Assembly (NCBI GenBank): GCA_022354845.1
Contig: CP031970.1
Location: 1 to 64,000 of the forward strand
Direction of reading: 5' to 3'
Length of the DNA: 64,000 bases
Source: Streptococcus suis
Lineage (GTDB): Bacteria; Bacillota; Bacilli; Lactobacillales; Streptococcaceae
Within the stretch, counting starts at the first letter, position 1. Each line of letters starts with the position of its first letter. The notes under the pieces were generated by a model. The model was not told the origin of the DNA, did not search any database, and saw only the letters and a program-made list of their open reading frames with translations. Positions 1 through 64,000 of the stretch are shown one piece after another. The translations under genes were made by a program, and so were the position numbers.

Positions 1-1365
1 ATGAATCAAGAACAACGTTTTTGGCATCGTTTTTTAGAATTGGTGCAATCAAATTTTAAACCGTCTGTATATGACTTTTACGTTGCTGATGCAAAACTAC
101 TGACTATTCAATATCAGACTGCCAAAATATTTCTGAATCGTGATTTCAAAAAAGAATTTTGGGAAAAGAATTTTGAAGAATTAATGGTAGCTGCAAGTTT
201 TGAAGTATACGGTGAACCTATTACGATTCTGTACCAGTTTACTGAAGAAACTACACAATATACTCCTCAGAGTGGGGCAATACAACCAATAGAAAATAGC
301 ATAGCTGAGGCTGCACCTGCTGAAATTCTTCCTACTGTTCATCCTGATATTAAACCTAAATATACATTTGAAAACTTTGTGCAAGGAGACAATAATCAAT
401 GGGCAAAAGCAGCCGCACTGGCTGTCTCTGACAATCTGGGAGGCTTGTACAATCCATTATTTATTTTTGGAGGCCCAGGACTCGGTAAGACACATATTTT
501 GAATGCAATTGGAAATAAGGTATTAAGTGATAACCCTCACGCGCGAATTAAGTATGTCTCTTCGGAAACCTTTATCAATGACTTTTTAAAACATCTGCAA
601 TTAAACGATATGGATAGTTTTAAGAAGACCTATCGGAATCTAGATTTGCTACTCATTGATGACATTCAATCATTGAAAAATAAAGCCTCTACGCAAGAAG
701 AGTTTTTCAATACATTTAATGCACTCCACACCCAAGATAAACAAATTGTATTGACAAGTGACAGAAACCCTGATTTCTTAGATAACATTGAAGAGCGCTT
801 GGTAACACGTTTTAAATGGGGATTAACAAGTGAAATAACTCCGCCAGATTACGAAACGCGAATTGCGATTCTACGAAATAAATGTGATGAATCGCCCTAT
901 ACATTCACCAATGAGACACTCTCTTATCTAGCAGGACAATTTGATTCCAACGTTCGTGATTTAGAAGGAGCATTGAAAGATATTAATCTTTTGGCCTCCA
1001 TGCGAAATCTTTCTGAAATTACCGTTGAAGTTGCAGCAGAGGCTATTCGTTCTAGAAAACAAACAAGTCCTCAAAACCTAGTCATACCAATTGAAAAAAT
1101 TCAAAATGAGGTAAGCAATTTTTACGGTGTTAGTGTAAAAGAATTGAAGGCCTCTAAACGAGTGCAACATATTGTTCACGCGCGCCAGGTGGCTATGTAT
1201 CTAGCAAGAGAATTGACCGATAACTCTCTTCCAAAAATAGGAAAAGAATTTGGTAATAGAGACCATACAACTGTCATGCATGCCTACAATAAAATAAAAT
1301 CTCTCTTGTTAGATGACGATAATTTAGAAATAGAGATAACTGCTATAAAAAATAAAATCCGCTAA
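1..1365 (+). CDS. dnaA: Chromosomal replication initiator DnaA
   Basis: AAA+ ATPase that binds DnaA boxes and opens the origin. It is 454 residues, normal for the family. An N-terminal helicase-loading domain and a variable linker (about residues 75-115) precede the AAA+ core, with Walker [10 protein letters not shown] at 157-165 and Walker B LLLIDD at 216-221. The C-terminal DNA-binding domain carries the DnaA signature with DHTTV at 421-425. The gene begins at base 1, the usual numbering point for a circular chromosome, so its promoter and any upstream boxes lie outside the window. It is followed by a DnaA-box region and dnaN, the standard bacterial arrangement. Confidence 0.99.
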
Positions 1366-1519
1366 GTTGTGGATAACTTCTATCAAAACCCGCTAAGTTA
1401 TCCACAATTTGTGAACAAGTAGAAATCCTTGATTTATCTATAGTTTTTAAAGTTATCCACACTTTTCACAGAACCTACTATTACTATTAACCTTATAGAT
1501 ACTAAATAAAGGAGAATCC
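1366..1519. other. Part of oriC: DnaA-box region between dnaA and dnaN
   Basis: Three perfect 9-mer DnaA boxes are visible: TTATCCACA at 1398-1406 and 1453-1461, and the inverse TGTGGATAA at 1368-1376. Imperfect versions (around 1408-1416 and 1462-1471) fill the gaps and the surroundings are AT-rich. This is the dnaA-dnaN half of a Firmicute origin. The half upstream of dnaA is outside the window, so the unwinding element cannot be assigned. Confidence 0.9.
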
Positions 1520-2656
1520 ATGATTCAATTTTCAATAAATAAAACTATTTTTTTACAAGCATTGAATGTTACTAAAAGAGCTATTAGTAGTAAGAATGCT
1601 ATTCCAATTCTTTCAACTGTTAAAATTTCAGTAACAAGTGAAGGAATTACTTTAACAGGTTCAAATGGACAAATTTCAATTGAACACTATATTTCAACTC
1701 AGGATGAAAATGCTGGTTTATTAATCTCTTCACCAGGTTCTATTCTTTTAGAAGCTGGATTCTTCATCAATGTTGTTTCTAGCATGCCGGATCTAGTATT
1801 AGATTTCGCTGAGATTGAACAAAAGCAAATTGTTTTAACCAGTGGAAAATCTGAAATCACTTTAAAAGGGAAAGATTCTGAGCAATATCCTCGTTTACAG
1901 GAAGTTCCTACCTCAAAACCTCTGATATTAGAAACAAGTACACTTAGACAAACCATCAATGAAACAGCCTTTGCGGCCTCTACCCAGGAAAGTCGTCCAA
2001 TTTTGACCGGTGTTCACTTTGTTCTGACAGAACATAAGAATCTAAAAACAGTAGCAACAGACTCGCACCGAATGAGTCAACGTAAACTAGAATTAGACAC
2101 ATCAGGAGATGACTTTGATGTTGTAATCCCAAGTCGATCCCTTCGTGAATTTACAGCTGTCTTTACAGATGATATTGAGACAGTAGAAGTATTCTTCTCC
2201 AATAATCAAATTCTATTTAGAAGTGAATCAATTAGCTTCTATACTCGGCTATTAGAAGGAACATATCCAGATACTGATCGTTTGATTCCAGTAGAATATA
2301 AAACAACAGTTGTTTTTAATACTGCTTCCTTACGCCACTCTATGGAACGCGCACGCTTACTGTCAAATGCTACTCAAAATGGTACTGTAAAACTAGAGAT
2401 TACCAATAGCATAGTTTCTGCCCACGTAAATTCGCCAGAAGTTGGACGGGTGAATGAAGAATTAGACACTGTCGAAGTATTAGGTGAGGACTTAGTAATC
2501 AGCTTTAACCCAACTTATTTGATTGAAGCTTTGAAAGCTACAACTAGTGAACAAGTGAAAATTAGCTTCATTTCTTCAGTTCGACCATTTACCTTGGTGC
2601 CAAATAATGATGGTGAAGACTTTATTCAATTGATAACCCCAGTTCGCACAAACTAA
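1520..2656 (+). CDS. dnaN: DNA polymerase III beta subunit (sliding clamp)
   Basis: Ring-shaped processivity clamp that tethers Pol III to DNA and recruits repair proteins. The 378 residues match the family length, with three beta-clamp domains in tandem and the conserved region around RPILTGVHF (about 156-164). The ATG is preceded by AAAGGAGAATCC, a strong ribosome binding site. It lies directly after the oriC box region and ends in its own terminator. Confidence 0.98.
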   Translation: MIQFSINKTIFLQALNVTKRAISSKNAIPILSTVKISVTSEGITLTGSNGQISIEHYISTQDENAGLLISSPGSILLEAGFFINVVSSMPDLVLDFAEIEQKQIVLTSGKSEITLKGKDSEQYPRLQEVPTSKPLILETSTLRQTINETAFAASTQESRPILTGVHFVLTEHKNLKTVATDSHRMSQRKLELDTSGDDFDVVIPSRSLREFTAVFTDDIETVEVFFSNNQILFRSESISFYTRLLEGTYPDTDRLIPVEYKTTVVFNTASLRHSMERARLLSNATQNGTVKLEITNSIVSAHVNSPEVGRVNEELDTVEVLGEDLVISFNPTYLIEALKATTSEQVKISFISSVRPFTLVPNNDGEDFIQLITPVRTN

Positions 2657-2666
2657 TATGAACAAG

Positions 2667-2689
2667 AACGGCCAAATAGGCCGTTTTTA
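2667..2689 (+). terminator. Intrinsic terminator after dnaN
   Basis: Arms AACGGCC (2667-2673) and GGCCGTT (2679-2685) enclose a 5-base loop and run into a T stretch. Confidence 0.85.
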
Positions 2690-2747
2690 TGTTATACTAA
2701 AAAAATAATACTCTGTAATAATGAATGTGACTAGTGATGGGAAATAG

Positions 2748-3629
2748 ATGACTTTATATATCTTAGCAAATCCGAATGCAGGTAGCCATACTACCAATAG
2801 CATCGTATCAAGCATTAAGGATAATTATCCGCAATTTACAATAAAAGAGTTTATGACTGTAGAGCCAGGGGACGAAAAAAATCAAATAGAGGCCATTTTA
2901 AGAGAATTTTCGTACAGAAAAGATCATTTTATCATCATTGGTGGAGATGGTACTTTATCAAAGTCTCTTACTTTTTGGCCTGTAGAATTACCTTTTGCTT
3001 ACTTTCCGACCGGATCTGGGAATGATTTTGCAAAAGCTGTGAATATCAAAAATTTATCTACAGTTATAGACTCAATCCTAGAGGGAAAAAGACAAAGCAT
3101 ATATGTTTTACAGAGTTCTTTTGGAACAGTTGTGAATAGCATGGATATTGGTTTTGCAGCACAAGTAATCAATAGTTCTACAGATTCAGCTTTAAAAAGA
3201 ATGTTAAATAAAATAAAATTAGGCAAATTAACTTACTTATTTTTTGGTATCAAAACCCTATTTTCAAAGCAATCCATTAATATAGAAGTGATTCTTGACG
3301 GAAAATCCTATCCATTAGACAATCTCTTTTTTCTTTCGATAGCCAACAGTAGTTATTTTGGTGGTGGAATTATGATTTGGCCAACAGCAAGTGCTAAAAA
3401 GAAAGAAATTGATCTTGTTTACTTTGAGAATGGTTCGTTTTTTCAACGACTTCAGTCATTGTTATCTATGGTTTTGAAAAAGCATGAATTATCACCAACT
3501 ATTCGTCATCTAACAGGTTTACACGTAGTACTTAAATCAAATGAAAAACTATTATTACAGATGGATGGAGAGATTACTACAGCAAACGAAGTAAGTTTAA
3601 TCTATCAAGAAAGAAGTATGTATCTTTAA
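2748..3629 (+). CDS. Diacylglycerol kinase family lipid kinase
   Basis: Member of the DAGK catalytic family (YegS/BmrU/DgkB group), which phosphorylates diacylglycerol or a related lipid or sphingoid base with ATP. The 293 residues include the nucleotide-binding GGDGT motif near residue 65-69 and the FPTGSGNDFA motif near 86-95. The exact substrate cannot be told from sequence. A TATACT box sits at 2693-2698 just after the dnaN terminator, so the gene probably has its own promoter. The DUF951 gene follows after 9 bases, suggesting co-transcription. Confidence 0.9.
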   Translation: MTLYILANPNAGSHTTNSIVSSIKDNYPQFTIKEFMTVEPGDEKNQIEAILREFSYRKDHFIIIGGDGTLSKSLTFWPVELPFAYFPTGSGNDFAKAVNIKNLSTVIDSILEGKRQSIYVLQSSFGTVVNSMDIGFAAQVINSSTDSALKRMLNKIKLGKLTYLFFGIKTLFSKQSINIEVILDGKSYPLDNLFFLSIANSSYFGGGIMIWPTASAKKKEIDLVYFENGSFFQRLQSLLSMVLKKHELSPTIRHLTGLHVVLKSNEKLLLQMDGEITTANEVSLIYQERSMYL

Positions 3630-3638
3630 GGAGGAAGT

Positions 3639-3842
3639 ATGTATCAATTAGGATCCTTTGTCGAAATGAAAAAGCCTCATGCCTGTGTCATCAAATCGAC
3701 CGGCAAGAAGGCCAATAAGTGGGAAGTAATTCGTCTAGGAGCGGATATTAAAATCCGCTGCAACAACTGTGACCATGTAGTGATGATGAGCCGGCATGAT
3801 TTTGAGAAAAAAATGAAGAAAGTTCTGCCAAGCGAAGGCTAG
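3639..3842 (+). CDS. DUF951 family small protein
   Basis: A 67-residue basic protein of the conserved DUF951 family, found beside ychF or rpsF in many Firmicutes. It contains the invariant-looking IRCNNCDHVVMM stretch, with two cysteines spaced CxxC that could hold a metal, and an SRHDFEKKMKK tail that suggests RNA or DNA contact. Its biochemical role is unknown. AAGGAGGAAGT just upstream is a very strong ribosome binding site. It is probably co-transcribed with the lipid kinase. Confidence 0.9.
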   Translation: MYQLGSFVEMKKPHACVIKSTGKKANKWEVIRLGADIKIRCNNCDHVVMMSRHDFEKKMKKVLPSEG

Positions 3843-3904
3843 TTGACAACTTGCAACCGTTGGTTGCGGGAGTTTCTGAAGTGTTGCTAGTAAACTATTT
3901 ATAC

Positions 3905-3924
3905 CTAAGTTATACTAAACTTAG
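3905..3924 (+). promoter_or_regulatory. Promoter -10 inside an inverted repeat (candidate autoregulatory operator)
   Basis: A perfect dyad CTAAGTT-ATACTA-AACTTAG covers a TATACT -10 box (3911-3916) immediately upstream of the XRE-type regulator. A repressor bound here would block RNA polymerase. Autoregulation is inferred; the dyad and -10 are seen directly. No good -35 is visible. Confidence 0.55.
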
Positions 3925-3941
3925 AAATCAGGAGGAAAAAA

Positions 3942-4289
3942 ATGACTCAATTAGCACAACAAATTCGAACTTTACGCACAGCCAAGAATCTATCCCAAGA
4001 TGGACTGGCAGAGAAACTCTATATTTCCCGTCAGGCTGTTTCCAAGTGGGAAAATGGCGAAGCAACGCCAGATATTGATAAACTAGTCCAGCTGGCAGAA
4101 ATCTTTGGTGTCAGTTTAGATTATCTGGTTTTGGGAAAAGAGCCTGAGAAGGAAATTGTGGTGGAACAAAAAGGAAAAATGAATGCTTGGGAATTCTTAT
4201 CTGAATATTGGTGGGTTGTTATACCAATCATGATTTTTGCATTTGGTTTATTTGCAGGTGCAATGAAAGTTATTCAAATGTTTGGTTAA
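3942..4289 (+). CDS. XRE-family transcriptional regulator with C-terminal membrane segment
   Basis: The 115-residue protein has an N-terminal Cro/C1-type helix-turn-helix (about residues 5-60; AEKLYISRQAVSKWENGEA is the typical recognition region). It ends in one hydrophobic helix (about 90-110), so it is likely membrane-tethered. Such proteins are common in streptococci; targets are unknown. AGGAGGAAAAA precedes the ATG. A dyad over its -10 box suggests self-regulation. It sits between the DUF951 gene and ychF as a single-gene unit with its own terminator. Confidence 0.85.
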   Translation: MTQLAQQIRTLRTAKNLSQDGLAEKLYISRQAVSKWENGEATPDIDKLVQLAEIFGVSLDYLVLGKEPEKEIVVEQKGKMNAWEFLSEYWWVVIPIMIFAFGLFAGAMKVIQMFG

Positions 4290-4296
4290 TTTTTTG

Positions 4297-4324
4297 AATC
4301 CTGTCATTTGGCAGGATTTTTATT
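4297..4324 (+). terminator. Intrinsic terminator after the XRE regulator
   Basis: AATCCTG (4297-4303) pairs with CAGGATT (4312-4318), followed by T-rich sequence. Confidence 0.8.
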
Positions 4325-4377
4325 TACTTTTCTGCTATAATAGTAATGATTGAATTTTTAATTGGAGAGTAATAAAC

Positions 4378-5493
4378 ATGGCTTTAACAGCAGGAATCGT
4401 AGGTTTACCTAACGTAGGTAAATCAACCTTATTTAATGCAATTACAAAGGCAGGAGCGGAAGCAGCAAACTACCCGTTTGCAACAATTGATCCGAACGTT
4501 GGTATGGTGGAAGTACCTGATGAGCGGTTACAAAAATTGACCGAAATCATTACCCCTAAAAAAACAGTGCCAACTACTTTTGAATTTACCGATATTGCTG
4601 GTATCGTCAAAGGTGCTTCAAAAGGTGAAGGGCTTGGAAATAAATTCTTGGCCAATATCCGTGAGGTGGATGCAATCGTTCACGTTGTCCGTGCTTTTGA
4701 TGATGAAAATGTCATGCGTGAACAAGGCCGTGAAGATGCATTTGTGGATCCAATCGCAGATATTGATACCATTAACCTAGAATTGATTTTGGCGGACCTA
4801 GAGAGCATCAACAAGCGTTATGCCCGTGTTGAAAAAATGGCCCGTACTCAAAAAGACAAGGATTCTGTAGCAGAATTTACGGTTCTTGAAAAAATTAAGC
4901 CAGTTTTAGAAGATGGAAAATCTGCCCGTACCGTATCATTTACTGATGAGGAACAAAAGATTGTGAAACAGTTGTTCCTTTTGACTACTAAGCCAGTACT
5001 CTACGTAGCCAATGTTGATGAGGATAAGGTAGCTAATCCAGACTCTATCGCATATGTCCAACAAATTCGTGATTTTGCTGCGACAGAAAATGCAGAAGTG
5101 GTGGTGATTTCTGCGCGTGCAGAAGAAGAAATTTCAGAACTAGATGATGAAGATAAGGGTGAGTTTTTGGAAGCTCTTGGTTTAACAGAATCTGGCGTGG
5201 ACAAATTAACCCGTGCAGCCTACCACTTACTTGGATTAGGTACTTACTTTACAGCAGGAGAGAAGGAAGTACGTGCATGGACTTTCAAACGGGGGATTAA
5301 AGCACCTCAAGCTGCAGGTATTATTCACTCAGACTTTGAAAAAGGCTTTATCAGAGCAGTAACCATGTCCTATGATGATTTAATCAAGTATGGTAGCGAA
5401 AAGGCTGTAAAGGAAGCTGGACGTCTTCGTGAAGAAGGAAAAGAATATGTCGTTCAAGATGGTGACATCATGGAGTTCCGTTTTAATGTCTGA
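4378..5493 (+). CDS. ychF: Redox-regulated ATPase/GTPase YchF (Obg family)
   Basis: Universally conserved Obg-family P-loop NTPase (OLA1/EngD in other naming) that binds ribosomes and prefers ATP. The 371 residues match the family. The G1 loop GLPNVGKST is at 9-17, the G3 region [17 protein letters not shown] follows, and a C-terminal TGS domain ends in [12 protein letters not shown]. The start follows a GGAGAG ribosome binding site. A short open frame overlaps its last codons (see 5486). Confidence 0.97.
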
Positions 5494-5635
5494 TAGCCAA
5501 CAATTCCCATTCTCTAATGCTGTATTTACAAAGTGCTTAGGTAGAGGAATTGATATAAAAAGAGTTCGTAGAATAATAGGCCTAGTATTCGGTTGGGAAG
5601 TATTTTCCAGCCTTTTGGTATTTCTAATTGTTTAG
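5486..5635 (+). CDS. Possible 49-residue single-span membrane peptide overlapping ychF end
   Basis: An ATG inside the last codons of ychF opens a 49-residue frame. It has a basic middle (KRVRR) and a C-terminal hydrophobic stretch (about residues 30-48, IIGLVFGWEVFSSLLVFLIV). A GGAG lies about 10 bases upstream and the overlap with the ychF stop would allow coupling. I do not recognise it. It could be a real small membrane protein, the remnant of a longer gene, or chance. Confidence 0.35.
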   Translation: MSDSQQFPFSNAVFTKCLGRGIDIKRVRRIIGLVFGWEVFSSLLVFLIV

Positions 5636-6090
5636 TTTGTTTTTAGCACTAGGCATCGAACTATTTGCAGTACTAGAGTACAGCAAAGTGAGTGGGAAAG
5701 AACTTGACCAGGTCAAAAAGAGTACCCCCTCACTTCCAAATATGTAGGTTCGGGTAGGTTCGGGCTTCTATGGTCACCTTCTAATTTTACGGTGACCAGC
5801 TGAAACAGTTTCCCAAACAAGCCTCGCTTTTATTTTTTTAGCTCGGGTTAAAACAGTCACTTCCCTGACTGTTTTAATCCACCCCACTGGACTATTTTGA
5901 CACAAACTTCGTTTGTTTTATTTCCTACCACTAACAATCTCCCAGATTGTTAGAGCAATCAACCACTGCGCTGAGATGTTGACACGAACTCTGAGAAATG
6001 GTCCTGGGCTTGAGTCTAGCCTCATCTGGAAATAAGGAAACGGTTCAATGAAGTAATAAAAGATAAACTAAATGACAATAAGGAGGATAA
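5636..6090. repeat. Gene-free block of closely packed hairpins
   Basis: No convincing gene. The stretch is full of perfect or near-perfect inverted repeats: TTGACC/GGTCAA (5703-5715), TGGTCACC/GGTGACCA (5771-5798), a 15-bp stem with one G-T pair (5845-5880), ACAAAC/GTTTGT (5902-5916) and CTAACAATC/GATTGTTAG (5931-5953). A 10-base unit TAGGTTCGGG occurs twice in tandem (5745-5764). It resembles the short multi-hairpin repeats scattered in streptococcal genomes. An AAGGAGG for pth lies at its end. Confidence 0.6.
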
Positions 6091-6660
6091 ATGACACGAT
6101 TGATTATTGGTCTAGGGAATCCAGGAGACCGTTATTTTGAAACCAAGCATAATGTTGGTTTTATGCTTATTGATAAAATTGCTAAGCGTGAAAATGTAAC
6201 CTTTACCCACGATAAGATTTTTCAAGCTGATATTGCAACAACTTTCATTGATGGAGAAAAAATCTTTTTAGTTAAACCAACTACGTTTATGAATGAGTCA
6301 GGAAAAGCTGTCCATGCTCTGATGACCTACTATGGTTTAGACGAAAAAGATATTTTAGTTGCATACGATGATTTAGATATGGCTGTTGGGAAAATTCGTT
6401 TTCGCCAAAAAGGTTCTGCTGGCGGCCATAATGGAATAAAATCTATCGTTAAATATATTGGAACACAAGAATTCGATCGGATTAAAATTGGAATTGGTCG
6501 CCCTAAAGGGAAGATGAGTGTTGTCAATCATGTCTTATCAGGATTTGATGCAGAGGATCGCATTGAAATTGATTTAGCACTAGATAAACTTGACAGTGCT
6601 ATCAACTTTTATTTAGAAGAAGATGATTTTGAAGCAATTATGAGAAAGTTTAACGGATAA
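6091..6660 (+). CDS. pth: Peptidyl-tRNA hydrolase
   Basis: Cleaves peptidyl-tRNA released by stalled ribosomes so that tRNA can be reused. The 189 residues match the family length. The N-terminal [18 protein letters not shown] carries substrate-binding N10 and catalytic H20; the DDLDMAVG motif holds the partner aspartate. A strong AAGGAGG precedes the ATG. The stop codon overlaps the mfd start by one base, so the two are translationally coupled. Confidence 0.97.
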
Positions 6661-9600
6661 TGAATATATTAGATATTCTTCACAAGAATAAGCAACTCAA
6701 CCAATGGCAGTCGGGATTGAATAAATCAACTAGGCAATTGCTGTTAGGGCTTTCTGGAACGAGTAAATCTTTAGTCATGGCTACTGCTTATGATTGTCTA
6801 GCAGAGAAAATAATGATAGTAACTGCTAGTCAGAATGAAGCTGAAAAGCTAGTAGCAGATTTAACAGCGATAATTGGCAGTGAGAATGTTTACAACTTCT
6901 TTACAGACGATAGTCCGATTGCAGAGTTTATATTTGCCTCAAAAGAACGAATTCAGTCAAGAATTGATAGCTTGAATTTTTTGACTGACACCACTCGGTC
7001 AGGAATTATTGTTGTCAGTATGGCAGCTTGTAGGGTTTTATTGCCAAATCCAGTAGCCTATAAAAATGCGAAGATTCAAATTGAAATAGGTCAAGAATTT
7101 GAAGTTGACACTCTTGTAAAGAAACTTGTTAACATTGGTTATAAGAAAGTGTCTCGTGTCTTAACACAGGGAGAATTTAGCCAACGTGGTGATATACTAG
7201 ATATTTTTGATATGCAAGCAGACTCACCATATCGCTTGGAATTTTTTGGAGACGAGATTGATGGTATTCGAATTTTTGATGTGGATAGTCAAAAATCTTT
7301 AGAAAATCTAGATAAAGTCATCATTGCTCCTGCTTCAGATATCCTTTTGTCTTCGGAAGATTATAAGCGAGCGAGACAAAAAATTCAAATAGCCATTGAA
7401 CATTCAAGCATAGAAGATCAGCAGTCTTATTTACGCGAAGTATTAGCAGATATGCAAGCGGAGTATAGACATCCAGACTTGCGTAAATTCTTGTCTTTTT
7501 TATATGAAAATTCATGGACCTTATTGGACTATTTACCTAAGAGTTCGCCTCTATTTTTAGATGATTTTCATAAAATTGCTGACAAACAAGCACAGTTTGA
7601 AAAAGAGGTTGCTGAATTATTGACAGATGATTTACAAAATAGTAAATCCGTGTCAAGTCTTCAGTATTTCGCATCAACGTATTCAGAATTAAGAAAATAT
7701 AAACCTGCTACCTTCTTTTCGAGTTTTCAGAAGGGGTTGGGAAATTTAAAATTCGATGCACTTTATCAATTTACACAATACCCTATGCAAGAATTCTTCC
7801 ACCAAATTCCACTTTTAAAGGAAGAATTGACTCGGTATGCTAAGTCAAAGAATACGGTCATTATTCAAGCAAGTTCTGAATCAAGTTTACATACTTTACA
7901 AAAAGCTTTACAAGAGTATAATATCCAACTACCATCTTATCCATCAGATAAGTTGGTAGAAGGTCAACAACAAGTTACTATTGGCCAATTTACAGCTGGG
8001 TTTCATCTGATGGATGAAAAGCTCGTTTTGATTACTGAAAAAGAGATTTTTAATAAAAAAATTAAGCGTAAGGTTCGAAAAACGAATATTTCTAATGCTG
8101 AGCGCATAAAGGACTATAGTGAGCTAGCTGTTGGTGACTATGTAGTTCACCATGTTCACGGTATTGGTCAGTATTTAGGAATTGAAACCATCGAAATTTC
8201 AGGAATTCATCGTGATTATCTGACTGTCCAATATCAAAATGCAGATCGAATTTCCATTCCAGTCGAACAAATAGATCTTCTCTCCAAATACTTAGCATCT
8301 GATGGAAAAGCTCCAAAAGTTAATAAATTAAATGATGGTCGTTTCCAGCGAACAAAACAAAAAGTTCAAAAACAAGTAGAAGATATAGCAGATGATTTAA
8401 TTAAACTATATGCTGAGCGTAGCCAACTAAAAGGCTTTGCCTTTTCACCAGATGATGAGAATCAGGCTGAGTTTGACAACTACTTTACACATGTGGAAAC
8501 CGACGACCAACTTCGTTCCATTGATGAAATTAAGAAGGACATGGAAAAAGACTCTCCAATGGATCGTTTATTAGTAGGAGATGTTGGTTTTGGTAAAACA
8601 GAAGTAGCTATGCGCGCCGCCTTTAAAGCTGTCAATGATGGCAAACAGGTTGCTATTCTTGTACCAACCACTGTTCTGGCCCAACAACATTATGCGACTT
8701 TCCAAGAACGGTTTGCAGAATTTCCTGTAAATGTGGATGTTATGAGTCGTTTTAAAACAAAGGCAGAGCAGGAAAAAACACTTGAGAAGTTGAAAAAAGG
8801 ACAAATTGATATCCTGATTGGGACCCATCGTCTTTTATCAAAAGATGTTATTTTTGCAGATTTAGGTTTACTGGTCATTGATGAAGAGCAACGGTTCGGT
8901 GTTAAACATAAAGAACGGTTGAAAGAATTGAAAAAGAAAATTGATGTCTTAACATTGACTGCTACCCCAATTCCTCGTACTCTACAAATGTCTATGCTAG
9001 GGATAAGAGACTTATCGGTAATTGAGACTCCACCGACCAATCGGTATCCTGTTCAGACATATGTGATGGAAACAAATCCATCTGTAATTCGAGATGCAGT
9101 TCTACGAGAAATTGATCGTGGAGGTCAGGTTTACTATCTTTACAATAAAGTTGACACCATTGAACAGAAAGTATCTGAATTAAAAGAATTAGTTCCAGAA
9201 GCTACTATAGGATATGTTCATGGTCAAATGTCAGAGATCCAATTAGAAAATACTCTCTATGCCTTTGTAGAGGGTGAGTATGATATTATAGTGACCACAA
9301 CAATCATCGAAACAGGTGTTGATATTCCAAATGCTAACACACTGTTTATTGAGAATGCAGATCACATGGGACTGTCAACTCTTTATCAACTTAGAGGACG
9401 TGTTGGCCGTTCCAGTCGGATTGCCTATGCCTATCTCATGTACCGTCCAGACAAGTCCTTGACAGAAGTAGCTGAAAAACGTTTGGAGGCAATCAAGGGC
9501 TTTACAGAACTAGGATCAGGTTTCAAGATTGCTATGCAGGATTTGTCTATTCGTGGTGCAGGTAATATTTTAGGTGCTGCCCAGTCAGGATTTATTGATT

Positions 9601-10154
9601 CTGTAGGCTATGAACTATATTCACAATTGCTAGAACAGGCTATTTTAGAAAGACAAGGCAAGGCGGCTCAGCGTCAGAAAAGCAACTCTGAGATCAACCT
9701 ACAGATTGATGCTTATCTACCAAGTGACTACATTGCTGACCAACGGCAAAAAATCGAAATTTACAAACGCATCAAGAGCATTGACAGTCGTGTAAACTAT
9801 CAAGAATTACAAGAAGAATTGATAGACCGTTTTGGTGAATATCCAGATGTTGTTGCATACTTACTTGAAATTGGACTTCTTAAATCTTACCTGGACCAGG
9901 TCTTTTGTTGTACGGTTTTAAAACGACAACATCAGGTGATTATCACATTTGAACCGATGGCAGGTCAAATTTTTCTAACGCAAGATTATTTCGAAGCACT
10001 TTCTTCCACTAATTTAAAAGCTCAGATAACAGAAAATAGAGGAAAGTTGGCAATTATTTTTAATGTTCAACAGAAAAAAGAATATGAGATTTTAGGAGAA
10101 ATGATTTGTTTTGCTGAAAAGTTGCAAGAAATAAAGGCTAGAAAGGCAGAATAA
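6660..10154 (+). CDS. mfd: Transcription-repair coupling factor Mfd
   Basis: ATP-driven DNA translocase that removes RNA polymerase stalled at lesions and recruits UvrA. The 1164 residues contain, in order, a degenerate UvrB-like N-terminus, an RNA-polymerase-interaction domain (about 475-570, starting near YSELAVGDYVVHHVHGIGQY), and the RecG-like helicase with Walker A GDVGFGKT (640-647) and DEEQ box (741-744). The TRG motif region and the C-terminal domain follow. It starts on the last base of the pth stop codon. Also known as trcF. Confidence 0.98.
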   Translation: MNILDILHKNKQLNQWQSGLNKSTRQLLLGLSGTSKSLVMATAYDCLAEKIMIVTASQNEAEKLVADLTAIIGSENVYNFFTDDSPIAEFIFASKERIQSRIDSLNFLTDTTRSGIIVVSMAACRVLLPNPVAYKNAKIQIEIGQEFEVDTLVKKLVNIGYKKVSRVLTQGEFSQRGDILDIFDMQADSPYRLEFFGDEIDGIRIFDVDSQKSLENLDKVIIAPASDILLSSEDYKRARQKIQIAIEHSSIEDQQSYLREVLADMQAEYRHPDLRKFLSFLYENSWTLLDYLPKSSPLFLDDFHKIADKQAQFEKEVAELLTDDLQNSKSVSSLQYFASTYSELRKYKPATFFSSFQKGLGNLKFDALYQFTQYPMQEFFHQIPLLKEELTRYAKSKNTVIIQASSESSLHTLQKALQEYNIQLPSYPSDKLVEGQQQVTIGQFTAGFHLMDEKLVLITEKEIFNKKIKRKVRKTNISNAERIKDYSELAVGDYVVHHVHGIGQYLGIETIEISGIHRDYLTVQYQNADRISIPVEQIDLLSKYLASDGKAPKVNKLNDGRFQRTKQKVQKQVEDIADDLIKLYAERSQLKGFAFSPDDENQAEFDNYFTHVETDDQLRSIDEIKKDMEKDSPMDRLLVGDVGFGKTEVAMRAAFKAVNDGKQVAILVPTTVLAQQHYATFQERFAEFPVNVDVMSRFKTKAEQEKTLEKLKKGQIDILIGTHRLLSKDVIFADLGLLVIDEEQRFGVKHKERLKELKKKIDVLTLTATPIPRTLQMSMLGIRDLSVIETPPTNRYPVQTYVMETNPSVIRDAVLREIDRGGQVYYLYNKVDTIEQKVSELKELVPEATIGYVHGQMSEIQLENTLYAFVEGEYDIIVTTTIIETGVDIPNANTLFIENADHMGLSTLYQLRGRVGRSSRIAYAYLMYRPDKSLTEVAEKRLEAIKGFTELGSGFKIAMQDLSIRGAGNILGAAQSGFIDSVGYELYSQLLEQAILERQGKAAQRQKSNSEINLQIDAYLPSDYIADQRQKIEIYKRIKSIDSRVNYQELQEELIDRFGEYPDVVAYLLEIGLLKSYLDQVFCCTVLKRQHQVIITFEPMAGQIFLTQDYFEALSSTNLKAQITENRGKLAIIFNVQQKKEYEILGEMICFAEKLQEIKARKAE

Positions 10155-10204
10155 ATTTCTCAATTGAACGAAAAAATGGTAGAATATTTACTTGAGGTAA
10201 AGGT

Positions 10205-10477
10205 ATGAGACTAGATAAATATTTAAAAGTTTCTCGCATTATCAAGCGTCGAACAGTTGCAAAAGAAGTAGCTGATAAGGGAAGAATAAAAGTCAATGGC
10301 ATTTTAGCAAAATCTTCAACAGATTTGAAAATGAATGATCAGATTGAAATCCAATTCGGCAATAAACTACTCACTGTTAAAGTACTTGAAATGAAAGATT
10401 CTACAAAAAAAGAAGATGCACTGAAAATGTATGAAATAATCAGTGAAAAAAGGATAGAAACAGATGAAAAAATCTAA
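10205..10477 (+). CDS. rqcP: S4-domain ribosome quality control protein RqcP
   Basis: The 90-residue S4 RNA-binding protein (YabO/HslR-like) fits RqcP. In Firmicutes RqcP works with RqcH on split 50S subunits during alanine-tail synthesis. The S4 fold spans about residues 1-60, beginning [16 protein letters not shown]. Its place between mfd and divIC is the conserved RqcP position in Bacillales and Lactobacillales. Its end overlaps divIC by 14 bases. Confidence 0.9.
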
Positions 10478-10835
10478 CATCCTCCAACTGAATAATTCGT
10501 TTATTCAGTCAGAACGCCAAAAAAATCAACATTTTCACGAAGAACGACAACGAAAAAATCGTTTTATGGGAGCCATACTTGTTTTAGTCATTTTTTTGTT
10601 TATATTGCCTACTTACAACTTAGTTCAAAGCTATGGTAAGTTGCAAGAAAATGAAAAGAAATTGGTTGAATTAGAAACACGGTATGAAGAATTAGTCGAT
10701 GTTGAAAAGCAAGAATCTCAATTGGTAACCAAATTAAAAGATGAAGATTATGCTACCAAATATGTTCGAGCAAAATATCAATACTCCAAAGAAGGGGAAT
10801 TTGTCTACAATATTCCGGGGTTACCGAATGACTGA
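10464..10835 (+). CDS. divIC: Septum formation initiator DivIC (FtsB family)
   Basis: Bitopic division protein that joins FtsL and DivIB/FtsQ at the septum. The 123 residues have a short basic cytoplasmic N-terminus, one membrane helix (about 36-56) and an extracellular coiled coil (about 57-95). It overlaps rqcP upstream and the next small gene downstream, in a tightly packed operon. Confidence 0.93.
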
Positions 10836-10941
10836 GTCTATTTTACAAATTGTGGAGCAATTTTTACAGCATTCTGACGAAAAATTAGAAGAATTATCGC
10901 AAAAAAATAGGGAACTGAAGCTAGAAGAAAAGGAAACATAG
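10828..10941 (+). CDS. Conserved 37-residue protein between divIC and the serine hydrolase
   Basis: Small acidic, highly charged helical peptide beginning [20 protein letters not shown] and ending in a Lys/Glu-rich tail; it probably forms one amphipathic helix. It overlaps the divIC stop (ATG at 10828), giving coupling. From memory, pneumococcus has a similar tiny gene at the same position, which supports it being real. Function is unknown; association with the division proteins is inferred from position only. Confidence 0.7.
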   Translation: MTESILQIVEQFLQHSDEKLEELSQKNRELKLEEKET

Positions 10942-10963
10942 AATAGAGAGGAAAGGAGGGAAT

Positions 10964-12244
10964 ATGCAGAAAAAACTGATCGTATGGTTGTTACCAATTT
11001 TATTTGGATGGCAAGTGGTTGATAGTACTGAAATACCGTTTGAACTCACAGCGCAAGAAGAATATGAATTAACGCAAACTGTTTATGATCAGTATTTTCA
11101 AACAATCCCTCAAAATCCAAATGTTTTTCAAACTGAAAGTATCTATTCTGATGTAAACTTGACTCAGGTAAGTGGACAAATAAAACCAAATCAAGATTTT
11201 TCTATCACAGGAGTAGCAATCAATGAAAGGAAAGAGTTAGTGTATCAATTAGATAATACTCACTATATTCTTGCAAGTAAACAGCTACTCTTTGATGATA
11301 CGATTGTGACCGAATCCACTGTAGAACAAACTTATTGGCTTAAACAAGGATTTACTGTATTGTCCTCCCCAATTTCTAATCAAGCAAAGGAATTGAAAAC
11401 AGACTTGCGGGCCTATCAAGCAATTACCATTTCTAAAATTGCGACAACTGCCATTGGAGACTTTGCCTATATCAGTGATAAAGGCTGGATTTCACTAAAA
11501 GATTTATCAGAAAAAGACAATAGAATGGAAGCTGTTCAAGCATTACTGAGTAGCAACTATTCAAAAAATAATATAGGAATTTATGTAAAAGATTTAACAA
11601 CTGAAACGGAAGCAGGTATCAATCAAGACAAGATATTTTATTCTGCAAGTATTGCTAAGCTCCCTATTTTATACTATGTCCAAGAGCAACTGAATGCTGG
11701 TCAAGTTGCTTTGAACACTACAGTTAAATATACAGCAGAATCAATCTCATTTAATGGGGCATATAAAGTTTCTGGTAGTGGTTCCTTATCAAAAATACCC
11801 GATAACAAAGACTACACCATTGAGGAATTAATTAATAAAACAGCTAAAGAGTCAGATAATGTAGCAAGTAATTTACTTTCATATTATATAGCAAATAAAT
11901 TTGATGATGATTTTTATCAAGTGACGACTGCTGTAACAGGTAGTAGATGGGATATGGTTTCACGTGAAACATCAGCTCAAGTTGCAGGAAAAATGATGGA
12001 AGCCTTATATGAACAAAATGGCTATGTCATAGAAAGTTTATTATCTACCCAATTTGATAACCAACGCATTTCGAAAGACATTCCAGTCCCAGTTGCTCAT
12101 AAGATTGGTGATGCAGATGATGTGAAACATGATGTGGCAATTGTATATGCAGAATCTCCTTTTGTTTTATCCATCTTTACGGATAAATCAAGCTATGATG
12201 AGATTACTCAAATCGCAAATGATATTTATGGTATATTAAAATAA
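10964..12244 (+). CDS. Secreted beta-lactamase-like serine hydrolase
   Basis: Class A beta-lactamase/PBP-type fold, 426 residues. A hydrophobic N-terminus (about 4-17) suggests a signal or anchor. The catalytic SxxK is at S229-K232, SDN at 297-299 and the KTG-equivalent KIG at 380-382. All three motifs are present, so it may be active, but such streptococcal proteins lie in the division/cell-wall operon and are not known as resistance beta-lactamases. The natural substrate is unknown. GGAAAGGAGGG gives a strong ribosome binding site. It abuts tilS with no spacing. Confidence 0.85.
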   Translation: MQKKLIVWLLPILFGWQVVDSTEIPFELTAQEEYELTQTVYDQYFQTIPQNPNVFQTESIYSDVNLTQVSGQIKPNQDFSITGVAINERKELVYQLDNTHYILASKQLLFDDTIVTESTVEQTYWLKQGFTVLSSPISNQAKELKTDLRAYQAITISKIATTAIGDFAYISDKGWISLKDLSEKDNRMEAVQALLSSNYSKNNIGIYVKDLTTETEAGINQDKIFYSASIAKLPILYYVQEQLNAGQVALNTTVKYTAESISFNGAYKVSGSGSLSKIPDNKDYTIEELINKTAKESDNVASNLLSYYIANKFDDDFYQVTTAVTGSRWDMVSRETSAQVAGKMMEALYEQNGYVIESLLSTQFDNQRISKDIPVPVAHKIGDADDVKHDVAIVYAESPFVLSIFTDKSSYDEITQIANDIYGILK

Positions 12245-13513
12245 ATGAAAAATAAATTTTTAAAAGTGACACAGGAAGGTCACTTTTTTGATAAACACAA
12301 GAAAGTATTAGTGGCCGTATCAGGTGGTTTAGATTCTATGAATCTATTTCATCTCTTGTACGAATACAGCAAAGAATTAGGAATTGAACTTGGACTTGCC
12401 CATGTCAACCATGGACAAAGAGAGGAATCTGTTACTGAGGAAAAATATCTCAAACAGTTAGCAAAAGATTGTGAAGTACCTTTCTATTTATCCCGCTTTG
12501 AAGGAATATTTTCAGAAGAAGCAGCACGTAAATGGCGCTATACATTTTTTGCGGAAGTTATGGAGAAAGAGGGATACACTGCTCTAGTCACAGCCCATCA
12601 TGCTGATGATCAAGCCGAGACGGTGTTGATGCGTTTGATAAGAGGGAGTCGACTGCGCCACCTATCTGCCATTAAGTCTATTCAACCCTTTGCCTCAGGT
12701 GAGCTTATCCGACCACTACTATCTTTCCATAAAACCGAGTTTGAAGACTTATTTCACTTTGAAGATAGTAGTAATACAGATTTGGGATATTTTCGAAATA
12801 GAGTCAGAAATAACTACATTCCACAGTTAAAACAAGAAAATCCTAAAATTGATGTGGCACTCAATCATCTAGCAGATGATACCAATTACATCTATCAAGC
12901 ATTACGAGACTTAACAAAGGATATATCAACAACTGACTTGGTAAGTTTTCAACAACAGACACCTGCGGTTCAACGCGTCTTAGTTGAAGAGTATTTAGAT
13001 AATTTTCCTGATTTACAACTCTCTCGTTCTCAGTTCGAGCAATTGATACATATATTACAATCGAATAAGAACTATTATCATATATTAAAAAATGACTATG
13101 TACTAGAGAAAAACTATCAGAATTTTCGTATCTATAAAATAGGACCAGAGACGTATAGCCAACAGAAAAAAATCGTGATAAAATCAGAAGGTATTTTTTC
13201 ATATGATTCTTATATTTTTTCTCTGAACCACCCCTTAAAAGATGCGGATTGGGTAATTTATTTTCCAACAGATGAACCAATTTTATTAAGAGGAAGACAA
13301 GCAGGAGATACTATCCTAGTAAATGGTATCACTAAAAAACTGCGTCGCTGGTTTATTGACCATAAAATTCCACAAAAAATTAGACAGGAGGCTATTATCA
13401 TCGAACAATCGGATAAAATATACGGAATTGTAAAACTAGTGACTAGTGATTTGAGTAAATTTGCAAAGAATGATATAATTAAGGCTACCTTATATATAAA
13501 AATGAAAGAGTAG
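12245..13513 (+). CDS. tilS: tRNA(Ile2)-lysidine synthase
   Basis: Converts the wobble C of the CAT-anticodon tRNA-Ile2 to lysidine so that it reads AUA. The 422 residues have the N-type ATP pyrophosphatase motif SGGLDS at 26-31 and the C-terminal TilS domain. The ATG directly follows the upstream stop and there is no clear ribosome binding site, so translation is probably coupled. A terminator-like hairpin lies in codons 6-15. A likely substrate tRNA is at 22939. Confidence 0.96.
12262..12289 (+). terminator. Terminator-like hairpin inside the start of tilS
   Basis: A perfect 9-bp stem AAAAGTGAC (12262-12270) and GTCACTTTT (12279-12287), with an 8-base loop and a T6 run, lies wholly in the tilS coding sequence. 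It could reduce read-through into tilS-hpt-ftsH unless ribosomes disrupt it. Confidence 0.5.
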
Positions 13514-13520
13514 AACAACT

Positions 13521-14063
13521 ATGTTGGACAAAGATATAAAGAAAATTCTTATTTCAGAAGAAGAGATATTCGAAAAAAGTAAAGAACTCGGACAAATTAT
13601 TGCGAAAGAATATGCTGATAAGAAGCCACTTCTCGTTGGTATTTTGAAAGGTTCTATTCCTTTTATGGCAGAACTTATCAAACATATTGATGCCCATATT
13701 GAAACAGACTATATGGTTGTTTCAAGTTACCATGGTGGTACTGAAAGTAGTGGGACAGTTAAAATTGTCAAAGACTTAGACAATAGTGTTGCTGGTCGTC
13801 ATATTATTTTTGTAGAAGATATCATTGATACTGGTCGCACACTGAAAGAATTAAAAGAACTCTTTGCGTTGCGACAAGCTGCATCAATTAAAATTGCTAC
13901 ACTTCTAGATAAACCTGAAGGTCGTGTTGTAGAAATAGAACCAGACTATACTTGTTTCACCATTCCAAATGAATTTGTAGTAGGGTTTGGATTAGATTAT
14001 GACGAAAATTACCGTAACCTTCCTTATGTTGGTGTACTCAAAGAGGAAGTTTATACAAAATAG
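13521..14063 (+). CDS. hpt: Hypoxanthine-guanine phosphoribosyltransferase
   Basis: Purine salvage enzyme joining hypoxanthine or guanine to PRPP. The 180 residues match the type I PRTase family, with the PRPP-binding motif VEDIIDTG at 98-105. The tilS-hpt-ftsH order is conserved in Firmicutes. It starts 7 bases after tilS. Confidence 0.97.
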
Positions 14064-14084
14064 AAAAAGGTTTCCTATAATATT

Positions 14085-16055
14085 ATGAACAATCAACCAA
14101 ATAAAGGATTTATAAAAAATCCTTTTCTCATTATTCTCGTTATAGCGACCTTGGTTACAGCTTTTCAATTTTTTAATGCTGATCAACAGGTTGCAACACA
14201 AGAAATTAGCTATTCACAAGTCATTACGGAATTAAAAAATGACAATGTATCTGAAATTACATATCAACCTGATTCAAGTGTCATCGAAATAACAGGTACA
14301 TATAAAGAAGAACAAGAAGCTAATGATGAACTCGCATCTTCTATCAAATTATTCCAAGTCTCTAGTACAATTAAATATAAAAACTTTAAGGCTCTAATAC
14401 TTCCATCTGAAACAAGTTTGTCAGAATTACAAACACTTGCGGGTGAAAATGGTGTTAAAGTTACAGTTAAACCAGAGAGTACAAATGGCTTATGGTTTAG
14501 TATCTTGATAAATCTTGTTCCACTCATTATTTTTGGTGTATTTTTCATGATGATGATGAACCAAGGTGGCGGTGGAGCACGCGGAGCAATGAACTTTGGT
14601 CGAAACAAAGCTAAAGCTCTAGAACAAAGCAATATAAAAGTACGTTTCTCAGACGTCGCAGGTGCAGAAGAAGAAAAACAAGAACTGGTAGAAGTTGTTG
14701 AATTCTTGAAAGATCCTAAACGTTTCACGAAATTAGGTGCTCGTATTCCTGCCGGCGTCCTTTTAGAGGGCCCTCCGGGAACAGGTAAAACACTACTTGC
14801 TAAAGCTGTGGCTGGTGAAGCCGGTGTACCATTCTTTTCTATTTCAGGTTCTGATTTTGTTGAAATGTTTGTTGGTGTTGGTGCTAGTCGTGTACGTTCA
14901 CTTTTTGAAGATGCTAAAAAAGTAGCCCCAGCCATTATTTTCATCGATGAAATTGATGCCGTTGGTCGCCAACGTGGCGTCGGCATGGGTGGCGGTAATG
15001 ATGAACGCGAACAAACTCTTAACCAACTCTTGATTGAAATGGATGGTTTTGAAGGAAACGAAGGAATTATTGTTATTGCTGCAACAAACCGTAGTGATGT
15101 ACTTGATCCAGCTTTGCTTCGTCCAGGGCGTTTTGACCGTAAAGTATTGGTTGGCCGTCCAGATGTTAAAGGTCGCGAAGCTATTCTTAAGGTTCATGCT
15201 AAAAATAAACCACTTGCAGCAGACGTTGATTTAAAATTAGTAGCACAACAAACACCAGGTTTTGTTGGAGCTGATTTAGAGAATGTTCTAAACGAAGCTG
15301 CACTTGTTGCAGCTCGACGAAATAAAACGATTATTGATGCATCTGATATTGATGAAGCAGAAGATCGTGTCATTGCAGGTCCATCTAAGAAAGATCGTAA
15401 GGTGTCTGCTAAAGAACGTGAATTAGTTGCCTATCATGAAGCGGGACACACTATTGTAGGTCTTGTTTTATCAAACGCTCGTGAGGTACATAAAGTAACT
15501 ATCGTCCCACGTGGTCGTGCAGGAGGTTACATGATTGCACTACCTAAGGAAGACCAAATGCTTCTTTCAAAAGATGATATGAAAGAACAATTGGCAGGCC
15601 TTATGGGTGGACGTGTAGCAGAAGAAATTATCTTCAATACACAGACCACAGGAGCGTCAAACGACTTCGAACAAGCAACGCAGATGGCGCGTGCAATGGT
15701 TGCAGAGTATGGTATGAGTGAAAAAATGGGTCCAATGCAGTATGAAGGGAACCATGCAATGTTTGGTGGTCAAACCACTCAGAAATATATTTCAGAACGG
15801 ACTGCTTATGAATTAGATAATGAAGTCAGAGACTTATTAAATGAAGCTCGAAACAAAGCAGCAGATATTATCCAGTCAAACCGTGAAACGCATAAACTCA
15901 TCGCTGAGGCATTGCTCAAATATGAAACACTTGACAGTGTCCAAATAAAATCACTCTATGAAACAGGCAAAATGCCTGAGCATACCGAACATGGTGAGGA
16001 CGATGTCCATCCACTTTCATACGATGAGATAAAAAATAAAATGAATGATCAGTAA
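14085..16055 (+). CDS. ftsH: ATP-dependent zinc metalloprotease FtsH
   Basis: Membrane-anchored AAA+ protease that degrades misfolded membrane proteins and regulators. The 656 residues contain two membrane helices (about 10-27 and 128-148), AAA Walker A GPPGTGKT at 229-236, the SRH region, and the zinc site HEAGH at 451-455. The C-terminus is acidic and disordered. It ends in a 10-bp hairpin just ahead of the rRNA promoters. Confidence 0.98.
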
Positions 16056-16097
16056 TAAAATAATTCAAAATATAAATGATTGTTCAAAATAAATTCC

Positions 16098-16125
16098 CAT
16101 AGCGCTCGTGATTAAGAGCGCTATG
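16098..16125 (+). terminator. Hairpin after ftsH
   Basis: CATAGCGCTC (16098-16107) and GAGCGCTATG (16116-16125) form a perfect 10-bp stem. The T run after it is short, so it may be a weak terminator. Confidence 0.7.
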
Positions 16126-16610
16126 TTTGGTATTTAGAGAAATATACAAAGAAACTTCTCTTAGATATTAGTACAAAAATGAATGAAAATACAGTTGAAA
16201 ATATAGTATGAAAAAAAACGAAAAAAGTTTGAAAAAGTAGTTGACAATGATGGATAAGATTTGATAGAATAATTGAGTTGTCTCGCAAGACTAGTCAGCT
16301 TAAAAAAACGAAAAAGTTTAAAAAAGCAGTTGACAATAGTAAGTGAAGATGATAGAATAATTGAGTTGTCTCTTGAGGGCGATTGATACAAAGGGAACGA
16401 AAAAAGTTTCAAAAAAGTATTGACAAGACCTTGAAAAAGTGATATACTAATATAGTTGTCGCAAGGACGTGACAACGACAAGACCTTTGAAAATTAAAGA
16501 AGACGAACCAAACGTGCAGGGTGATTTATCTAAGGATAAATCGTCAATGACAAAACAAAAAACAATAAAACGGAAAGCTAGCAATAGCTTGAGTTTGAAT
16601 CAAAACTTTT
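16126..16610 (+). promoter_or_regulatory. Three stacked rRNA promoters and 16S leader
   Basis: P1: TTGACA 16241-16246, TAGAAT 16265-16270, spacer 18. P2: TTGACA 16330-16335, TAGAAT 16353-16358, spacer 17. P3: TTGACA 16420-16425, TATACT 16443-16448, spacer 17. Each is preceded by an A-rich block like AACGAAAAAAGTTT, probably an UP element for RNA polymerase alpha. P1 and P2 are diverged copies of a roughly 72-base unit that also includes the initial transcribed region GAGTTGTCTC. AAAATTAAAGAAGAC at 16490-16504 is the left arm of the pre-16S processing stem. No gene is seen. Confidence 0.9.
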
Positions 16611-18169
<1,559 letters not shown>

Positions 18170-18188
18170 AAAAGGAACCTGTACGTTA

Positions 18189-18203
18189 GTCTTCTTTAAT
18201 TTT
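18189..18203 (+). other. Right arm of the pre-16S processing stem
   Basis: GTCTTCTTTAATTTT is the exact reverse complement of 16490-16504. The pairing loops out the 16S for RNase III cleavage. Confidence 0.8.
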
Positions 18204-18235
18204 GAGAGGTTTTGTTAAGAAAAGACCACAAATGT

Positions 18236-18308
18236 GGGGCCTTAGCTCAGCTGGGAGAGCGCCTGCTTTGCACGCAGGAGGTCAGCGGTTCGATCCCGCT
18301 AGGCTCCA
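18236..18308 (+). tRNA. tRNA-Ala (TGC)
   Basis: 73-nt cloverleaf in the 16S-23S spacer, with anticodon loop TTTGCAC. A single spacer tRNA-Ala is the usual streptococcal arrangement. CCA is not encoded. Confidence 0.97.
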
Positions 18309-18610
18309 TTAGGATAGAAATCCTACTAAACTGAATAACAGTGAAGTTGAATTCACGACTAACTTCTTAGGAAAATAGATCATCTTCCTTGTGTGCAAGA
18401 CACACATTGTCAGATTCCTAATTTTCTACAGAAGTTTCGCAGAAGCGACCGTCGTTCATATCCTAAACTTGTCCATTGAAAATTGAATATCTATCAAACA
18501 ATCCTTATGTATTTGAAAAGATACATAAAGAAATAGTAACAAGAAAATAAACCGAAAACGCTGTGAATATTTAATGAGTTTTCTAATTTTTGAAAAAATT
18601 AGGTTAATAA
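18309..18610 (+). other. Second half of the 16S-23S spacer
   Basis: No gene. AAAATTGAATATCTAT at 18479-18494 is the left arm of the pre-23S processing stem; the exact complement lies at 21630-21645, after the 23S gene. Confidence 0.8.
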
Positions 18611-21511
<2,901 letters not shown>

Positions 21512-21629
21512 AGAATAAGTAAAGAGAACGTAAAGAAAAGCGTATGATTTATCTAAATCAGTAGCTTTTTAGTTCGAGTACAAATACTCACGAGTCAATA
21601 TTGACAGCGTTGGTTTTTCTTGTTAGAAT

Positions 21630-21645
21630 ATAGATATTCAATTTT
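21630..21645 (+). other. Right arm of the pre-23S processing stem
   Basis: ATAGATATTCAATTTT pairs perfectly with 18479-18494; flanking TTGTC/GACAA segments extend the match. Confidence 0.8.
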
Positions 21646-21664
21646 GAGTTGACAAGACTCAGTA

Positions 21665-21780
21665 GTTAAGTGACGATAGCCTAGGAGATACACCTGTACC
21701 CATGCCGAACACAGCAGTTAAGCCCTAGAACGCCTGAAGTAGTTGGGGGTTGCCCCCTGTTAGATACGGTAGTCGCTTAG
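21665..21780 (+). rRNA. 5S ribosomal RNA
   Basis: 116 nt, starting GTTAAGTGACGATAGCC and closing with the complementary GTCGCTTAG. Standard streptococcal 5S with the CCGAACACAG loop region. Confidence 0.95.
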
Positions 21781-21787
21781 CAAGATT

Positions 21788-21905
21788 TGGAGAGAAATCT
21801 CCATATGGGAGTTTAGCTTAGTTGAAAGTGAGAGGCAATCGAGCTTTCAAGTTGGAGATGAGGAAGACGAAGTTTTCTTCATTGCCCAGCTGAGCTAAGT
21901 CCCAC
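21788..21905 (+). repeat. tRNA-like inverted repeat between 5S and tRNA-Val
   Basis: A GAAA-capped hairpin (TGGAGA/TCTCCA, 21788-21803) is followed by a degenerate forward copy of a tRNA 5' half (GGGAGTTTAGCTTAGTTG, 21807-21824). Near 21885-21903 an inverted copy appears (CAGCTGAGCTAAGTCCC). Together they can fold into one long imperfect stem. An inner stem GAGGAAGAC/GTTTTCTTC with loop GAA sits at about 21859-21880. It looks like the remnant of an ancestral tRNA rearrangement. Confidence 0.55.
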
Positions 21906-21910
21906 CCATT

Positions 21911-21983
21911 GGGAGTTTAGCTCAGCTGGGAGAGCATCTGCCTTACAAGCAGAGGGTCAGCGGTTCGATCCCGTTAACTCCCA
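21911..21983 (+). tRNA. tRNA-Val (TAC)
   Basis: 73 nt, anticodon loop CTTACAA, first of sixteen tRNAs after 5S. Acceptor GGGAGTT/AACTCCC. Confidence 0.96.
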
Positions 21984-22096
21984 TATCATGTTACTAAAAG
22001 CGTTAATAAATCCGAATGAAAATAGGAAACTGACACAGAGTGAATGACTCTAGAAAGTTAATTTTTTTCACTAGGATTTTAGCTTGAGTACAGATA

Positions 22097-22169
22097 GGTC
22101 CCGTAGTGTAGCGGTTATCACGTCGCCCTGTCACGGCGAAGATCGCGGGTTCGATTCCCGTCGGGACCG
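22097..22169 (+). tRNA. tRNA-Asp (GTC)
   Basis: Anticodon loop CTGTCAC; acceptor GGTCCCG/CGGGACC with discriminator G, an Asp identity feature. Confidence 0.96.
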
Positions 22170-22207
22170 TTCGGATTGTTTGTGGTACAATTCAAAGAAA
22201 GATATAA

Positions 22208-22280
22208 GACTCGTTAGCTCAGTTGGTAGAGCAATTGACTTTTAATCAATGGGTCGCTGGTTCGAGCCCAGCACGAGTCA
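22208..22280 (+). tRNA. tRNA-Lys (TTT)
   Basis: 73 nt; anticodon loop CTTTTAA; acceptor GACTCGT/ACGAGTC. Confidence 0.96.
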
Positions 22281-22283
22281 TAT

Positions 22284-22365
22284 GCGGGTTTGGCGGAATT
22301 GGCAGACGCACCAGATTTAGGATCTGGCGCTTTCGGGCGTGGGGGTTCAAGTCCCTTAACCCGCA
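22284..22365 (+). tRNA. tRNA-Leu (TAG)
   Basis: 82 nt with a long variable arm, as expected for Leu; anticodon loop TTTAGGA. Confidence 0.96.
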
Positions 22366-22380
22366 TAGAAATAGAGATAG

Positions 22381-22453
22381 GCCGGCTTAGCTCAGTTGGT
22401 AGAGCATCTGATTTGTAATCAGAGGGTCGCGTGTTCAAGTCATGTAGCCGGCA
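22381..22453 (+). tRNA. tRNA-Thr (TGT)
   Basis: 73 nt; anticodon loop TTTGTAA; acceptor GCCGGCT/AGCCGGC. Confidence 0.96.
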
Positions 22454-22465
22454 TTCAGAAGAATT

Positions 22466-22537
22466 GCGAACGTAGTTCAGTGGTAGAACACCACCTTGCC
22501 AAGGTGGGGGTCGCGGGTTCGAATCCCGTCGTTCGCT
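22466..22537 (+). tRNA. tRNA-Gly (GCC)
   Basis: 72 nt; anticodon loop TTGCCAA; acceptor GCGAACG/CGTTCGC. Confidence 0.96.
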
Positions 22538-22543
22538 TTAAGA

Positions 22544-22627
22544 GCCGGGGTGGCGGAACTGGCAGACGCACAGGACTTAAAATCCTGCGATGGCAACATC
22601 GTACCGGTTCGATTCCGGTCCTCGGCA
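22544..22627 (+). tRNA. tRNA-Leu (TAA)
   Basis: 84 nt with a long variable arm; anticodon loop CTTAAAA; one G-T pair in the acceptor stem. Confidence 0.95.
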
Positions 22628-22646
22628 TGGACTACATATATAGTTA

Positions 22647-22720
22647 GCACCCTTAGCTCAATTGGATAGAGTACCTGACTACGAATCAGGCGGTTAGAGG
22701 TTCGACTCCTCTAGGGTGCA
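22647..22720 (+). tRNA. tRNA-Arg (ACG)
   Basis: 74 nt; anticodon loop CTACGAA; the A34 is expected to be deaminated to inosine by TadA. Confidence 0.96.
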
Positions 22721-22767
22721 TCACTCGCTTAATGGAGACGTTAGGGGAGCTTTATTTTTAATGATAT

Positions 22768-22841
22768 CGGGAAGTAGCTCAGCTTGGTAGAGTACTTGGT
22801 TTGGGACCAAGGTGTCGCAGGTTCGAATCCTGTCTTCCCGA
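22768..22841 (+). tRNA. tRNA-Pro (TGG)
   Basis: 74 nt; anticodon loop TTTGGGA; acceptor CGGGAAG/CTTCCCG. Confidence 0.96.
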
Positions 22842-22851
22842 TTCAATATTT

Positions 22852-22925
22852 GGCGGTGTAGCTCAGCTGGCTAGAGCGTCCGGTTCATACCCGGGAGGTC
22901 GGGGGTTCGATCCCCTTCGCCGCTA
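22852..22925 (+). tRNA. tRNA-Met (CAT), elongator
   Basis: 74 nt; anticodon loop TTCATAC; sequence close to the known Bacillus elongator Met tRNA. The first acceptor pair is G-T. Confidence 0.9.
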
Positions 22926-22938
22926 TTAACTTGTTGCT

Positions 22939-23012
22939 GGACCTTTAGCTCAGCTGGTTAGAGCTCTCGGCTCATAACCGAGCGGTCGTAGGTTCAAGTC
23001 CTACAAGGTCCA
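22939..23012 (+). tRNA. tRNA with CAT anticodon, probably tRNA-Ile2
   Basis: 74 nt; anticodon loop CTCATAA. The body (GGACCTTTAGCTCAG and matching acceptor) resembles bacterial Ile2 tRNAs, whose C34 is changed to lysidine by TilS (encoded at 12245). An elongator Met and an initiator tRNA are present separately in this cluster, which supports Ile2. Sequence alone cannot fully exclude a second Met tRNA. Confidence 0.75.
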
Positions 23013-23015
23013 TTT

Positions 23016-23105
23016 GGAGGATTACCCAAGTCCGGCTGAAGGGAACGGTCTTGAAAACCGTCAGGCGTGTAAAAGCGTGCGTGGGTTCGAATCCCACATC
23101 CTCCT
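23016..23105 (+). tRNA. tRNA-Ser (TGA)
   Basis: 90 nt with a long variable arm; anticodon loop CTTGAAA. The discriminator base appears to be T. Confidence 0.94.
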
Positions 23106-23116
23106 TTACTTATTAT

Positions 23117-23190
<74 letters not shown>

Positions 23191-23212
23191 TTCTATTTAT
23201 ATTATGGATTAT

Positions 23213-23285
23213 GGCTCGGTAGCTCAGTTGGTAGAGCAATGGATTGAAGCTCCATGTGTCGGCGGTTCGATTCCGTCTCGCGCCA
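23213..23285 (+). tRNA. tRNA-Phe (GAA)
   Basis: 73 nt; anticodon loop TTGAAGC. Acceptor GGCTCGG against TCGCGCC leaves one T-C mismatch, which I believe is normal in streptococcal Phe tRNA. Confidence 0.93.
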
Positions 23286-23321
23286 TTACATGGCTATGTC
23301 CAAGTAGTTACTTTATTTCTT

Positions 23322-23395
<74 letters not shown>

Positions 23396-23406
23396 TAAAA
23401 TAATAT

Positions 23407-23494
23407 GGAGAATTACTCAAGAGGCTGAAGAGGACGGTTTGCTAAATCGTTAGGTCGGGTAACTGGCGCAAGGGTTCGAATCCCTTATTCTCCG
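23407..23494 (+). tRNA. tRNA-Ser (GCT)
   Basis: 88 nt with a long variable arm; anticodon loop TTGCTAA; discriminator G. Last tRNA of the cluster. Confidence 0.95.
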
Positions 23495-23500
23495 TAAGTG

Positions 23501-23531
23501 AACGAGATTATCTATTGATATTCTCGTTTTA
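23501..23531 (+). terminator. Terminator of the rRNA-tRNA operon
   Basis: AACGAGA (23501-23507) pairs with TCTCGTT (23522-23528) and is followed by Ts. Confidence 0.8.
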
Positions 23532-23557
23532 TTGTATTTTCAGTAGAGGGTCTTTTA

Positions 23558-24382
23558 ATGAATAAATTGTCTAAGCTCATCATAGCCTTTTTCGTTTTCC
23601 TAATTCTATCGTTTTCATTGCTGTTTGTTACGACAAGTGGCAGTCATGACATTCCGTTTCTTTCTAGTATTGTTTCTGGAGTCATGACGCCTATAGAAAA
23701 AATTTTTTCACCAACCGTTTCATTTATTACCGCACAAAGAACAAAGATTGAGGATCTTTTTTCTACTTTTAATGAAAATCAAGAATTAAAACAATCTATC
23801 GGTTCACTTGAGAATATTTCTGAGGACAATGAAACTTTACGTTTAGAGAATGAGTCATTAAGAAAGGATTTAGGGATTGTAGCTTCATTTCCTGAAAAAT
23901 CTTTTCTTTCTAGTTTTGTTTTAGTTAGAAATCCTGTATCTTGGACTGAACAATTGATTATCGATGCTGGAACTGAACAGGGTGTTGTTGAAAATATGTT
24001 AGTTGTAGCGAATGGTGGGCTTGCTGGGATAGTTACAAATGTTGAGTCTTCTTCTGCTAATGTTAAATTGTTAACTAATTCTGATGAATTTACTAAAATA
24101 CCAGTTAAAATTTCAACTCAATCTGGTGATATTTATGGTATTTTGTCTGGTTATGATTCAGATTCAAATAGTTTTGTTGTGAATCAACTTAATTCTATGG
24201 ATGAAATTAAAATTGATAGTAATGTTGTAACTAGCGATTTAGCAGGGACAACACCTGCAAATATTCAAGTTGGGAAAGTCAAATCTATTAGTTCAACAAG
24301 CAATAATTTGAATAGAGAAGTTTTTATTGAGCCAACTACCGATTTTTCTGAGATTTATTCGGTCTTATTAGTGGAGGAATAA
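23558..24382 (+). CDS. mreC: Cell shape-determining protein MreC
   Basis: Bitopic scaffold of the peripheral peptidoglycan machine. The 274 residues have an N-terminal membrane helix (about 7-26), a coiled coil (about 65-105) and the MreC beta domains. Streptococci lack MreB, so MreCD act with RodA/PBP2b. mreD follows after one base; pcsB, another cell-wall gene, is next. Confidence 0.95.
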   Translation: MNKLSKLIIAFFVFLILSFSLLFVTTSGSHDIPFLSSIVSGVMTPIEKIFSPTVSFITAQRTKIEDLFSTFNENQELKQSIGSLENISEDNETLRLENESLRKDLGIVASFPEKSFLSSFVLVRNPVSWTEQLIIDAGTEQGVVENMLVVANGGLAGIVTNVESSSANVKLLTNSDEFTKIPVKISTQSGDIYGILSGYDSDSNSFVVNQLNSMDEIKIDSNVVTSDLAGTTPANIQVGKVKSISSTSNNLNREVFIEPTTDFSEIYSVLLVEE

Positions 24383-24383
24383 T

Positions 24384-24899
24384 ATGAAATATAGCTCATT
24401 ACGCTTATTAGTTTTTCCTTTTTTATTCTTCATTTTTTTGATTGATAGCCAGTTATCAACTTTATTTACTACAGTTTCTTTTAGTCATTTTTCTATTTCG
24501 AGCCATCTTTTGCTTTTAGCTGGTCTGTATCTAATTGACCTCATTTCTTTGCCATCGTCCCTATTTATTTTTATTGTACTCGGTTTAATTTATGACCAAT
24601 ATTATCTGAATATCCTTGGAATTGCAACTACAATTTTTCCTCTCTTGATATTTGTTATCTATTATTTCTACAAATCTTTCGAACGCAATTGGTTCGTTGA
24701 TTTACTAGTTTTTTTGGTGTTAATCTTCTATTTTGAATTTGTTAGTTATTTGTTTGCTAGGATTTTTCATCTGACGAATTTGTCAGTCTTTATTTTTACT
24801 TTTTATAATCTACTACCTAGTTTAATCATAAATAGTGTTATGTATTGTCTAGGAAGACCGGTTTTTAAGCGTTTTTTTGACATTACATATAAGACATAA
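24384..24899 (+). CDS. mreD: Rod shape-determining protein MreD
   Basis: Highly hydrophobic 171-residue protein with about five membrane helices, the MreD pattern. It works with MreC in septal/peripheral wall synthesis. It starts two bases after the mreC stop, so the two form one operon ending in the hairpin at 24913. Confidence 0.92.
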   Translation: MKYSSLRLLVFPFLFFIFLIDSQLSTLFTTVSFSHFSISSHLLLLAGLYLIDLISLPSSLFIFIVLGLIYDQYYLNILGIATTIFPLLIFVIYYFYKSFERNWFVDLLVFLVLIFYFEFVSYLFARIFHLTNLSVFIFTFYNLLPSLIINSVMYCLGRPVFKRFFDITYKT

Positions 24900-24912
24900 A
24901 AATGTAATAATT

Positions 24913-24938
24913 GCGTAATATTATTACGCTATTTTTTT
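24913..24938 (+). terminator. Terminator after mreD
   Basis: GCGTAAT (24913-24919) and ATTACGC (24923-24929) form a short tight stem followed by TATTTTTTT. The left part also resembles a WalR/VicR box (TGTAAT-N5-CGTAAT, 24903-24919). Confidence 0.8.
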
Positions 24939-24983
24939 GTTAAAATGATAGAGTCAGAATATGAAAGAGGAGTCTAATTTAGT

Positions 24984-26222
24984 ATGAAGAAAAAAATCTT
25001 AGCTACATTGATGTTAAGTACTGTTGTTTTATCGAATGTTAGCTATGTGGCTGTGATTAGCGCAAATGATATTGATAGTCAGATTGAAGCTAAAAACCAA
25101 GAAATTAGTAGTCTCACTGAACAGCAAGCAGCTGCACAACAACAAGTTGATAATATTCAAGGTCAGGTTGACGAAATTGTTGCTGAGCAGGCTAAATTAA
25201 ATGAAGAAAATTCTCGTTTAGAAAGTGAATCTGCATCATTAGCGGCTGAAATTGAACGTTTGTCTGCTGATATTGTGTCTCGTGATGGTGCATTGAAAGA
25301 ACAAGCTCGTAGCGCACAAGTTGATGCTTCAGCATCTAGTTACATCAATACTATTTTAGATTCAAAATCAATTGTTGATGCAGTGTCACGTGTGAATGCT
25401 ATGCGTGAAATTGTTACTGCTAATAATCGTATGTTAGAGCAACAAAAAACTGATAAGGAAGCTATTGTAGAAAAACAAAAGGCAAACCAAGAAGCAATTA
25501 AGACTTTGGCGGCTAATCGTCAAAAACTTGAAGATGATGCTCAAGTTTTGGAAGTACGTCAGGCTGAGTTAAAAGCGGCTCAATTGAATCTTGCGGCAGA
25601 AAAAGCGACTGCTGAAGATGAGAAGTCAGCGTTGTTGGCAGAAAAAACTGCTGCTGAAGAGGCGGCTCGTCAGGCTGCAGCTCGTCAAGCGGCATATGAA
25701 GCTCAACAAGTTGCTTTGGCTCAACAACAGGCAGTCTCAATTGTTTCAACACCTGTTGCACAATCTAGTACTGAAACAGTTGTAACTTCTTCTCAAAGTC
25801 AAGTAGTTGAACAATCAACAACTGTATCAACACCTTCAAATTCATCCTCTTCGTCTTCATCAGCAGCATCTAATAATGCAAGATACAATGCTTCATCTTA
25901 TCCTGTAGGTGAATGTACATGGGGTGTTAAATCTCAACTGTCATGGGTTGGTCCTTATTGGGGTAATGCTAACCAGTGGGTTGCATCAGCACGTGCAGAA
26001 GGTTTTAGTGTTGGGACAACTCCGCAAGTTGGAGCAGTTGCTGTTTGGGTTGGTGGAGCATATGGACATGTGGCTTTAGTTAGTGCTGTTGAAAGTTCTA
26101 CAAACATTCAAGTCTCAGAGTCCAACTATATGGGTCGTCGTTATATTGGTAACCACCGCGGTTGGTTTAATCCTACGACAACTTCTGAAGGTACAGTTTA
26201 TTATATTTATCCTTCATATTGA
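24984..26222 (+). CDS. pcsB: Peptidoglycan hydrolase PcsB (CHAP domain, coiled coil)
   Basis: Secreted amidase/endopeptidase needed for daughter-cell separation, gated by FtsEX. The 412 residues begin with a signal peptide (about 1-27), then a long coiled coil (about 30-245), an Ala/Gln/Ser-rich linker (about 246-300) and a C-terminal CHAP domain with catalytic C311 and H362. The family is about this length. GAGGAG precedes the ATG. In pneumococcus pcsB is the key target of WalRK (VicRK); a one-mismatch WalR-like box lies upstream but overlaps the mreD terminator. Confidence 0.95.
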   Translation: MKKKILATLMLSTVVLSNVSYVAVISANDIDSQIEAKNQEISSLTEQQAAAQQQVDNIQGQVDEIVAEQAKLNEENSRLESESASLAAEIERLSADIVSRDGALKEQARSAQVDASASSYINTILDSKSIVDAVSRVNAMREIVTANNRMLEQQKTDKEAIVEKQKANQEAIKTLAANRQKLEDDAQVLEVRQAELKAAQLNLAAEKATAEDEKSALLAEKTAAEEAARQAAARQAAYEAQQVALAQQQAVSIVSTPVAQSSTETVVTSSQSQVVEQSTTVSTPSNSSSSSSSAASNNARYNASSYPVGECTWGVKSQLSWVGPYWGNANQWVASARAEGFSVGTTPQVGAVAVWVGGAYGHVALVSAVESSTNIQVSESNYMGRRYIGNHRGWFNPTTTSEGTVYYIYPSY

Positions 26223-26236
26223 TTTGTTATTTTTAT

Positions 26237-26268
26237 TAGAGCGTAATCATTGTGCGCTCTATTTTTTA
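26237..26268 (+). terminator. Terminator after pcsB
   Basis: TAGAGCG (26237-26243) pairs with CGCTCTA (26255-26261), then a T run. Confidence 0.85.
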
Positions 26269-26327
26269 TTGAAAAATGAAGTAAAAAACGTTAAAATAGT
26301 AATGGTAGAAAAATATAGGAGGCAGTC

Positions 26328-27293
26328 ATGTCGTTTACTGACTTAAAATTGTTCGCACTATCATCTAATCAAAAGTTAGCAGAGAAAGTGTCACACATCA
26401 TAGGGATCCCATTAGGAAAATCAAGTGTTCGTCAATTTTCAGATGGTGAGATTCAAGTCAATATTGAAGAGTCTATCCGTGGTACGCATGTGTTCATTCT
26501 TCAATCAACTAGCTCACCAGTCAATGATAACTTAATGGAAATTTTGATTATGGTAGATGCTCTAAAGCGTGCATCTGCAGAATCAGTAAACGTTGTTATG
26601 CCTTACTATGGTTATGCACGTCAAGACCGTAAAGCACGTGCACGTGAGCCAATCACTTCTAAATTGGTTGCAAATATGTTACAGACAGCCGGAGTTGATC
26701 GCTTGTTAACGATTGATTTACATGCCGCGCAAATTCAAGGTTTCTTTGATATTCCTGTTGATCATTTGATGGGAGCTCCTTTAATTGGTGATTATTTTGA
26801 GCGTCGTGGTATGGTAGGAGATGGCTATGTGGTTGTATCTCCAGACCATGGTGGTGTGACTCGTGCTCGTAAATTAGCTCAATTCTTAAAGACTCCGATT
26901 GCAATCATTGATAAACGGCGTAGCATTGATAAGATGAATACATCAGAAGTTATGAATATTATTGGTGATGTTGAAGGGAAAACCTGTATTTTAATTGATG
27001 ATATGATTGATACAGCAGGTACGATTTGTCATGCTGCAGATGCATTAGCAGAAGCGGGTGCAACAGCTGTCTATGCTTCTTGTACTCACCCGGTTTTATC
27101 AGGACCAGCGATGGATAACATTAGTAAATCAGCTATTAAGAAATTAGTTGTTTTGGATACAATAGAGATTGCTGAGGATCGCTTGATTGACAAGATTGAA
27201 CATATTTCGACAGCTGAATTATTGGCAGAAGCGATTATTCGTATTCATGAAAAACGTCCACTGTCACCTTTGTTTGAAACAAGTCGTGGTTAA
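26328..27293 (+). CDS. prs: Ribose-phosphate pyrophosphokinase
   Basis: Makes PRPP from ribose-5-phosphate and ATP, feeding the purine genes downstream, pyrimidines, His and Trp. The 321 residues include the ATP loop region [15 protein letters not shown], the pyrophosphate-binding [11 protein letters not shown], and the PRPP motif [17 protein letters not shown] lies upstream. It is a single-gene unit between two terminators. Confidence 0.97.
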
Positions 27294-27298
27294 TACGT

Positions 27299-27328
27299 AA
27301 AAGAAGAGTTAAATGACTCTTCTTTTTT
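27299..27328 (+). terminator. Terminator after prs
   Basis: AAAAGAAGAGT (27299-27309) and ACTCTTCTTTT (27315-27325) form an 11-bp stem with a U-rich 3' side. Confidence 0.85.
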
Positions 27329-27382
27329 ACATTTATTTGGAAATTATATTATAATAGTTCTATATGTTTTTGAGGTGACAGT

Positions 27383-28561
27383 ATGGATTTATTAAATCGT
27401 TTCAATAAAAATTTAAATCGAATCGAGGTATCAATGATTCGTCAATTTGATCAGTCAATTTCTGATGTGCCTGGGATTTTAAAACTGACCTTGGGAGAGC
27501 CTGATTTTACAACACCGGATCATGTAAAAGAGGCAGCAAAAGCGGCAATTGATGCGAACCAAAGTTACTATACAGGTATGGCTGGACTGCTGGATTTGCG
27601 TGAAGCTGCGGCTGAATTTGTAGCTAAAAAATACAATTTAACTTACAATCCAAATACTGAGGTTTTATCAACAATCGGTGCGACCGAGGCTTTATCAGCT
27701 AGTTTAGTGGCCATTTTGGAGGCCGGTGATACTGTTATCCTGCCTGCTCCTGCCTACCCTGGTTATGAACCTATTGTCAATATGGTAGGGGCAGACATCG
27801 TTGAAATCGATACGACTGCTAATGATTTTGTATTGACACCTGAGATGTTGGAAGAGGCGATTATTGAGCAGGGGGATAAGCTAAAAGCTATCATTCTCAA
27901 CTATCCTGCCAATCCAACGGGTGTGACTTACTCACGGGAGCAAATTCAGGCTTTTGCGGATGTCATTCGGAAGTATCCAATTTTTGTCTTGTCTGATGAG
28001 GTTTATGCAGAGTTGACTTATACTGGTCAGCAACATACATCAATTGCAGAATTTTTACCAGAGCAAACCATTTTGATTCAAGGACTTTCTAAATCTCATG
28101 CTATGACGGGATGGCGGATTGGCTTGATTATGAGTCAGGCTCCGATTATTGCTCAAATAATTAAAAGTCACCAGTATCTAGTAACAGCTGCAGCGACAGC
28201 TATGCAATATGGTGCAGTGGAGGCCTTAAAAAATGGTAAGGATGATGCCTTACCGATGCGGGCGGAATATGTCAAGCGTCGGGATTATATCATCGAAAAG
28301 ATGACTGACTTGGGCTTTAAGATTATCAAACCTGATGGTGCTTTTTATATCTTTGCCAAAATACCTGCAGAATACAATCAGGATTCATTTAGTTTTTTAC
28401 AGGATTTTGCTAAGAAAAAAGCAGTTGCCTTTATTCCAGGTGCAGCTTTCGGTAAATACGGGGAAGGGTATGTACGTATTTCTTATGCGGCAAGTATGGA
28501 AACAATTCAAACAGCTATGGCTCGTTTGAAAGAATATCTTAAAGAAAATGGAACGAATTGA
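27383..28561 (+). CDS. Class I pyridoxal-phosphate aminotransferase (aromatic/aspartate type)
   Basis: The 392-residue fold type I aminotransferase has PLP lysine K237 in [12 protein letters not shown] and the NYPANPTG motif near residue 173-180. Related streptococcal genes next to recO are annotated as aromatic aminotransferase (araT) or patA; substrate choice is not clear from sequence. The last codons overlap recO by 14 bases, so the aminotransferase, recO, plsX and acpP form one overlapping unit. Confidence 0.9.
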
Positions 28562-29330
28562 AACCAGAGGAATCGTCCTTTATAATCAAGATTTCCGAGA
28601 AGATGATAAACTGGTCAAAATCTTTACCGAGAAGTCTGGCAAGCGAATGTTTTTCGTGAAACATGCCTCTAAGTCCAAGTTGGTAGCCTCTATTCAGCCG
28701 TTGACACATGCGGATTTTATTGTCAAAATTAATGATGATGGTTTGTCTTATATAGAAGATTTTCATCAGGTACAGCCATTTAAATCAATTAACGGTGATA
28801 TTTTCAAGCTCAGCTACGCCACCTATATATTAGCTTTGGCAGATGCGGCCTTGCAGGACAAGGTTTATGATCCAGCTCTTTTTGCTTTCTTGGTCAAAAC
28901 CTTGGACTTGATGGAGTCGGGTCTGGATTATGAAATTTTAACCAATATCTTTGAAATTCAGCTATTGGGTCGATTTGGTGTTAGTTTGAATTTTCATGAG
29001 TGTGCTTTCTGTCATCGAGTAGGTCAGCCTTTTGACTATTCCTACAAGTACAGCGGGGTCTTATGTCCGCAACACTATCAACAAGATGAACGACGGGCTT
29101 ATCTGGATCCTAATGTTCCCTATTTACTTGATCAATTTCAGGCTATTTCCTTTGATGAGCTGGAAACCATTTCCATCAAGCCTGAGATGAAACGCAAATT
29201 ACGTTTTTTTATTGACCAGTTGTATGAAGAATATGTGGGGATTCACTTGAAATCAAAGAAATTTATAGATGATTTGTCTTCTTGGGGGCAGATTATGAAA
29301 CCAAGAACAGAAAATGAGGAAACAGAATGA
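28548..29330 (+). CDS. recO: DNA repair protein RecO
   Basis: RecF-pathway mediator that loads RecA on SSB-coated DNA. The 260 residues have an N-terminal OB fold and a zinc site formed by CAFC (near 151-154) with a later CPQHY. It overlaps the aminotransferase upstream and plsX by four bases (ATGA) downstream. Confidence 0.95.
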
Positions 29331-30334
29331 AACGTATTGCAGTAGATGCTATGGGTGGGGACCATGCCCCTCAGGCAGTGGTAGAAGGTGTCAATCAAGC
29401 TTTGGCTACCTTTCCAGATATTGAAATTCAGCTCTATGGCGATGAGGCAAAAATCAAGAATTATTTGACAGCGAAAGAACGTGTCAGCATTGTCCATACG
29501 ACTGAGAAAATCAATTCAGATGATGAGCCTGTCAAGGCCATTCGTCGGAAGAAAGAGGCTTCTATGGTCCTAGCAACCAAGGCTGTCAAGGATGGCCAAG
29601 CAGATGCGGTCTTGTCAGCTGGAAATACAGGTGCTCTTTTGGCGGCAGGCGTCTTTGTGGTCGGTCGCATCAAGCACATTGACCGTCCTGGTCTTATGTC
29701 TACCTTGCCGACTATGGACGGTAAGGGATTTGATATGATGGACTTGGGAGCAAATGCTGAAAATACAGCTCATCACCTCTATCAGTATGGTATTCTTGGC
29801 TCATTTTACGCGGAGCACGTGCGTGGTGTCAAACAACCTCGTGTGGGACTTTTGAACAACGGTACGGAAGATACCAAGGGAACTCCAGTTCACCAAGAGG
29901 CCTATAAACTCTTGGCGGAAGACAAGTCAATCAACTTTATCGGCAATGTGGAAGCGCGTGAGTTGCTCAACAGCGTGGCGGATGTGGTCGTGACGGATGG
30001 TTTCACGGGAAACGCTGTGCTGAAAACCATAGAGGGTACAGCAAAATCCATCGTTGGTCAGTTGACTGGCTCAATCAAGAATGGTGGTCTGCGTGCTAAA
30101 ATTGGTGGTCTACTTGTTAAGCCAACCTTGAAAAAGGCGCTTGGTGCTATGGATTACAAAACAGCTGGCGGGGCAGTTTTGCTAGGTCTAAAAGCTCCGG
30201 TTATCAAGGCCCATGGATCCAGCGATGCTCAATCAATTTTCTACACTCTTAAACAGACGCGTTCGATTTTGGAGGCCGGTATTGTGGATAAATCAGTTGC
30301 CAAATTTTCTGTAGTGGAGGAAGACAATGAATAG
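29327..30334 (+). CDS. plsX: Phosphate acyltransferase PlsX
   Basis: Makes acyl-phosphate from acyl-ACP, the first step of phospholipid synthesis with PlsY. The 335 residues start with the family signature [15 protein letters not shown]. It overlaps recO and acpP, coupling it to the acyl carrier gene next door. The G+C of this gene is visibly higher than its neighbours. Confidence 0.97.
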
Positions 30335-30575
30335 AGAACAAGTCTATCAGCGGGTTGTTGAATTGATTCAAGATGAAAAAGGTGAGGATTTCGATGTTCA
30401 ACCTGAGTCGACTTTAGCTGATTATATTGCTGCAGATTCTGTTGAAATTATGGAATTTGTGTTAAATTTGGAGGATGAATTTGGAATTGATATTCCAGAT
30501 ACTGCGATTGAGCGCTTTGAAACTCTTTCTGATATTGTTGATTTTGTTTATGAAGAAACACAAAAACGTTCGTAG
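30327..30575 (+). CDS. acpP: Acyl carrier protein
   Basis: The 82-residue acidic four-helix carrier has phosphopantetheine attachment at S38 in ADSVEIMEF (DSV rather than the usual DSL). It is probably the second ACP of the genome, since streptococci have another in the fab cluster. It overlaps plsX by 8 bases. Its stop codon lies inside the terminator stem. Confidence 0.93.
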
Positions 30576-30592
30576 TTTACGGGCGTTTTTCT
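30562..30592 (+). terminator. Terminator overlapping the end of acpP
   Basis: AAAAACG and CGTTTTT flank an inner CGTA/TACG pair; T run at 30586-30590. Confidence 0.75.
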
Positions 30593-30628
30593 TTACTTTT
30601 ACAGGAAGATTAAGGTATTTCTTGAATA

Positions 30629-30650
30629 TACGAACAAGCTGTGATAAAAT
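30629..30650 (+). promoter_or_regulatory. Candidate purC promoter with PurBox-like sequence
   Basis: TGTGATAAAAT (30640-30650) looks like an extended -10. ATACGAACAAG just upstream is a two-mismatch relative of the PurR box (CCGAACWWT); another GCGAACATT lies at 30680-30688, next to the start codon. Activation of pur genes by PurR is known in lactic cocci; the assignment here is tentative. Confidence 0.3.
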
Positions 30651-30692
30651 AAACAAAAAGGTTAAAATAATTTGTGAAAGGCGAACATTTTT

Positions 30693-31400
30693 ATGAAAAC
30701 AGACCCTATCTATTCAGGAAAAGCTAAAGATATTTTTGCTACAAGCGATGATGATCAAATTGTTGCAGTCTACAAGGATCAGGCAACGGCTTTTAATGGT
30801 GGTAAGAAAGAACAGATTGCTGGGAAGGGTCGGCTTAATAATCTGATTTCTTCACTTATTTTTGAAAAGTTAAATGAGGCTGGTGTAAAAACGCATTTTA
30901 TCAAGCGTTTATCAGATACGGAACAATTAAATGCGAAGGTGGATATCATTCCTCTTGAGGTTGTATTGCGTAATATTACAGCTGGATCATTTTCAAAACG
31001 ATTTGGTGTGGAAGAAGGTATTGAGTTAACTCACCCTATTGTTGAGTTTTACTATAAAAAAGATGAGCTAGATGATCCTTTTATTAATGATGAACATGTT
31101 GCGTTTCTCAATATAGCTAGCCAAGAGGATATTGCTTATATTAAAGAAGAAACTCGCCGAATCAACGTTTTCTTGAAAGAGCTGTTTGCTCAGATTGGTT
31201 TAAAGTTGGTAGATTTCAAATTGGAATTTGGATTTGATAAAACAGGACAAATTATATTGGCTGATGAATTTTCACCAGATAACTGTCGTCTGTGGGATGT
31301 GGATGGAAACCATCTTGATAAAGATGTGTTCCGTCGTGGTCTTGGAGAGTTGACCGATGTTTATGAGGTTGTTTTAGAAAAATTGCAGAGCGTGAAATAG
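30693..31400 (+). CDS. purC: Phosphoribosylaminoimidazole-succinocarboxamide synthase
   Basis: SAICAR synthetase, purine step 7, joining CAIR and aspartate with ATP. The 235 residues match the family, with YSGKAKDIF near the N-terminus and the LVDFKLEFG and [14 protein letters not shown] motifs. It is the first gene of the purine block. Confidence 0.97.
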
Positions 31401-31520
31401 GGGATTTTAGAAAGGGATTGAAACCGTCCGGAAAATATGATTAGACTGGGAATTCACTAAATGTATTTGGTGATTTCTAAGTGTAAGACAGCTTTTCTTG
31501 TCGGACTTGGTATCTTGAAT

Positions 31521-34500
31521 ATGGCAAAACGTATTTTTGTTGAAAAAAAAGCAGATTTTCAAATTAAGGCAGAAGCTCTTCTCGAAGAATTGGTTCACAA
31601 TTTGCAGTTGACTAGTCTATCCAATCTTCGATTAGTACAGGTATATGATATTTTCAATTTAGAGGAAGAATTGCTTGAACAAGCGATTAAGCATATCTTC
31701 ATGGAACAGGTAACAGATAAGGCGTTGTTGGAAGAAGAACTGGGTTTAGAAAGCTCAGTCTATTTTGCCATTGAGGCTCTCCCTGGTCAATTTGATCAAC
31801 GTGCAGCTAGTAGCCAAGAGGCTCTCCTTTTATTGGGTAGCCGTCAAAATGTACGTGTTCATACTGGTCAGCTTTTTATCTTAAATGGAAATGTACTAGA
31901 AGAAGAATTGGCTGCAATTAAGAATTATCTTCTTAATCCTGTTGATTCTCGTTTCAAAGATATGGAATCGCCTTTGCTGGAACAGGAATTTTCTGTTTCA
32001 GACAGCTCTATTCCAAATTTAGAATTTTTTGAAAACTATAGTGCTGAAGACTTTGCGATGTACAAGCGTGAAGTTGGTTTGGCCATGGAAGTGGAGGATT
32101 TATTATTTATCCAAGACTATTTCAAATCAATCGGTCGAGTGCCAACTGAAACAGAGCTCAAAGTCTTAGATACTTATTGGAGTGACCACTGCCGTCATAC
32201 GACATTTGAAACAGAACTCAGAACGATTGACTTTTCAGCTTCAAAATTCCAAAAGCAATTGCAGGCGACATATGACAAATACATTGCGATGCGATCAGAA
32301 TTAGGTCGATCAGACAAGCCTCAAACTTTAATGGATATGGCTACTATTTTTGGTCGCTATGAGCGTGTGAATGGTCGATTGGATGATATGGAAGTTTCTG
32401 ATGAGATTAACGCTTGTTCAGTAGAAATTGAAGTGGACGTGGATGGAGTGAAGGAACCTTGGCTTCTCATGTTCAAAAATGAAACACATAATCACCCAAC
32501 AGAGATTGAACCTTTTGGTGGGGCAGCAACTTGTATTGGTGGTGCTATCCGTGATCCGTTGTCAGGTCGGTCTTATGTCTATCAGGCAATGCGGATTTCA
32601 GGTGCAGGAGATATCACTCAACCATTAACTGCAACACGTGATGGGAAATTACCACAACAAATCATTTCAAAAACAGCTGCACATGGCTATTCTTCTTACG
32701 GCAACCAAATTGGTCTTGCGACGACCTATGTCCGTGAATACTTCCACCCAGGTTTCGTTGCCAAACGTATGGAACTTGGAGCGGTGATTGGAGCTGCTCC
32801 GAAAGAAAATGTAGTCCGTGAAAAACCGGTGGCTGGTGATGTGGTCATCTTACTTGGTGGTAAAACAGGACGAGATGGTATTGGTGGAGCAACAGGTTCG
32901 TCTAAGGTTCAGACTGTCGAATCGGTCGAAACAGCTGGTGCAGAAGTTCAAAAGGGAAATGCTATTGAAGAACGTAAAATTCAGCGTTTATTCCGAAATG
33001 GACAAGTGACACGTCTGATTAAAAAGTCGAATGACTTTGGTGCAGGGGGTGTCTGTGTAGCGATTGGTGAGTTAGCAGATGGTTTGGAAATAGATTTAGA
33101 TAAGGTGCCACTCAAGTATGCAGGTTTGAATGGAACTGAGATTGCCATTTCAGAATCACAAGAGCGGATGAGTGTAGTCGTTCGTCCAGAGGATGTAGAA
33201 ACTTTTATCGAAGCCTGTCGTGAAGAAAATATCCATGCTGTTGTAGTAGCTAAAGTGACGGATAAACCAAATCTAGTCATGACTTGGAATGGCCAAACGA
33301 TTGTTGATTTGGAACGTTCTTTCCTTGATACAAATGGTGTTCGTGTAGTAGTTGATGCAAAAGTAGTTGACAATGCTGTCAACCTTCCCGAATTACGTCA
33401 GACATCACTTGAAACCCTAGAAGAGGATTTGAAGACAATTCTTTCAGACCTCAATCATGCTAGCCAAAAAGGATTGCAGACTATTTTTGACTCTTCAGTT
33501 GGTCGTTCAACAGTGAATCATCCACTTGGTGGGCGTTATCAGTTGACGCCGACAGAAAGTTCCGTTCAAAAGTTACCTGTCCAAGATGGTGTGACGACAA
33601 CAGCTTCGGTTATGGCGCAAGGGTACAATCCATATTTAGCAGAGTGGTCTCCATATCATGGTGCAGCGTATGCGGTGATTGAAGCAATAGCTCGTTTGGT
33701 TGCAACAGGTGCAAACTGGTCTAAGGCCCGTTTCTCTTATCAAGAGTATTTCCAAAGAATGGATAAACAGGCGGAACGATTTGGACAGCCTGTAGCGGCT
33801 TTACTTGGCTCAATTGAGGCTCAAATTCAGTTAGGTTTACCATCTATTGGGGGTAAGGACTCTATGTCTGGTACCTTTGAAGAACTAACGGTTCCTCCAA
33901 CCCTAGTTGCTTTTGGTGTAACCACTGCAGATAGTCGCAAGGTTCTTTCTCCTGAGTTCAAAACAACCAGTGAGAATATCTATTATCTTCCAGGTCAAAT
34001 TTTATCGGAAGATATAGATTTTACATTCATCAAGTCAAACTTTGAGACTTTTGAAAAATGGCAGAATACTTATTCGATTACAGCAGCAAGTGCTATTAAG
34101 TATGGTGGTGTTTTAGAAAGTATCGCCTTGATGACTTTTGGAAATCAGATTGGTGCGACAATTGAATTAGAAACCGTGGAAACATGTCTGACAGGTCAAT
34201 TAGGTGGTTTTGTCTTTACTTCTACTGAAGAAATTTCAGAAGCAGTGAAAATTGGACAGACGACAGAAGAGTTTGCACTTGTTGTCAATGGTGTCAAGTT
34301 GTTTGGACAAGATGTACAAGCTGCTTTTGAAGGAAAACTTGAAGAGGTCTATCCTACAGAATTTAAACAAAACACTTCTATAGAGGATGTCCCAGCCATT
34401 GCGAAAACAACGATTCGTAGAGCCAAGAAAAAAGTTGATGTTCCACTGGTGTACATTCCAGTTTTCCCGGGAACTAACTCTGAGTATGACTCAGCCAAGG

Positions 34501-35237
34501 CGTTTGAACAAGCTGGTGCCCAGGTAAATCTAGTACCATTTGTTACCTTAGATGGAAAGAGTATGGAACATTCCGTTGACACAATGGTGGACAATATTGA
34601 CAAGGCTAATATTCTTTTCTTTGCAGGTGGTTTTTCAGCAGCAGATGAGCCAGATGGTTCTGCTAAATTTATCGTGACTATCTTGCGAAATGCCAAGGTC
34701 CGTTCAGCTATCGACCAGTTTATCGAAAAAGGTGGTCTCATTATCGGAATCTGTAATGGTTTCCAAGCCCTTGTTAAATCAGGCTTATTACCTTATGGGA
34801 ATTTTGAAGAAGTAGTGGAAACCAGTCCAACTCTCTTCTATAACGATGCTAACCAGCACGTTGCAAAAATAGTTGAGACACGCATTGCTAATGTAAATTC
34901 TCCATGGTTATCAGGGGTTCAAGTTGGAGATATTCACGCTATTCCAGTTTCTCATGGTGAAGGGAAATTTGTAGTTACAGATGAAGAATTTGAAGTCTTG
35001 CGCAACAATGGCCAAATTTTCAGTCAATACGTGGATTTCACTGGTCAACCAAGTATGGATTCAAAATACAATCCAAATGGCTCATATCATGCGATAGAAG
35101 GAATTACTAGTGCCAATGGTCAAATCATTGGGAAAATGGGACATTCAGAGCGTTATGAAACTGGTCTCTTCCAAAATATTCCGGGGAATAAAGACCAGGG
35201 CTTATTTGCATCAGCGGTTCGCTATTTTACAGAATAA
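31521..35237 (+). CDS. purL: Phosphoribosylformylglycinamidine synthase (single-chain)
   Basis: FGAM synthetase, purine step 4. At 1238 residues it is the large fused form, with an N-terminal PurS-like part, two AIRS-type domains and a C-terminal class I glutamine amidotransferase (nucleophile C1078 in GICNGF). The frame is open from 31461, but 31521 is preferred because homologues begin [10 protein letters not shown]. The ribosome binding site at either start is weak. The long form is usual in streptococci; most other Firmicutes use separate PurS, PurQ and PurL. Confidence 0.95.
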
Positions 35238-35286
35238 GAAAGTTCAGCAATCATTCTGGTTGAATAAACATAATAAAGGGAATAAC

Positions 35287-36747
35287 ATGTACGAAGTTAA
35301 ATCACTTAATGAAGAATGCGGAGTCTTCGGGATTTGGGGTCATCCGCAAGCTGCTCAGGTCACATATTTTGGACTCCATAGTTTGCAGCACCGAGGTCAA
35401 GAAGGCGCAGGGATTTTAGCAAATGATAAAGGACATTTACGTCGTCATCGGAATACAGGGTTGATTGCGGATGTTTTTAAAAAGTCAGAAGACCTAGAAC
35501 GTCTCACTGGGAGAGCAGCGATAGGTCATGTTCGCTATGCTACGTCAGGTTCGGCTTCTATCCATAACATTCAACCTTTTCTCTTTGAGTTTTCAGATAT
35601 GGAAGTTGGACTAGCTCATAATGGCAATTTGACTAATGCAGTTAGTTTAAAGGCTGAATTAGAAAAAAATGGTTCGATTTTTTCAAGTTCATCTGATACT
35701 GAAATTCTGATGCATTTGATTCGTCGCAGTCATAATCCAGACCTGATGGGTAAAATCAAGGAAGCTCTTAATACTGTCAAGGGTGGATTTGCCTACTTGA
35801 TTATGTTAGAGGATAAAATGGTTGCAGCCTTGGATCCAAACGGTTTTCGTCCATTATCTATTGGAAAGATGAAGAACGGGGCTTGGGTCGTCGCCAGCGA
35901 GACATGTGCGTTTGAAGTTGTTGGAGCAGAATGGGTTCGTGATGTTGAGCCGGGAGAGATGGTCATTATTGATGATTCAGGAATTCGCTATGATACCTAT
36001 ACGACGGATACACAACTTGCAGTTTGTTCGATGGAATATATCTACTTTGCGCGTCCAGATTCTGTCATTCATGGGATCAATGTTCATACCGCCCGAAAAA
36101 ATATGGGGCGCCGTTTGGCTCAAGAATTTCAACACGAAGCAGATATTGTTGTTGGTGTGCCTAATTCATCACTTTCAGCTGCAATGGGTTTTGCAGAGGA
36201 GTCCGGTTTGCCAAATGAGATGGGGCTGATTAAAAATCAGTACATTCAAAGGACCTTTATCCAGCCTACACAGGAATTACGGGAACAGGGTGTTCGCATG
36301 AAGTTATCAGCTGTTTCCAGTGTTGTTAAGGATAAGCGCGTGGTTATGATTGACGATTCAATTGTTCGAGGAACAACGAGTCGTCGTATTGTCAAACTGT
36401 TACGTGATGCTGGTGCGAAAGAGGTCCATGTTGCTATCGGTAGTCCAGAACTGAAGTATCCATGTTTTTATGGAATTGACATTCAAACACGTAGAGAACT
36501 GATTTCAGCCAATCATTCTGTAGATGAGGTTTGTGAAATTATAGGAGCTGATAGCCTTACCTATCTGTCATTAGATGGTTTGATAGACTCGATTGGTATA
36601 AAAACAGATGCACCAAAGGGTGGGCTCTGTGTGGCGTATTTTGATGGAGAATTTCCAACGCCCCTTTATGACTATGAGGAAGAATATCTTCGAAGCTTAG
36701 AAGAGAAAACTAGTTTCTACATAGAGAATGTCAAAAGAGATAAATAA
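35287..36747 (+). CDS. purF: Amidophosphoribosyltransferase
   Basis: First committed purine step, PRPP plus glutamine to phosphoribosylamine. The 486 residues start [16 protein letters not shown]11 becomes the N-terminal nucleophile after propeptide removal. The PRPP motif [14 protein letters not shown] is visible. The frame extends upstream into purL but 35287 fits homologues and follows AAAGGG. A three-segment hairpin follows the stop. Confidence 0.96.
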
Positions 36748-36748
36748 G

Positions 36749-36786
36749 TGTCAATCAATATTGACAACCTTGTAAACCTTGTCAAT
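36749..36786 (+). promoter_or_regulatory. Mutually exclusive hairpins between purF and purM
   Basis: TGTCAAT (36749-36755) can pair with ATTGACA (36760-36766), or ATTGACAA (36760-36767) with TTGTCAAT (36779-36786). The shared middle arm means only one stem can form at a time. There is no T run. The purM ribosome binding site GAGGAAAGG lies just downstream. Confidence 0.45.
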
Positions 36787-36819
36787 CAACTGTAAAGTTT
36801 TTAGAGGAAAGGAAATAGA

Positions 36820-37842
36820 ATGACGAATAAAAATGCTTATGCTCAGTCAGGAGTGGATGTCGAAGCGGGTTATGAAGTAGTTGAACGTATCAAAAAACAC
36901 GTTGCTCGGACAGAGCGATTGGGTGTCATGGGGGCACTAGGTGGTTTTGGTGGTATGTTTGACCTAACCAAATTAGATGTGAAAGAGCCTGTTTTAGTAT
37001 CAGGAACTGATGGTGTTGGTACTAAGCTTATGCTTGCAATTCAATATGACAAACATGACACAATTGGCCAAGATTGTGTTGCGATGTGTGTCAACGATAT
37101 TATTGCAGCAGGTGCAGAACCGCTTTATTTCCTTGACTATATTGCGACAGGGAAAAATGAGCCAGCTAAATTGGAACAAATAGTGGCAGGTGTTGCAGAA
37201 GGCTGTGTCCAAGCAGGTTGCGGGTTGATTGGTGGTGAAACTGCTGAAATGCCTGGCATGTACGGCGAAGATGATTATGATTTAGCCGGTTTTGCAGTCG
37301 GAATCGCTGATAAATCACAAATTATTGACGGAAGTAAGGTCAAAGAAGGTGATATCTTACTCGGGTTAGCTTCAAGTGGCATCCACTCTAATGGTTATTC
37401 ATTGGTTCGCCGTGTTTTTGCGAATCTTGATGGTGACGCTCTGTTGCCAGAGCTCAATGGCAAAGCTCTTAAGGATGTCTTACTAGAACCAACACGTATT
37501 TATGTCCAACAAGTACTACCATTGGTAAAAGATGAACTTGTAAATGGTATCGCTCATATCACTGGTGGTGGATTTATTGAAAATATCCCTCGTATGTTTT
37601 CAGATGATTTAGCAGCAGAGATTGAAGAAGATAAGATTCCAGTCCTTCCTATCTTCACCGCCCTTGAAACATATGGCAAAATCAAACACGAAGAAATGTT
37701 TGAAATCTTCAACATGGGGATTGGTTTGGTGCTAGCAGTCAGTCCTGAAAAGGTTGACAAGGTTCGAGAATCAGTCAATGAAGATGTTTATGAAATTGGT
37801 CGTATTGTAATCAAAGAAGACAAGAGTGTGATAATCAAATGA
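36820..37842 (+). CDS. purM: Phosphoribosylformylglycinamidine cyclo-ligase
   Basis: AIR synthetase, purine step 5. The 340 residues match the family, with the AIRS motif [11 protein letters not shown] near 60-70 and [11 protein letters not shown]. It overlaps purN by four bases (ATGA). Confidence 0.97.
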
Positions 37843-38396
37843 AGCGAATAGCAATTTTTGCCTCTGGTAATGGTTCCAATTTTCAAGTTATAGCTGAACA
37901 ATTCAAGGTACATTTTGTTTTTTCAGATCATAGAGATGCTTTCGTTTTAAAGAGAGCTGAAACATTAGGAGTTCCAGCCTATGCTTTTGAACTGAAGGAG
38001 TTTGCTGATAAACAGTCATATGAAAAAGCACTCATTGACTTATTGGACAAACACCAGATTGATCTGGTTGTTTTAGCTGGCTATATGAAGATTGTTGGCC
38101 CTACATTGCTTGCTAAGTACGAGGGACGGATTATCAATATTCATCCAGCTTATCTGCCAGAATTTCCAGGAGCCCATGGGATTGAAGATGCCTGGGAAGC
38201 TGACGTTCCAGAGAGTGGTGTGACGGTTCACTGGGTCGACAGTGGTGTTGATACAGGTCAAATTATTAAACAAGTCCGTGTACCTAGGTTGGCTGATGAT
38301 CATTTGGAGCAGTTTGAGGAACGGATTCACGCCGCAGAATATCAGCTTTATCCAACAGTTTTAGAAGAGCTGGGGGTGGAAAGGATAGAGTTATGA
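37839..38396 (+). CDS. purN: Phosphoribosylglycinamide formyltransferase
   Basis: 10-formyl-THF-dependent GAR transformylase, purine step 3. It is 185 residues. [10 protein letters not shown] binds the substrate phosphate; the catalytic triad includes N in [10 protein letters not shown], the following H, and D in the later DSGVDTG segment. It overlaps purM before it and a small membrane gene after it. Confidence 0.96.
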
Positions 38397-38551
38397 TAAA
38401 GAAAATAATCTCATTCGTTTTGGTATTTGTTTTAGCTGCTCTGCTATTTAATAGCTTTATTTTTGCAAACTTAGAAAATCCAGCACGTTTGATATTGGCC
38501 TATGGATTATCCTTGATTTTATCAGGATTTTTAATGACTCAAATCAAATAG
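38393..38551 (+). CDS. 52-residue two-helix membrane protein in the pur operon
   Basis: It starts on the purN stop (ATGA overlap) and encodes two hydrophobic helices (about 4-25 and 31-48), with basic residues only at the N-terminus. The overlap and the clean frame argue for a real gene. I do not recognise the family, and nothing in sequence links it to purine synthesis beyond position. Confidence 0.65.
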
Positions 38552-38576
38552 TAAAAGTGTAGAAGAAGGAGTAAAT

Positions 38577-40124
38577 ATGACAAAGCGTGCGTTAATTAGC
38601 GTATCTGATAAAAATGGTATCGTGGAATTTGCCAAGGAACTAAACAGTTTTGGTTGGGAGATTATCTCAACAGGCGGTACAAAAGTTACATTGGATCAGG
38701 CGGGTATTCCCACTATTGCCATTGATGATGTGACAGGTTTTCCAGAGATGATGGATGGTCGTGTCAAGACTCTTCATCCGAAAATTCACGGTGGTTTGTT
38801 GGCACGTCGGGATTTGGACAGCCATTTGCAAGCTGCCAGCGACCATGAAATTGACTTGATTGATTTGGTGGTAGTCAACCTTTATCCATTCAAAGAAACA
38901 ATTCTTCGCCCGGATGTAACCTATGATTTGGCAGTGGAGAACATTGACATTGGTGGTCCATCTATGTTGCGCTCAGCGGCCAAGAATCATGCCAGTGTGA
39001 CAGTTGTGGTAGACCCGGCAGATTATCCAACAGTTTTAGGAGAAATAGCAGAGCGGGGGGAAACTAGCTACTCAACGCGTCAGCGATTAGCAGCGAAGGT
39101 CTTTCGTCATACCGCAGCTTACGACGCTTTAATAGCTGATTATTTCACTAAGCAAGTAGGTGAAGAGAAACCTGAGAAACTTACTCTTACTTATGACCTT
39201 AATCAGCCAATGCGCTATGGAGAAAATCCACAACAAAATGCGGATTTCTATCAAAACGCACTTCCGACTGCATATTCCATTGCAACTGCTAAGCAGTTAA
39301 ACGGGAAGGAACTATCCTTCAATAACATTCGTGATGCGGATGCCGCTATTCGTATTATCCGTGATTTCAAGGACCGTCCAACTGTTGTAGCTCTTAAACA
39401 TATGAATCCATGTGGTATCGGACAAGCAGATACTATTGAAAATGCGTGGGATTATGCTTATGAGGCTGATCCAGTATCGATTTTCGGAGGAATCGTTGTA
39501 CTCAACAGAGAAGTAGATGCTGCGACTGCTGAAAAGATGCATCCGATTTTCTTAGAGATCATCATCGCACCGAGCTACTCGGCAGAAGCGTTAGCAATTT
39601 TGACCAATAAAAAGAAAAATCTTCGCATTTTGGAATTGGCTTTTGATGCTCAAGATGCTAGTGAAGTAGAAAAGGAATTCACAGGCGTTGTTGGTGGTCT
39701 CTTGGTGCAGAATCAGGACGTGGTGGTGGAAAACCCAGCGGACTGGCAGGTTGTGACTGAGCGTCAACCGTCCGAGCAAGAGTGGGCGGCTATGGAGTTC
39801 GCCTGGAAGTCTTCTAAGTATGTCAAATCCAACGGGATCATCATCACCAATGACAAGATGACCTTGGGAGTGGGACCGGGGCAAACCAACCGTGTAGCTT
39901 CCGTCCGCATTGCTATCGAGCAAGCTAAGGACCGCTTGGATGGTGCTGTTTTAGCATCGGATGCATTTTTCCCATTTGCAGATAATGTGGAAGAGATTGC
40001 TGTAGCAGGTATTAAGGCCATCATTCAGCCTGGTGGATCCGTCCGTGACCAGGATTCCATTGACATGGCCAATAACTATGGCTTAACTATGGTCTTTACA
40101 GGAGTCAGACATTTTAGACATTGA
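38577..40124 (+). CDS. purH: Bifunctional AICAR transformylase/IMP cyclohydrolase
   Basis: The last two steps to IMP. It is 515 residues: N-terminal MGS-like cyclohydrolase (about 1-200) and C-terminal AICARFT domain with KHMNPCGIG near 272-280. AGAAGGAG precedes the ATG. It ends in a terminator, so purD starts a new transcript. Confidence 0.97.
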
Positions 40125-40131
40125 GAATTTT

Positions 40132-40152
40132 GCTCACCTTGTGTGAGCTTTT
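40132..40152 (+). terminator. Terminator after purH
   Basis: GCTCAC (40132-40137) and GTGAGC (40142-40147) with T run. Confidence 0.8.
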
Positions 40153-40158
40153 TCCATT

Positions 40159-40210
40159 CCCGAACATTCTCCTGTTTTTTCTATTAAAATCCGTCTGTTT
40201 TTGCTATACT
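40159..40210 (+). promoter_or_regulatory. PurBox and promoter of purD-purE-purK
   Basis: CCGAACATT at 40159-40167 is a perfect PurR box core. TATACT at 40205-40210 is a good -10 without a recognisable -35. That pattern fits activation by PurR, as described in Lactococcus. Confidence 0.6.
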
Positions 40211-40242
40211 ATTCATATAAAATCCGTTTTTGAGGTGAATAC

Positions 40243-41505
40243 ATGAAACTCTTGGTTGTTGGGTCTGGTGGTCGTGAACATGCGATTGCAAAGAAGTTGT
40301 TGGCATCTGATCAGGTAGAACAGGTCTTTGTTGCTCCTGGAAATGATGGAATGATTTTAGATGGGATTGAATTAGTGAATATCGGTATTTCCGAACATTC
40401 TGCATTAATCAACTTTGCAAAGGAAAATGACATTGTATGGACTTTTGTTGGTCCAGACGATGCTTTAGCAGCGGGTATCGTTGATGATTTTGAACAGGCT
40501 GGGTTAAAGGCATTTGGTCCGAGTCGTCTCGCCGCGGAGCTAGAGTGGTCAAAAGACTTTGCTAAGCAAATCATGGTCAAATACGGCATTCCAACAGCAG
40601 CCTTTGGCACCTTTTCCAACTTCGAAGAAGCCAAAGCCTACATCGAAGAGCAGGGCGCACCAATCGTTGTCAAGGCGGACGGATTGGCACTGGGCAAGGG
40701 TGTGGTCGTGGCGGAAACTGTCGAGCAGGCGGTCGAAGCGGCACGGGAGATGCTCTTGGACAACAAGTTCGGTGATTCGGGTGCCCGCGTAGTCATCGAG
40801 GAGTTTTTGGAGGGTGAGGAGTTCTCGCTCTTTGCCTTGGTCAACGGCAACCAGTTCTATATCCTGCCGACAGCCCAGGACCACAAGCGTGCCTTTGACG
40901 GCGACCAAGGTCCTAATACAGGCGGCATGGGTGCCTACGCTCCAGTGCCTCACATATCTCAAAGTGTGGTGGACACAGCTGTTGACACCATTGTCAAGCC
41001 TATTCTTGCGGGCATGATTGCTGAAGAGCGACCTTATCTTGGCGTGCTCTATGCTGGCTTGATTCTGACCGATCAAGGTCCTAAAGTCATTGAGTTCAAC
41101 GCTCGATTTGGCGACCCAGAAACTCAGATTATCCTACCTCGCTTGACCTCTGACCTTGCTCAGAACATTGACGACATCCTCCACAAACGCACGACACAGC
41201 TGACTTGGCTAGATAGTGGCGTGACGCTTGGGGTAGTGGTGGCATCAAATGGCTATCCTTTGGATTACGAAAAAGGTGTGGTATTGCCAGCAAAGACCGA
41301 GGGAGACATCACGACCTACTATGCAGGGGCTCGTTTTGCGGAAAATAGCAGAGCACTGCTATCAAACGGCGGTCGGGTCTATATGTTAGTCACTACAGCA
41401 GACACTGTCCAAGAAGCCCAGGAAAAAATTTACTCGGAGCTGAAGAAACAAGATACAACAGGCCTCTTTTATCGGACAGATATTGGAAGTAAAGCTGTTA
41501 AATAA
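40243..41505 (+). CDS. purD: Phosphoribosylamine-glycine ligase
   Basis: GAR synthetase, purine step 2, an ATP-grasp enzyme of 420 residues. LLVVGSGGREHAI is at the N-terminus; the ATP-grasp core includes VVKADGLALGKGV and NARFGDPETQ. From about codon 90 on, C- and G-ending codons become much more common, as in purE and purK. A PurBox-like CCGAACATT also occurs inside the gene at 40391. Confidence 0.97.
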   Translation: MKLLVVGSGGREHAIAKKLLASDQVEQVFVAPGNDGMILDGIELVNIGISEHSALINFAKENDIVWTFVGPDDALAAGIVDDFEQAGLKAFGPSRLAAELEWSKDFAKQIMVKYGIPTAAFGTFSNFEEAKAYIEEQGAPIVVKADGLALGKGVVVAETVEQAVEAAREMLLDNKFGDSGARVVIEEFLEGEEFSLFALVNGNQFYILPTAQDHKRAFDGDQGPNTGGMGAYAPVPHISQSVVDTAVDTIVKPILAGMIAEERPYLGVLYAGLILTDQGPKVIEFNARFGDPETQIILPRLTSDLAQNIDDILHKRTTQLTWLDSGVTLGVVVASNGYPLDYEKGVVLPAKTEGDITTYYAGARFAENSRALLSNGGRVYMLVTTADTVQEAQEKIYSELKKQDTTGLFYRTDIGSKAVK

Positions 41506-41532
41506 CTTGGTATAAGAAAAGGAAGTGCAAAT

Positions 41533-42021
41533 ATGAACATTCCAATTTCCATCATTATGGGTTCTAGTTCTGACTGGAAAACCATGAAAAAAGCGGCCGA
41601 AGTGCTGGATAAATTTGGCGTAGCCTATGAAAAGAAAGTGGTTTCTGCCCATCGCACGCCCGACCTAATGTTCCGTCACGCCGAGGAAGCGCGTGGCCGT
41701 GGTATCAAGGTTATTATCGCAGGAGCGGGTGGTGCGGCTCATTTGCCGGGTATGGTGGCAGCTAAGACAACCCTGCCTGTCATCGGTGTCCCTGTCCAAT
41801 CTCGTGCCCTAAGTGGTGTGGATTCGCTCTATTCTATCGTGCAGATGCCCGGCGGTGTGCCTGTTGCAACCATGGCTATTGGTGAAGCAGGTGCGACCAA
41901 TGCGGCTCTGACAGCTCTTCGCATTCTCTCCATTGAAGACCAAACCATTGCAGCTCAGCTGGTAGACTTTGCCAAGGAGCAGGAAAAAATTGCGGAGGCT
42001 ATGTCAGATGAACTCATCTAA
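41533..42021 (+). CDS. purE: N5-carboxyaminoimidazole ribonucleotide mutase
   Basis: Rearranges N5-CAIR to CAIR after PurK. It is 162 residues with [12 protein letters not shown] and SAHRTPD, the class I PurE signatures. It overlaps purK. Confidence 0.97.
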
Positions 42022-43081
42022 AACGATAGGAATTATTGGCGGTGGTCAGCTAGGTCAGATGATGGCCATTTCCGCTATTTACATGGGTCACAAGGTGATC
42101 ACGCTGGATCCTGCAGCGGACTGCCCAGCCTCCAAGGTCAGCGAGGTTATCGTCGCTCCCTATAACGATGTGGCGGCCCTCAAACAGTTGGCGGAGCGGT
42201 GCGATGTCCTGACCTACGAGTTTGAAAATGTCGATGCCGACGGACTGGACGCGGTCATCAAAGACGGCCAGCTGCCTCAGGGAACAGACCTTCTTCGCAT
42301 TTCCCAGAACCGCATTTTTGAGAAGGATTTTTTGGCCAAAAAAGCTGGCGTGCAAGTCGCCCCCTACAAAGTCGTCACATCTAGCCTAGACCTAGAAGGT
42401 TTGGACCTTAGTAAAAACTACGTCTTGAAAACAGCCACTGGGGGCTATGATGGACATGGCCAGAAGGTCATTCGAGAAGGGGTGGACTTGGTAGAGGCTA
42501 GTCAACTGGCAAATTCTGCCGAGTGTGTCTTGGAAGAGTTTGTGAATTTCGACCTAGAAATCTCCGTCCTTGTGTCTGGGAATGGCTCCGACTATACCGT
42601 CTTTCCTGTACAGGAAAATATCCACCGCAATAATATTCTTTACAAGACCATCGTGCCTGCCCGTATTTCAGATGAACTTGCTGAAAAAGCCAAAACCATG
42701 GCCCTGCAAATCGCCGGCCAGCTCCATTTAGCAGGCACCCTCTGTGTTGAAATGTTTGTGGCAGGGCAAGAAATTCTTGTGAATGAGATTGCCCCTCGAC
42801 CACACAATTCAGGACACTATTCTATTGAAGCTTGTAATTTTTCACAGTTTGATACCCATATACAGGGTATCCTTGGTCAACCCCTACCTCCTATCCGCCT
42901 GCTCTCTCCAGCCGTTATGATCAACGTCCTCGGACAAGACATGGAAGCAGCACAAGCCTTTTCTCAAGAAAATCCTAACGCATATCTTCATTTTTATGGT
43001 AAACTAGAAGCGAAGCACAATCGCAAAATGGGACATGTGACGGTGTTAGCAGAAGATTTGGATAAAGTGAGGGAGTTTTAA
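42008..43081 (+). CDS. purK: 5-(carboxyamino)imidazole ribonucleotide synthase
   Basis: ATP-grasp carboxylase making N5-CAIR from AIR and bicarbonate. It is 357 residues starting [18 protein letters not shown]. The ATG at 42008 lies within the end of purE (14-base overlap) and is preferred over an upstream in-frame ATG because homologues start here. Codon use is GC-rich relative to the next gene. Confidence 0.96.
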
Positions 43082-43093
43082 GGAGAAGTTGTA

Positions 43094-44611
43094 ATGGGAA
43101 AAATGAAAGATTTATTTCCTGAGTTTTATCAAGACTCTCTAGCAGTTAGTGATTTTGCTGAAAATGATAAACCAAACCTTGTTATTTTTGATTCTAATTT
43201 TTTGTTAGATATTTTAAGATTGCCTACTGAGGTGGCAAAAAAATATTTAGAAGCGATTGATAAAGTTAAAGGACATATATTTGTGCCATACTTAGTTGGA
43301 GTCGAATTTAATTTCAACAAGAAAAAAGTTAAGATTGAAACGAAAGAAAGCATCAAATTACTGAAGCAAAATATGCATTATAGCTTTGAAGATAATTATC
43401 AGCATTTCTTTAAGAAATGGTATGACGAATTATTAGATAGCAAGTCTCTATCCTTTGTGTCTAATAGAACCCAGAGAGAGAATTTGCAGGAAAGTTTTAA
43501 AGAATCTGCTACTAAATTCAGTCAAGAAGTCGAGAAGAGAAAAAAACAAATGTTTTCTGAACTTGATAAATCAATTGAGGCAAAATATACAGAAGAATTA
43601 GATAAACTTACTAGTGAAATTATTGAGTTGCTCGACAACTCGGTAGCTGAAAAATTAGAGCAAGAGTGGTTGGATAAAGTGCAAGAGTCTGGTAGTATAA
43701 GGTATGACCGAGAGATACCGCCAGGATTTAATGATAGGAAAAATAAAGGCACCAAGGTTCGTTGTTATTCAGGTCTATCTTATGAACAACAATATGGAGA
43801 CTATATTATTTGGGAAGAAATATTACATAAAGTCGCTAGAGATGGAAACGGCTATGGCATGAAGGTTATTTTTGTGACAAGTGACGGTAACTCAGAAAGC
43901 AAGTATGATATTATGTACAAAGTCAAAGGAAAAACTGTTGGGCCAAACATCTACATGGTTAATGAGCTTTATAATTTAAAATATGGTTATGACATATTAA
44001 GTAACCCAACGCCTTCAGAACAGAGGACTGAAAAGATTTTATTTGTAATTGATGGTTTTCGTTTTATGTCATTAGCAAATGCGCTGAATAAGGATGAAGC
44101 CAAGATTTATCAACCAGAGATTGCTAATGTAGATTCACATCGATCTTCACTTCTCGATTTGGATAGAAGTAATCAGGTATTTTTGCGTACTAGACTTGAC
44201 GATGTTACCATAGAATTGGAAGAATTGGATAAAAAGTACAATGAAATTTACCGCGCTTATAGTGAGTCAAGAGATGTGGAACAAAGAAACTATTATGAAA
44301 AACAAATGGATGAGATAGGCTATCGAAAAAGAGATATATTAAATTATCGAAATAAGCTTGTTAATAGTTTGGGTAATCCGTACAGTGATGATGGGATTGA
44401 AAATGAAGTTAATAAAGAGAGGATTTTAGCTGAACTGCACAAAGCTTATAGATTACGGACTCAAATCGAAGATATTGAAAATGAGCTTGAGATGATTACC
44501 GACCCAGAGATTATCTCTGCATTGACATTACGTAAAGAATCTCTAATCGAAAAATACAGAATGACAAACCGAAAAATTAGACGCCTGCGCCATAGATTAA
44601 ATGAAAATTAG
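43094..44611 (+). CDS. PIN-like domain protein (DUF4935/PIN_8-type)
   Basis: A 505-residue protein unrelated to purine synthesis. Residues about 28-60 (NLVIFDSNFLLDIL) give a PIN-type nuclease start with an acidic residue. Further acidic positions occur in VGVEFNF (about 76), GDYIIWEE (about 237) and FVTSDG (about 260), the usual pattern of a metal-binding PIN active site. Charged coiled-coil stretches follow (about 120-200, 370-500). Large PIN_8 proteins are suspected RNases in defence or toxin roles. Low G+C against GC-rich purK suggests later insertion between purK and purB. AAGGAG precedes the ATG. Confidence 0.7.
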   Translation: MGKMKDLFPEFYQDSLAVSDFAENDKPNLVIFDSNFLLDILRLPTEVAKKYLEAIDKVKGHIFVPYLVGVEFNFNKKKVKIETKESIKLLKQNMHYSFEDNYQHFFKKWYDELLDSKSLSFVSNRTQRENLQESFKESATKFSQEVEKRKKQMFSELDKSIEAKYTEELDKLTSEIIELLDNSVAEKLEQEWLDKVQESGSIRYDREIPPGFNDRKNKGTKVRCYSGLSYEQQYGDYIIWEEILHKVARDGNGYGMKVIFVTSDGNSESKYDIMYKVKGKTVGPNIYMVNELYNLKYGYDILSNPTPSEQRTEKILFVIDGFRFMSLANALNKDEAKIYQPEIANVDSHRSSLLDLDRSNQVFLRTRLDDVTIELEELDKKYNEIYRAYSESRDVEQRNYYEKQMDEIGYRKRDILNYRNKLVNSLGNPYSDDGIENEVNKERILAELHKAYRLRTQIEDIENELEMITDPEIISALTLRKESLIEKYRMTNRKIRRLRHRLNEN

Positions 44612-44660
44612 GGGAATACTCGAATGCTGACAATCAGATTCAAGCCCCCTAGGTGTTTTT
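44608..44660 (+). terminator. Terminator after the PIN-like gene
   Basis: TAGGGG (44609-44614) with CCCCTA (44646-44651), inner GAAT/ATTC and CTG/CAG pairs, then a T run. Confidence 0.65.
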
Positions 44661-44715
44661 TATTTAAGAGCGTATTTGGCAATGATTATAATATAAAGGG
44701 AATTAAGGAGAAAAA

Positions 44716-46008
44716 ATGTTAACACGTTATTCACGCCCTGAGATGGCGGCTATTTGGAGTGAAGAAAACAAGTACCGGGCTTGGTTGGAGGTGGAAATCC
44801 TCGCTGATGAGGCTTGGGCTGAGTTGGGTGAGATTCCGAAGGAAGATGTGGCTTTGATTCGTGAGAAAGCGACTTTTGACATCGACCGCATTTTAGAGAT
44901 TGAAGAGGAAACTCGTCACGATGTGGTGGCTTTCACGCGTGCGGTTTCGGAAAGTCTTGGTGAGGAACGCAAGTGGGTCCACTACGGTCTGACGTCGACC
45001 GACGTGGTGGATACGGCTTACGGCTACCTCTACAAGCAGGCCAACGACATTATCCGTCGCGACCTTGAAAACTTTACCAATATCATCGCCGACAAGGCGC
45101 GTGAACACAAGTACACCATTATGATGGGGCGGACTCACGGTGTCCATGCGGAGCCAACGACCTTCGGTCTTAAGTTGGCGACTTGGTATAGCGAAATGAA
45201 ACGCAACATGGAGCGTTTTGATGTGGCGGCTAAAGGCGTTGAGGCTGGTAAAATTTCAGGTGCGGTTGGTAACTTTGCCAACATTCCTCCATTTGTGGAA
45301 GAGTATGTTTGTAGCAAATTGGGCATTCGTCCGCAGGAAATTTCGACCCAGGTCCTTCCTCGTGACCTCCACGCAGAATATTTTTCAGCCCTAGCATTGA
45401 TTGCAACGTCTATCGAGCGTATGGCGACAGAAATCCGTGGACTACAAAAATCTGAACAACGCGAAGTAGAAGAGTATTTCGCCAAAGGCCAAAAAGGTAG
45501 CTCTGCTATGCCTCATAAACGTAACCCTATCGGCTCTGAAAATATGACTGGTCTGGCTCGTGTGGTTCGTGGTCACTTGGTGACGGCTTTTGAGAATGTG
45601 GCCCTCTGGCACGAACGTGATATTTCCCACTCGTCAGCGGAGCGCATTATCACGCCGGATACGACTATCCTTATTAACTACATGCTCAATCGTTTTGGCA
45701 ATATTGTTAAGAATTTGACGGTCTTCCCTGAGAATATGAAACGCAATATGGAGTCGACTTTTGGCTTGATTTACAGCCAGCGTGTCATGCTCAGTTTGAT
45801 TGAAAAAGGTATGACGCGTGAGGAAGCCTATGACTTGGTGCAACCAAAAACGGCACAGTCTTGGGATAATCAAGTGGACTTCAAGCCTCTTCTTGAAGCG
45901 GATGAGCGCGTGACAGCTAAACTTAGTCAGAAAGAAATCGATGAACTCTTCAACCCAGACTACTATGCTAAGCGTGTGGATGATATCTTTGCTCGACTTG
46001 GATTATAA
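44716..46008 (+). CDS. purB: Adenylosuccinate lyase
   Basis: Fumarate-releasing lyase acting on SAICAR and adenylosuccinate. It is 430 residues with the superfamily signature [11 protein letters not shown] starting at G261 and an N-terminal [12 protein letters not shown]. It has its own promoter region and terminator. It is the last chromosomal-core gene before the bacteriocin island. Confidence 0.97.
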
Positions 46009-46016
46009 AAAAATCA

Positions 46017-46048
46017 AAATTCTTTGGATCTTCCAGAGAATTTTTTTT
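46017..46048 (+). terminator. Terminator after purB (copy 1 of a duplicated segment)
   Basis: AAATTCT-t-TGGA pairs with TCCA-g-AGAATTT, followed by T8. A near-identical terminator stands at 49817. Confidence 0.85.
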
Positions 46049-46055
46049 GTTTACT

Positions 46056-46063
46056 TACGAATA
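46056..46063 (+). promoter_or_regulatory. Cin-box (SigX promoter) for the circular bacteriocin operon
   Basis: TACGAATA, the consensus octamer for the competence sigma factor SigX/ComX, with a T8 run 9-16 bases upstream as in known cin promoters. It is 220 bases ahead of the bacteriocin start. A second, imperfect box TGCGAACA lies at 46137-46144. Confidence 0.75.
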
Positions 46064-46145
46064 AATAGGTGAAGGGGAAAAAAAGCTCCCAACTTATTCA
46101 AAAAAATTAATAATTTTTCAAAAAATGCAAACAATTTGCGAACAA

Positions 46146-46170
46146 TTAAGTGAGAGGGAAATTCACTTAA
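46146..46170 (+). repeat. Inverted repeat in the bacteriocin leader
   Basis: TTAAGTGA and TCACTTAA form a perfect 8-bp dyad in the 5' untranslated region of module A. It is absent from copy B. Confidence 0.6.
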
Positions 46171-46282
46171 GAGATAGGTGAATGAAATACTTGTTTCAAA
46201 TAATTAGGATAAGGAGATAAAAATGAGGTAGATAAATAAAATATGACGTTGAATTTATTTTAAGATATAAAGAGAGGTAAAA

Positions 46283-46567
46283 ATGATGACAAAAAAGAAA
46301 GTTTCTAAACTGATGTTCCTTGCCCCAACTGCTTTAACAATGGCTGCAATACCATTTTATCAATCGGCCCAACTTGCTTCTACCTTAGGTATTAACGCAT
46401 ATGCAGCAAATAAAGTGATTGATATTGTATCTACTGCAGGGACGGTGTACGCAATTGTTGGAATTGTAGCTGCGATTGTTGGTGGAGGAGGAATAGGTGT
46501 TGCACTTCTTGCATCAGCAAAAGCACTAGCCAAACGTTACGGTAAGAGAGCCGCAGCTGCTTGGTAA
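46283..46567 (+). CDS. Circular bacteriocin precursor (enterocin NKR-5-3B/amylocyclicin-like)
   Basis: The 94-residue precursor has a predicted 30-residue leader ending YQSAQ and a 64-residue mature part starting LASTLGINAYAANKVIDIV and ending KRAAAAW. Joining L31 to W94 gives the head-to-tail ring, as in enterocin NKR-5-3B and amylocyclicin, which are also 64 residues, begin with L and end AAAW. The mature part has a hydrophobic core with a GGGG turn and a basic helix (about AKALAKRYGKR), typical of saposin-like pore formers. A second ATG follows directly; GAGAGG is the ribosome binding site. The nearest cin-box suggests competence induction. Confidence 0.9.
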   Translation: MMTKKKVSKLMFLAPTALTMAAIPFYQSAQLASTLGINAYAANKVIDIVSTAGTVYAIVGIVAAIVGGGGIGVALLASAKALAKRYGKRAAAAW

Positions 46568-46594
46568 AAAAATAGATGAGAAAGAGGGCGAGTA

Positions 46595-47737
46595 ATGCTA
46601 GTTCGTTTTTATAAATTGACTCGAATATCACAAAATAGAGAAGTAACTCTCAGAAGTGAGAATCAGTCGTTTTTTAAAATTATTTTAGTAGTGACAATCG
46701 CTCTTTTCTTTGCTTTTTTAACTACAATTTGCAATGTACAGACAGGTCTACTTGTAAATACTTTGGTATTGTATTTGTTATTAGCTTATAATTATGGTTT
46801 TACTTTGAAGGAATTCTCATTAGATAAATTCAAAGTTTATAGAACTAATAGTAGTCATAGCGCTAGATTATTTTTGTATCTATTTATGGAAAACAATCCA
46901 TTGGCAATGGCATCCATGTTATATATATTAGCGACGGTTTTAATGAATGTACAAAATCTATCAAAGGTCTTGATTATTGTTAATTCTGTGTTATTGGTAT
47001 TGATGTGGTTGGGATTGAAATTGTTATCACATTTATATTATAAGTTTCTAGGAATATGCATCGTTTTAATGATGGCTGTATGTGCTATTTGCGGTGTGAA
47101 ATTTATTACACTTCTGACAGTTATACAACTAGTCTATATAATCATTCTAGTCATGACTTTAAAAAAAGAATTACGTCTTTTTAGATTAGATATCGAAAAG
47201 TCAGATTATAAGAGTAAGCATATTCGTGGAATTACTTTATACAATTTTGTTATCCATAATATTATTGCTGAGGATTATAGAAAATCCACTGTGAAGATGC
47301 TAGGTAGTCTATTAGCAGGCCTCATCTTTTACTATATATTCCATAGTGATGGAAGTAGTATATTTCTCTTTATTTTGTTGCTAGAGTTGGAGCTACTTCT
47401 TGATAAAAAATATAAGCACCAAAGTAATTATATTTCTAAATATTATTTCTTACAAAACAGTTCTCGAAATTTACTAGAACGCTTTTTATTGTCAGAAAAT
47501 TACATAGTTAGTATTAAAATCCTTATGTGTATGTTAATTATGGGGATTGCAGGAAAAGTTCCTTTAGGGCGCTTGAGTTTCCAGACAGTGATATTCATTT
47601 TACTAGGCTTTGTATATTATTGGGCAGAGGAAAGAATGTTTGAAAAGCAGCAAAAAGTTAATAGTTTTTTATTTCAATATCTAACCTTTGTCATCTTACT
47701 TGTAACCACTTATTTAGCTTCATTTATAGGAGGATAG
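46595..47737 (+). CDS. Circular bacteriocin biosynthesis membrane protein
   Basis: The 380-residue polytopic membrane protein has roughly nine to ten hydrophobic helices and no soluble domain. Circular bacteriocin clusters carry a large hydrophobic protein straight after the precursor gene, thought to take part in cyclisation or export; position and character fit. No catalytic motif is visible. The DUF95 protein follows after 4 bases. Confidence 0.75.
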   Translation: MLVRFYKLTRISQNREVTLRSENQSFFKIILVVTIALFFAFLTTICNVQTGLLVNTLVLYLLLAYNYGFTLKEFSLDKFKVYRTNSSHSARLFLYLFMENNPLAMASMLYILATVLMNVQNLSKVLIIVNSVLLVLMWLGLKLLSHLYYKFLGICIVLMMAVCAICGVKFITLLTVIQLVYIIILVMTLKKELRLFRLDIEKSDYKSKHIRGITLYNFVIHNIIAEDYRKSTVKMLGSLLAGLIFYYIFHSDGSSIFLFILLLELELLLDKKYKHQSNYISKYYFLQNSSRNLLERFLLSENYIVSIKILMCMLIMGIAGKVPLGRLSFQTVIFILLGFVYYWAEERMFEKQQKVNSFLFQYLTFVILLVTTYLASFIGG

Positions 47738-47741
47738 CCTT

Positions 47742-48227
47742 TTGAAAGTACAATTTAAACATTTTTATAAGTGGAGTTTAGTATGGTGTTTATTTTTCAT
47801 TTTAGTATTATTTTTCTTGTCCGGTGTTGATTTTCAGATGGATTTCGGAACTATACATATTGCACAGAAGAAGACATTTGTTGAAATCTTGTTAAATAAT
47901 ACGTATAATTATTTCTTGTATTTTATTTTGTTTCCGATCAATATCGTTGTGGCGACTTATGAATTCTTGGCTTTGGCTGTCAATATTTATGCTGGTTATA
48001 AAGTGTATGGATTAGAAGAGACTATCTCATTGCTATTGCCGCACGCACTATTAGAATTGCCAAATATTCTATTTTATAGTTTTCTGTCTTTTCATATGTT
48101 TAATGCTTTTTGGAAAAATTCAAAGCTTTCGACCCTTACTCAAACAGTATTGTTGAATTGGAGATGCTATATCATAAGTTATTTAATTTTAATACTTGCA
48201 GCTTGGATAGAAGGGAATATATCATGA
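47742..48227 (+). CDS. DUF95/SpoIIM-like membrane protein of the circular bacteriocin cluster
   Basis: It is 161 residues with about four membrane helices. The NTYNYFLYFILFPIN and LLPHALLELPNI segments match the DUF95 (stage II sporulation M-like) pattern, a hallmark of circular bacteriocin loci. It likely acts in maturation/secretion with the ATPase. The start is TTG after AGGAGG. It overlaps the ATPase start (ATGA). Confidence 0.82.
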   Translation: MKVQFKHFYKWSLVWCLFFILVLFFLSGVDFQMDFGTIHIAQKKTFVEILLNNTYNYFLYFILFPINIVVATYEFLALAVNIYAGYKVYGLEETISLLLPHALLELPNILFYSFLSFHMFNAFWKNSKLSTLTQTVLLNWRCYIISYLILILAAWIEGNIS

Positions 48228-48811
48228 AAACAATCATAATAGAGGAAAAAAAACTTAGACTTAGTTCAGATCTGTCGATTGTGATAGATTCAATGGAATT
48301 ACAACCAAATATTTACTTAGTCAAGGGGAAAAATGGTTCAGGAAAGAGTGTCTTTTTGCGACATTTAGCAAAGTTAACCAAGGAATCAGAGTCATTTATT
48401 AAAAATGGTAGTCAAAATATTTTATATTTAACAAATGAAGAGGTTACATTTCCTAATTTGACCATTGAAGAGAATCTACGGATAAATCAAGATATTTTTG
48501 GTATTACAGCAAGTTTGAAAACTTCCTTATTTTTACCGGAACAATTGACAAGGCTGTGTAAGCAAGCATCTGTCGGAATGAGGCATAAAGTCGGACTGAG
48601 TCTTACAGTGGAACCTTTATTTTGGGATTTAATTATTTTGGATGAAACAATGTCGAATATAGATAGTAGTTCTCGAAAACAGGTTTTGAAAGAATTGAAC
48701 AAGCGTCGAAAGGAAGGTACAATCATCTTAATTGTTGACCACAACTTAACCGACGAAGAGACTAAGTTTAAGTGTATAGTTGTAGAAGAGGGAAAAATTT
48801 ATGAAAGATAA
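48224..48811 (+). CDS. ABC transporter ATPase of the circular bacteriocin cluster
   Basis: A short ATPase (195 residues) with Walker A GKNGSGKS (about 37-44) and Walker B LIILDE (about 144-149). The signature motif is degenerate (ASVGMRHK instead of LSGGQ). It pairs with membrane proteins of the operon for secretion and self-protection. It overlaps genes on both sides, showing tight coupling. Confidence 0.85.
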   Translation: MKTIIIEEKKLRLSSDLSIVIDSMELQPNIYLVKGKNGSGKSVFLRHLAKLTKESESFIKNGSQNILYLTNEEVTFPNLTIEENLRINQDIFGITASLKTSLFLPEQLTRLCKQASVGMRHKVGLSLTVEPLFWDLIILDETMSNIDSSSRKQVLKELNKRRKEGTIILIVDHNLTDEETKFKCIVVEEGKIYER

Positions 48812-49289
48812 ACTTCACTATTTTTTTTCAATTAGTTATTTGTTGAGTTTTACATTGCTAGTATTTCACTATATTCAGTTGGATACAACACTCTCTGCTT
48901 CACTTGAAGCATTAGGTAAATCTGCGGGTATTTCATCACGAAGTTTGAATGTATTACTTACATTTGCAACGATTGTCTTTTCATTATTGCTATACCTCAC
49001 CTATCATTATATTTTGTCAATTGTTCTGAAGAAAGTTTGCGGGAATGTTACTGAGCAACTATCAGTTGCTATTTTGGTTAGCGAAACAGTTTGTAATGTA
49101 TTTGCATTGACCTTTATTGAAGTATTGCCTAAAATATTGTTCTATATTCTAATTCCTATTCTTGGTAGTACAATTATGTACTTTGTTTTAAGAGAGAAGG
49201 CTACTAAGAAATTTACAGTTGTAGCAGTATTGGTTCGTTCGGTACTCTATTTAAGTAACGTTACAGCATTATTATTAGAATTAGTTTAG
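48801..49289 (+). CDS. Membrane protein of the circular bacteriocin cluster (possible permease or immunity)
   Basis: It is 162 residues with four to five hydrophobic helices and no known motif. It overlaps the ATPase, so it may be its membrane partner. Its place fits the small membrane components of other circular bacteriocin operons. Confidence 0.65.
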   Translation: MKDKLHYFFSISYLLSFTLLVFHYIQLDTTLSASLEALGKSAGISSRSLNVLLTFATIVFSLLLYLTYHYILSIVLKKVCGNVTEQLSVAILVSETVCNVFALTFIEVLPKILFYILIPILGSTIMYFVLREKATKKFTVVAVLVRSVLYLSNVTALLLELV

Positions 49290-49301
49290 AAAGAGGTTGT
49301 T

Positions 49302-49808
49302 ATGGAGCGAACCAGAGGATTTATTGGGTTAGTTATTTTATCAATATTAGCCATGGCATGTAGGTTGCAACAAGTATTTTTTCAAAAAGTAACTACATTA
49401 CATTTACAACTAACAGGGGATGTGGAGATTGACAAACTAATTTTAGAGAGTCAGAAATTTACTTTGAATCAAGCTGAATTTTATCAAAATAATATCAATA
49501 AATGGTTGACAATTTTGCTATTATTACTGTTGATTGGTGTACTTATTTGTTACTTAAAAGGTAAAATTTTACAAGCTAAATGGTTATATTTATCTTATAT
49601 TGTGGTGCAGTTTTTGCACGCGATATATAGATTTGTTGGGTTTAACATGATTGTAAATTCTATAAATTTTGAAGATGTTCGTCAATTTACTGTAGTAGCA
49701 ACTAATTTTAAATTTTATGGAAGTATAGTGCTATTTGTTGTATATATTGCTATAATATTAATTAGCTTATATAGAGATGTTAAGGGGAGTGAGCTTTCTC
49801 CTGTATAA
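49302..49808 (+). CDS. Membrane protein, last gene of the circular bacteriocin cluster
   Basis: It is 168 residues: an N-terminal helix (about 8-25), a soluble loop (about 26-66), then three helices. It is unrecognised. As the last gene it could be the immunity protein, although the usual circular-bacteriocin immunity protein is a shorter cationic peptide (about 50 residues), which I do not find. AAAGAGG precedes the ATG. Confidence 0.6.
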   Translation: MERTRGFIGLVILSILAMACRLQQVFFQKVTTLHLQLTGDVEIDKLILESQKFTLNQAEFYQNNINKWLTILLLLLLIGVLICYLKGKILQAKWLYLSYIVVQFLHAIYRFVGFNMIVNSINFEDVRQFTVVATNFKFYGSIVLFVVYIAIILISLYRDVKGSELSPV

Positions 49809-49816
49809 AGGATATT

Positions 49817-49951
49817 AAATTCTTTGGATCTTCCAGAGAATTTTTTTGTTTACTTGCGAATAAATAGGTGAAGGGGAAAACAAGCTCACAACTTATTCAA
49901 AAAAATTAACATTTTTTCAAAAAATGCAAATGATTTACGAATAAACAAGTG
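49817..49951 (+). repeat. 135-bp direct repeat, copy B
   Basis: Second copy of the segment at 46017-46152: same terminator (49817-49847), cin-box positions at 49855-49862 (TGCGAATA, one mismatch) and 49936-49943 (TACGAATA, perfect). It separates module A from module B. Confidence 0.9.
49936..49943 (+). promoter_or_regulatory. Cin-box (SigX promoter) for the paired 30-residue peptides
   Basis: Perfect TACGAATA, 33 bases before the first peptide start, with a T6 run (49912-49917) about 19 bases upstream. It implies a very short leader, unlike module A. Confidence 0.75.
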
Positions 49952-49976
49952 TAGGAAAAATGAAAGGAGAAAGAAT

Positions 49977-50069
49977 ATGAAGAAACTTTTTCGTCAAACA
50001 TTTGGGCGTTGTGAATTAAACTTAGGTTTTTTGAAATTTGGTTATCGTGGTAAAGTCTTCCATTGGTAA
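49977..50069 (+). CDS. 30-residue aromatic cationic peptide 1 (candidate leaderless bacteriocin)
   Basis: MKKLFRQTFGRC followed by ELNLGFLKFGYRGKVFHW. It has no double-glycine motif and no signal peptide. AAAGGAG is 7-8 bases before the ATG. The peptide is net basic with eight aromatic residues and ends in W. It shares 19 of 30 positions with the peptide encoded at 50208, including ELNxGFLKFGYxGKxFxW. The transporter and immunity-type genes downstream support an exported antimicrobial made without a leader, as in known leaderless bacteriocins, but the sequence matches none I know. One cysteine (C12) is unique to this copy. A signalling peptide is the main alternative. Confidence 0.75.
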   Translation: MKKLFRQTFGRCELNLGFLKFGYRGKVFHW

Positions 50070-50207
50070 TAATACCTGAAATACATATATTTTCTAAAAT
50101 AGTTATGAATCTGATGCTACCGAATAAGAATATAAGTATTGGTTGACTAAAATGGAAAGATTGATTTTGTCTTGTTAAATAATAAATAAAATAGATTGGA
50201 GATAAAT

Positions 50208-50300
50208 ATGCATAAATTGTTTGGAAAAATTGCTTCTCGTTTTGAACTTAATTTTGGTTTCTTAAAATTTGGGTACAAAGGCAAGAGATTCTATTGGTAA
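50208..50300 (+). CDS. 30-residue aromatic cationic peptide 2 (candidate leaderless bacteriocin)
   Basis: MHKLFGKIASRF followed by ELNFGFLKFGYKGKRFYW. Same length as peptide 1, no leader, more basic, no cysteine. TTGGAG precedes the ATG. The two genes are 138 bases apart with nothing recognisable between. Equal length and conserved C-terminal half with a variable N-terminal half suggest a duplicated pair acting together or as alternatives. Confidence 0.75.
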   Translation: MHKLFGKIASRFELNFGFLKFGYKGKRFYW

Positions 50301-50339
50301 TCATATAAAACGAAGTAAAAGTTTGGAAACAAAAGAAGT

Positions 50340-50365
50340 TAGACGTGTATCTATTTACGCGTCTA
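50340..50365 (+). terminator. Hairpin between the peptide genes and the transporter genes
   Basis: TAGACGTGTA and TACGCGTCTA form a 10-bp stem with one G-T pair and a 6-base loop. There is no strong T run. It probably lowers read-through or stabilises the peptide mRNA, giving more peptide than transporter. Confidence 0.5.
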
Positions 50366-50394
50366 GCTTAGTTTATAAAAACAGAGGAAAAGAA

Positions 50395-51144
50395 ATGAAG
50401 GAATTATTAAAACCTGTTTTTCGTTCAATTTTAAGTAAGAGAGAAATAGTATTATTTTTAATTTGTATGATATATCCGTTGATAACTGCTTTAGTCAGTA
50501 TTTTTCAAGCTGGTATTGCAAGTTACGCTGAAGGAGAACAGATTTCGTTTATCATGTTTTGGCAGATAATCGTGCATACTCAGTGGCAACTCACAATTCC
50601 AACATTATTATTAAGTTACAGTGTGATGAGTGTCTTTAGAAATGAAATTTCTTCAAAACGTCTGTTTTTATTTAAAGATATCGAAAAACCACTCATATTT
50701 AAAGCGAAGATCTATAACCTGATGAAAATTTTAGGAATTTTTATTATTGGTACATTTATCACATCATTTATTTGTTATTATGTGTTCATGTTACCTCATA
50801 ACTATATTTCAGGACATTTCTTCCCAAGTTCCCTCAAATCACTATCACATCATTTATTGATTATTTTAGCCCGTATAGCAGTATATGTTATTGTTATTCT
50901 TTTAGTAGCTAATATTTCTATACGGTATAATGTTGCAGCATCAGTGATTGGAGGGGTACTCTTTATGCTATTTTCAAATGTAGCTCCTCAATTATCGTTA
51001 GGTAAATTCTTATTCCCAACAGGGTATGCTGAGTTGGGTGGCTCAACCTTATTTGCTGTATTTGGATTAATTTTTATTAGTGGTGTCTATTGCTGCACTT
51101 TCTATTATTTAGGAATGAGGGCATTTGAAAAAATAGAATATTAG
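50395..51144 (+). CDS. ABC-2 type transporter permease (module B, first)
   Basis: It is 249 residues with six predicted helices. It shares length and local motifs with the second permease at 53052 (SKRLFLFKDI here, SKRLLLYKDI there), so the two likely form a heterodimer served by the ATPase at 52178. The frame extends upstream but the ATG at 50395 follows GAGGAAA. Likely role: self-protection against, or export of, the 30-residue peptides. Confidence 0.8.
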   Translation: MKELLKPVFRSILSKREIVLFLICMIYPLITALVSIFQAGIASYAEGEQISFIMFWQIIVHTQWQLTIPTLLLSYSVMSVFRNEISSKRLFLFKDIEKPLIFKAKIYNLMKILGIFIIGTFITSFICYYVFMLPHNYISGHFFPSSLKSLSHHLLIILARIAVYVIVILLVANISIRYNVAASVIGGVLFMLFSNVAPQLSLGKFLFPTGYAELGGSTLFAVFGLIFISGVYCCTFYYLGMRAFEKIEY

Positions 51145-51154
51145 GAGATAGTTT

Positions 51155-51742
51155 GTGAATACACATGCTAAAAATAATAAAATATTTTATTTGATAATAG
51201 TTGTTGCTCTTATTATGTTAGCTGGTTTAATAGCAAATATTGGCAATGTTGCATTAGTAATGTTGGAAATTCTACAGAATGATAGTGGTCATTTATTTGT
51301 TAAGTTAGTAGGAATGAGTACAGGATTTATTTTAATTCCCACTTTTATTTCAAAGAAAATCGGAATCGAGTTTGAAGAGGAATTGGTTCCGTTTAGCAAA
51401 AATCAGTCTATATTGATACTCGTTATCATTCTTCTGATGAATTCAATTTTTATTAAATCAGATGAAATTTTTACAGCACTGATTGTTGCAATCTGTGAGG
51501 AATACTTATTTCGATATGTCGCATTTCATATTTTATTTAAGGAATATCATACTTTTTTCACTATTATAGTGACATCATTACTTTTTGGATTATTGCTTCA
51601 TATAAATGGAGATTTTTGGTTAAATGCGATGATTAAAGTACCTGCAGGTTATCTGTTGTCTAGGGTAGGTCTGAAATTTGGTTTACAATATTCTATTGCC
51701 ATTCATTGGTTACACAATGTAGTGGTTGGAAAAATTATTTAA
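51155..51742 (+). CDS. CPBP-family intramembrane protease-like protein
   Basis: It is 195 residues with multiple helices and the CPBP (Abi) motifs: EEYLFR (glutamate pair and arginine), a histidine in LLLHING and the HWLHN motif near the end. CPBP proteins often provide bacteriocin immunity in lactic acid bacteria. The start is GTG after TAGGAG. Confidence 0.85.
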   Translation: MNTHAKNNKIFYLIIVVALIMLAGLIANIGNVALVMLEILQNDSGHLFVKLVGMSTGFILIPTFISKKIGIEFEEELVPFSKNQSILILVIILLMNSIFIKSDEIFTALIVAICEEYLFRYVAFHILFKEYHTFFTIIVTSLLFGLLLHINGDFWLNAMIKVPAGYLLSRVGLKFGLQYSIAIHWLHNVVVGKII

Positions 51743-51756
51743 GGAGAAAAATATTT

Positions 51757-52176
51757 ATGTTGTTTGTTGTTTCCATGTTATATGCTGCTTTAGTATTTAT
51801 ATCCATATCATTTTTGAGCGATATGCCCCTAATTGTTTTAGCTGGTCTTCTATATGTGTTACCACTTATCGTTAGTGTTGTTGTTACGAATAAACTGATA
51901 AAACAATCTAAGAATACAGGCATAGCGAAACTGATCATGGTACCACTATTATCACTACTATTTTATATTTCTTTTGGTATTTTTGCTGAACAAAGTGGAG
52001 AATGGCAACAATATATTTTACAAAACACAGTACAGACAAGTAATTTTACAGTGGAGGTAAGTAATTCTCTACTTTATCCTTCTCAGTTAATTTTTGCCAC
52101 AATTCTATATTTTAGTATATTTGGATTAAATTACTATTATCAGATGCATAGAAATACAACATTAGTGGAGGCATAG
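51757..52176 (+). CDS. Small polytopic membrane protein of module B
   Basis: It is 139 residues with four hydrophobic helices and a soluble loop between helices 3 and 4 (about 80-105). It is unrecognised. AAGGAG lies 10-15 bases upstream of the ATG; an upstream in-frame extension overlaps the CPBP gene and is not preferred. Probably an immunity or transporter accessory protein by context. Confidence 0.65.
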   Translation: MLFVVSMLYAALVFISISFLSDMPLIVLAGLLYVLPLIVSVVVTNKLIKQSKNTGIAKLIMVPLLSLLFYISFGIFAEQSGEWQQYILQNTVQTSNFTVEVSNSLLYPSQLIFATILYFSIFGLNYYYQMHRNTTLVEA

Positions 52177-52177
52177 T

Positions 52178-53047
52178 ATGTTAAAAATAGAGAATTTATC
52201 AAAAAGATTTTCAGGAAATGATTTTTACTCTTTAAAAGATGTGAATCTAACGATTAATCAAGGAGATATTGTAGGATTAATCGGGAAAAACGGAGCAGGA
52301 AAGTCTACTTTATTGAAGTTAATTGCAAAATCTCTAAGACCTACGGATGGGAGCATTGAGTATTTTGGACATAATATTCATCAGACGAAGCATATTCTGT
52401 CAAATTTTGGAATCATGATTGAACCAGTTTTTTATCCAGAAATGACAGTAATGGACAATTTGAAATTTTATCTAGATATTCATGGAAAAAAGGAACAATA
52501 TTCTAATATTGAGAAAACACTTCGTTTAGTTGATTTATGGGAAGCAAGAAATAGGAAACCAAAAGGGTTTTCATTTGGAATGAAACAAAGGACAGCCTTG
52601 GCTATAGCCCTGGTATCGGAGCCAGAATTCTTGTTGCTTGATGAACCATTTGTTGGACTAGATCCATTAGGAGTAAATCAATTAATTTCGATACTAAAAC
52701 AGTGGTCACAAGAACGAAATATTTCAATGATTATCTCTAGTCACCAATTAGGAGAATTAGAGGCTTTATGCAATCGTTATGTATACATTGAAGGAGGCAG
52801 GCTTGAAACGGAAATGCAGATTCAATCTGCCCCAAGTGTTATTATTCAATTGAAAGATGATTTATCAGAAGTCCAATTACCTATTGAACTGTTTGAAAGT
52901 ATCCAAGATGGCAAAATTGAGGTTACAATCGATTCGGAGGCGGATTATTTGAATCAATTAATGTACACACTATCCAGTCAAAAAGCCATTAAAAAAATTG
53001 AAATAAAAGAAAACCATTTGAAAGATTATTTTGAGATGGGAGACTAA
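52178..53047 (+). CDS. ABC transporter ATP-binding protein (module B)
   Basis: It is 289 residues with Walker A GKNGAGKST at 36-44, signature SFGMKQR and Walker B LLLDEP. The C-terminal extension (about 215-289) is usual for drug/peptide-exporting CcmA-type ATPases. It is flanked by the two ABC-2 permeases (50395 and 53052), giving a complete exporter. It starts one base after the previous stop. Confidence 0.92.
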   Translation: MLKIENLSKRFSGNDFYSLKDVNLTINQGDIVGLIGKNGAGKSTLLKLIAKSLRPTDGSIEYFGHNIHQTKHILSNFGIMIEPVFYPEMTVMDNLKFYLDIHGKKEQYSNIEKTLRLVDLWEARNRKPKGFSFGMKQRTALAIALVSEPEFLLLDEPFVGLDPLGVNQLISILKQWSQERNISMIISSHQLGELEALCNRYVYIEGGRLETEMQIQSAPSVIIQLKDDLSEVQLPIELFESIQDGKIEVTIDSEADYLNQLMYTLSSQKAIKKIEIKENHLKDYFEMGD

Positions 53048-53051
53048 AGAT

Positions 53052-53798
53052 ATGATGTTTTTTCCAGAATTACGCTCAACTTTAAGTCGTAAAGAAACCA
53101 AGATATTTCTGTCACTTTGTTTAACGCCAGTTTTATATTTGATATCAACATTGTTGAATTCTAGAATGTTCTCTTTTGCGGGCCCTGAAAATATTAAAAT
53201 CGCATTTTTTGATTTTTATTATGGCCAATTTAATCTACAGTTCAACTCGATCATCCCATCTATTGCATTAGCTTTTGTTTCAATCAGTATGATGCGTCAA
53301 GAGGTTCAATCAAAAAGACTATTATTATATAAGGATATAAGTAGATTTAAAATTCTACTGATGAAATTATTAAGTATGCTTACAGTAATTTTGATTTATA
53401 GTATAGGGTACTTTATCATTTCGCTCGGTGTGTACTATCTTCAAGTTGCACATCTGCCGTATGGGAGTTTAAATTTTTGGAGTCAAGATTTTAATTATTC
53501 TATTCTTTCAGTAATCTCAGTAATTTCGTCATATGTTATTGTTGGGGTTGTGACAAGTGTGTGTTCGCTATATTTCAGGAACGGTATTACATTAATCATT
53601 GCGTTAATCCTTAATGCATTAATGAGCATCGCAATATTCTTTCCATCATTGGCCCCATTCTTTCCGAGTGGTTATGTCACTATCTTTGAAAAATCAAATA
53701 TTACCATAGGCTGTTTAATGTTATTGGGGGTAGGTATTGTTTATTGTCTATTCTCTTATGTTGCAGGTGCATTTCGTATGAAAAATTTGGAATTTTAG
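53052..53798 (+). CDS. ABC-2 type transporter permease (module B, second)
   Basis: It is 248 residues with six helices, and is a paralogue of the first permease. ATG 53052 is chosen for the GGGAG about ten bases upstream; a longer frame overlaps the ATPase end. The exporter gene follows after four bases. Confidence 0.8.
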   Translation: MMFFPELRSTLSRKETKIFLSLCLTPVLYLISTLLNSRMFSFAGPENIKIAFFDFYYGQFNLQFNSIIPSIALAFVSISMMRQEVQSKRLLLYKDISRFKILLMKLLSMLTVILIYSIGYFIISLGVYYLQVAHLPYGSLNFWSQDFNYSILSVISVISSYVIVGVVTSVCSLYFRNGITLIIALILNALMSIAIFFPSLAPFFPSGYVTIFEKSNITIGCLMLLGVGIVYCLFSYVAGAFRMKNLEF

Positions 53799-53802
53799 TA
53801 CT

Positions 53803-55515
53803 ATGAAAAAAATAGGCAGGCTTATATATCGTCATCTGAAAAAGAATCTATTCATTTTAGGTATTTTATTAAGTATAACAGGTGTAATTTTGGGATTATT
53901 TGTACCAAAAGTTATCGGACAGTTCCTAGATCGTCACTTCCTTGTTGATTTATTGGATCATCCTATCAAACTGATTGGTTACCTTTCACTTTTTATCTTA
54001 ATTAATATAATAAAAGTTTTTGGAAACTATTTGATTTGTAGGGTTGGAAATTTGGCGATAAAGAAGGTACAAGTAACAATATATTCTGATTTGTTACACT
54101 CGGAAGTTTCTGCATTGGATAACTTTCAATCAGGGGACATTGCCAGTCGTCTAACCAATGATATGTCTGCTGTTTTAAATTTTATTACGGTAGTTCTTCC
54201 GAATTTATTCATGAATGTTCTTATTCTGCTAGGCTCAATTTATTTTCTTTGGACTATTAGTTCCTCTCTCACTCTCATGAGTCTAATGCTGATGCCTTTT
54301 ATAACGTTAGTAATGGTGCCAATGAGCTACAAATTAGAAAACAGCTATTCAAATTATCAAAAGGGTTTGGGTGAGATTTCTGGTCATATTAGTCATAAAT
54401 TTACTCATTTCCGTTTGATGAAAGCTTTTCAAGGAGAAGAATCTGAATTACATAGTATGACAGGAGCTTTTGACCGTTTAGCTCTCAGTTTTGAAAACAT
54501 AATAAAATATTCAGTTGTGCAACATTCGCTAGTTAGTAGCTTAATGATGGGATTAATTATCTTGATGTTACTTGTTGCAGGAATGGAAGTAACAAACGGA
54601 GTGATGACAATAGCAACACTAACAACCTTTGTTTTATACATGATGCAAATGATTGAACCTGTGATTGATATGGTTTCATCTTTGAATGAATTGACAGAAT
54701 TTAAAGCAATTTCTAAGAGACTGGTAGAATTATTAGAACAGAGTAAGGAAGAACAACCATTAACTGAATTGATGATTCAAGATGCTTCAATTCAATTGAA
54801 AGATGTTCATTTCTCATACAATGAAGATCAAGCATTGAATGGTCTTTCCGTGGAAATCCCTGCGGGCGCGCATGTGGCTATTGTTGGTCCAAGTGGTGCT
54901 GGGAAATCAACGATTTTTTCTTTGCTGATGAAGTTTTATGAAGATTACCAGGGAGATATTTTGATTGGTGGTCACTCGCTATCGTCAATTTCTGCAAAAC
55001 AAGTGAGAAACATGATTTCTTATATTCCACAGGACAATACGCTTTTCCATGGAACGATTAGGGAAAATCTTATATATGGTAAAAATGAAGCTGTATCGGA
55101 GGAACGAATTTGCTTTATTTTAAAAGAGTTAGGTCTCAATAAGTTAGTTTCGGAGATGGAACAAGGCTTAGATACACGGATTCTAGAAAATGGTGCAGGT
55201 CTGTCAGAGGGTCAAAAACAACGCTTAAATATTGCGAGAGCGTTGTTACTAGAGCACCCTATCTATCTTTTAGACGAAGTAACAGCAAGCTTAGATAGTG
55301 TGACGGAACACATCATTAGCAAAGCGATTGATCGTCTAACAGTTGGAAAGACACGCTTGACCATTGCTCACCGCCTACATACTGTAAAAGGAGCTGACGC
55401 TATTCTCGTCTTGGATAAAAATGGGCAGGTTTCTGATTATGGGAACCATCAACAGCTAATGACTCATAGCCATTTGTACAATGATTTTCTAAGAAACTTA
55501 CCAAATGCAAGTTAA
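53803..55515 (+). CDS. ABC exporter, fused membrane and ATPase domains (module B)
   Basis: A 570-residue half-exporter: six membrane helices (about 1-290) then an ATPase with GPSGAGKST, EGQKQR (modified signature) and LLDEVTASLD. It has no N-terminal C39 peptidase, as expected if the cargo has no double-glycine leader. Related exporters carry peptides and drugs (LmrA/MsbA type). It is the best candidate secretion pump for the 30-residue peptides. Confidence 0.88.
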   Translation: MKKIGRLIYRHLKKNLFILGILLSITGVILGLFVPKVIGQFLDRHFLVDLLDHPIKLIGYLSLFILINIIKVFGNYLICRVGNLAIKKVQVTIYSDLLHSEVSALDNFQSGDIASRLTNDMSAVLNFITVVLPNLFMNVLILLGSIYFLWTISSSLTLMSLMLMPFITLVMVPMSYKLENSYSNYQKGLGEISGHISHKFTHFRLMKAFQGEESELHSMTGAFDRLALSFENIIKYSVVQHSLVSSLMMGLIILMLLVAGMEVTNGVMTIATLTTFVLYMMQMIEPVIDMVSSLNELTEFKAISKRLVELLEQSKEEQPLTELMIQDASIQLKDVHFSYNEDQALNGLSVEIPAGAHVAIVGPSGAGKSTIFSLLMKFYEDYQGDILIGGHSLSSISAKQVRNMISYIPQDNTLFHGTIRENLIYGKNEAVSEERICFILKELGLNKLVSEMEQGLDTRILENGAGLSEGQKQRLNIARALLLEHPIYLLDEVTASLDSVTEHIISKAIDRLTVGKTRLTIAHRLHTVKGADAILVLDKNGQVSDYGNHQQLMTHSHLYNDFLRNLPNAS

Positions 55516-55520
55516 TAAAG

Positions 55521-55550
55521 CGGGAGTTGATAGCTCCTGTTTTTATTTTT
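55521..55550 (+). terminator. Terminator of module B
   Basis: CGGGAG (55521-55526) with CTCCTG (55534-55539), one G-T pair, then a T-rich run. Confidence 0.75.
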
Positions 55551-55561
55551 TCTGATAAGTC

Positions 55562-55592
55562 TTGACTCAACCCTAGGGGAATAGTATATACT
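55562..55592 (+). promoter_or_regulatory. MerR-type promoter with 19-bp spacer and central palindrome
   Basis: TTGACT (55562-55567) and TATACT (55587-55592) are separated by 19 bases holding the perfect palindrome CCCTAGGG. An over-long spacer with a dyad is the hallmark of promoters twisted open by MerR-family activators. Confidence 0.8.
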
Positions 55593-55621
55593 TTATGTAT
55601 TAACAAATATGGAGAATTAAG

Positions 55622-56890
55622 ATGCGAGTCAAAGATGTGGAAAGGTTGACAGGGCTGTCAACTAAGGCAATACGTCTGTATGAGGAGAAGGGATTGATTT
55701 CTGTGGAGAGAAATCCGGTCAACGATTATCGTGACTATTCAGTGGAAAATGTGCGGCAACTTCGTTTGATTAAGTTGCTCCGCTATTTCGATTTTTCTTT
55801 ATCAGAGATAGAAGAACCTTTTACATGGTCAGAAAAAGGGTTGAAATCGGCTTTGTTGAGAAAAAAGCAAGCCATCATTCAGAAGCAAGAAAGATTGACG
55901 AATAAGATTGATTTGCTAGACCAAGTAGTCAAATACTTGGGGAAGAAAGATGGTTGGCTTGAAGAAATACAGAATTCTATTACTTATGTGGAAAGCGATG
56001 ATTTCCAAGAGTTGAAAAAAGACATAGAATATGCCTTGCTACCGAGTATTTGGATGACTCTTTTGCAGACGTTCATATTATCAGGTCCGATTCTTTGGTT
56101 GTTTACAAGAATTCAACAAGGCCGCCAAGAAAATCTACTCTTACTATCTATTCTCTCGCTTTTTGCTTCCGCCTGGATAACACTCCTGTGGAGAGATTAT
56201 CTTGTGACTTGGTGGAAGAATCGGGACAAGGTTTGTAAGAAAAACCGCAGTCAAGTTTGGTGGATTCCCATAGCACTAGTTTCCCTTGTGGTCGGGATTG
56301 CCGGCTTTATCTTTGTTAGCTGGTTGACAGAAACTTTTTTTCTACCAAGTGATTGGCTCTTTTATGAGTATTCGATTGGTCTGAGTAAGGTTTTTATATT
56401 ATTTATTATGACTTTTCTTATATTACTTTTTGGAAAACTGGCGAGACTGTTGAGGCTGTCATGGAAATATCTACTTCCTCTGACAGTAAGTTGTATCTTG
56501 TTGATGGCTCTGCTAATTAGTACAACAACAGCTGTCACTAATAATCGTATTATTGAAATTAATCTGATTGTTCCGTCCAAAGAATTTGTCTACAGCGATG
56601 TTAAATCGGTCTGGACAGGATTTGGGACAAAGTTGTTTGCACTAGATGAGACTAAACGGCAGGGAACATTTAGCTACTGTATTGACCTAGATGGGGAAGA
56701 AAAAGTGTTCATGCAACCGACTGTCAATCAGAAATTAGTGTCAGATGACACCTATATTGAACTAGAAGAATTTGATCAGCGACTGATGGAATTGGGAATT
56801 TCCAAAGAAAGTTCGGCAGAAGGTAGTCAGTACAATGATTTGGATCCACATTATGTAGAGCGATTTTTACGGATTATTGAAAATAAATAG
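55622..56890 (+). CDS. MerR-family regulator fused to a membrane domain
   Basis: It is 422 residues. The N-terminal winged helix (about 1-70, VKDVERLTGLSTKAIRLYEE) is typical of MerR. A dimerising coiled coil (about 75-115) follows, then four membrane helices between about 145 and 300 and an extracellular C-terminal part of about 120 residues. This is much longer than classic MerR proteins and suggests direct sensing of a signal outside the cell or in the membrane. The gene has its own MerR-type promoter, pointing to self-activation. Its other targets are unknown; the neighbouring peptide modules are candidates. Confidence 0.85.
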   Translation: MRVKDVERLTGLSTKAIRLYEEKGLISVERNPVNDYRDYSVENVRQLRLIKLLRYFDFSLSEIEEPFTWSEKGLKSALLRKKQAIIQKQERLTNKIDLLDQVVKYLGKKDGWLEEIQNSITYVESDDFQELKKDIEYALLPSIWMTLLQTFILSGPILWLFTRIQQGRQENLLLLSILSLFASAWITLLWRDYLVTWWKNRDKVCKKNRSQVWWIPIALVSLVVGIAGFIFVSWLTETFFLPSDWLFYEYSIGLSKVFILFIMTFLILLFGKLARLLRLSWKYLLPLTVSCILLMALLISTTTAVTNNRIIEINLIVPSKEFVYSDVKSVWTGFGTKLFALDETKRQGTFSYCIDLDGEEKVFMQPTVNQKLVSDDTYIELEEFDQRLMELGISKESSAEGSQYNDLDPHYVERFLRIIENK

Positions 56891-56973
56891 TCTTGAGGGA
56901 TCATTCTTATTCATCTTTCTACAGTTTGAAAAGCTTATTCCTCATCATTGTGAAGATAGCGAAACTTCAAGGA

Positions 56974-57109
56974 AGGGGCTGGGCAAAAATTCGAAATCCA
57001 ACTAATATTTTTTTAACTTTTATAAATAATAAACCGCATGAAATCAACGTTTTTAGGCGAAAGATTTCAGGCGGTTTTGTTTATTTTGGACTTTTTGCTC
57101 AGTTCCCTC
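56974..57109. mobile_element. MITE-like palindromic element
   Basis: Imperfect terminal inverted repeats (GGGGCTGGGCAAAAA at the left; TTTTTGCTCAGTTCCC at the right) enclose a second stem, AAACCGCATGAAATC (57031-57045) with GATTTCAGGCGGTTT (57063-57077), 14 of 15 paired. It is small, non-coding and wholly foldable, like the BOX/RUP-type repeats of streptococci. Confidence 0.65.
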
Positions 57110-57328
57110 TCATTTTTATTTATAAAATCATACATTAGAAATGAGTTGACTAGTTGACAATAACGTTATTGGTCACCCATAGTTATTAATCCAGGGTGGA
57201 AATGTGTCAGTGGCTAAGATATTAAAAAAGACAAATATATTCTCATCCTGATTATTACTTCTGTTGGGCTTAATCCTAGTTCAGCAAATAAAACTAGTAG
57301 TGATTGTTTCATTTTCCATTTTCTTTTT

Positions 57329-57336
57329 TACGAATA
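57329..57336 (+). promoter_or_regulatory. Cin-box (SigX promoter) for comA-comB
   Basis: Perfect TACGAATA preceded by a T-rich tract (TTTTCTTTTT), 52 bases before the comA start. In pneumococcus comAB belongs to the early ComE-driven class, so a SigX box here is unusual. Confidence 0.75.
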
Positions 57337-57387
57337 AATTAATTGAGGAGGCTCTTCTCAAAAATTGTGGTGAAAAAGGGAATAGGT

Positions 57388-59541
57388 ATGAAATTTGGAA
57401 AACGTCATTATAGAGCACAAGTAGATACACGAGACTGTGGTGTAGCAGCGCTTGCTATGATTTTGGAATATTATCGTTCTCATCATTCTTTAGCAAGTTT
57501 GCGAGAAATGGCAAAGACAACTATGGAAGGCACTACAGCATTTGGTTTAGTAAAGGTTGCTGAAGAGCTAGGGTTTGAGACGCGTGCGATTAAGGCAGAT
57601 ATGTCTTTGTTTTCGATGAGGGAAGCGGTCTATCCTTTCATTGCCCATGTGGTAAAAGATGGCACGTTACTACATTATTATGTTGTCATTGGGGCAGATA
57701 AGAAATATATCTATATTGCAGACCCGGATCCATCAGTGAAATTAACAAAGTTATCCCATGAACAATTTGAAAAGGAGTGGACAGGAGTTTCGCTATTCAT
57801 GGCTCCCAAACCGGAATATCAACCTCATAAAGAGAAGAGTCATGGGTTACTTTCTTTCATTCCATTGTTGACTAAACAAAAGGGATTGATTACAAATATT
57901 GTTCTCGCAACGCTCTTGGTTACTTTCATCAACATTGTGGGCTCCTATTATTTACAATCCATTATTGACACTTATGTTCCAAATCAGATGAAAACAACAT
58001 TAGGTGTCATTTCAGTCGGTTTGGTGGTTGTTTATGCCCTGCAACAATTGTTATCTTATTCCCAAGAGTATTTATTAATCATTCTTGGGCAACGACTCTC
58101 TATTGATGTGATTTTGTCTTATATTAGACATGTTTTTCATCTACCAATGTCATTTTTTGCTACTCGGCGAACTGGGGAAATTGTTTCACGATTTACAGAT
58201 GCCAATTCTATTATTGATGCTTTAGCTAGTACCATTCTATCAATATTTTTGGATGTATCTATTGTTGTGGTTGTTTCGGTAGTGCTGTTTAGTCAGAATG
58301 TCTATCTTTTCTTTATTTCCTTATTGGCATTGCCAATCTATACTATAATCATTTTTGCGTTTATGAAACCATTTGAAAAGATGAATCAAGAAGTGATGGA
58401 AAGTAATGCAATTCTTTCTTCGTCTATTATTGAAGATATTAATGGTATTGAAACCATAAAATCATTGACAAGTGAGAAACAACGTTATCAGAAAATTGAT
58501 AGAGAATTTGTAGATTATTTACAAAAATCATTTGCATACAACAAGGCCGAAGGGCAGCAAAAAGTGTTAAAGCGCTTGGCCCAACTCGTATTAAATGTAG
58601 CAATTCTTTGGTTAGGAGCCTGTCTTGTTATGGATCAGAAAATGACTTTGGGGCAGCTAATCACCTTCAATACGTTATTGGTCTATTTCACGAATCCATT
58701 GGAAAATATAATCAATTTACAAACAAAACTACAGACAGCTCAAGTTGCCAATACCCGCTTGAACGAGGTCTATTTGGTTGAATCGGAATTTGCTGAAAAG
58801 AAATCCGTGACGGACCTTTCGTTACTTTCGGGGGATATTGAATGCAACAAAGTGCATTATAAATATGGCTATGGTAGGGATGTTTTGACAGATATTAATT
58901 TGAAAATTAAACGAGGGGAAAAGGTCTCCTTTGTTGGAGTTTCTGGTTCTGGGAAGACGACGTTGGCTAAAATGATGGTGGATTTTTATGACCCTTACAA
59001 GGGTGAGATTCGATTAAATAATGTCAACATTAATCAAATCGATAAGCAAACACTTCGTCAGCATATTAATTATCTTCCACAGCAACCCTATGTTTTTAAT
59101 GGGACAATTCTCGAAAATCTATTGCTAGGTGCAAAAGAGGGAACAAGTCAAGAAGATATCTTGTGGGCTGTTGAAATGGCATGTATTAGAGAAGATATTG
59201 AAAAAATGCCACTGAATTACCAAACGGAATTGACTTCTGATGGAGCTGGAATCTCCGGTGGACAACGGCAGCGAATTGCCTTGGCGCGTGCCCTTCTTAC
59301 GGATGCCCCTATTATGATTTTGGATGAGGCAACCAGTAGTCTGGATATTTTGACAGAGAAGCGTATTGTGGACAACCTATTGTCATTGGACAAAACTCTA
59401 ATTTTTATTGCACATCGGTTAACCATTGCAGAGCGTACTGAACATATTGTTGTGCTAGATAAGGGAAGAATTGTAGAACAAGGGAGTCATAAGGAATTGT
59501 TAGACAAGCAAGGGTTCTATGAATATTTAGTAAATAGTTAG
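57388..59541 (+). CDS. comA: Peptidase-containing ABC transporter ComA
   Basis: It removes double-glycine leaders and exports the mature peptide. It is 717 residues, the same length as pneumococcal ComA as I recall it, and extremely similar to it from the first residues (MKFGKRHYR). The C39 peptidase triad is C17, H96, D112; then come membrane helices (about 160-440) and the ATPase with GVSGSGKTT and SGGQRQR. An upstream in-frame extension is not preferred; AAAGGG precedes this ATG. Cargo is likely the double-glycine peptides at 61293 and 61690. Confidence 0.93.
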   Translation: MKFGKRHYRAQVDTRDCGVAALAMILEYYRSHHSLASLREMAKTTMEGTTAFGLVKVAEELGFETRAIKADMSLFSMREAVYPFIAHVVKDGTLLHYYVVIGADKKYIYIADPDPSVKLTKLSHEQFEKEWTGVSLFMAPKPEYQPHKEKSHGLLSFIPLLTKQKGLITNIVLATLLVTFINIVGSYYLQSIIDTYVPNQMKTTLGVISVGLVVVYALQQLLSYSQEYLLIILGQRLSIDVILSYIRHVFHLPMSFFATRRTGEIVSRFTDANSIIDALASTILSIFLDVSIVVVVSVVLFSQNVYLFFISLLALPIYTIIIFAFMKPFEKMNQEVMESNAILSSSIIEDINGIETIKSLTSEKQRYQKIDREFVDYLQKSFAYNKAEGQQKVLKRLAQLVLNVAILWLGACLVMDQKMTLGQLITFNTLLVYFTNPLENIINLQTKLQTAQVANTRLNEVYLVESEFAEKKSVTDLSLLSGDIECNKVHYKYGYGRDVLTDINLKIKRGEKVSFVGVSGSGKTTLAKMMVDFYDPYKGEIRLNNVNINQIDKQTLRQHINYLPQQPYVFNGTILENLLLGAKEGTSQEDILWAVEMACIREDIEKMPLNYQTELTSDGAGISGGQRQRIALARALLTDAPIMILDEATSSLDILTEKRIVDNLLSLDKTLIFIAHRLTIAERTEHIVVLDKGRIVEQGSHKELLDKQGFYEYLVNS

Positions 59542-59552
59542 GAGAGTGAGAT

Positions 59553-60905
59553 ATGGACCATCATCTGTTAGAAAGTGCAGAATTTTACAACAGACGTTAT
59601 CATAATGCAGCCAGTAGAGTGATTATTCCTAGTTGTATATTGTTTTTGTTTCTCATTCTTTTTTCAATCGTTGCAAAAAAAGAAATGACCATTTCAACAA
59701 GAGCAACAGTAGAACCTGTACAACGATTAGCACAGATTCACTCAATCAGTAATCATCAGATTCTTAGGAATCATTTATTCGAAAATCAAGAGATTTCAGT
59801 TGGAGATTTATTGGTAGAATATCAATCAGAGAATGAGCAAATCCAAGAAGACAAGATCAAAGAAAACATAGCTGTTTTGAAAAATCAGATTTCTCAACTC
59901 AATGTCTTGAAGAAAAGTTTAGAATCGGGAAGTAATCAATTTGAGAAAGAAGATCAATATGGTTATTCTCAAATGTTTAAGGATTATTGCTATCAATTAG
60001 AAACATTGGCAAGTACGATTGACCAACAAAATGTAACGATTGCATCTCAAAATCAAGCTGCAAAACAATCACAATTGGAATTGGATAAAGTAATGCATCA
60101 AACGGAGAAAGCCTTAGCAGACTATAGAGAATTGAAATGGGCCATTCGGTCTGATGGTGTCATTGATGAGGAGAATGTTGGCTATTCAATCTATGCACAG
60201 TATCAGGTAGCACAATCAGAGGATGCAGTTGCCAGTCAAGAATCATTCATCGCTCAAATCGATAATCAAATCAGTCAAGTAGAGACTCAACTGGCCAGTT
60301 ATAAATTGCAATATGCCAGTGCAGGAGTGCAACAATCGTATACGAATAGCTTGGATAGTCAGTCGGCATCGTTGAAAGCTCAATATTTAACCAAGGTTGG
60401 TCAGGAAATGACCTTGTTGTCTTCTCAATTAAGAGAACTAGAAGCGACACTTACGGTTCAAAAACAAGCAATGGATAAGACAAAAATTATTGCTGATCAG
60501 GCAGGGGTCGTTCATTTAAATACAGAAGTTGAGGGCTCAATGATGATTCCAGAAGGAACAATTATTGCAGATGTTTATCCAGTTCTAATGGAAGCTAAGA
60601 AAATGAAGATTACAGCATATATTCCTTCGAAAGATATTGCAAGCATCTCATTAAAGGATAATATCCAGTTTTCAATACAAGGGAAGGGAGTTAAGCGACT
60701 AGCACTGCAGTCCAACATATCAGAAATTGCAAGTACTGCCATTCAAACGGAAGCTGGTAATTTTTTCAAAGTTGAAGCAGAAACCAGAATATCAACAGAA
60801 ATGGCTGAACAATTGAGGTATGGAATGGAAGGCCAATTTGTCGTGATTACAGGTAAGAAGACGTATTTTCAATATTTCATAGATGAATTTTTAGGTAAGG
60901 AATAG
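59553..60905 (+). CDS. comB: Peptide export accessory protein ComB
   Basis: Membrane-fusion-type partner of ComA, 450 residues. It has one N-terminal membrane helix (about 23-42), a long coiled coil with barrel-sandwich and beta-barrel regions, and the conserved end (GKKTYFQYFIDEFLGKE). LESAEFYNRRYHN near the start matches the ComB/BlpB family. It starts 11 bases after comA and ends in a strong terminator. Confidence 0.93.
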   Translation: MDHHLLESAEFYNRRYHNAASRVIIPSCILFLFLILFSIVAKKEMTISTRATVEPVQRLAQIHSISNHQILRNHLFENQEISVGDLLVEYQSENEQIQEDKIKENIAVLKNQISQLNVLKKSLESGSNQFEKEDQYGYSQMFKDYCYQLETLASTIDQQNVTIASQNQAAKQSQLELDKVMHQTEKALADYRELKWAIRSDGVIDEENVGYSIYAQYQVAQSEDAVASQESFIAQIDNQISQVETQLASYKLQYASAGVQQSYTNSLDSQSASLKAQYLTKVGQEMTLLSSQLRELEATLTVQKQAMDKTKIIADQAGVVHLNTEVEGSMMIPEGTIIADVYPVLMEAKKMKITAYIPSKDIASISLKDNIQFSIQGKGVKRLALQSNISEIASTAIQTEAGNFFKVEAETRISTEMAEQLRYGMEGQFVVITGKKTYFQYFIDEFLGKE

Positions 60906-60911
60906 AAGAAG

Positions 60912-60947
60912 GGGCATGTCTATCAGATTGATAGACATGCCCTTTTT
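60912..60947 (+). terminator. Strong terminator after comB
   Basis: GGGCATGTCTATC (60912-60924) and GATAGACATGCCC (60930-60942), a perfect 13-bp stem followed by T5. Confidence 0.95.
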
Positions 60948-61292
60948 ATACTAGTCGTGAAAGATTCCGCGCTTTGAAGTTAGTGAATTTCATTCTCATT
61001 GAGTAGTAATAAATGATATTAAGGAAAAATTGTGGTTTGTTTACGAATAATTAAAGTGAGGGAGCTATCCTTCACATGTCACAATGAATGGAAAGGAGGG
61101 GAAGGATATACTGAGGTATGTATGTAATGTGCAAGGGCGTAACATACCAAATATTTGCTTGAAAACACAATTCATCAATTCAATATCAATTAACGGGCCT
61201 CCAGTTGTCGAGTAAGATAGCTCAGAGAGCAGATTGTAATCTGATTAAAAATCAACACAGATATATTACAAATAATAAGGAGGAAAAAATAG
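60948..61292 (+). promoter_or_regulatory. Leader region of the double-glycine peptide operon, with cin-box
   Basis: Perfect cin-box TACGAATA at 61042-61049, TTTGTT just upstream. The roughly 240-base untranslated leader contains GTGAGGGA/TCCTTCAC (about 61057-61076) and GGTATGT/ACATACC (about 61115-61150) hairpins. No convincing gene; a 43-codon frame from 61084 lacks a ribosome binding site. AAGGAGG for the first peptide is at 61277-61283. Confidence 0.7.
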
Positions 61293-61472
61293 ATGTTTGG
61301 TGAATTAGAAATGAAGTATCCATTGGTAATGGATGAGCAACTACAAGATTCTTCAGGAGGTAGCATCTTTTTAGGAGTTGCAATAGCAAGTGGTGTTGCA
61401 ATTGCTGGAACCTATATTTTTGGAGCATTAGATGGTGCTTTTGAAGCGAAAGCGAAACGAAGAGGCTACTAG
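61293..61472 (+). CDS. Double-glycine bacteriocin peptide (CibA/B-like, first)
   Basis: The 59-residue precursor has a leader ending LVMDEQLQDSSGG (residues 11-23), with L at -7 and GG at -2/-1. The mature peptide is 36 residues starting SIFLGVAIASGVAIAG. It is a membrane-active helix rich in Gly/Ala with a basic end (KAKRRGY), typical of one half of a two-peptide class IIb bacteriocin. Serine at -4 instead of the usual I/V is slightly unusual. Export and cleavage by ComAB are inferred. Confidence 0.8.
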   Translation: MFGELEMKYPLVMDEQLQDSSGGSIFLGVAIASGVAIAGTYIFGALDGAFEAKAKRRGY

Positions 61473-61673
61473 ATGGGGAATATGCTGCAGTCGATTGACT
61501 TAGGGTTTCAAAAGCTGAATCAGCTTTATGATCAACAATCTCCTGTTGTAAAAATAGTTACTTTTATTGCAGGCGTTATTCTTGTATATTGCCTAGCAAC
61601 ACTGGTGTTAGGACCAGTTTATTCTGCTGGGAAAGACTTTGGTCGCTATGTTTACAATGCAATGTTTAGGTAG
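61473..61673 (+). CDS. 66-residue membrane protein of the peptide operon (candidate immunity, CibC-like)
   Basis: It starts immediately after the previous stop; AAGAGG lies upstream. One strong membrane helix (about 27-48) follows an amphipathic N-terminus. It has no double-glycine leader. Its C-terminus (YSAGKDFGRYVYNAM) closely copies the end of the peptide encoded at 61690 (YNAGKSFGRNWYNAF). Size and place fit an immunity protein such as pneumococcal CibC (about 65 residues). Alternatively it is a third, leaderless peptide. Confidence 0.7.
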   Translation: MGNMLQSIDLGFQKLNQLYDQQSPVVKIVTFIAGVILVYCLATLVLGPVYSAGKDFGRYVYNAMFR

Positions 61674-61689
61674 GAAAGGAAAATAAGCA

Positions 61690-61881
61690 ATGAATAATTT
61701 TGGAAAACTGGAAAATCAGTTCCTGTGTCTAAGTGATACTGATTTACAATATGTAAGTGGTGGTAGTTATAATTTTAAAGTTGATGTTGATAAGTTAGTA
61801 GATTATGCAACTCGAGCTTTTGGTAGTATTTATAATGCAGGAAAAAGCTTTGGTCGTAATTGGTATAATGCATTTTATTAA
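61690..61881 (+). CDS. Double-glycine bacteriocin peptide (CibA/B-like, second)
   Basis: The 63-residue precursor has a textbook leader: L(-12)S(-11), DL with L(-7), V(-4), GG(-1), cleavage after residue 25. The mature 38-residue peptide begins SYNFKVDVDKLVDYATRAFG and ends YNAGKSFGRNWYNAFY, aromatic and cationic at the C-terminus. AGGAAAGG precedes the ATG. Together with the peptide at 61293 it may form a two-peptide bacteriocin. Confidence 0.82.
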   Translation: MNNFGKLENQFLCLSDTDLQYVSGGSYNFKVDVDKLVDYATRAFGSIYNAGKSFGRNWYNAFY

Positions 61882-62129
61882 TCGTGTATTGATTCAAAAA
61901 TGGAAAAGTGAAGAGTAGCAGGCTGTATCTTAAAATAAAAAACTTGAAAAAGGATATAAGACAGGAGCGTAAATAAAAAAAATAAGCTCAACTATTCAAT
62001 TTAGTTTCCCTTAAGCTTGGCGAGTTATACTAAATCCAAGCTAGAAATAGCTCATCACTTTCAGTATCGTCATCCGTAAGAGCTAAAGCTCAAACGGCTG
62101 GCATATCTTTTTCATATAATCTCCGAGAT

Positions 62130-62157
62130 AGCTGACAGTCTCCCGTCAGCTGTTTTT
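62130..62157 (+). terminator. Intrinsic terminator
   Basis: AGCTGAC (62130-62136) and GTCAGCT (62145-62151), then T5. Likely ends the peptide operon. Confidence 0.8.
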
Positions 62158-62206
62158 GTCCTTTAAAAGCATAGTGAAGGAAGGAGATAAGAGGATTGGA
62201 TAAACT

Positions 62207-62232
62207 AAAAAGGGCGCATTTGCGCCTTTTTG
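62207..62232. terminator. Bidirectional terminator
   Basis: AAAAAGGGCGCA against TGCGCCTTTTT with a bulged G. The A run on one side and T run on the other allow use from both directions; it ends the reverse-strand transporter operon. Confidence 0.8.
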
Positions 62233-62241
62233 TGTAAAAAA

Positions 62242-63111
62242 TTATTTAATAACTCCACCTTCTACAACAAGATCATCAGCTTGAGCAGCATCACCATATA
62301 CTGGTTGAAGAGTTTCTTGGTAGGCTTTATGGAAGAATTCTTCCTCACCAAGTTTTTCAATTGTTTGGTTGATGAAATCAAGTAATTCGGTATTTCCTTT
62401 TTGGACGGCAGGAGCGATAGTGTCTACATCTCCTAGAGCTTTTACACCAACTTCGAAACCTTTGTTTTCCAAGGCCCATGCGAGAACTTCGGTATTGTCT
62501 GTACTCATGGCATCGCCACGTCCGTCTAAGAGGGCAGCATAGGCTTCGCTGTATTGGTTGTATTTTTGAAGTTTGACTTCTGGATAATTCTCTTCGAAAT
62601 AAAGTTCAGCTGTGGTACCTTTGCTGACGATGAGAGTTTTACCATTGAGTTGTTCTGGATCAGTGATGACAGCAGAGCTAGGAGACACGATACCGAGGGA
62701 TACTTTCATGTAAGGAAGGGCGAAGTCTACTTGTTCTTTTCGCTCATCTGTTACTGTAAAATTGGCTAGGATGATGTCAACCTTGGCAGAAGTGAGATAC
62801 TCCACACGGTTTGCGGCTTCGACAGGGACGTATTCTACCTCGACGCCCAATTCTTTTGCCAAACGGTTGCCTAGATAGACGTCATATCCTTGGTATTCAC
62901 CATTTGCATCCACATAGCCAAATGGTTTCTTGTCACTGAAAACACCGATCTTGACTGTTCCACTTTCTTTGATTTCTTCAAGAGTACGTGCGGTTGCCCC
63001 GCTTGTGGAACTGCTGGAACTAGTTGAAGAACTGTTTGCATTACTGCAGGCAACTAAAATAACTGCAGCTAAGACACTAAAAATAGCAAAAATAGGTTTA
63101 AAGATTTTCAT
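62242..63111 (-). CDS. Amino-acid ABC transporter substrate-binding lipoprotein
   Basis: The 289-residue family 3 solute-binding protein has a signal peptide with lipobox LVAC (C22), a Ser/Thr-rich linker (about 23-42), then the two-lobe domain starting near LEEIKESGTVKIGVF. The group binds polar amino acids such as cysteine/cystine, glutamine or glutamate; the exact ligand is not clear. It is the last gene of the reverse operon. Confidence 0.9.
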   Translation of the reverse strand: MKIFKPIFAIFSVLAAVILVACSNANSSSTSSSSSTSGATARTLEEIKESGTVKIGVFSDKKPFGYVDANGEYQGYDVYLGNRLAKELGVEVEYVPVEAANRVEYLTSAKVDIILANFTVTDERKEQVDFALPYMKVSLGIVSPSSAVITDPEQLNGKTLIVSKGTTAELYFEENYPEVKLQKYNQYSEAYAALLDGRGDAMSTDNTEVLAWALENKGFEVGVKALGDVDTIAPAVQKGNTELLDFINQTIEKLGEEEFFHKAYQETLQPVYGDAAQADDLVVEGGVIK

Positions 63112-63123
63112 AAAATTCTCCTT

Positions 63124-63870
63124 TTAAAAATGATTAAAGTCAAAAGTTGTTAGAAAGGCTTGAGCCCGTTGCGTTTGTGGATGTTGGAAGAAATTCTGAA
63201 CGGTATTTTCTTCGATAATTTCTCCTTTGTCCATGAAAATGATGCGGTCAGCAATGGCGCGTGCGAATTCCATTTCATGCGTCACAATCAGCATGGTCCG
63301 TCCTTCTTTTGCCAAATCATTGATGAGAACCAAGACTTCCCGAACCATTTCTGGGTCAAGAGAAGCAGTGACTTCATCAAATAATAATATTTCAGGATGC
63401 ATCAGCAGGGAACGAATGATAGCTACCCGTTGCTTTTGCCCGCCAGATAATTCTCTGGCATAGCTATGTTTTTTATGCTCTAGTCCTACCCGTTTTAGCA
63501 AGGTCTCGGCTTCTGCTTGGACCTCTTCTTTTTTTCGTTTTAAGGCTTTGACAGGAGCAAGGGTCAGATTTTGCAAGACATCCATGTGTGGGAATAATTC
63601 ATAATCTTGAAAAACCATACCGATTTTTTGCCGAATATCCTGTAGAGAAAGTGTTCCAGACAGAATAGATTGGCCATCTAGTAAAATATCGCCCTCTTGA
63701 ATGCTTTCCAGCTTGTTAATACAGCGTAGTAGTGTACTCTTCCCACAACCAGAGGGGCCTAAGATGACGACGACTTCCCCTTCCTTAACGGATAAGGAAA
63801 GATGGTTGAGAATGGTTTGCTGACCAAAATTTTTAGTAATATTTTGTAATTCTAAGACTGGTTGACTCAC
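63124..63870 (-). CDS. Amino-acid ABC transporter ATP-binding protein
   Basis: ATPase of the GlnQ type with GPSGCGKST, LSGGQKQR and LLFDEVTASLD. The start is the GTG at 63870 (VSQPVLELQ), which follows a good GGAAGGAG and overlaps the permease end; an upstream TTG is rejected. The protein is 248 residues. Confidence 0.93.
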   Translation of the reverse strand: MSQPVLELQNITKNFGQQTILNHLSLSVKEGEVVVILGPSGCGKSTLLRCINKLESIQEGDILLDGQSILSGTLSLQDIRQKIGMVFQDYELFPHMDVLQNLTLAPVKALKRKKEEVQAEAETLLKRVGLEHKKHSYARELSGGQKQRVAIIRSLLMHPEILLFDEVTASLDPEMVREVLVLINDLAKEGRTMLIVTHEMEFARAIADRIIFMDKGEIIEENTVQNFFQHPQTQRAQAFLTTFDFNHF

Positions 63871-63874
63871 GACT

Positions 63875-64000
63875 TCACTCCTTCCAAATCGATTCAAGAT
63901 AGCGAGAAAATGCAGATATTGGGAAACAAATCATAAAGTAAATACAGAAAATCACTCCGTAAATCCATAAGGACACGCTTGGAGAGCTAGTCCTGTAAAA
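63875..64000 (-). CDS. Amino-acid ABC transporter permease, C-terminal part
   Basis: The frame is open from the window edge to a TGA at 63875 and encodes a final membrane helix (about LWIYGVIFCIYFMICF) and tail SRYLESIWKE. It is the end of a HisM/GlnP-type permease that continues beyond the window. Five bases separate its end from the ATPase GTG. Confidence 0.85.
   Translation of the reverse strand, partial: FYRTSSPSVSLWIYGVIFCIYFMICFPISAFSRYLESIWKE

Follow-up and report, generated by a model that had tools for sequence, protein, structure and literature searches.

The stretch of DNA analysed here, referred to as the window, comprises 64,000 nucleotides and starts at a dnaA-like gene. Two small genes, designated pepA and pepB, are followed in it by six genes for transport and membrane proteins, preceded by two putative SigX boxes, and separated from a gene that we take to be purB by a circular-bacteriocin locus (Table 1).

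Table 1. Features around pepA and pepB, in order along the window.
Feature	Position	Strand	Remarks
Presumed purB	44716-46008		–
Circular-bacteriocin locus	46283-49808		PF09221 and TIGR03651 over cut-off
Distal putative SigX (cin) box	49855..49862	+	TGCGAATA; 122 bp 5' of the pepA ATG
Proximal putative SigX (cin) box	49936..49943	+	TACGAATA; 41 bp 5' of the pepA ATG
pepA	49977..50069	+	MKKLFRQTFGRCELNLGFLKFGYRGKVFHW; 30 aa, leaderless cationic peptide; start ATG
pepB	50208..50300	+	MHKLFGKIASRFELNFGFLKFGYKGKRFYW; 30 aa, leaderless cationic peptide
Hairpin between last peptide gene and transport/immunity genes	50336..50369	+	No clear U tract; z of the stretch -3.9
permA, ABC-2-like membrane subunit	50395..51144	+	249 aa; type by context, no Pfam match; conserved in cassettes; paralogous to permB
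CPBP/Abi (Rce1-like) intramembrane protease, putative immunity protein	51155..51742	+	PF02517; EExxxR and HxxxN kept
MsaC-family membrane protein, putative immunity or accessory protein	51757..52176	+	139 aa; NF038270
ABC ATPase	52178..53047	+	Nearest model lantibiotic protection (LanF-type), also PmtC; below their cut-offs
permB, ABC-2-like membrane subunit	53055..53798	+	Type by context, no Pfam match
ABC exporter, putative	53803..55515	+	570 aa; membrane and ATPase domains, no C39 peptidase (Pfam)
MerR-type regulator with membrane segments (by eye)	55622..56890	+	Link to the cassette uncertain

The two peptides are 63% identical (19/30), and a search of their own genome with pepB as the query recovered the relationship at E 1.8e-7. 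Each has a net charge of +6 and is hydrophilic by GRAVY (-0.32 for pepA, -0.27 for pepB), and the Shine-Dalgarno sites in front of them read AAAGGAG or GGAG. An alternative TTG start of pepB at 50196, given by the listing of open reading frames, would yield 34 aa; the ATG at 50208 is kept in L032 and L033, the loci of two other genomes in which the pair occurs. Among these three genomes the pepB nucleotide sequence is identical, pepA differs by 2-3 bases, and the spacer is variable (127 and 133 of 138 positions identical). The recurrence of the pair, together with the conservation of its family across two genera, argues for more than a chance similarity. Neither sequence contains GG, and hence neither has a leader of the kind that defines double-glycine class II bacteriocins and Cab peptides; with one tryptophan apiece in 30 aa they fall outside the Aureocin A53-like type (Trp-rich, about 50 aa). 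No Pfam or NCBIfam model matched either peptide at E ≤ 1.

Among the proteins encoded downstream, the CPBP protein of the window scored 40.1 bits against PF02517 (cut-off 22.4). The EExxxR motif was present in all 31 CPBP copies found in the 34 loci examined and HxxxN in 30 of them, the sole exception being truncated; for FxxxH, many copies, that of the window among them, showed no match in this form where the motif is expected. In the pneumococcal blp locus, immunity is reported to require a CAAX protease (PMC4517551, excerpt). The following protein is a member of NF038270 ("Msa family membrane protein"; 104.2 bits, cut-off 45). The ATPase resembles TIGR03740 (LanF, lantibiotic protection; 172.7 bits, cut-off 309.75) without being a member, and PmtC was its fourth-ranked model (134.6 bits, cut-off 375); because both scores lie far below the cut-offs, a role in immunity is assigned by analogy. 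Its PADLOC matches, to 44 families, were set aside as generic ATPase matches. In the product of the gene behind the exporter, a DNA-binding domain of the MerR type is joined with several membrane segments (by eye) and a further domain at the C-terminus. The gene adjoins several purB-site cassettes, and its architecture suggests an unusual one-component regulator.

The original prediction had been made from the letters of the window. The reality of its two 30-residue genes was confirmed, as were their coordinates, identity, charge, ribosome binding sites and lack of a leader, and the same holds for the CPBP protein, the two permeases of an ABC system and the peptidase-free exporter that it placed behind them. 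It did not mention MsaC and missed the promoter region with the two SigX boxes.

The constancy of EExxxR in the CPBP copies would also suit a maturase, in which case the peptides could be precursors of a modified peptide (RiPP) with a further enzyme encoded elsewhere, and their conserved C-terminal half could be the core. This is considered very unlikely, as no modification enzyme was detected among the cassette genes identified, which all encode transport and membrane proteins (flanking open reading frames were listed and scanned for enzymes in part), and no conserved leader-like N-terminus was present in a 19-sequence alignment of the family. In the reading preferred below, the peptides would be unmodified.

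With pepB as the query, strong matches (E 8.2e-5 or lower) were obtained in 6 of the 284 genomes searched in the genus, one of them the own genome, and consisted of three pairs and three single, more distant copies. Weak matches of the same search (E 0.13 and above) were inspected at eight loci, and no convincing peptide gene was found there. A profile built from the 19-sequence alignment gave strong matches in 23 of the 284 Streptococcus genomes (E below 1e-4) and in 10 of 83 genomes of a second genus (E 1.2e-8 or lower), which is read as Staphylococcus because one of its loci is 100% identical to S. equorum L121 in CPBP, MsaC and the covered part of the ATPase. The class was sampled with 398 genomes representing 145 genera, and no match at E ≤ 0.001 was found outside these two genera. 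The next Streptococcus matches of the profile (five genomes, E 0.0032-0.0035) had no open reading frame at the match and no cassette gene close by and were rejected; Streptococcus matches beyond these five and second-genus matches above E 0.06 were left out.

Altogether, 42 distinct peptides were collected. They are 26-31 aa long, carry charges of +4 to +10 and begin directly at Met, with no leader on inspection; small size, positive charge and absence of a leader or signal peptide are the general sequence features of leaderless bacteriocins. One to eight copies occur per locus, in tandem and sometimes identical. Eight copies of MAKQIKK(A/V)(P/S)KRNTINLGIISYTYTRGRH(S/A)I are found in L082, and a second cassette in the own genome, at about 161.5-167.3 kb, contains four copies of MKKQT(K/R)RNTINLGIFSYTYTRGRHSF.

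Two subgroups, window-like and KRNT, were compared by means of separate profiles (9 and 33 sequences) run against 2,666 and 2,642 short sequences, respectively. Among the best 25 matches of the window-like profile, 21 of the 33 KRNT peptides (E 2.4e-4 to 0.2) preceded the first background open reading frame (0.52). Among the best 25 of the KRNT profile, the peptide of L036 (1.3e-5), pepA (0.05), the peptide of L035 (0.06) and the L032 copy of pepA (0.2) stood out against a first background frame at 0.7; the same profile ranked pepB (E 3) and the L033 copy of pepA (5.8) behind background frames. The link between the subgroups therefore rests on the other members and on intermediate peptides in L210, L211 and L213 (e.g., MDLILKLFGLNEVNLGIVKYKYKGKKHRW in L213), and with moderate confidence both are assigned to one family. 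Two further small conserved peptides, with the motifs NKNFPRDGC and ADDS(I/V)WQE, are encoded 5' of KRNT copies (L074:3803-3991, L070:4136-4316, L071:4116-4296), and a YPRDGC ending was also noticed by eye in a short frame of L081; they are possibly signals or partners.

The peptides, their family and its gene context are real, and no entry for them was found in the libraries and papers searched. Ten further peptides of the loci (seven family members and three accompanying ones) had no NCBIfam match at E ≤ 10, and Pfam gave a sub-threshold match for one of them (DUF4236, E 0.0077). Neither PHROGs, searched with 19 family members, nor the PDB, searched with the family profile, returned a match. 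A tblastn search of plasmids with two relatives gave none at E ≤ 1, a search in which queries this short may be missed. Sequence strings in full-text papers and general searches led to no description of the family peptides; subscription literature lay outside the scope.

The peptides are closely associated with the genes downstream. NF038270 was over its cut-off in 27 of the 284 Streptococcus genomes, and all 23 peptide-bearing genomes are among these 27 (Fisher 4e-30, a p value that is overstated since the species are related). The 23 peptide loci all have the ABC ATPase and 22 of them CPBP; CPBP has been lost from L034, a copy that also lacks its start region and part of the exporter. In the second genus, CPBP and the ABC ATPase follow the peptide in 10/10 loci and a homologue of MsaC is present in 9/10. 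When 22 MsaC loci (L067-L088) were inspected, the order permA-CPBP-MsaC-ATPase-permB-exporter was complete in 18 if truncated members (L068 and L070) and a masked frame in which CPBP and MsaC are fused (L088) are included; one or more of the six genes are missing in L075, L076, L079 and L087. One to eight short basic open reading frames, listed only if preceded by a Shine-Dalgarno-like site, lie 5' of permA in 19 of these 22 loci.

Four of the 27 MsaC-positive Streptococcus genomes had no strong peptide match: the first (S. devriesei) contains a frameshifted peptide remnant, the second a broken MsaC and little else, the third neither CPBP nor a recognisable peptide, and the fourth a short CPBP but, as far as the stretch was examined, no peptide. 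In the second genus, three genomes with MsaC (G590, G315 and G331) gave no peptide match either.

The second permease and the ABC exporter are additions in most streptococcal loci. Minimal cassettes, with CPBP, the ATPase and one permease and no intact exporter, were found at five loci of the second genus (L105, L108-L110 and L112; 12 kb examined) and in L035 and L036; MsaC was over the cut-off in 6 of these 7, its frame being broken in L112. A 77-aa open reading frame of L036 looks by eye like the start of an exporter. On the reverse strand of the same locus, at about 9.6-14.1 kb, an integrase-bearing element is inserted between the peptide gene and the remaining cassette. Since the exporter is missing from the minimal cassettes, it is regarded as accessory, and the ATPase-permease complex may serve both export and protection, by analogy with Pmt and the phenol-soluble modulins (PSMs).

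These comparisons bear on the broader claims of the original prediction. Its candidate new family of leaderless bacteriocins gains support from the gene context that the homologues share, and its statement that it knew no bacteriocin family with this pattern agrees with the lack of matches in Pfam, NCBIfam and the PDB. Homologues in toxin-antitoxin or signalling loci, which it held would speak against it, were looked for; the context was instead the same, with MsaC in every peptide-bearing Streptococcus genome and CPBP plus ABC ATPase at every second-genus locus. The view of a two-peptide system was too narrow given the copy numbers, and the exporter, present in the window, is not universal.

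PSMs are leaderless short peptides, and the ABC complex PmtABCD both exports them and protects the producer. The peptides described here might likewise be surfactants or host-directed factors, with an ABC complex for export and self-protection. Such a role would fit the resemblance of the ATPase to PmtC and the retention of one ATPase and one permease in the minimal cassettes. Hydrophobic moments also revealed helical amphipathicity in the N-terminal part of most peptides (four of the five L080 peptides being the exception), whereas the streptococcal core is amphipathic in the beta sense and not helical, a trend that fails in the three staphylococcal peptides tested. The ATPase lies far below the PmtC cut-off, and the cassette contains CPBP and MsaC, which are not known from PSM loci. 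As control by competence would moreover suit predation between bacteria, a PSM-like function is judged quite unlikely.

Regarding this control, motifs of the TNCGAATA type are taken here to be SigX (cin) boxes of late competence, and their position close 5' of pepA agrees at the level of sequence with membership in the SigX regulon. Within 300 bp, a total of 19 boxes was found, distributed over 10 of 23 Streptococcus loci with peptides (expectation 0.03 per locus, none antisense), a count that is not one of independent events as the purB-site loci are related; the other 13 had no box in this range. L085 was left out of the count, its upstream sequence being too short, and a separate scan of L085 and three staphylococcal loci detected none. 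A box at -41 was present in all seven intact purB-site loci, five of which have further upstream boxes about 80 bp apart, and L069 and L086 have boxes at sites other than purB.

In the own genome, TGCGAATA also lies 28 bp before the start of dprA (TIGR00732) and TTCGAATA 27 bp before that of a comEA-like gene (PF12836), each after a T-rich stretch; coiA (PF06054) of this genome had no box. The pattern CGAATAN{3,4}AAGTG matched the genome eight times and its reversed control twice. Four of the eight matches precede pepA, dprA, a double-glycine bacteriocin-like gene and what is presumably a comFA-like gene, and behind the other four no recognised competence gene was found. Across the window TNCGAATA by itself was not enriched (13 found, 9.15 expected), so that the case for SigX rests on position and conservation. 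Based on these features, pepA and pepB are probably switched on in this strain during competence, the state of natural DNA uptake. In S. mitis, tandem SigX boxes are reported to raise expression of the Cab bacteriocins, according to an excerpt (PMC13059744).

Two further sites in the window were recorded. At 57327-57341, TTTACGAATAAA, one of three genome sites with the pattern searched, lies about 60 bp before the ATG (57391) of a comA-like transporter gene; comA is usually regarded as an early (ComE) gene. At 61042-61850, double-glycine bacteriocin-like genes stand right after comAB-like genes; the first of them (61293) is preceded, at a distance of 251 bp, by a SigX box (61042).

Other regulators occur elsewhere. 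Tests of seven proteins from five other loci identified LytTR/GHKL proteins in L068, L071 and L076 and ComR_TPR proteins in L080 and L081; no peptide was found in L076. Their proximity, the MerR-type regulator that follows the window cassette, and the shortness and leaderless form of the peptides could also be accommodated if the peptides served as extracellular pheromones or modulators that leave the cell through the ABC system and are sensed by the neighbouring regulators. Up to eight near-identical tandem copies, the positive charge and the CPBP and LanF-like neighbours argue against signalling, and ComR-type pheromones differ in being short and hydrophobic; a signalling function is therefore thought unlikely.

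A hairpin separates the last peptide gene from the transport and immunity genes. Folding of the stretch between peptide and next gene, compared with 100 shuffles, gave z values of at most -3 in 24 of 25 loci, with L068 (-1.7) as the exception; the 25 include L067, where the stretch spans a peptide gene too, and L034 and L083, which have no intact peptide. As a strong U tract is lacking, the structure is read as a boundary, an attenuator or a processing site and not as a plain terminator. A stable RNA fold 3' of very small, paired, basic open reading frames would also be in keeping with a toxin-antitoxin or other intracellular module. Membrane transport genes are the constant partners of the peptides, however, and neither an Rfam match in 49000-54000 nor a PADLOC match for the two peptides was obtained, so that an intracellular module is most improbable.

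The region between purB and the peptides provides information on the history of the site. The gene at 46283-46567 encodes a circular bacteriocin of the uberolysin/circularin A family, and TACGAATA occurs upstream of it at 46056, by which the circular bacteriocin is possibly competence-linked too. The 3.8-kb circular cassette is bracketed by the two copies of a direct repeat (46004-46152 and 49804-49951; about 150 bp), in which the purB terminator and SigX boxes are found; the repeat comprises two adjoining families with identities of 86% and 90%. As the circular locus is absent from this site in G151 and G248, where the same peptides stand directly after purB, the view that circular locus and peptide cassette form one unit was rejected. 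The flanking repeat suggests that the circular locus was inserted separately. Together with the absence from G151 and G248, it makes the purB site look like a slot in which bacteriocin cassettes are exchanged behind a competence promoter.

Based on the gene family, its association with the cassette, the tandem copies, the SigX-box sequences and the stable fold 3' of the peptides, we consider it likely that pepA and pepB represent a new family of leaderless, unmodified bacteriocins, induced by competence in this strain and accompanied by LanFEG/Pmt-like and CPBP immunity. In the mechanism proposed, both genes would be transcribed from the SigX (late-competence) promoters once cells become competent, and the transcripts would be translated directly into active peptides; the hairpin would result in more peptide than immunity and transport product. 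Export would be carried out by an ABC transporter, either the C39-free exporter or the ATPase-permease complex (the sole one left in minimal cassettes) or both. The peptides would act on the membrane of Gram-positive cells nearby that are non-competent or unrelated; the variable, basic N-terminal half would engage this membrane, and recognition of the target would fall to the conserved C-terminal half. The producer would be protected by the LanFEG/Pmt-like ABC complex together with the CPBP protease and MsaC.

A wider generalisation, for which and against which the chances appear balanced, would hold that the family is a whole class of leaderless bacteriocins not yet catalogued, the streptococcal members of which have a C-terminal core with beta-type amphipathicity, and that it is carried in Streptococcus and Staphylococcus on a portable cassette that can be placed behind any quorum or competence switch (SigX boxes, LytTR/GHKL or ComR-type regulators). 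In the present strain it would be a weapon of competence-coupled predation, used alongside the double-glycine Cib/Cab peptides or in their place. Annotation readily overlooks genes of this size, and none of the libraries searched contained a model for the family. Should the peptides prove active, they would constitute a set of simple, synthesisable antimicrobials of 26-31 aa, allow the export of leaderless peptides and the survival of their producers (CPBP, MsaC and ABC complex) to be tested cleanly, and add a new effector to the unsolved problem of how streptococci in the competent state acquire the DNA of their neighbours.

Among catalogued proteins, NF038270 covers one gene of the cassette, and the library names only this downstream protein and not the peptides. 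No relevant paper on MsaC was found in the literature searches; as the library name implies a prior look at the neighbouring gene, an earlier description elsewhere is possible. The paper on ComR paralogues concerns, in the excerpt available, a different ABC pair (PMC6703854).

The LsbB-like bacteriocins (LsbB and enterocins K1, EJ97 and Q) are similar in size, charge and hydrophilicity (about 30 aa, net +6; LsbB 30 aa, +6, GRAVY -0.68), are likewise leaderless, and also combine a less conserved N-terminal half with a conserved C-terminal half. Their C-terminal motif is KxxxGxxPWE. This motif is absent, by inspection, from the 42 distinct peptides, in which the conserved half instead reads ELNxGFLKFGYxGKxFxW, and pepA and pepB differ further in the CPBP-MsaC-LanF-like cassette and the putative competence promoter. 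For LsbB, secretion and immunity are both attributed to the ABC protein LmrB in an excerpt of one paper (PMC6131525). According to the same excerpt, aureocin A70, garvicin KS and the cereucins consist of several cationic peptides of 26-34 aa encoded together, without leaders and with conserved neighbour genes (PMC6131525). In size, charge, lack of a leader, multiple copies and conserved neighbours the present family resembles them; however, theirs are hydrophobic (GRAVY 0.15 and above; PMC6131525, excerpt), whereas 39 of the 42 peptides here have values below 0, and copies within one locus are here often near identical. With CibAB and Cab of S. pneumoniae and S. mitis the family shares SigX-box promoters, which are often tandem in those systems as well (PMC13059744, excerpt). 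The Cab peptides carry a double-glycine leader recognised by ComAB, whereas the peptides described here are leaderless and are accompanied by transporter genes of their own and by other putative immunity genes.
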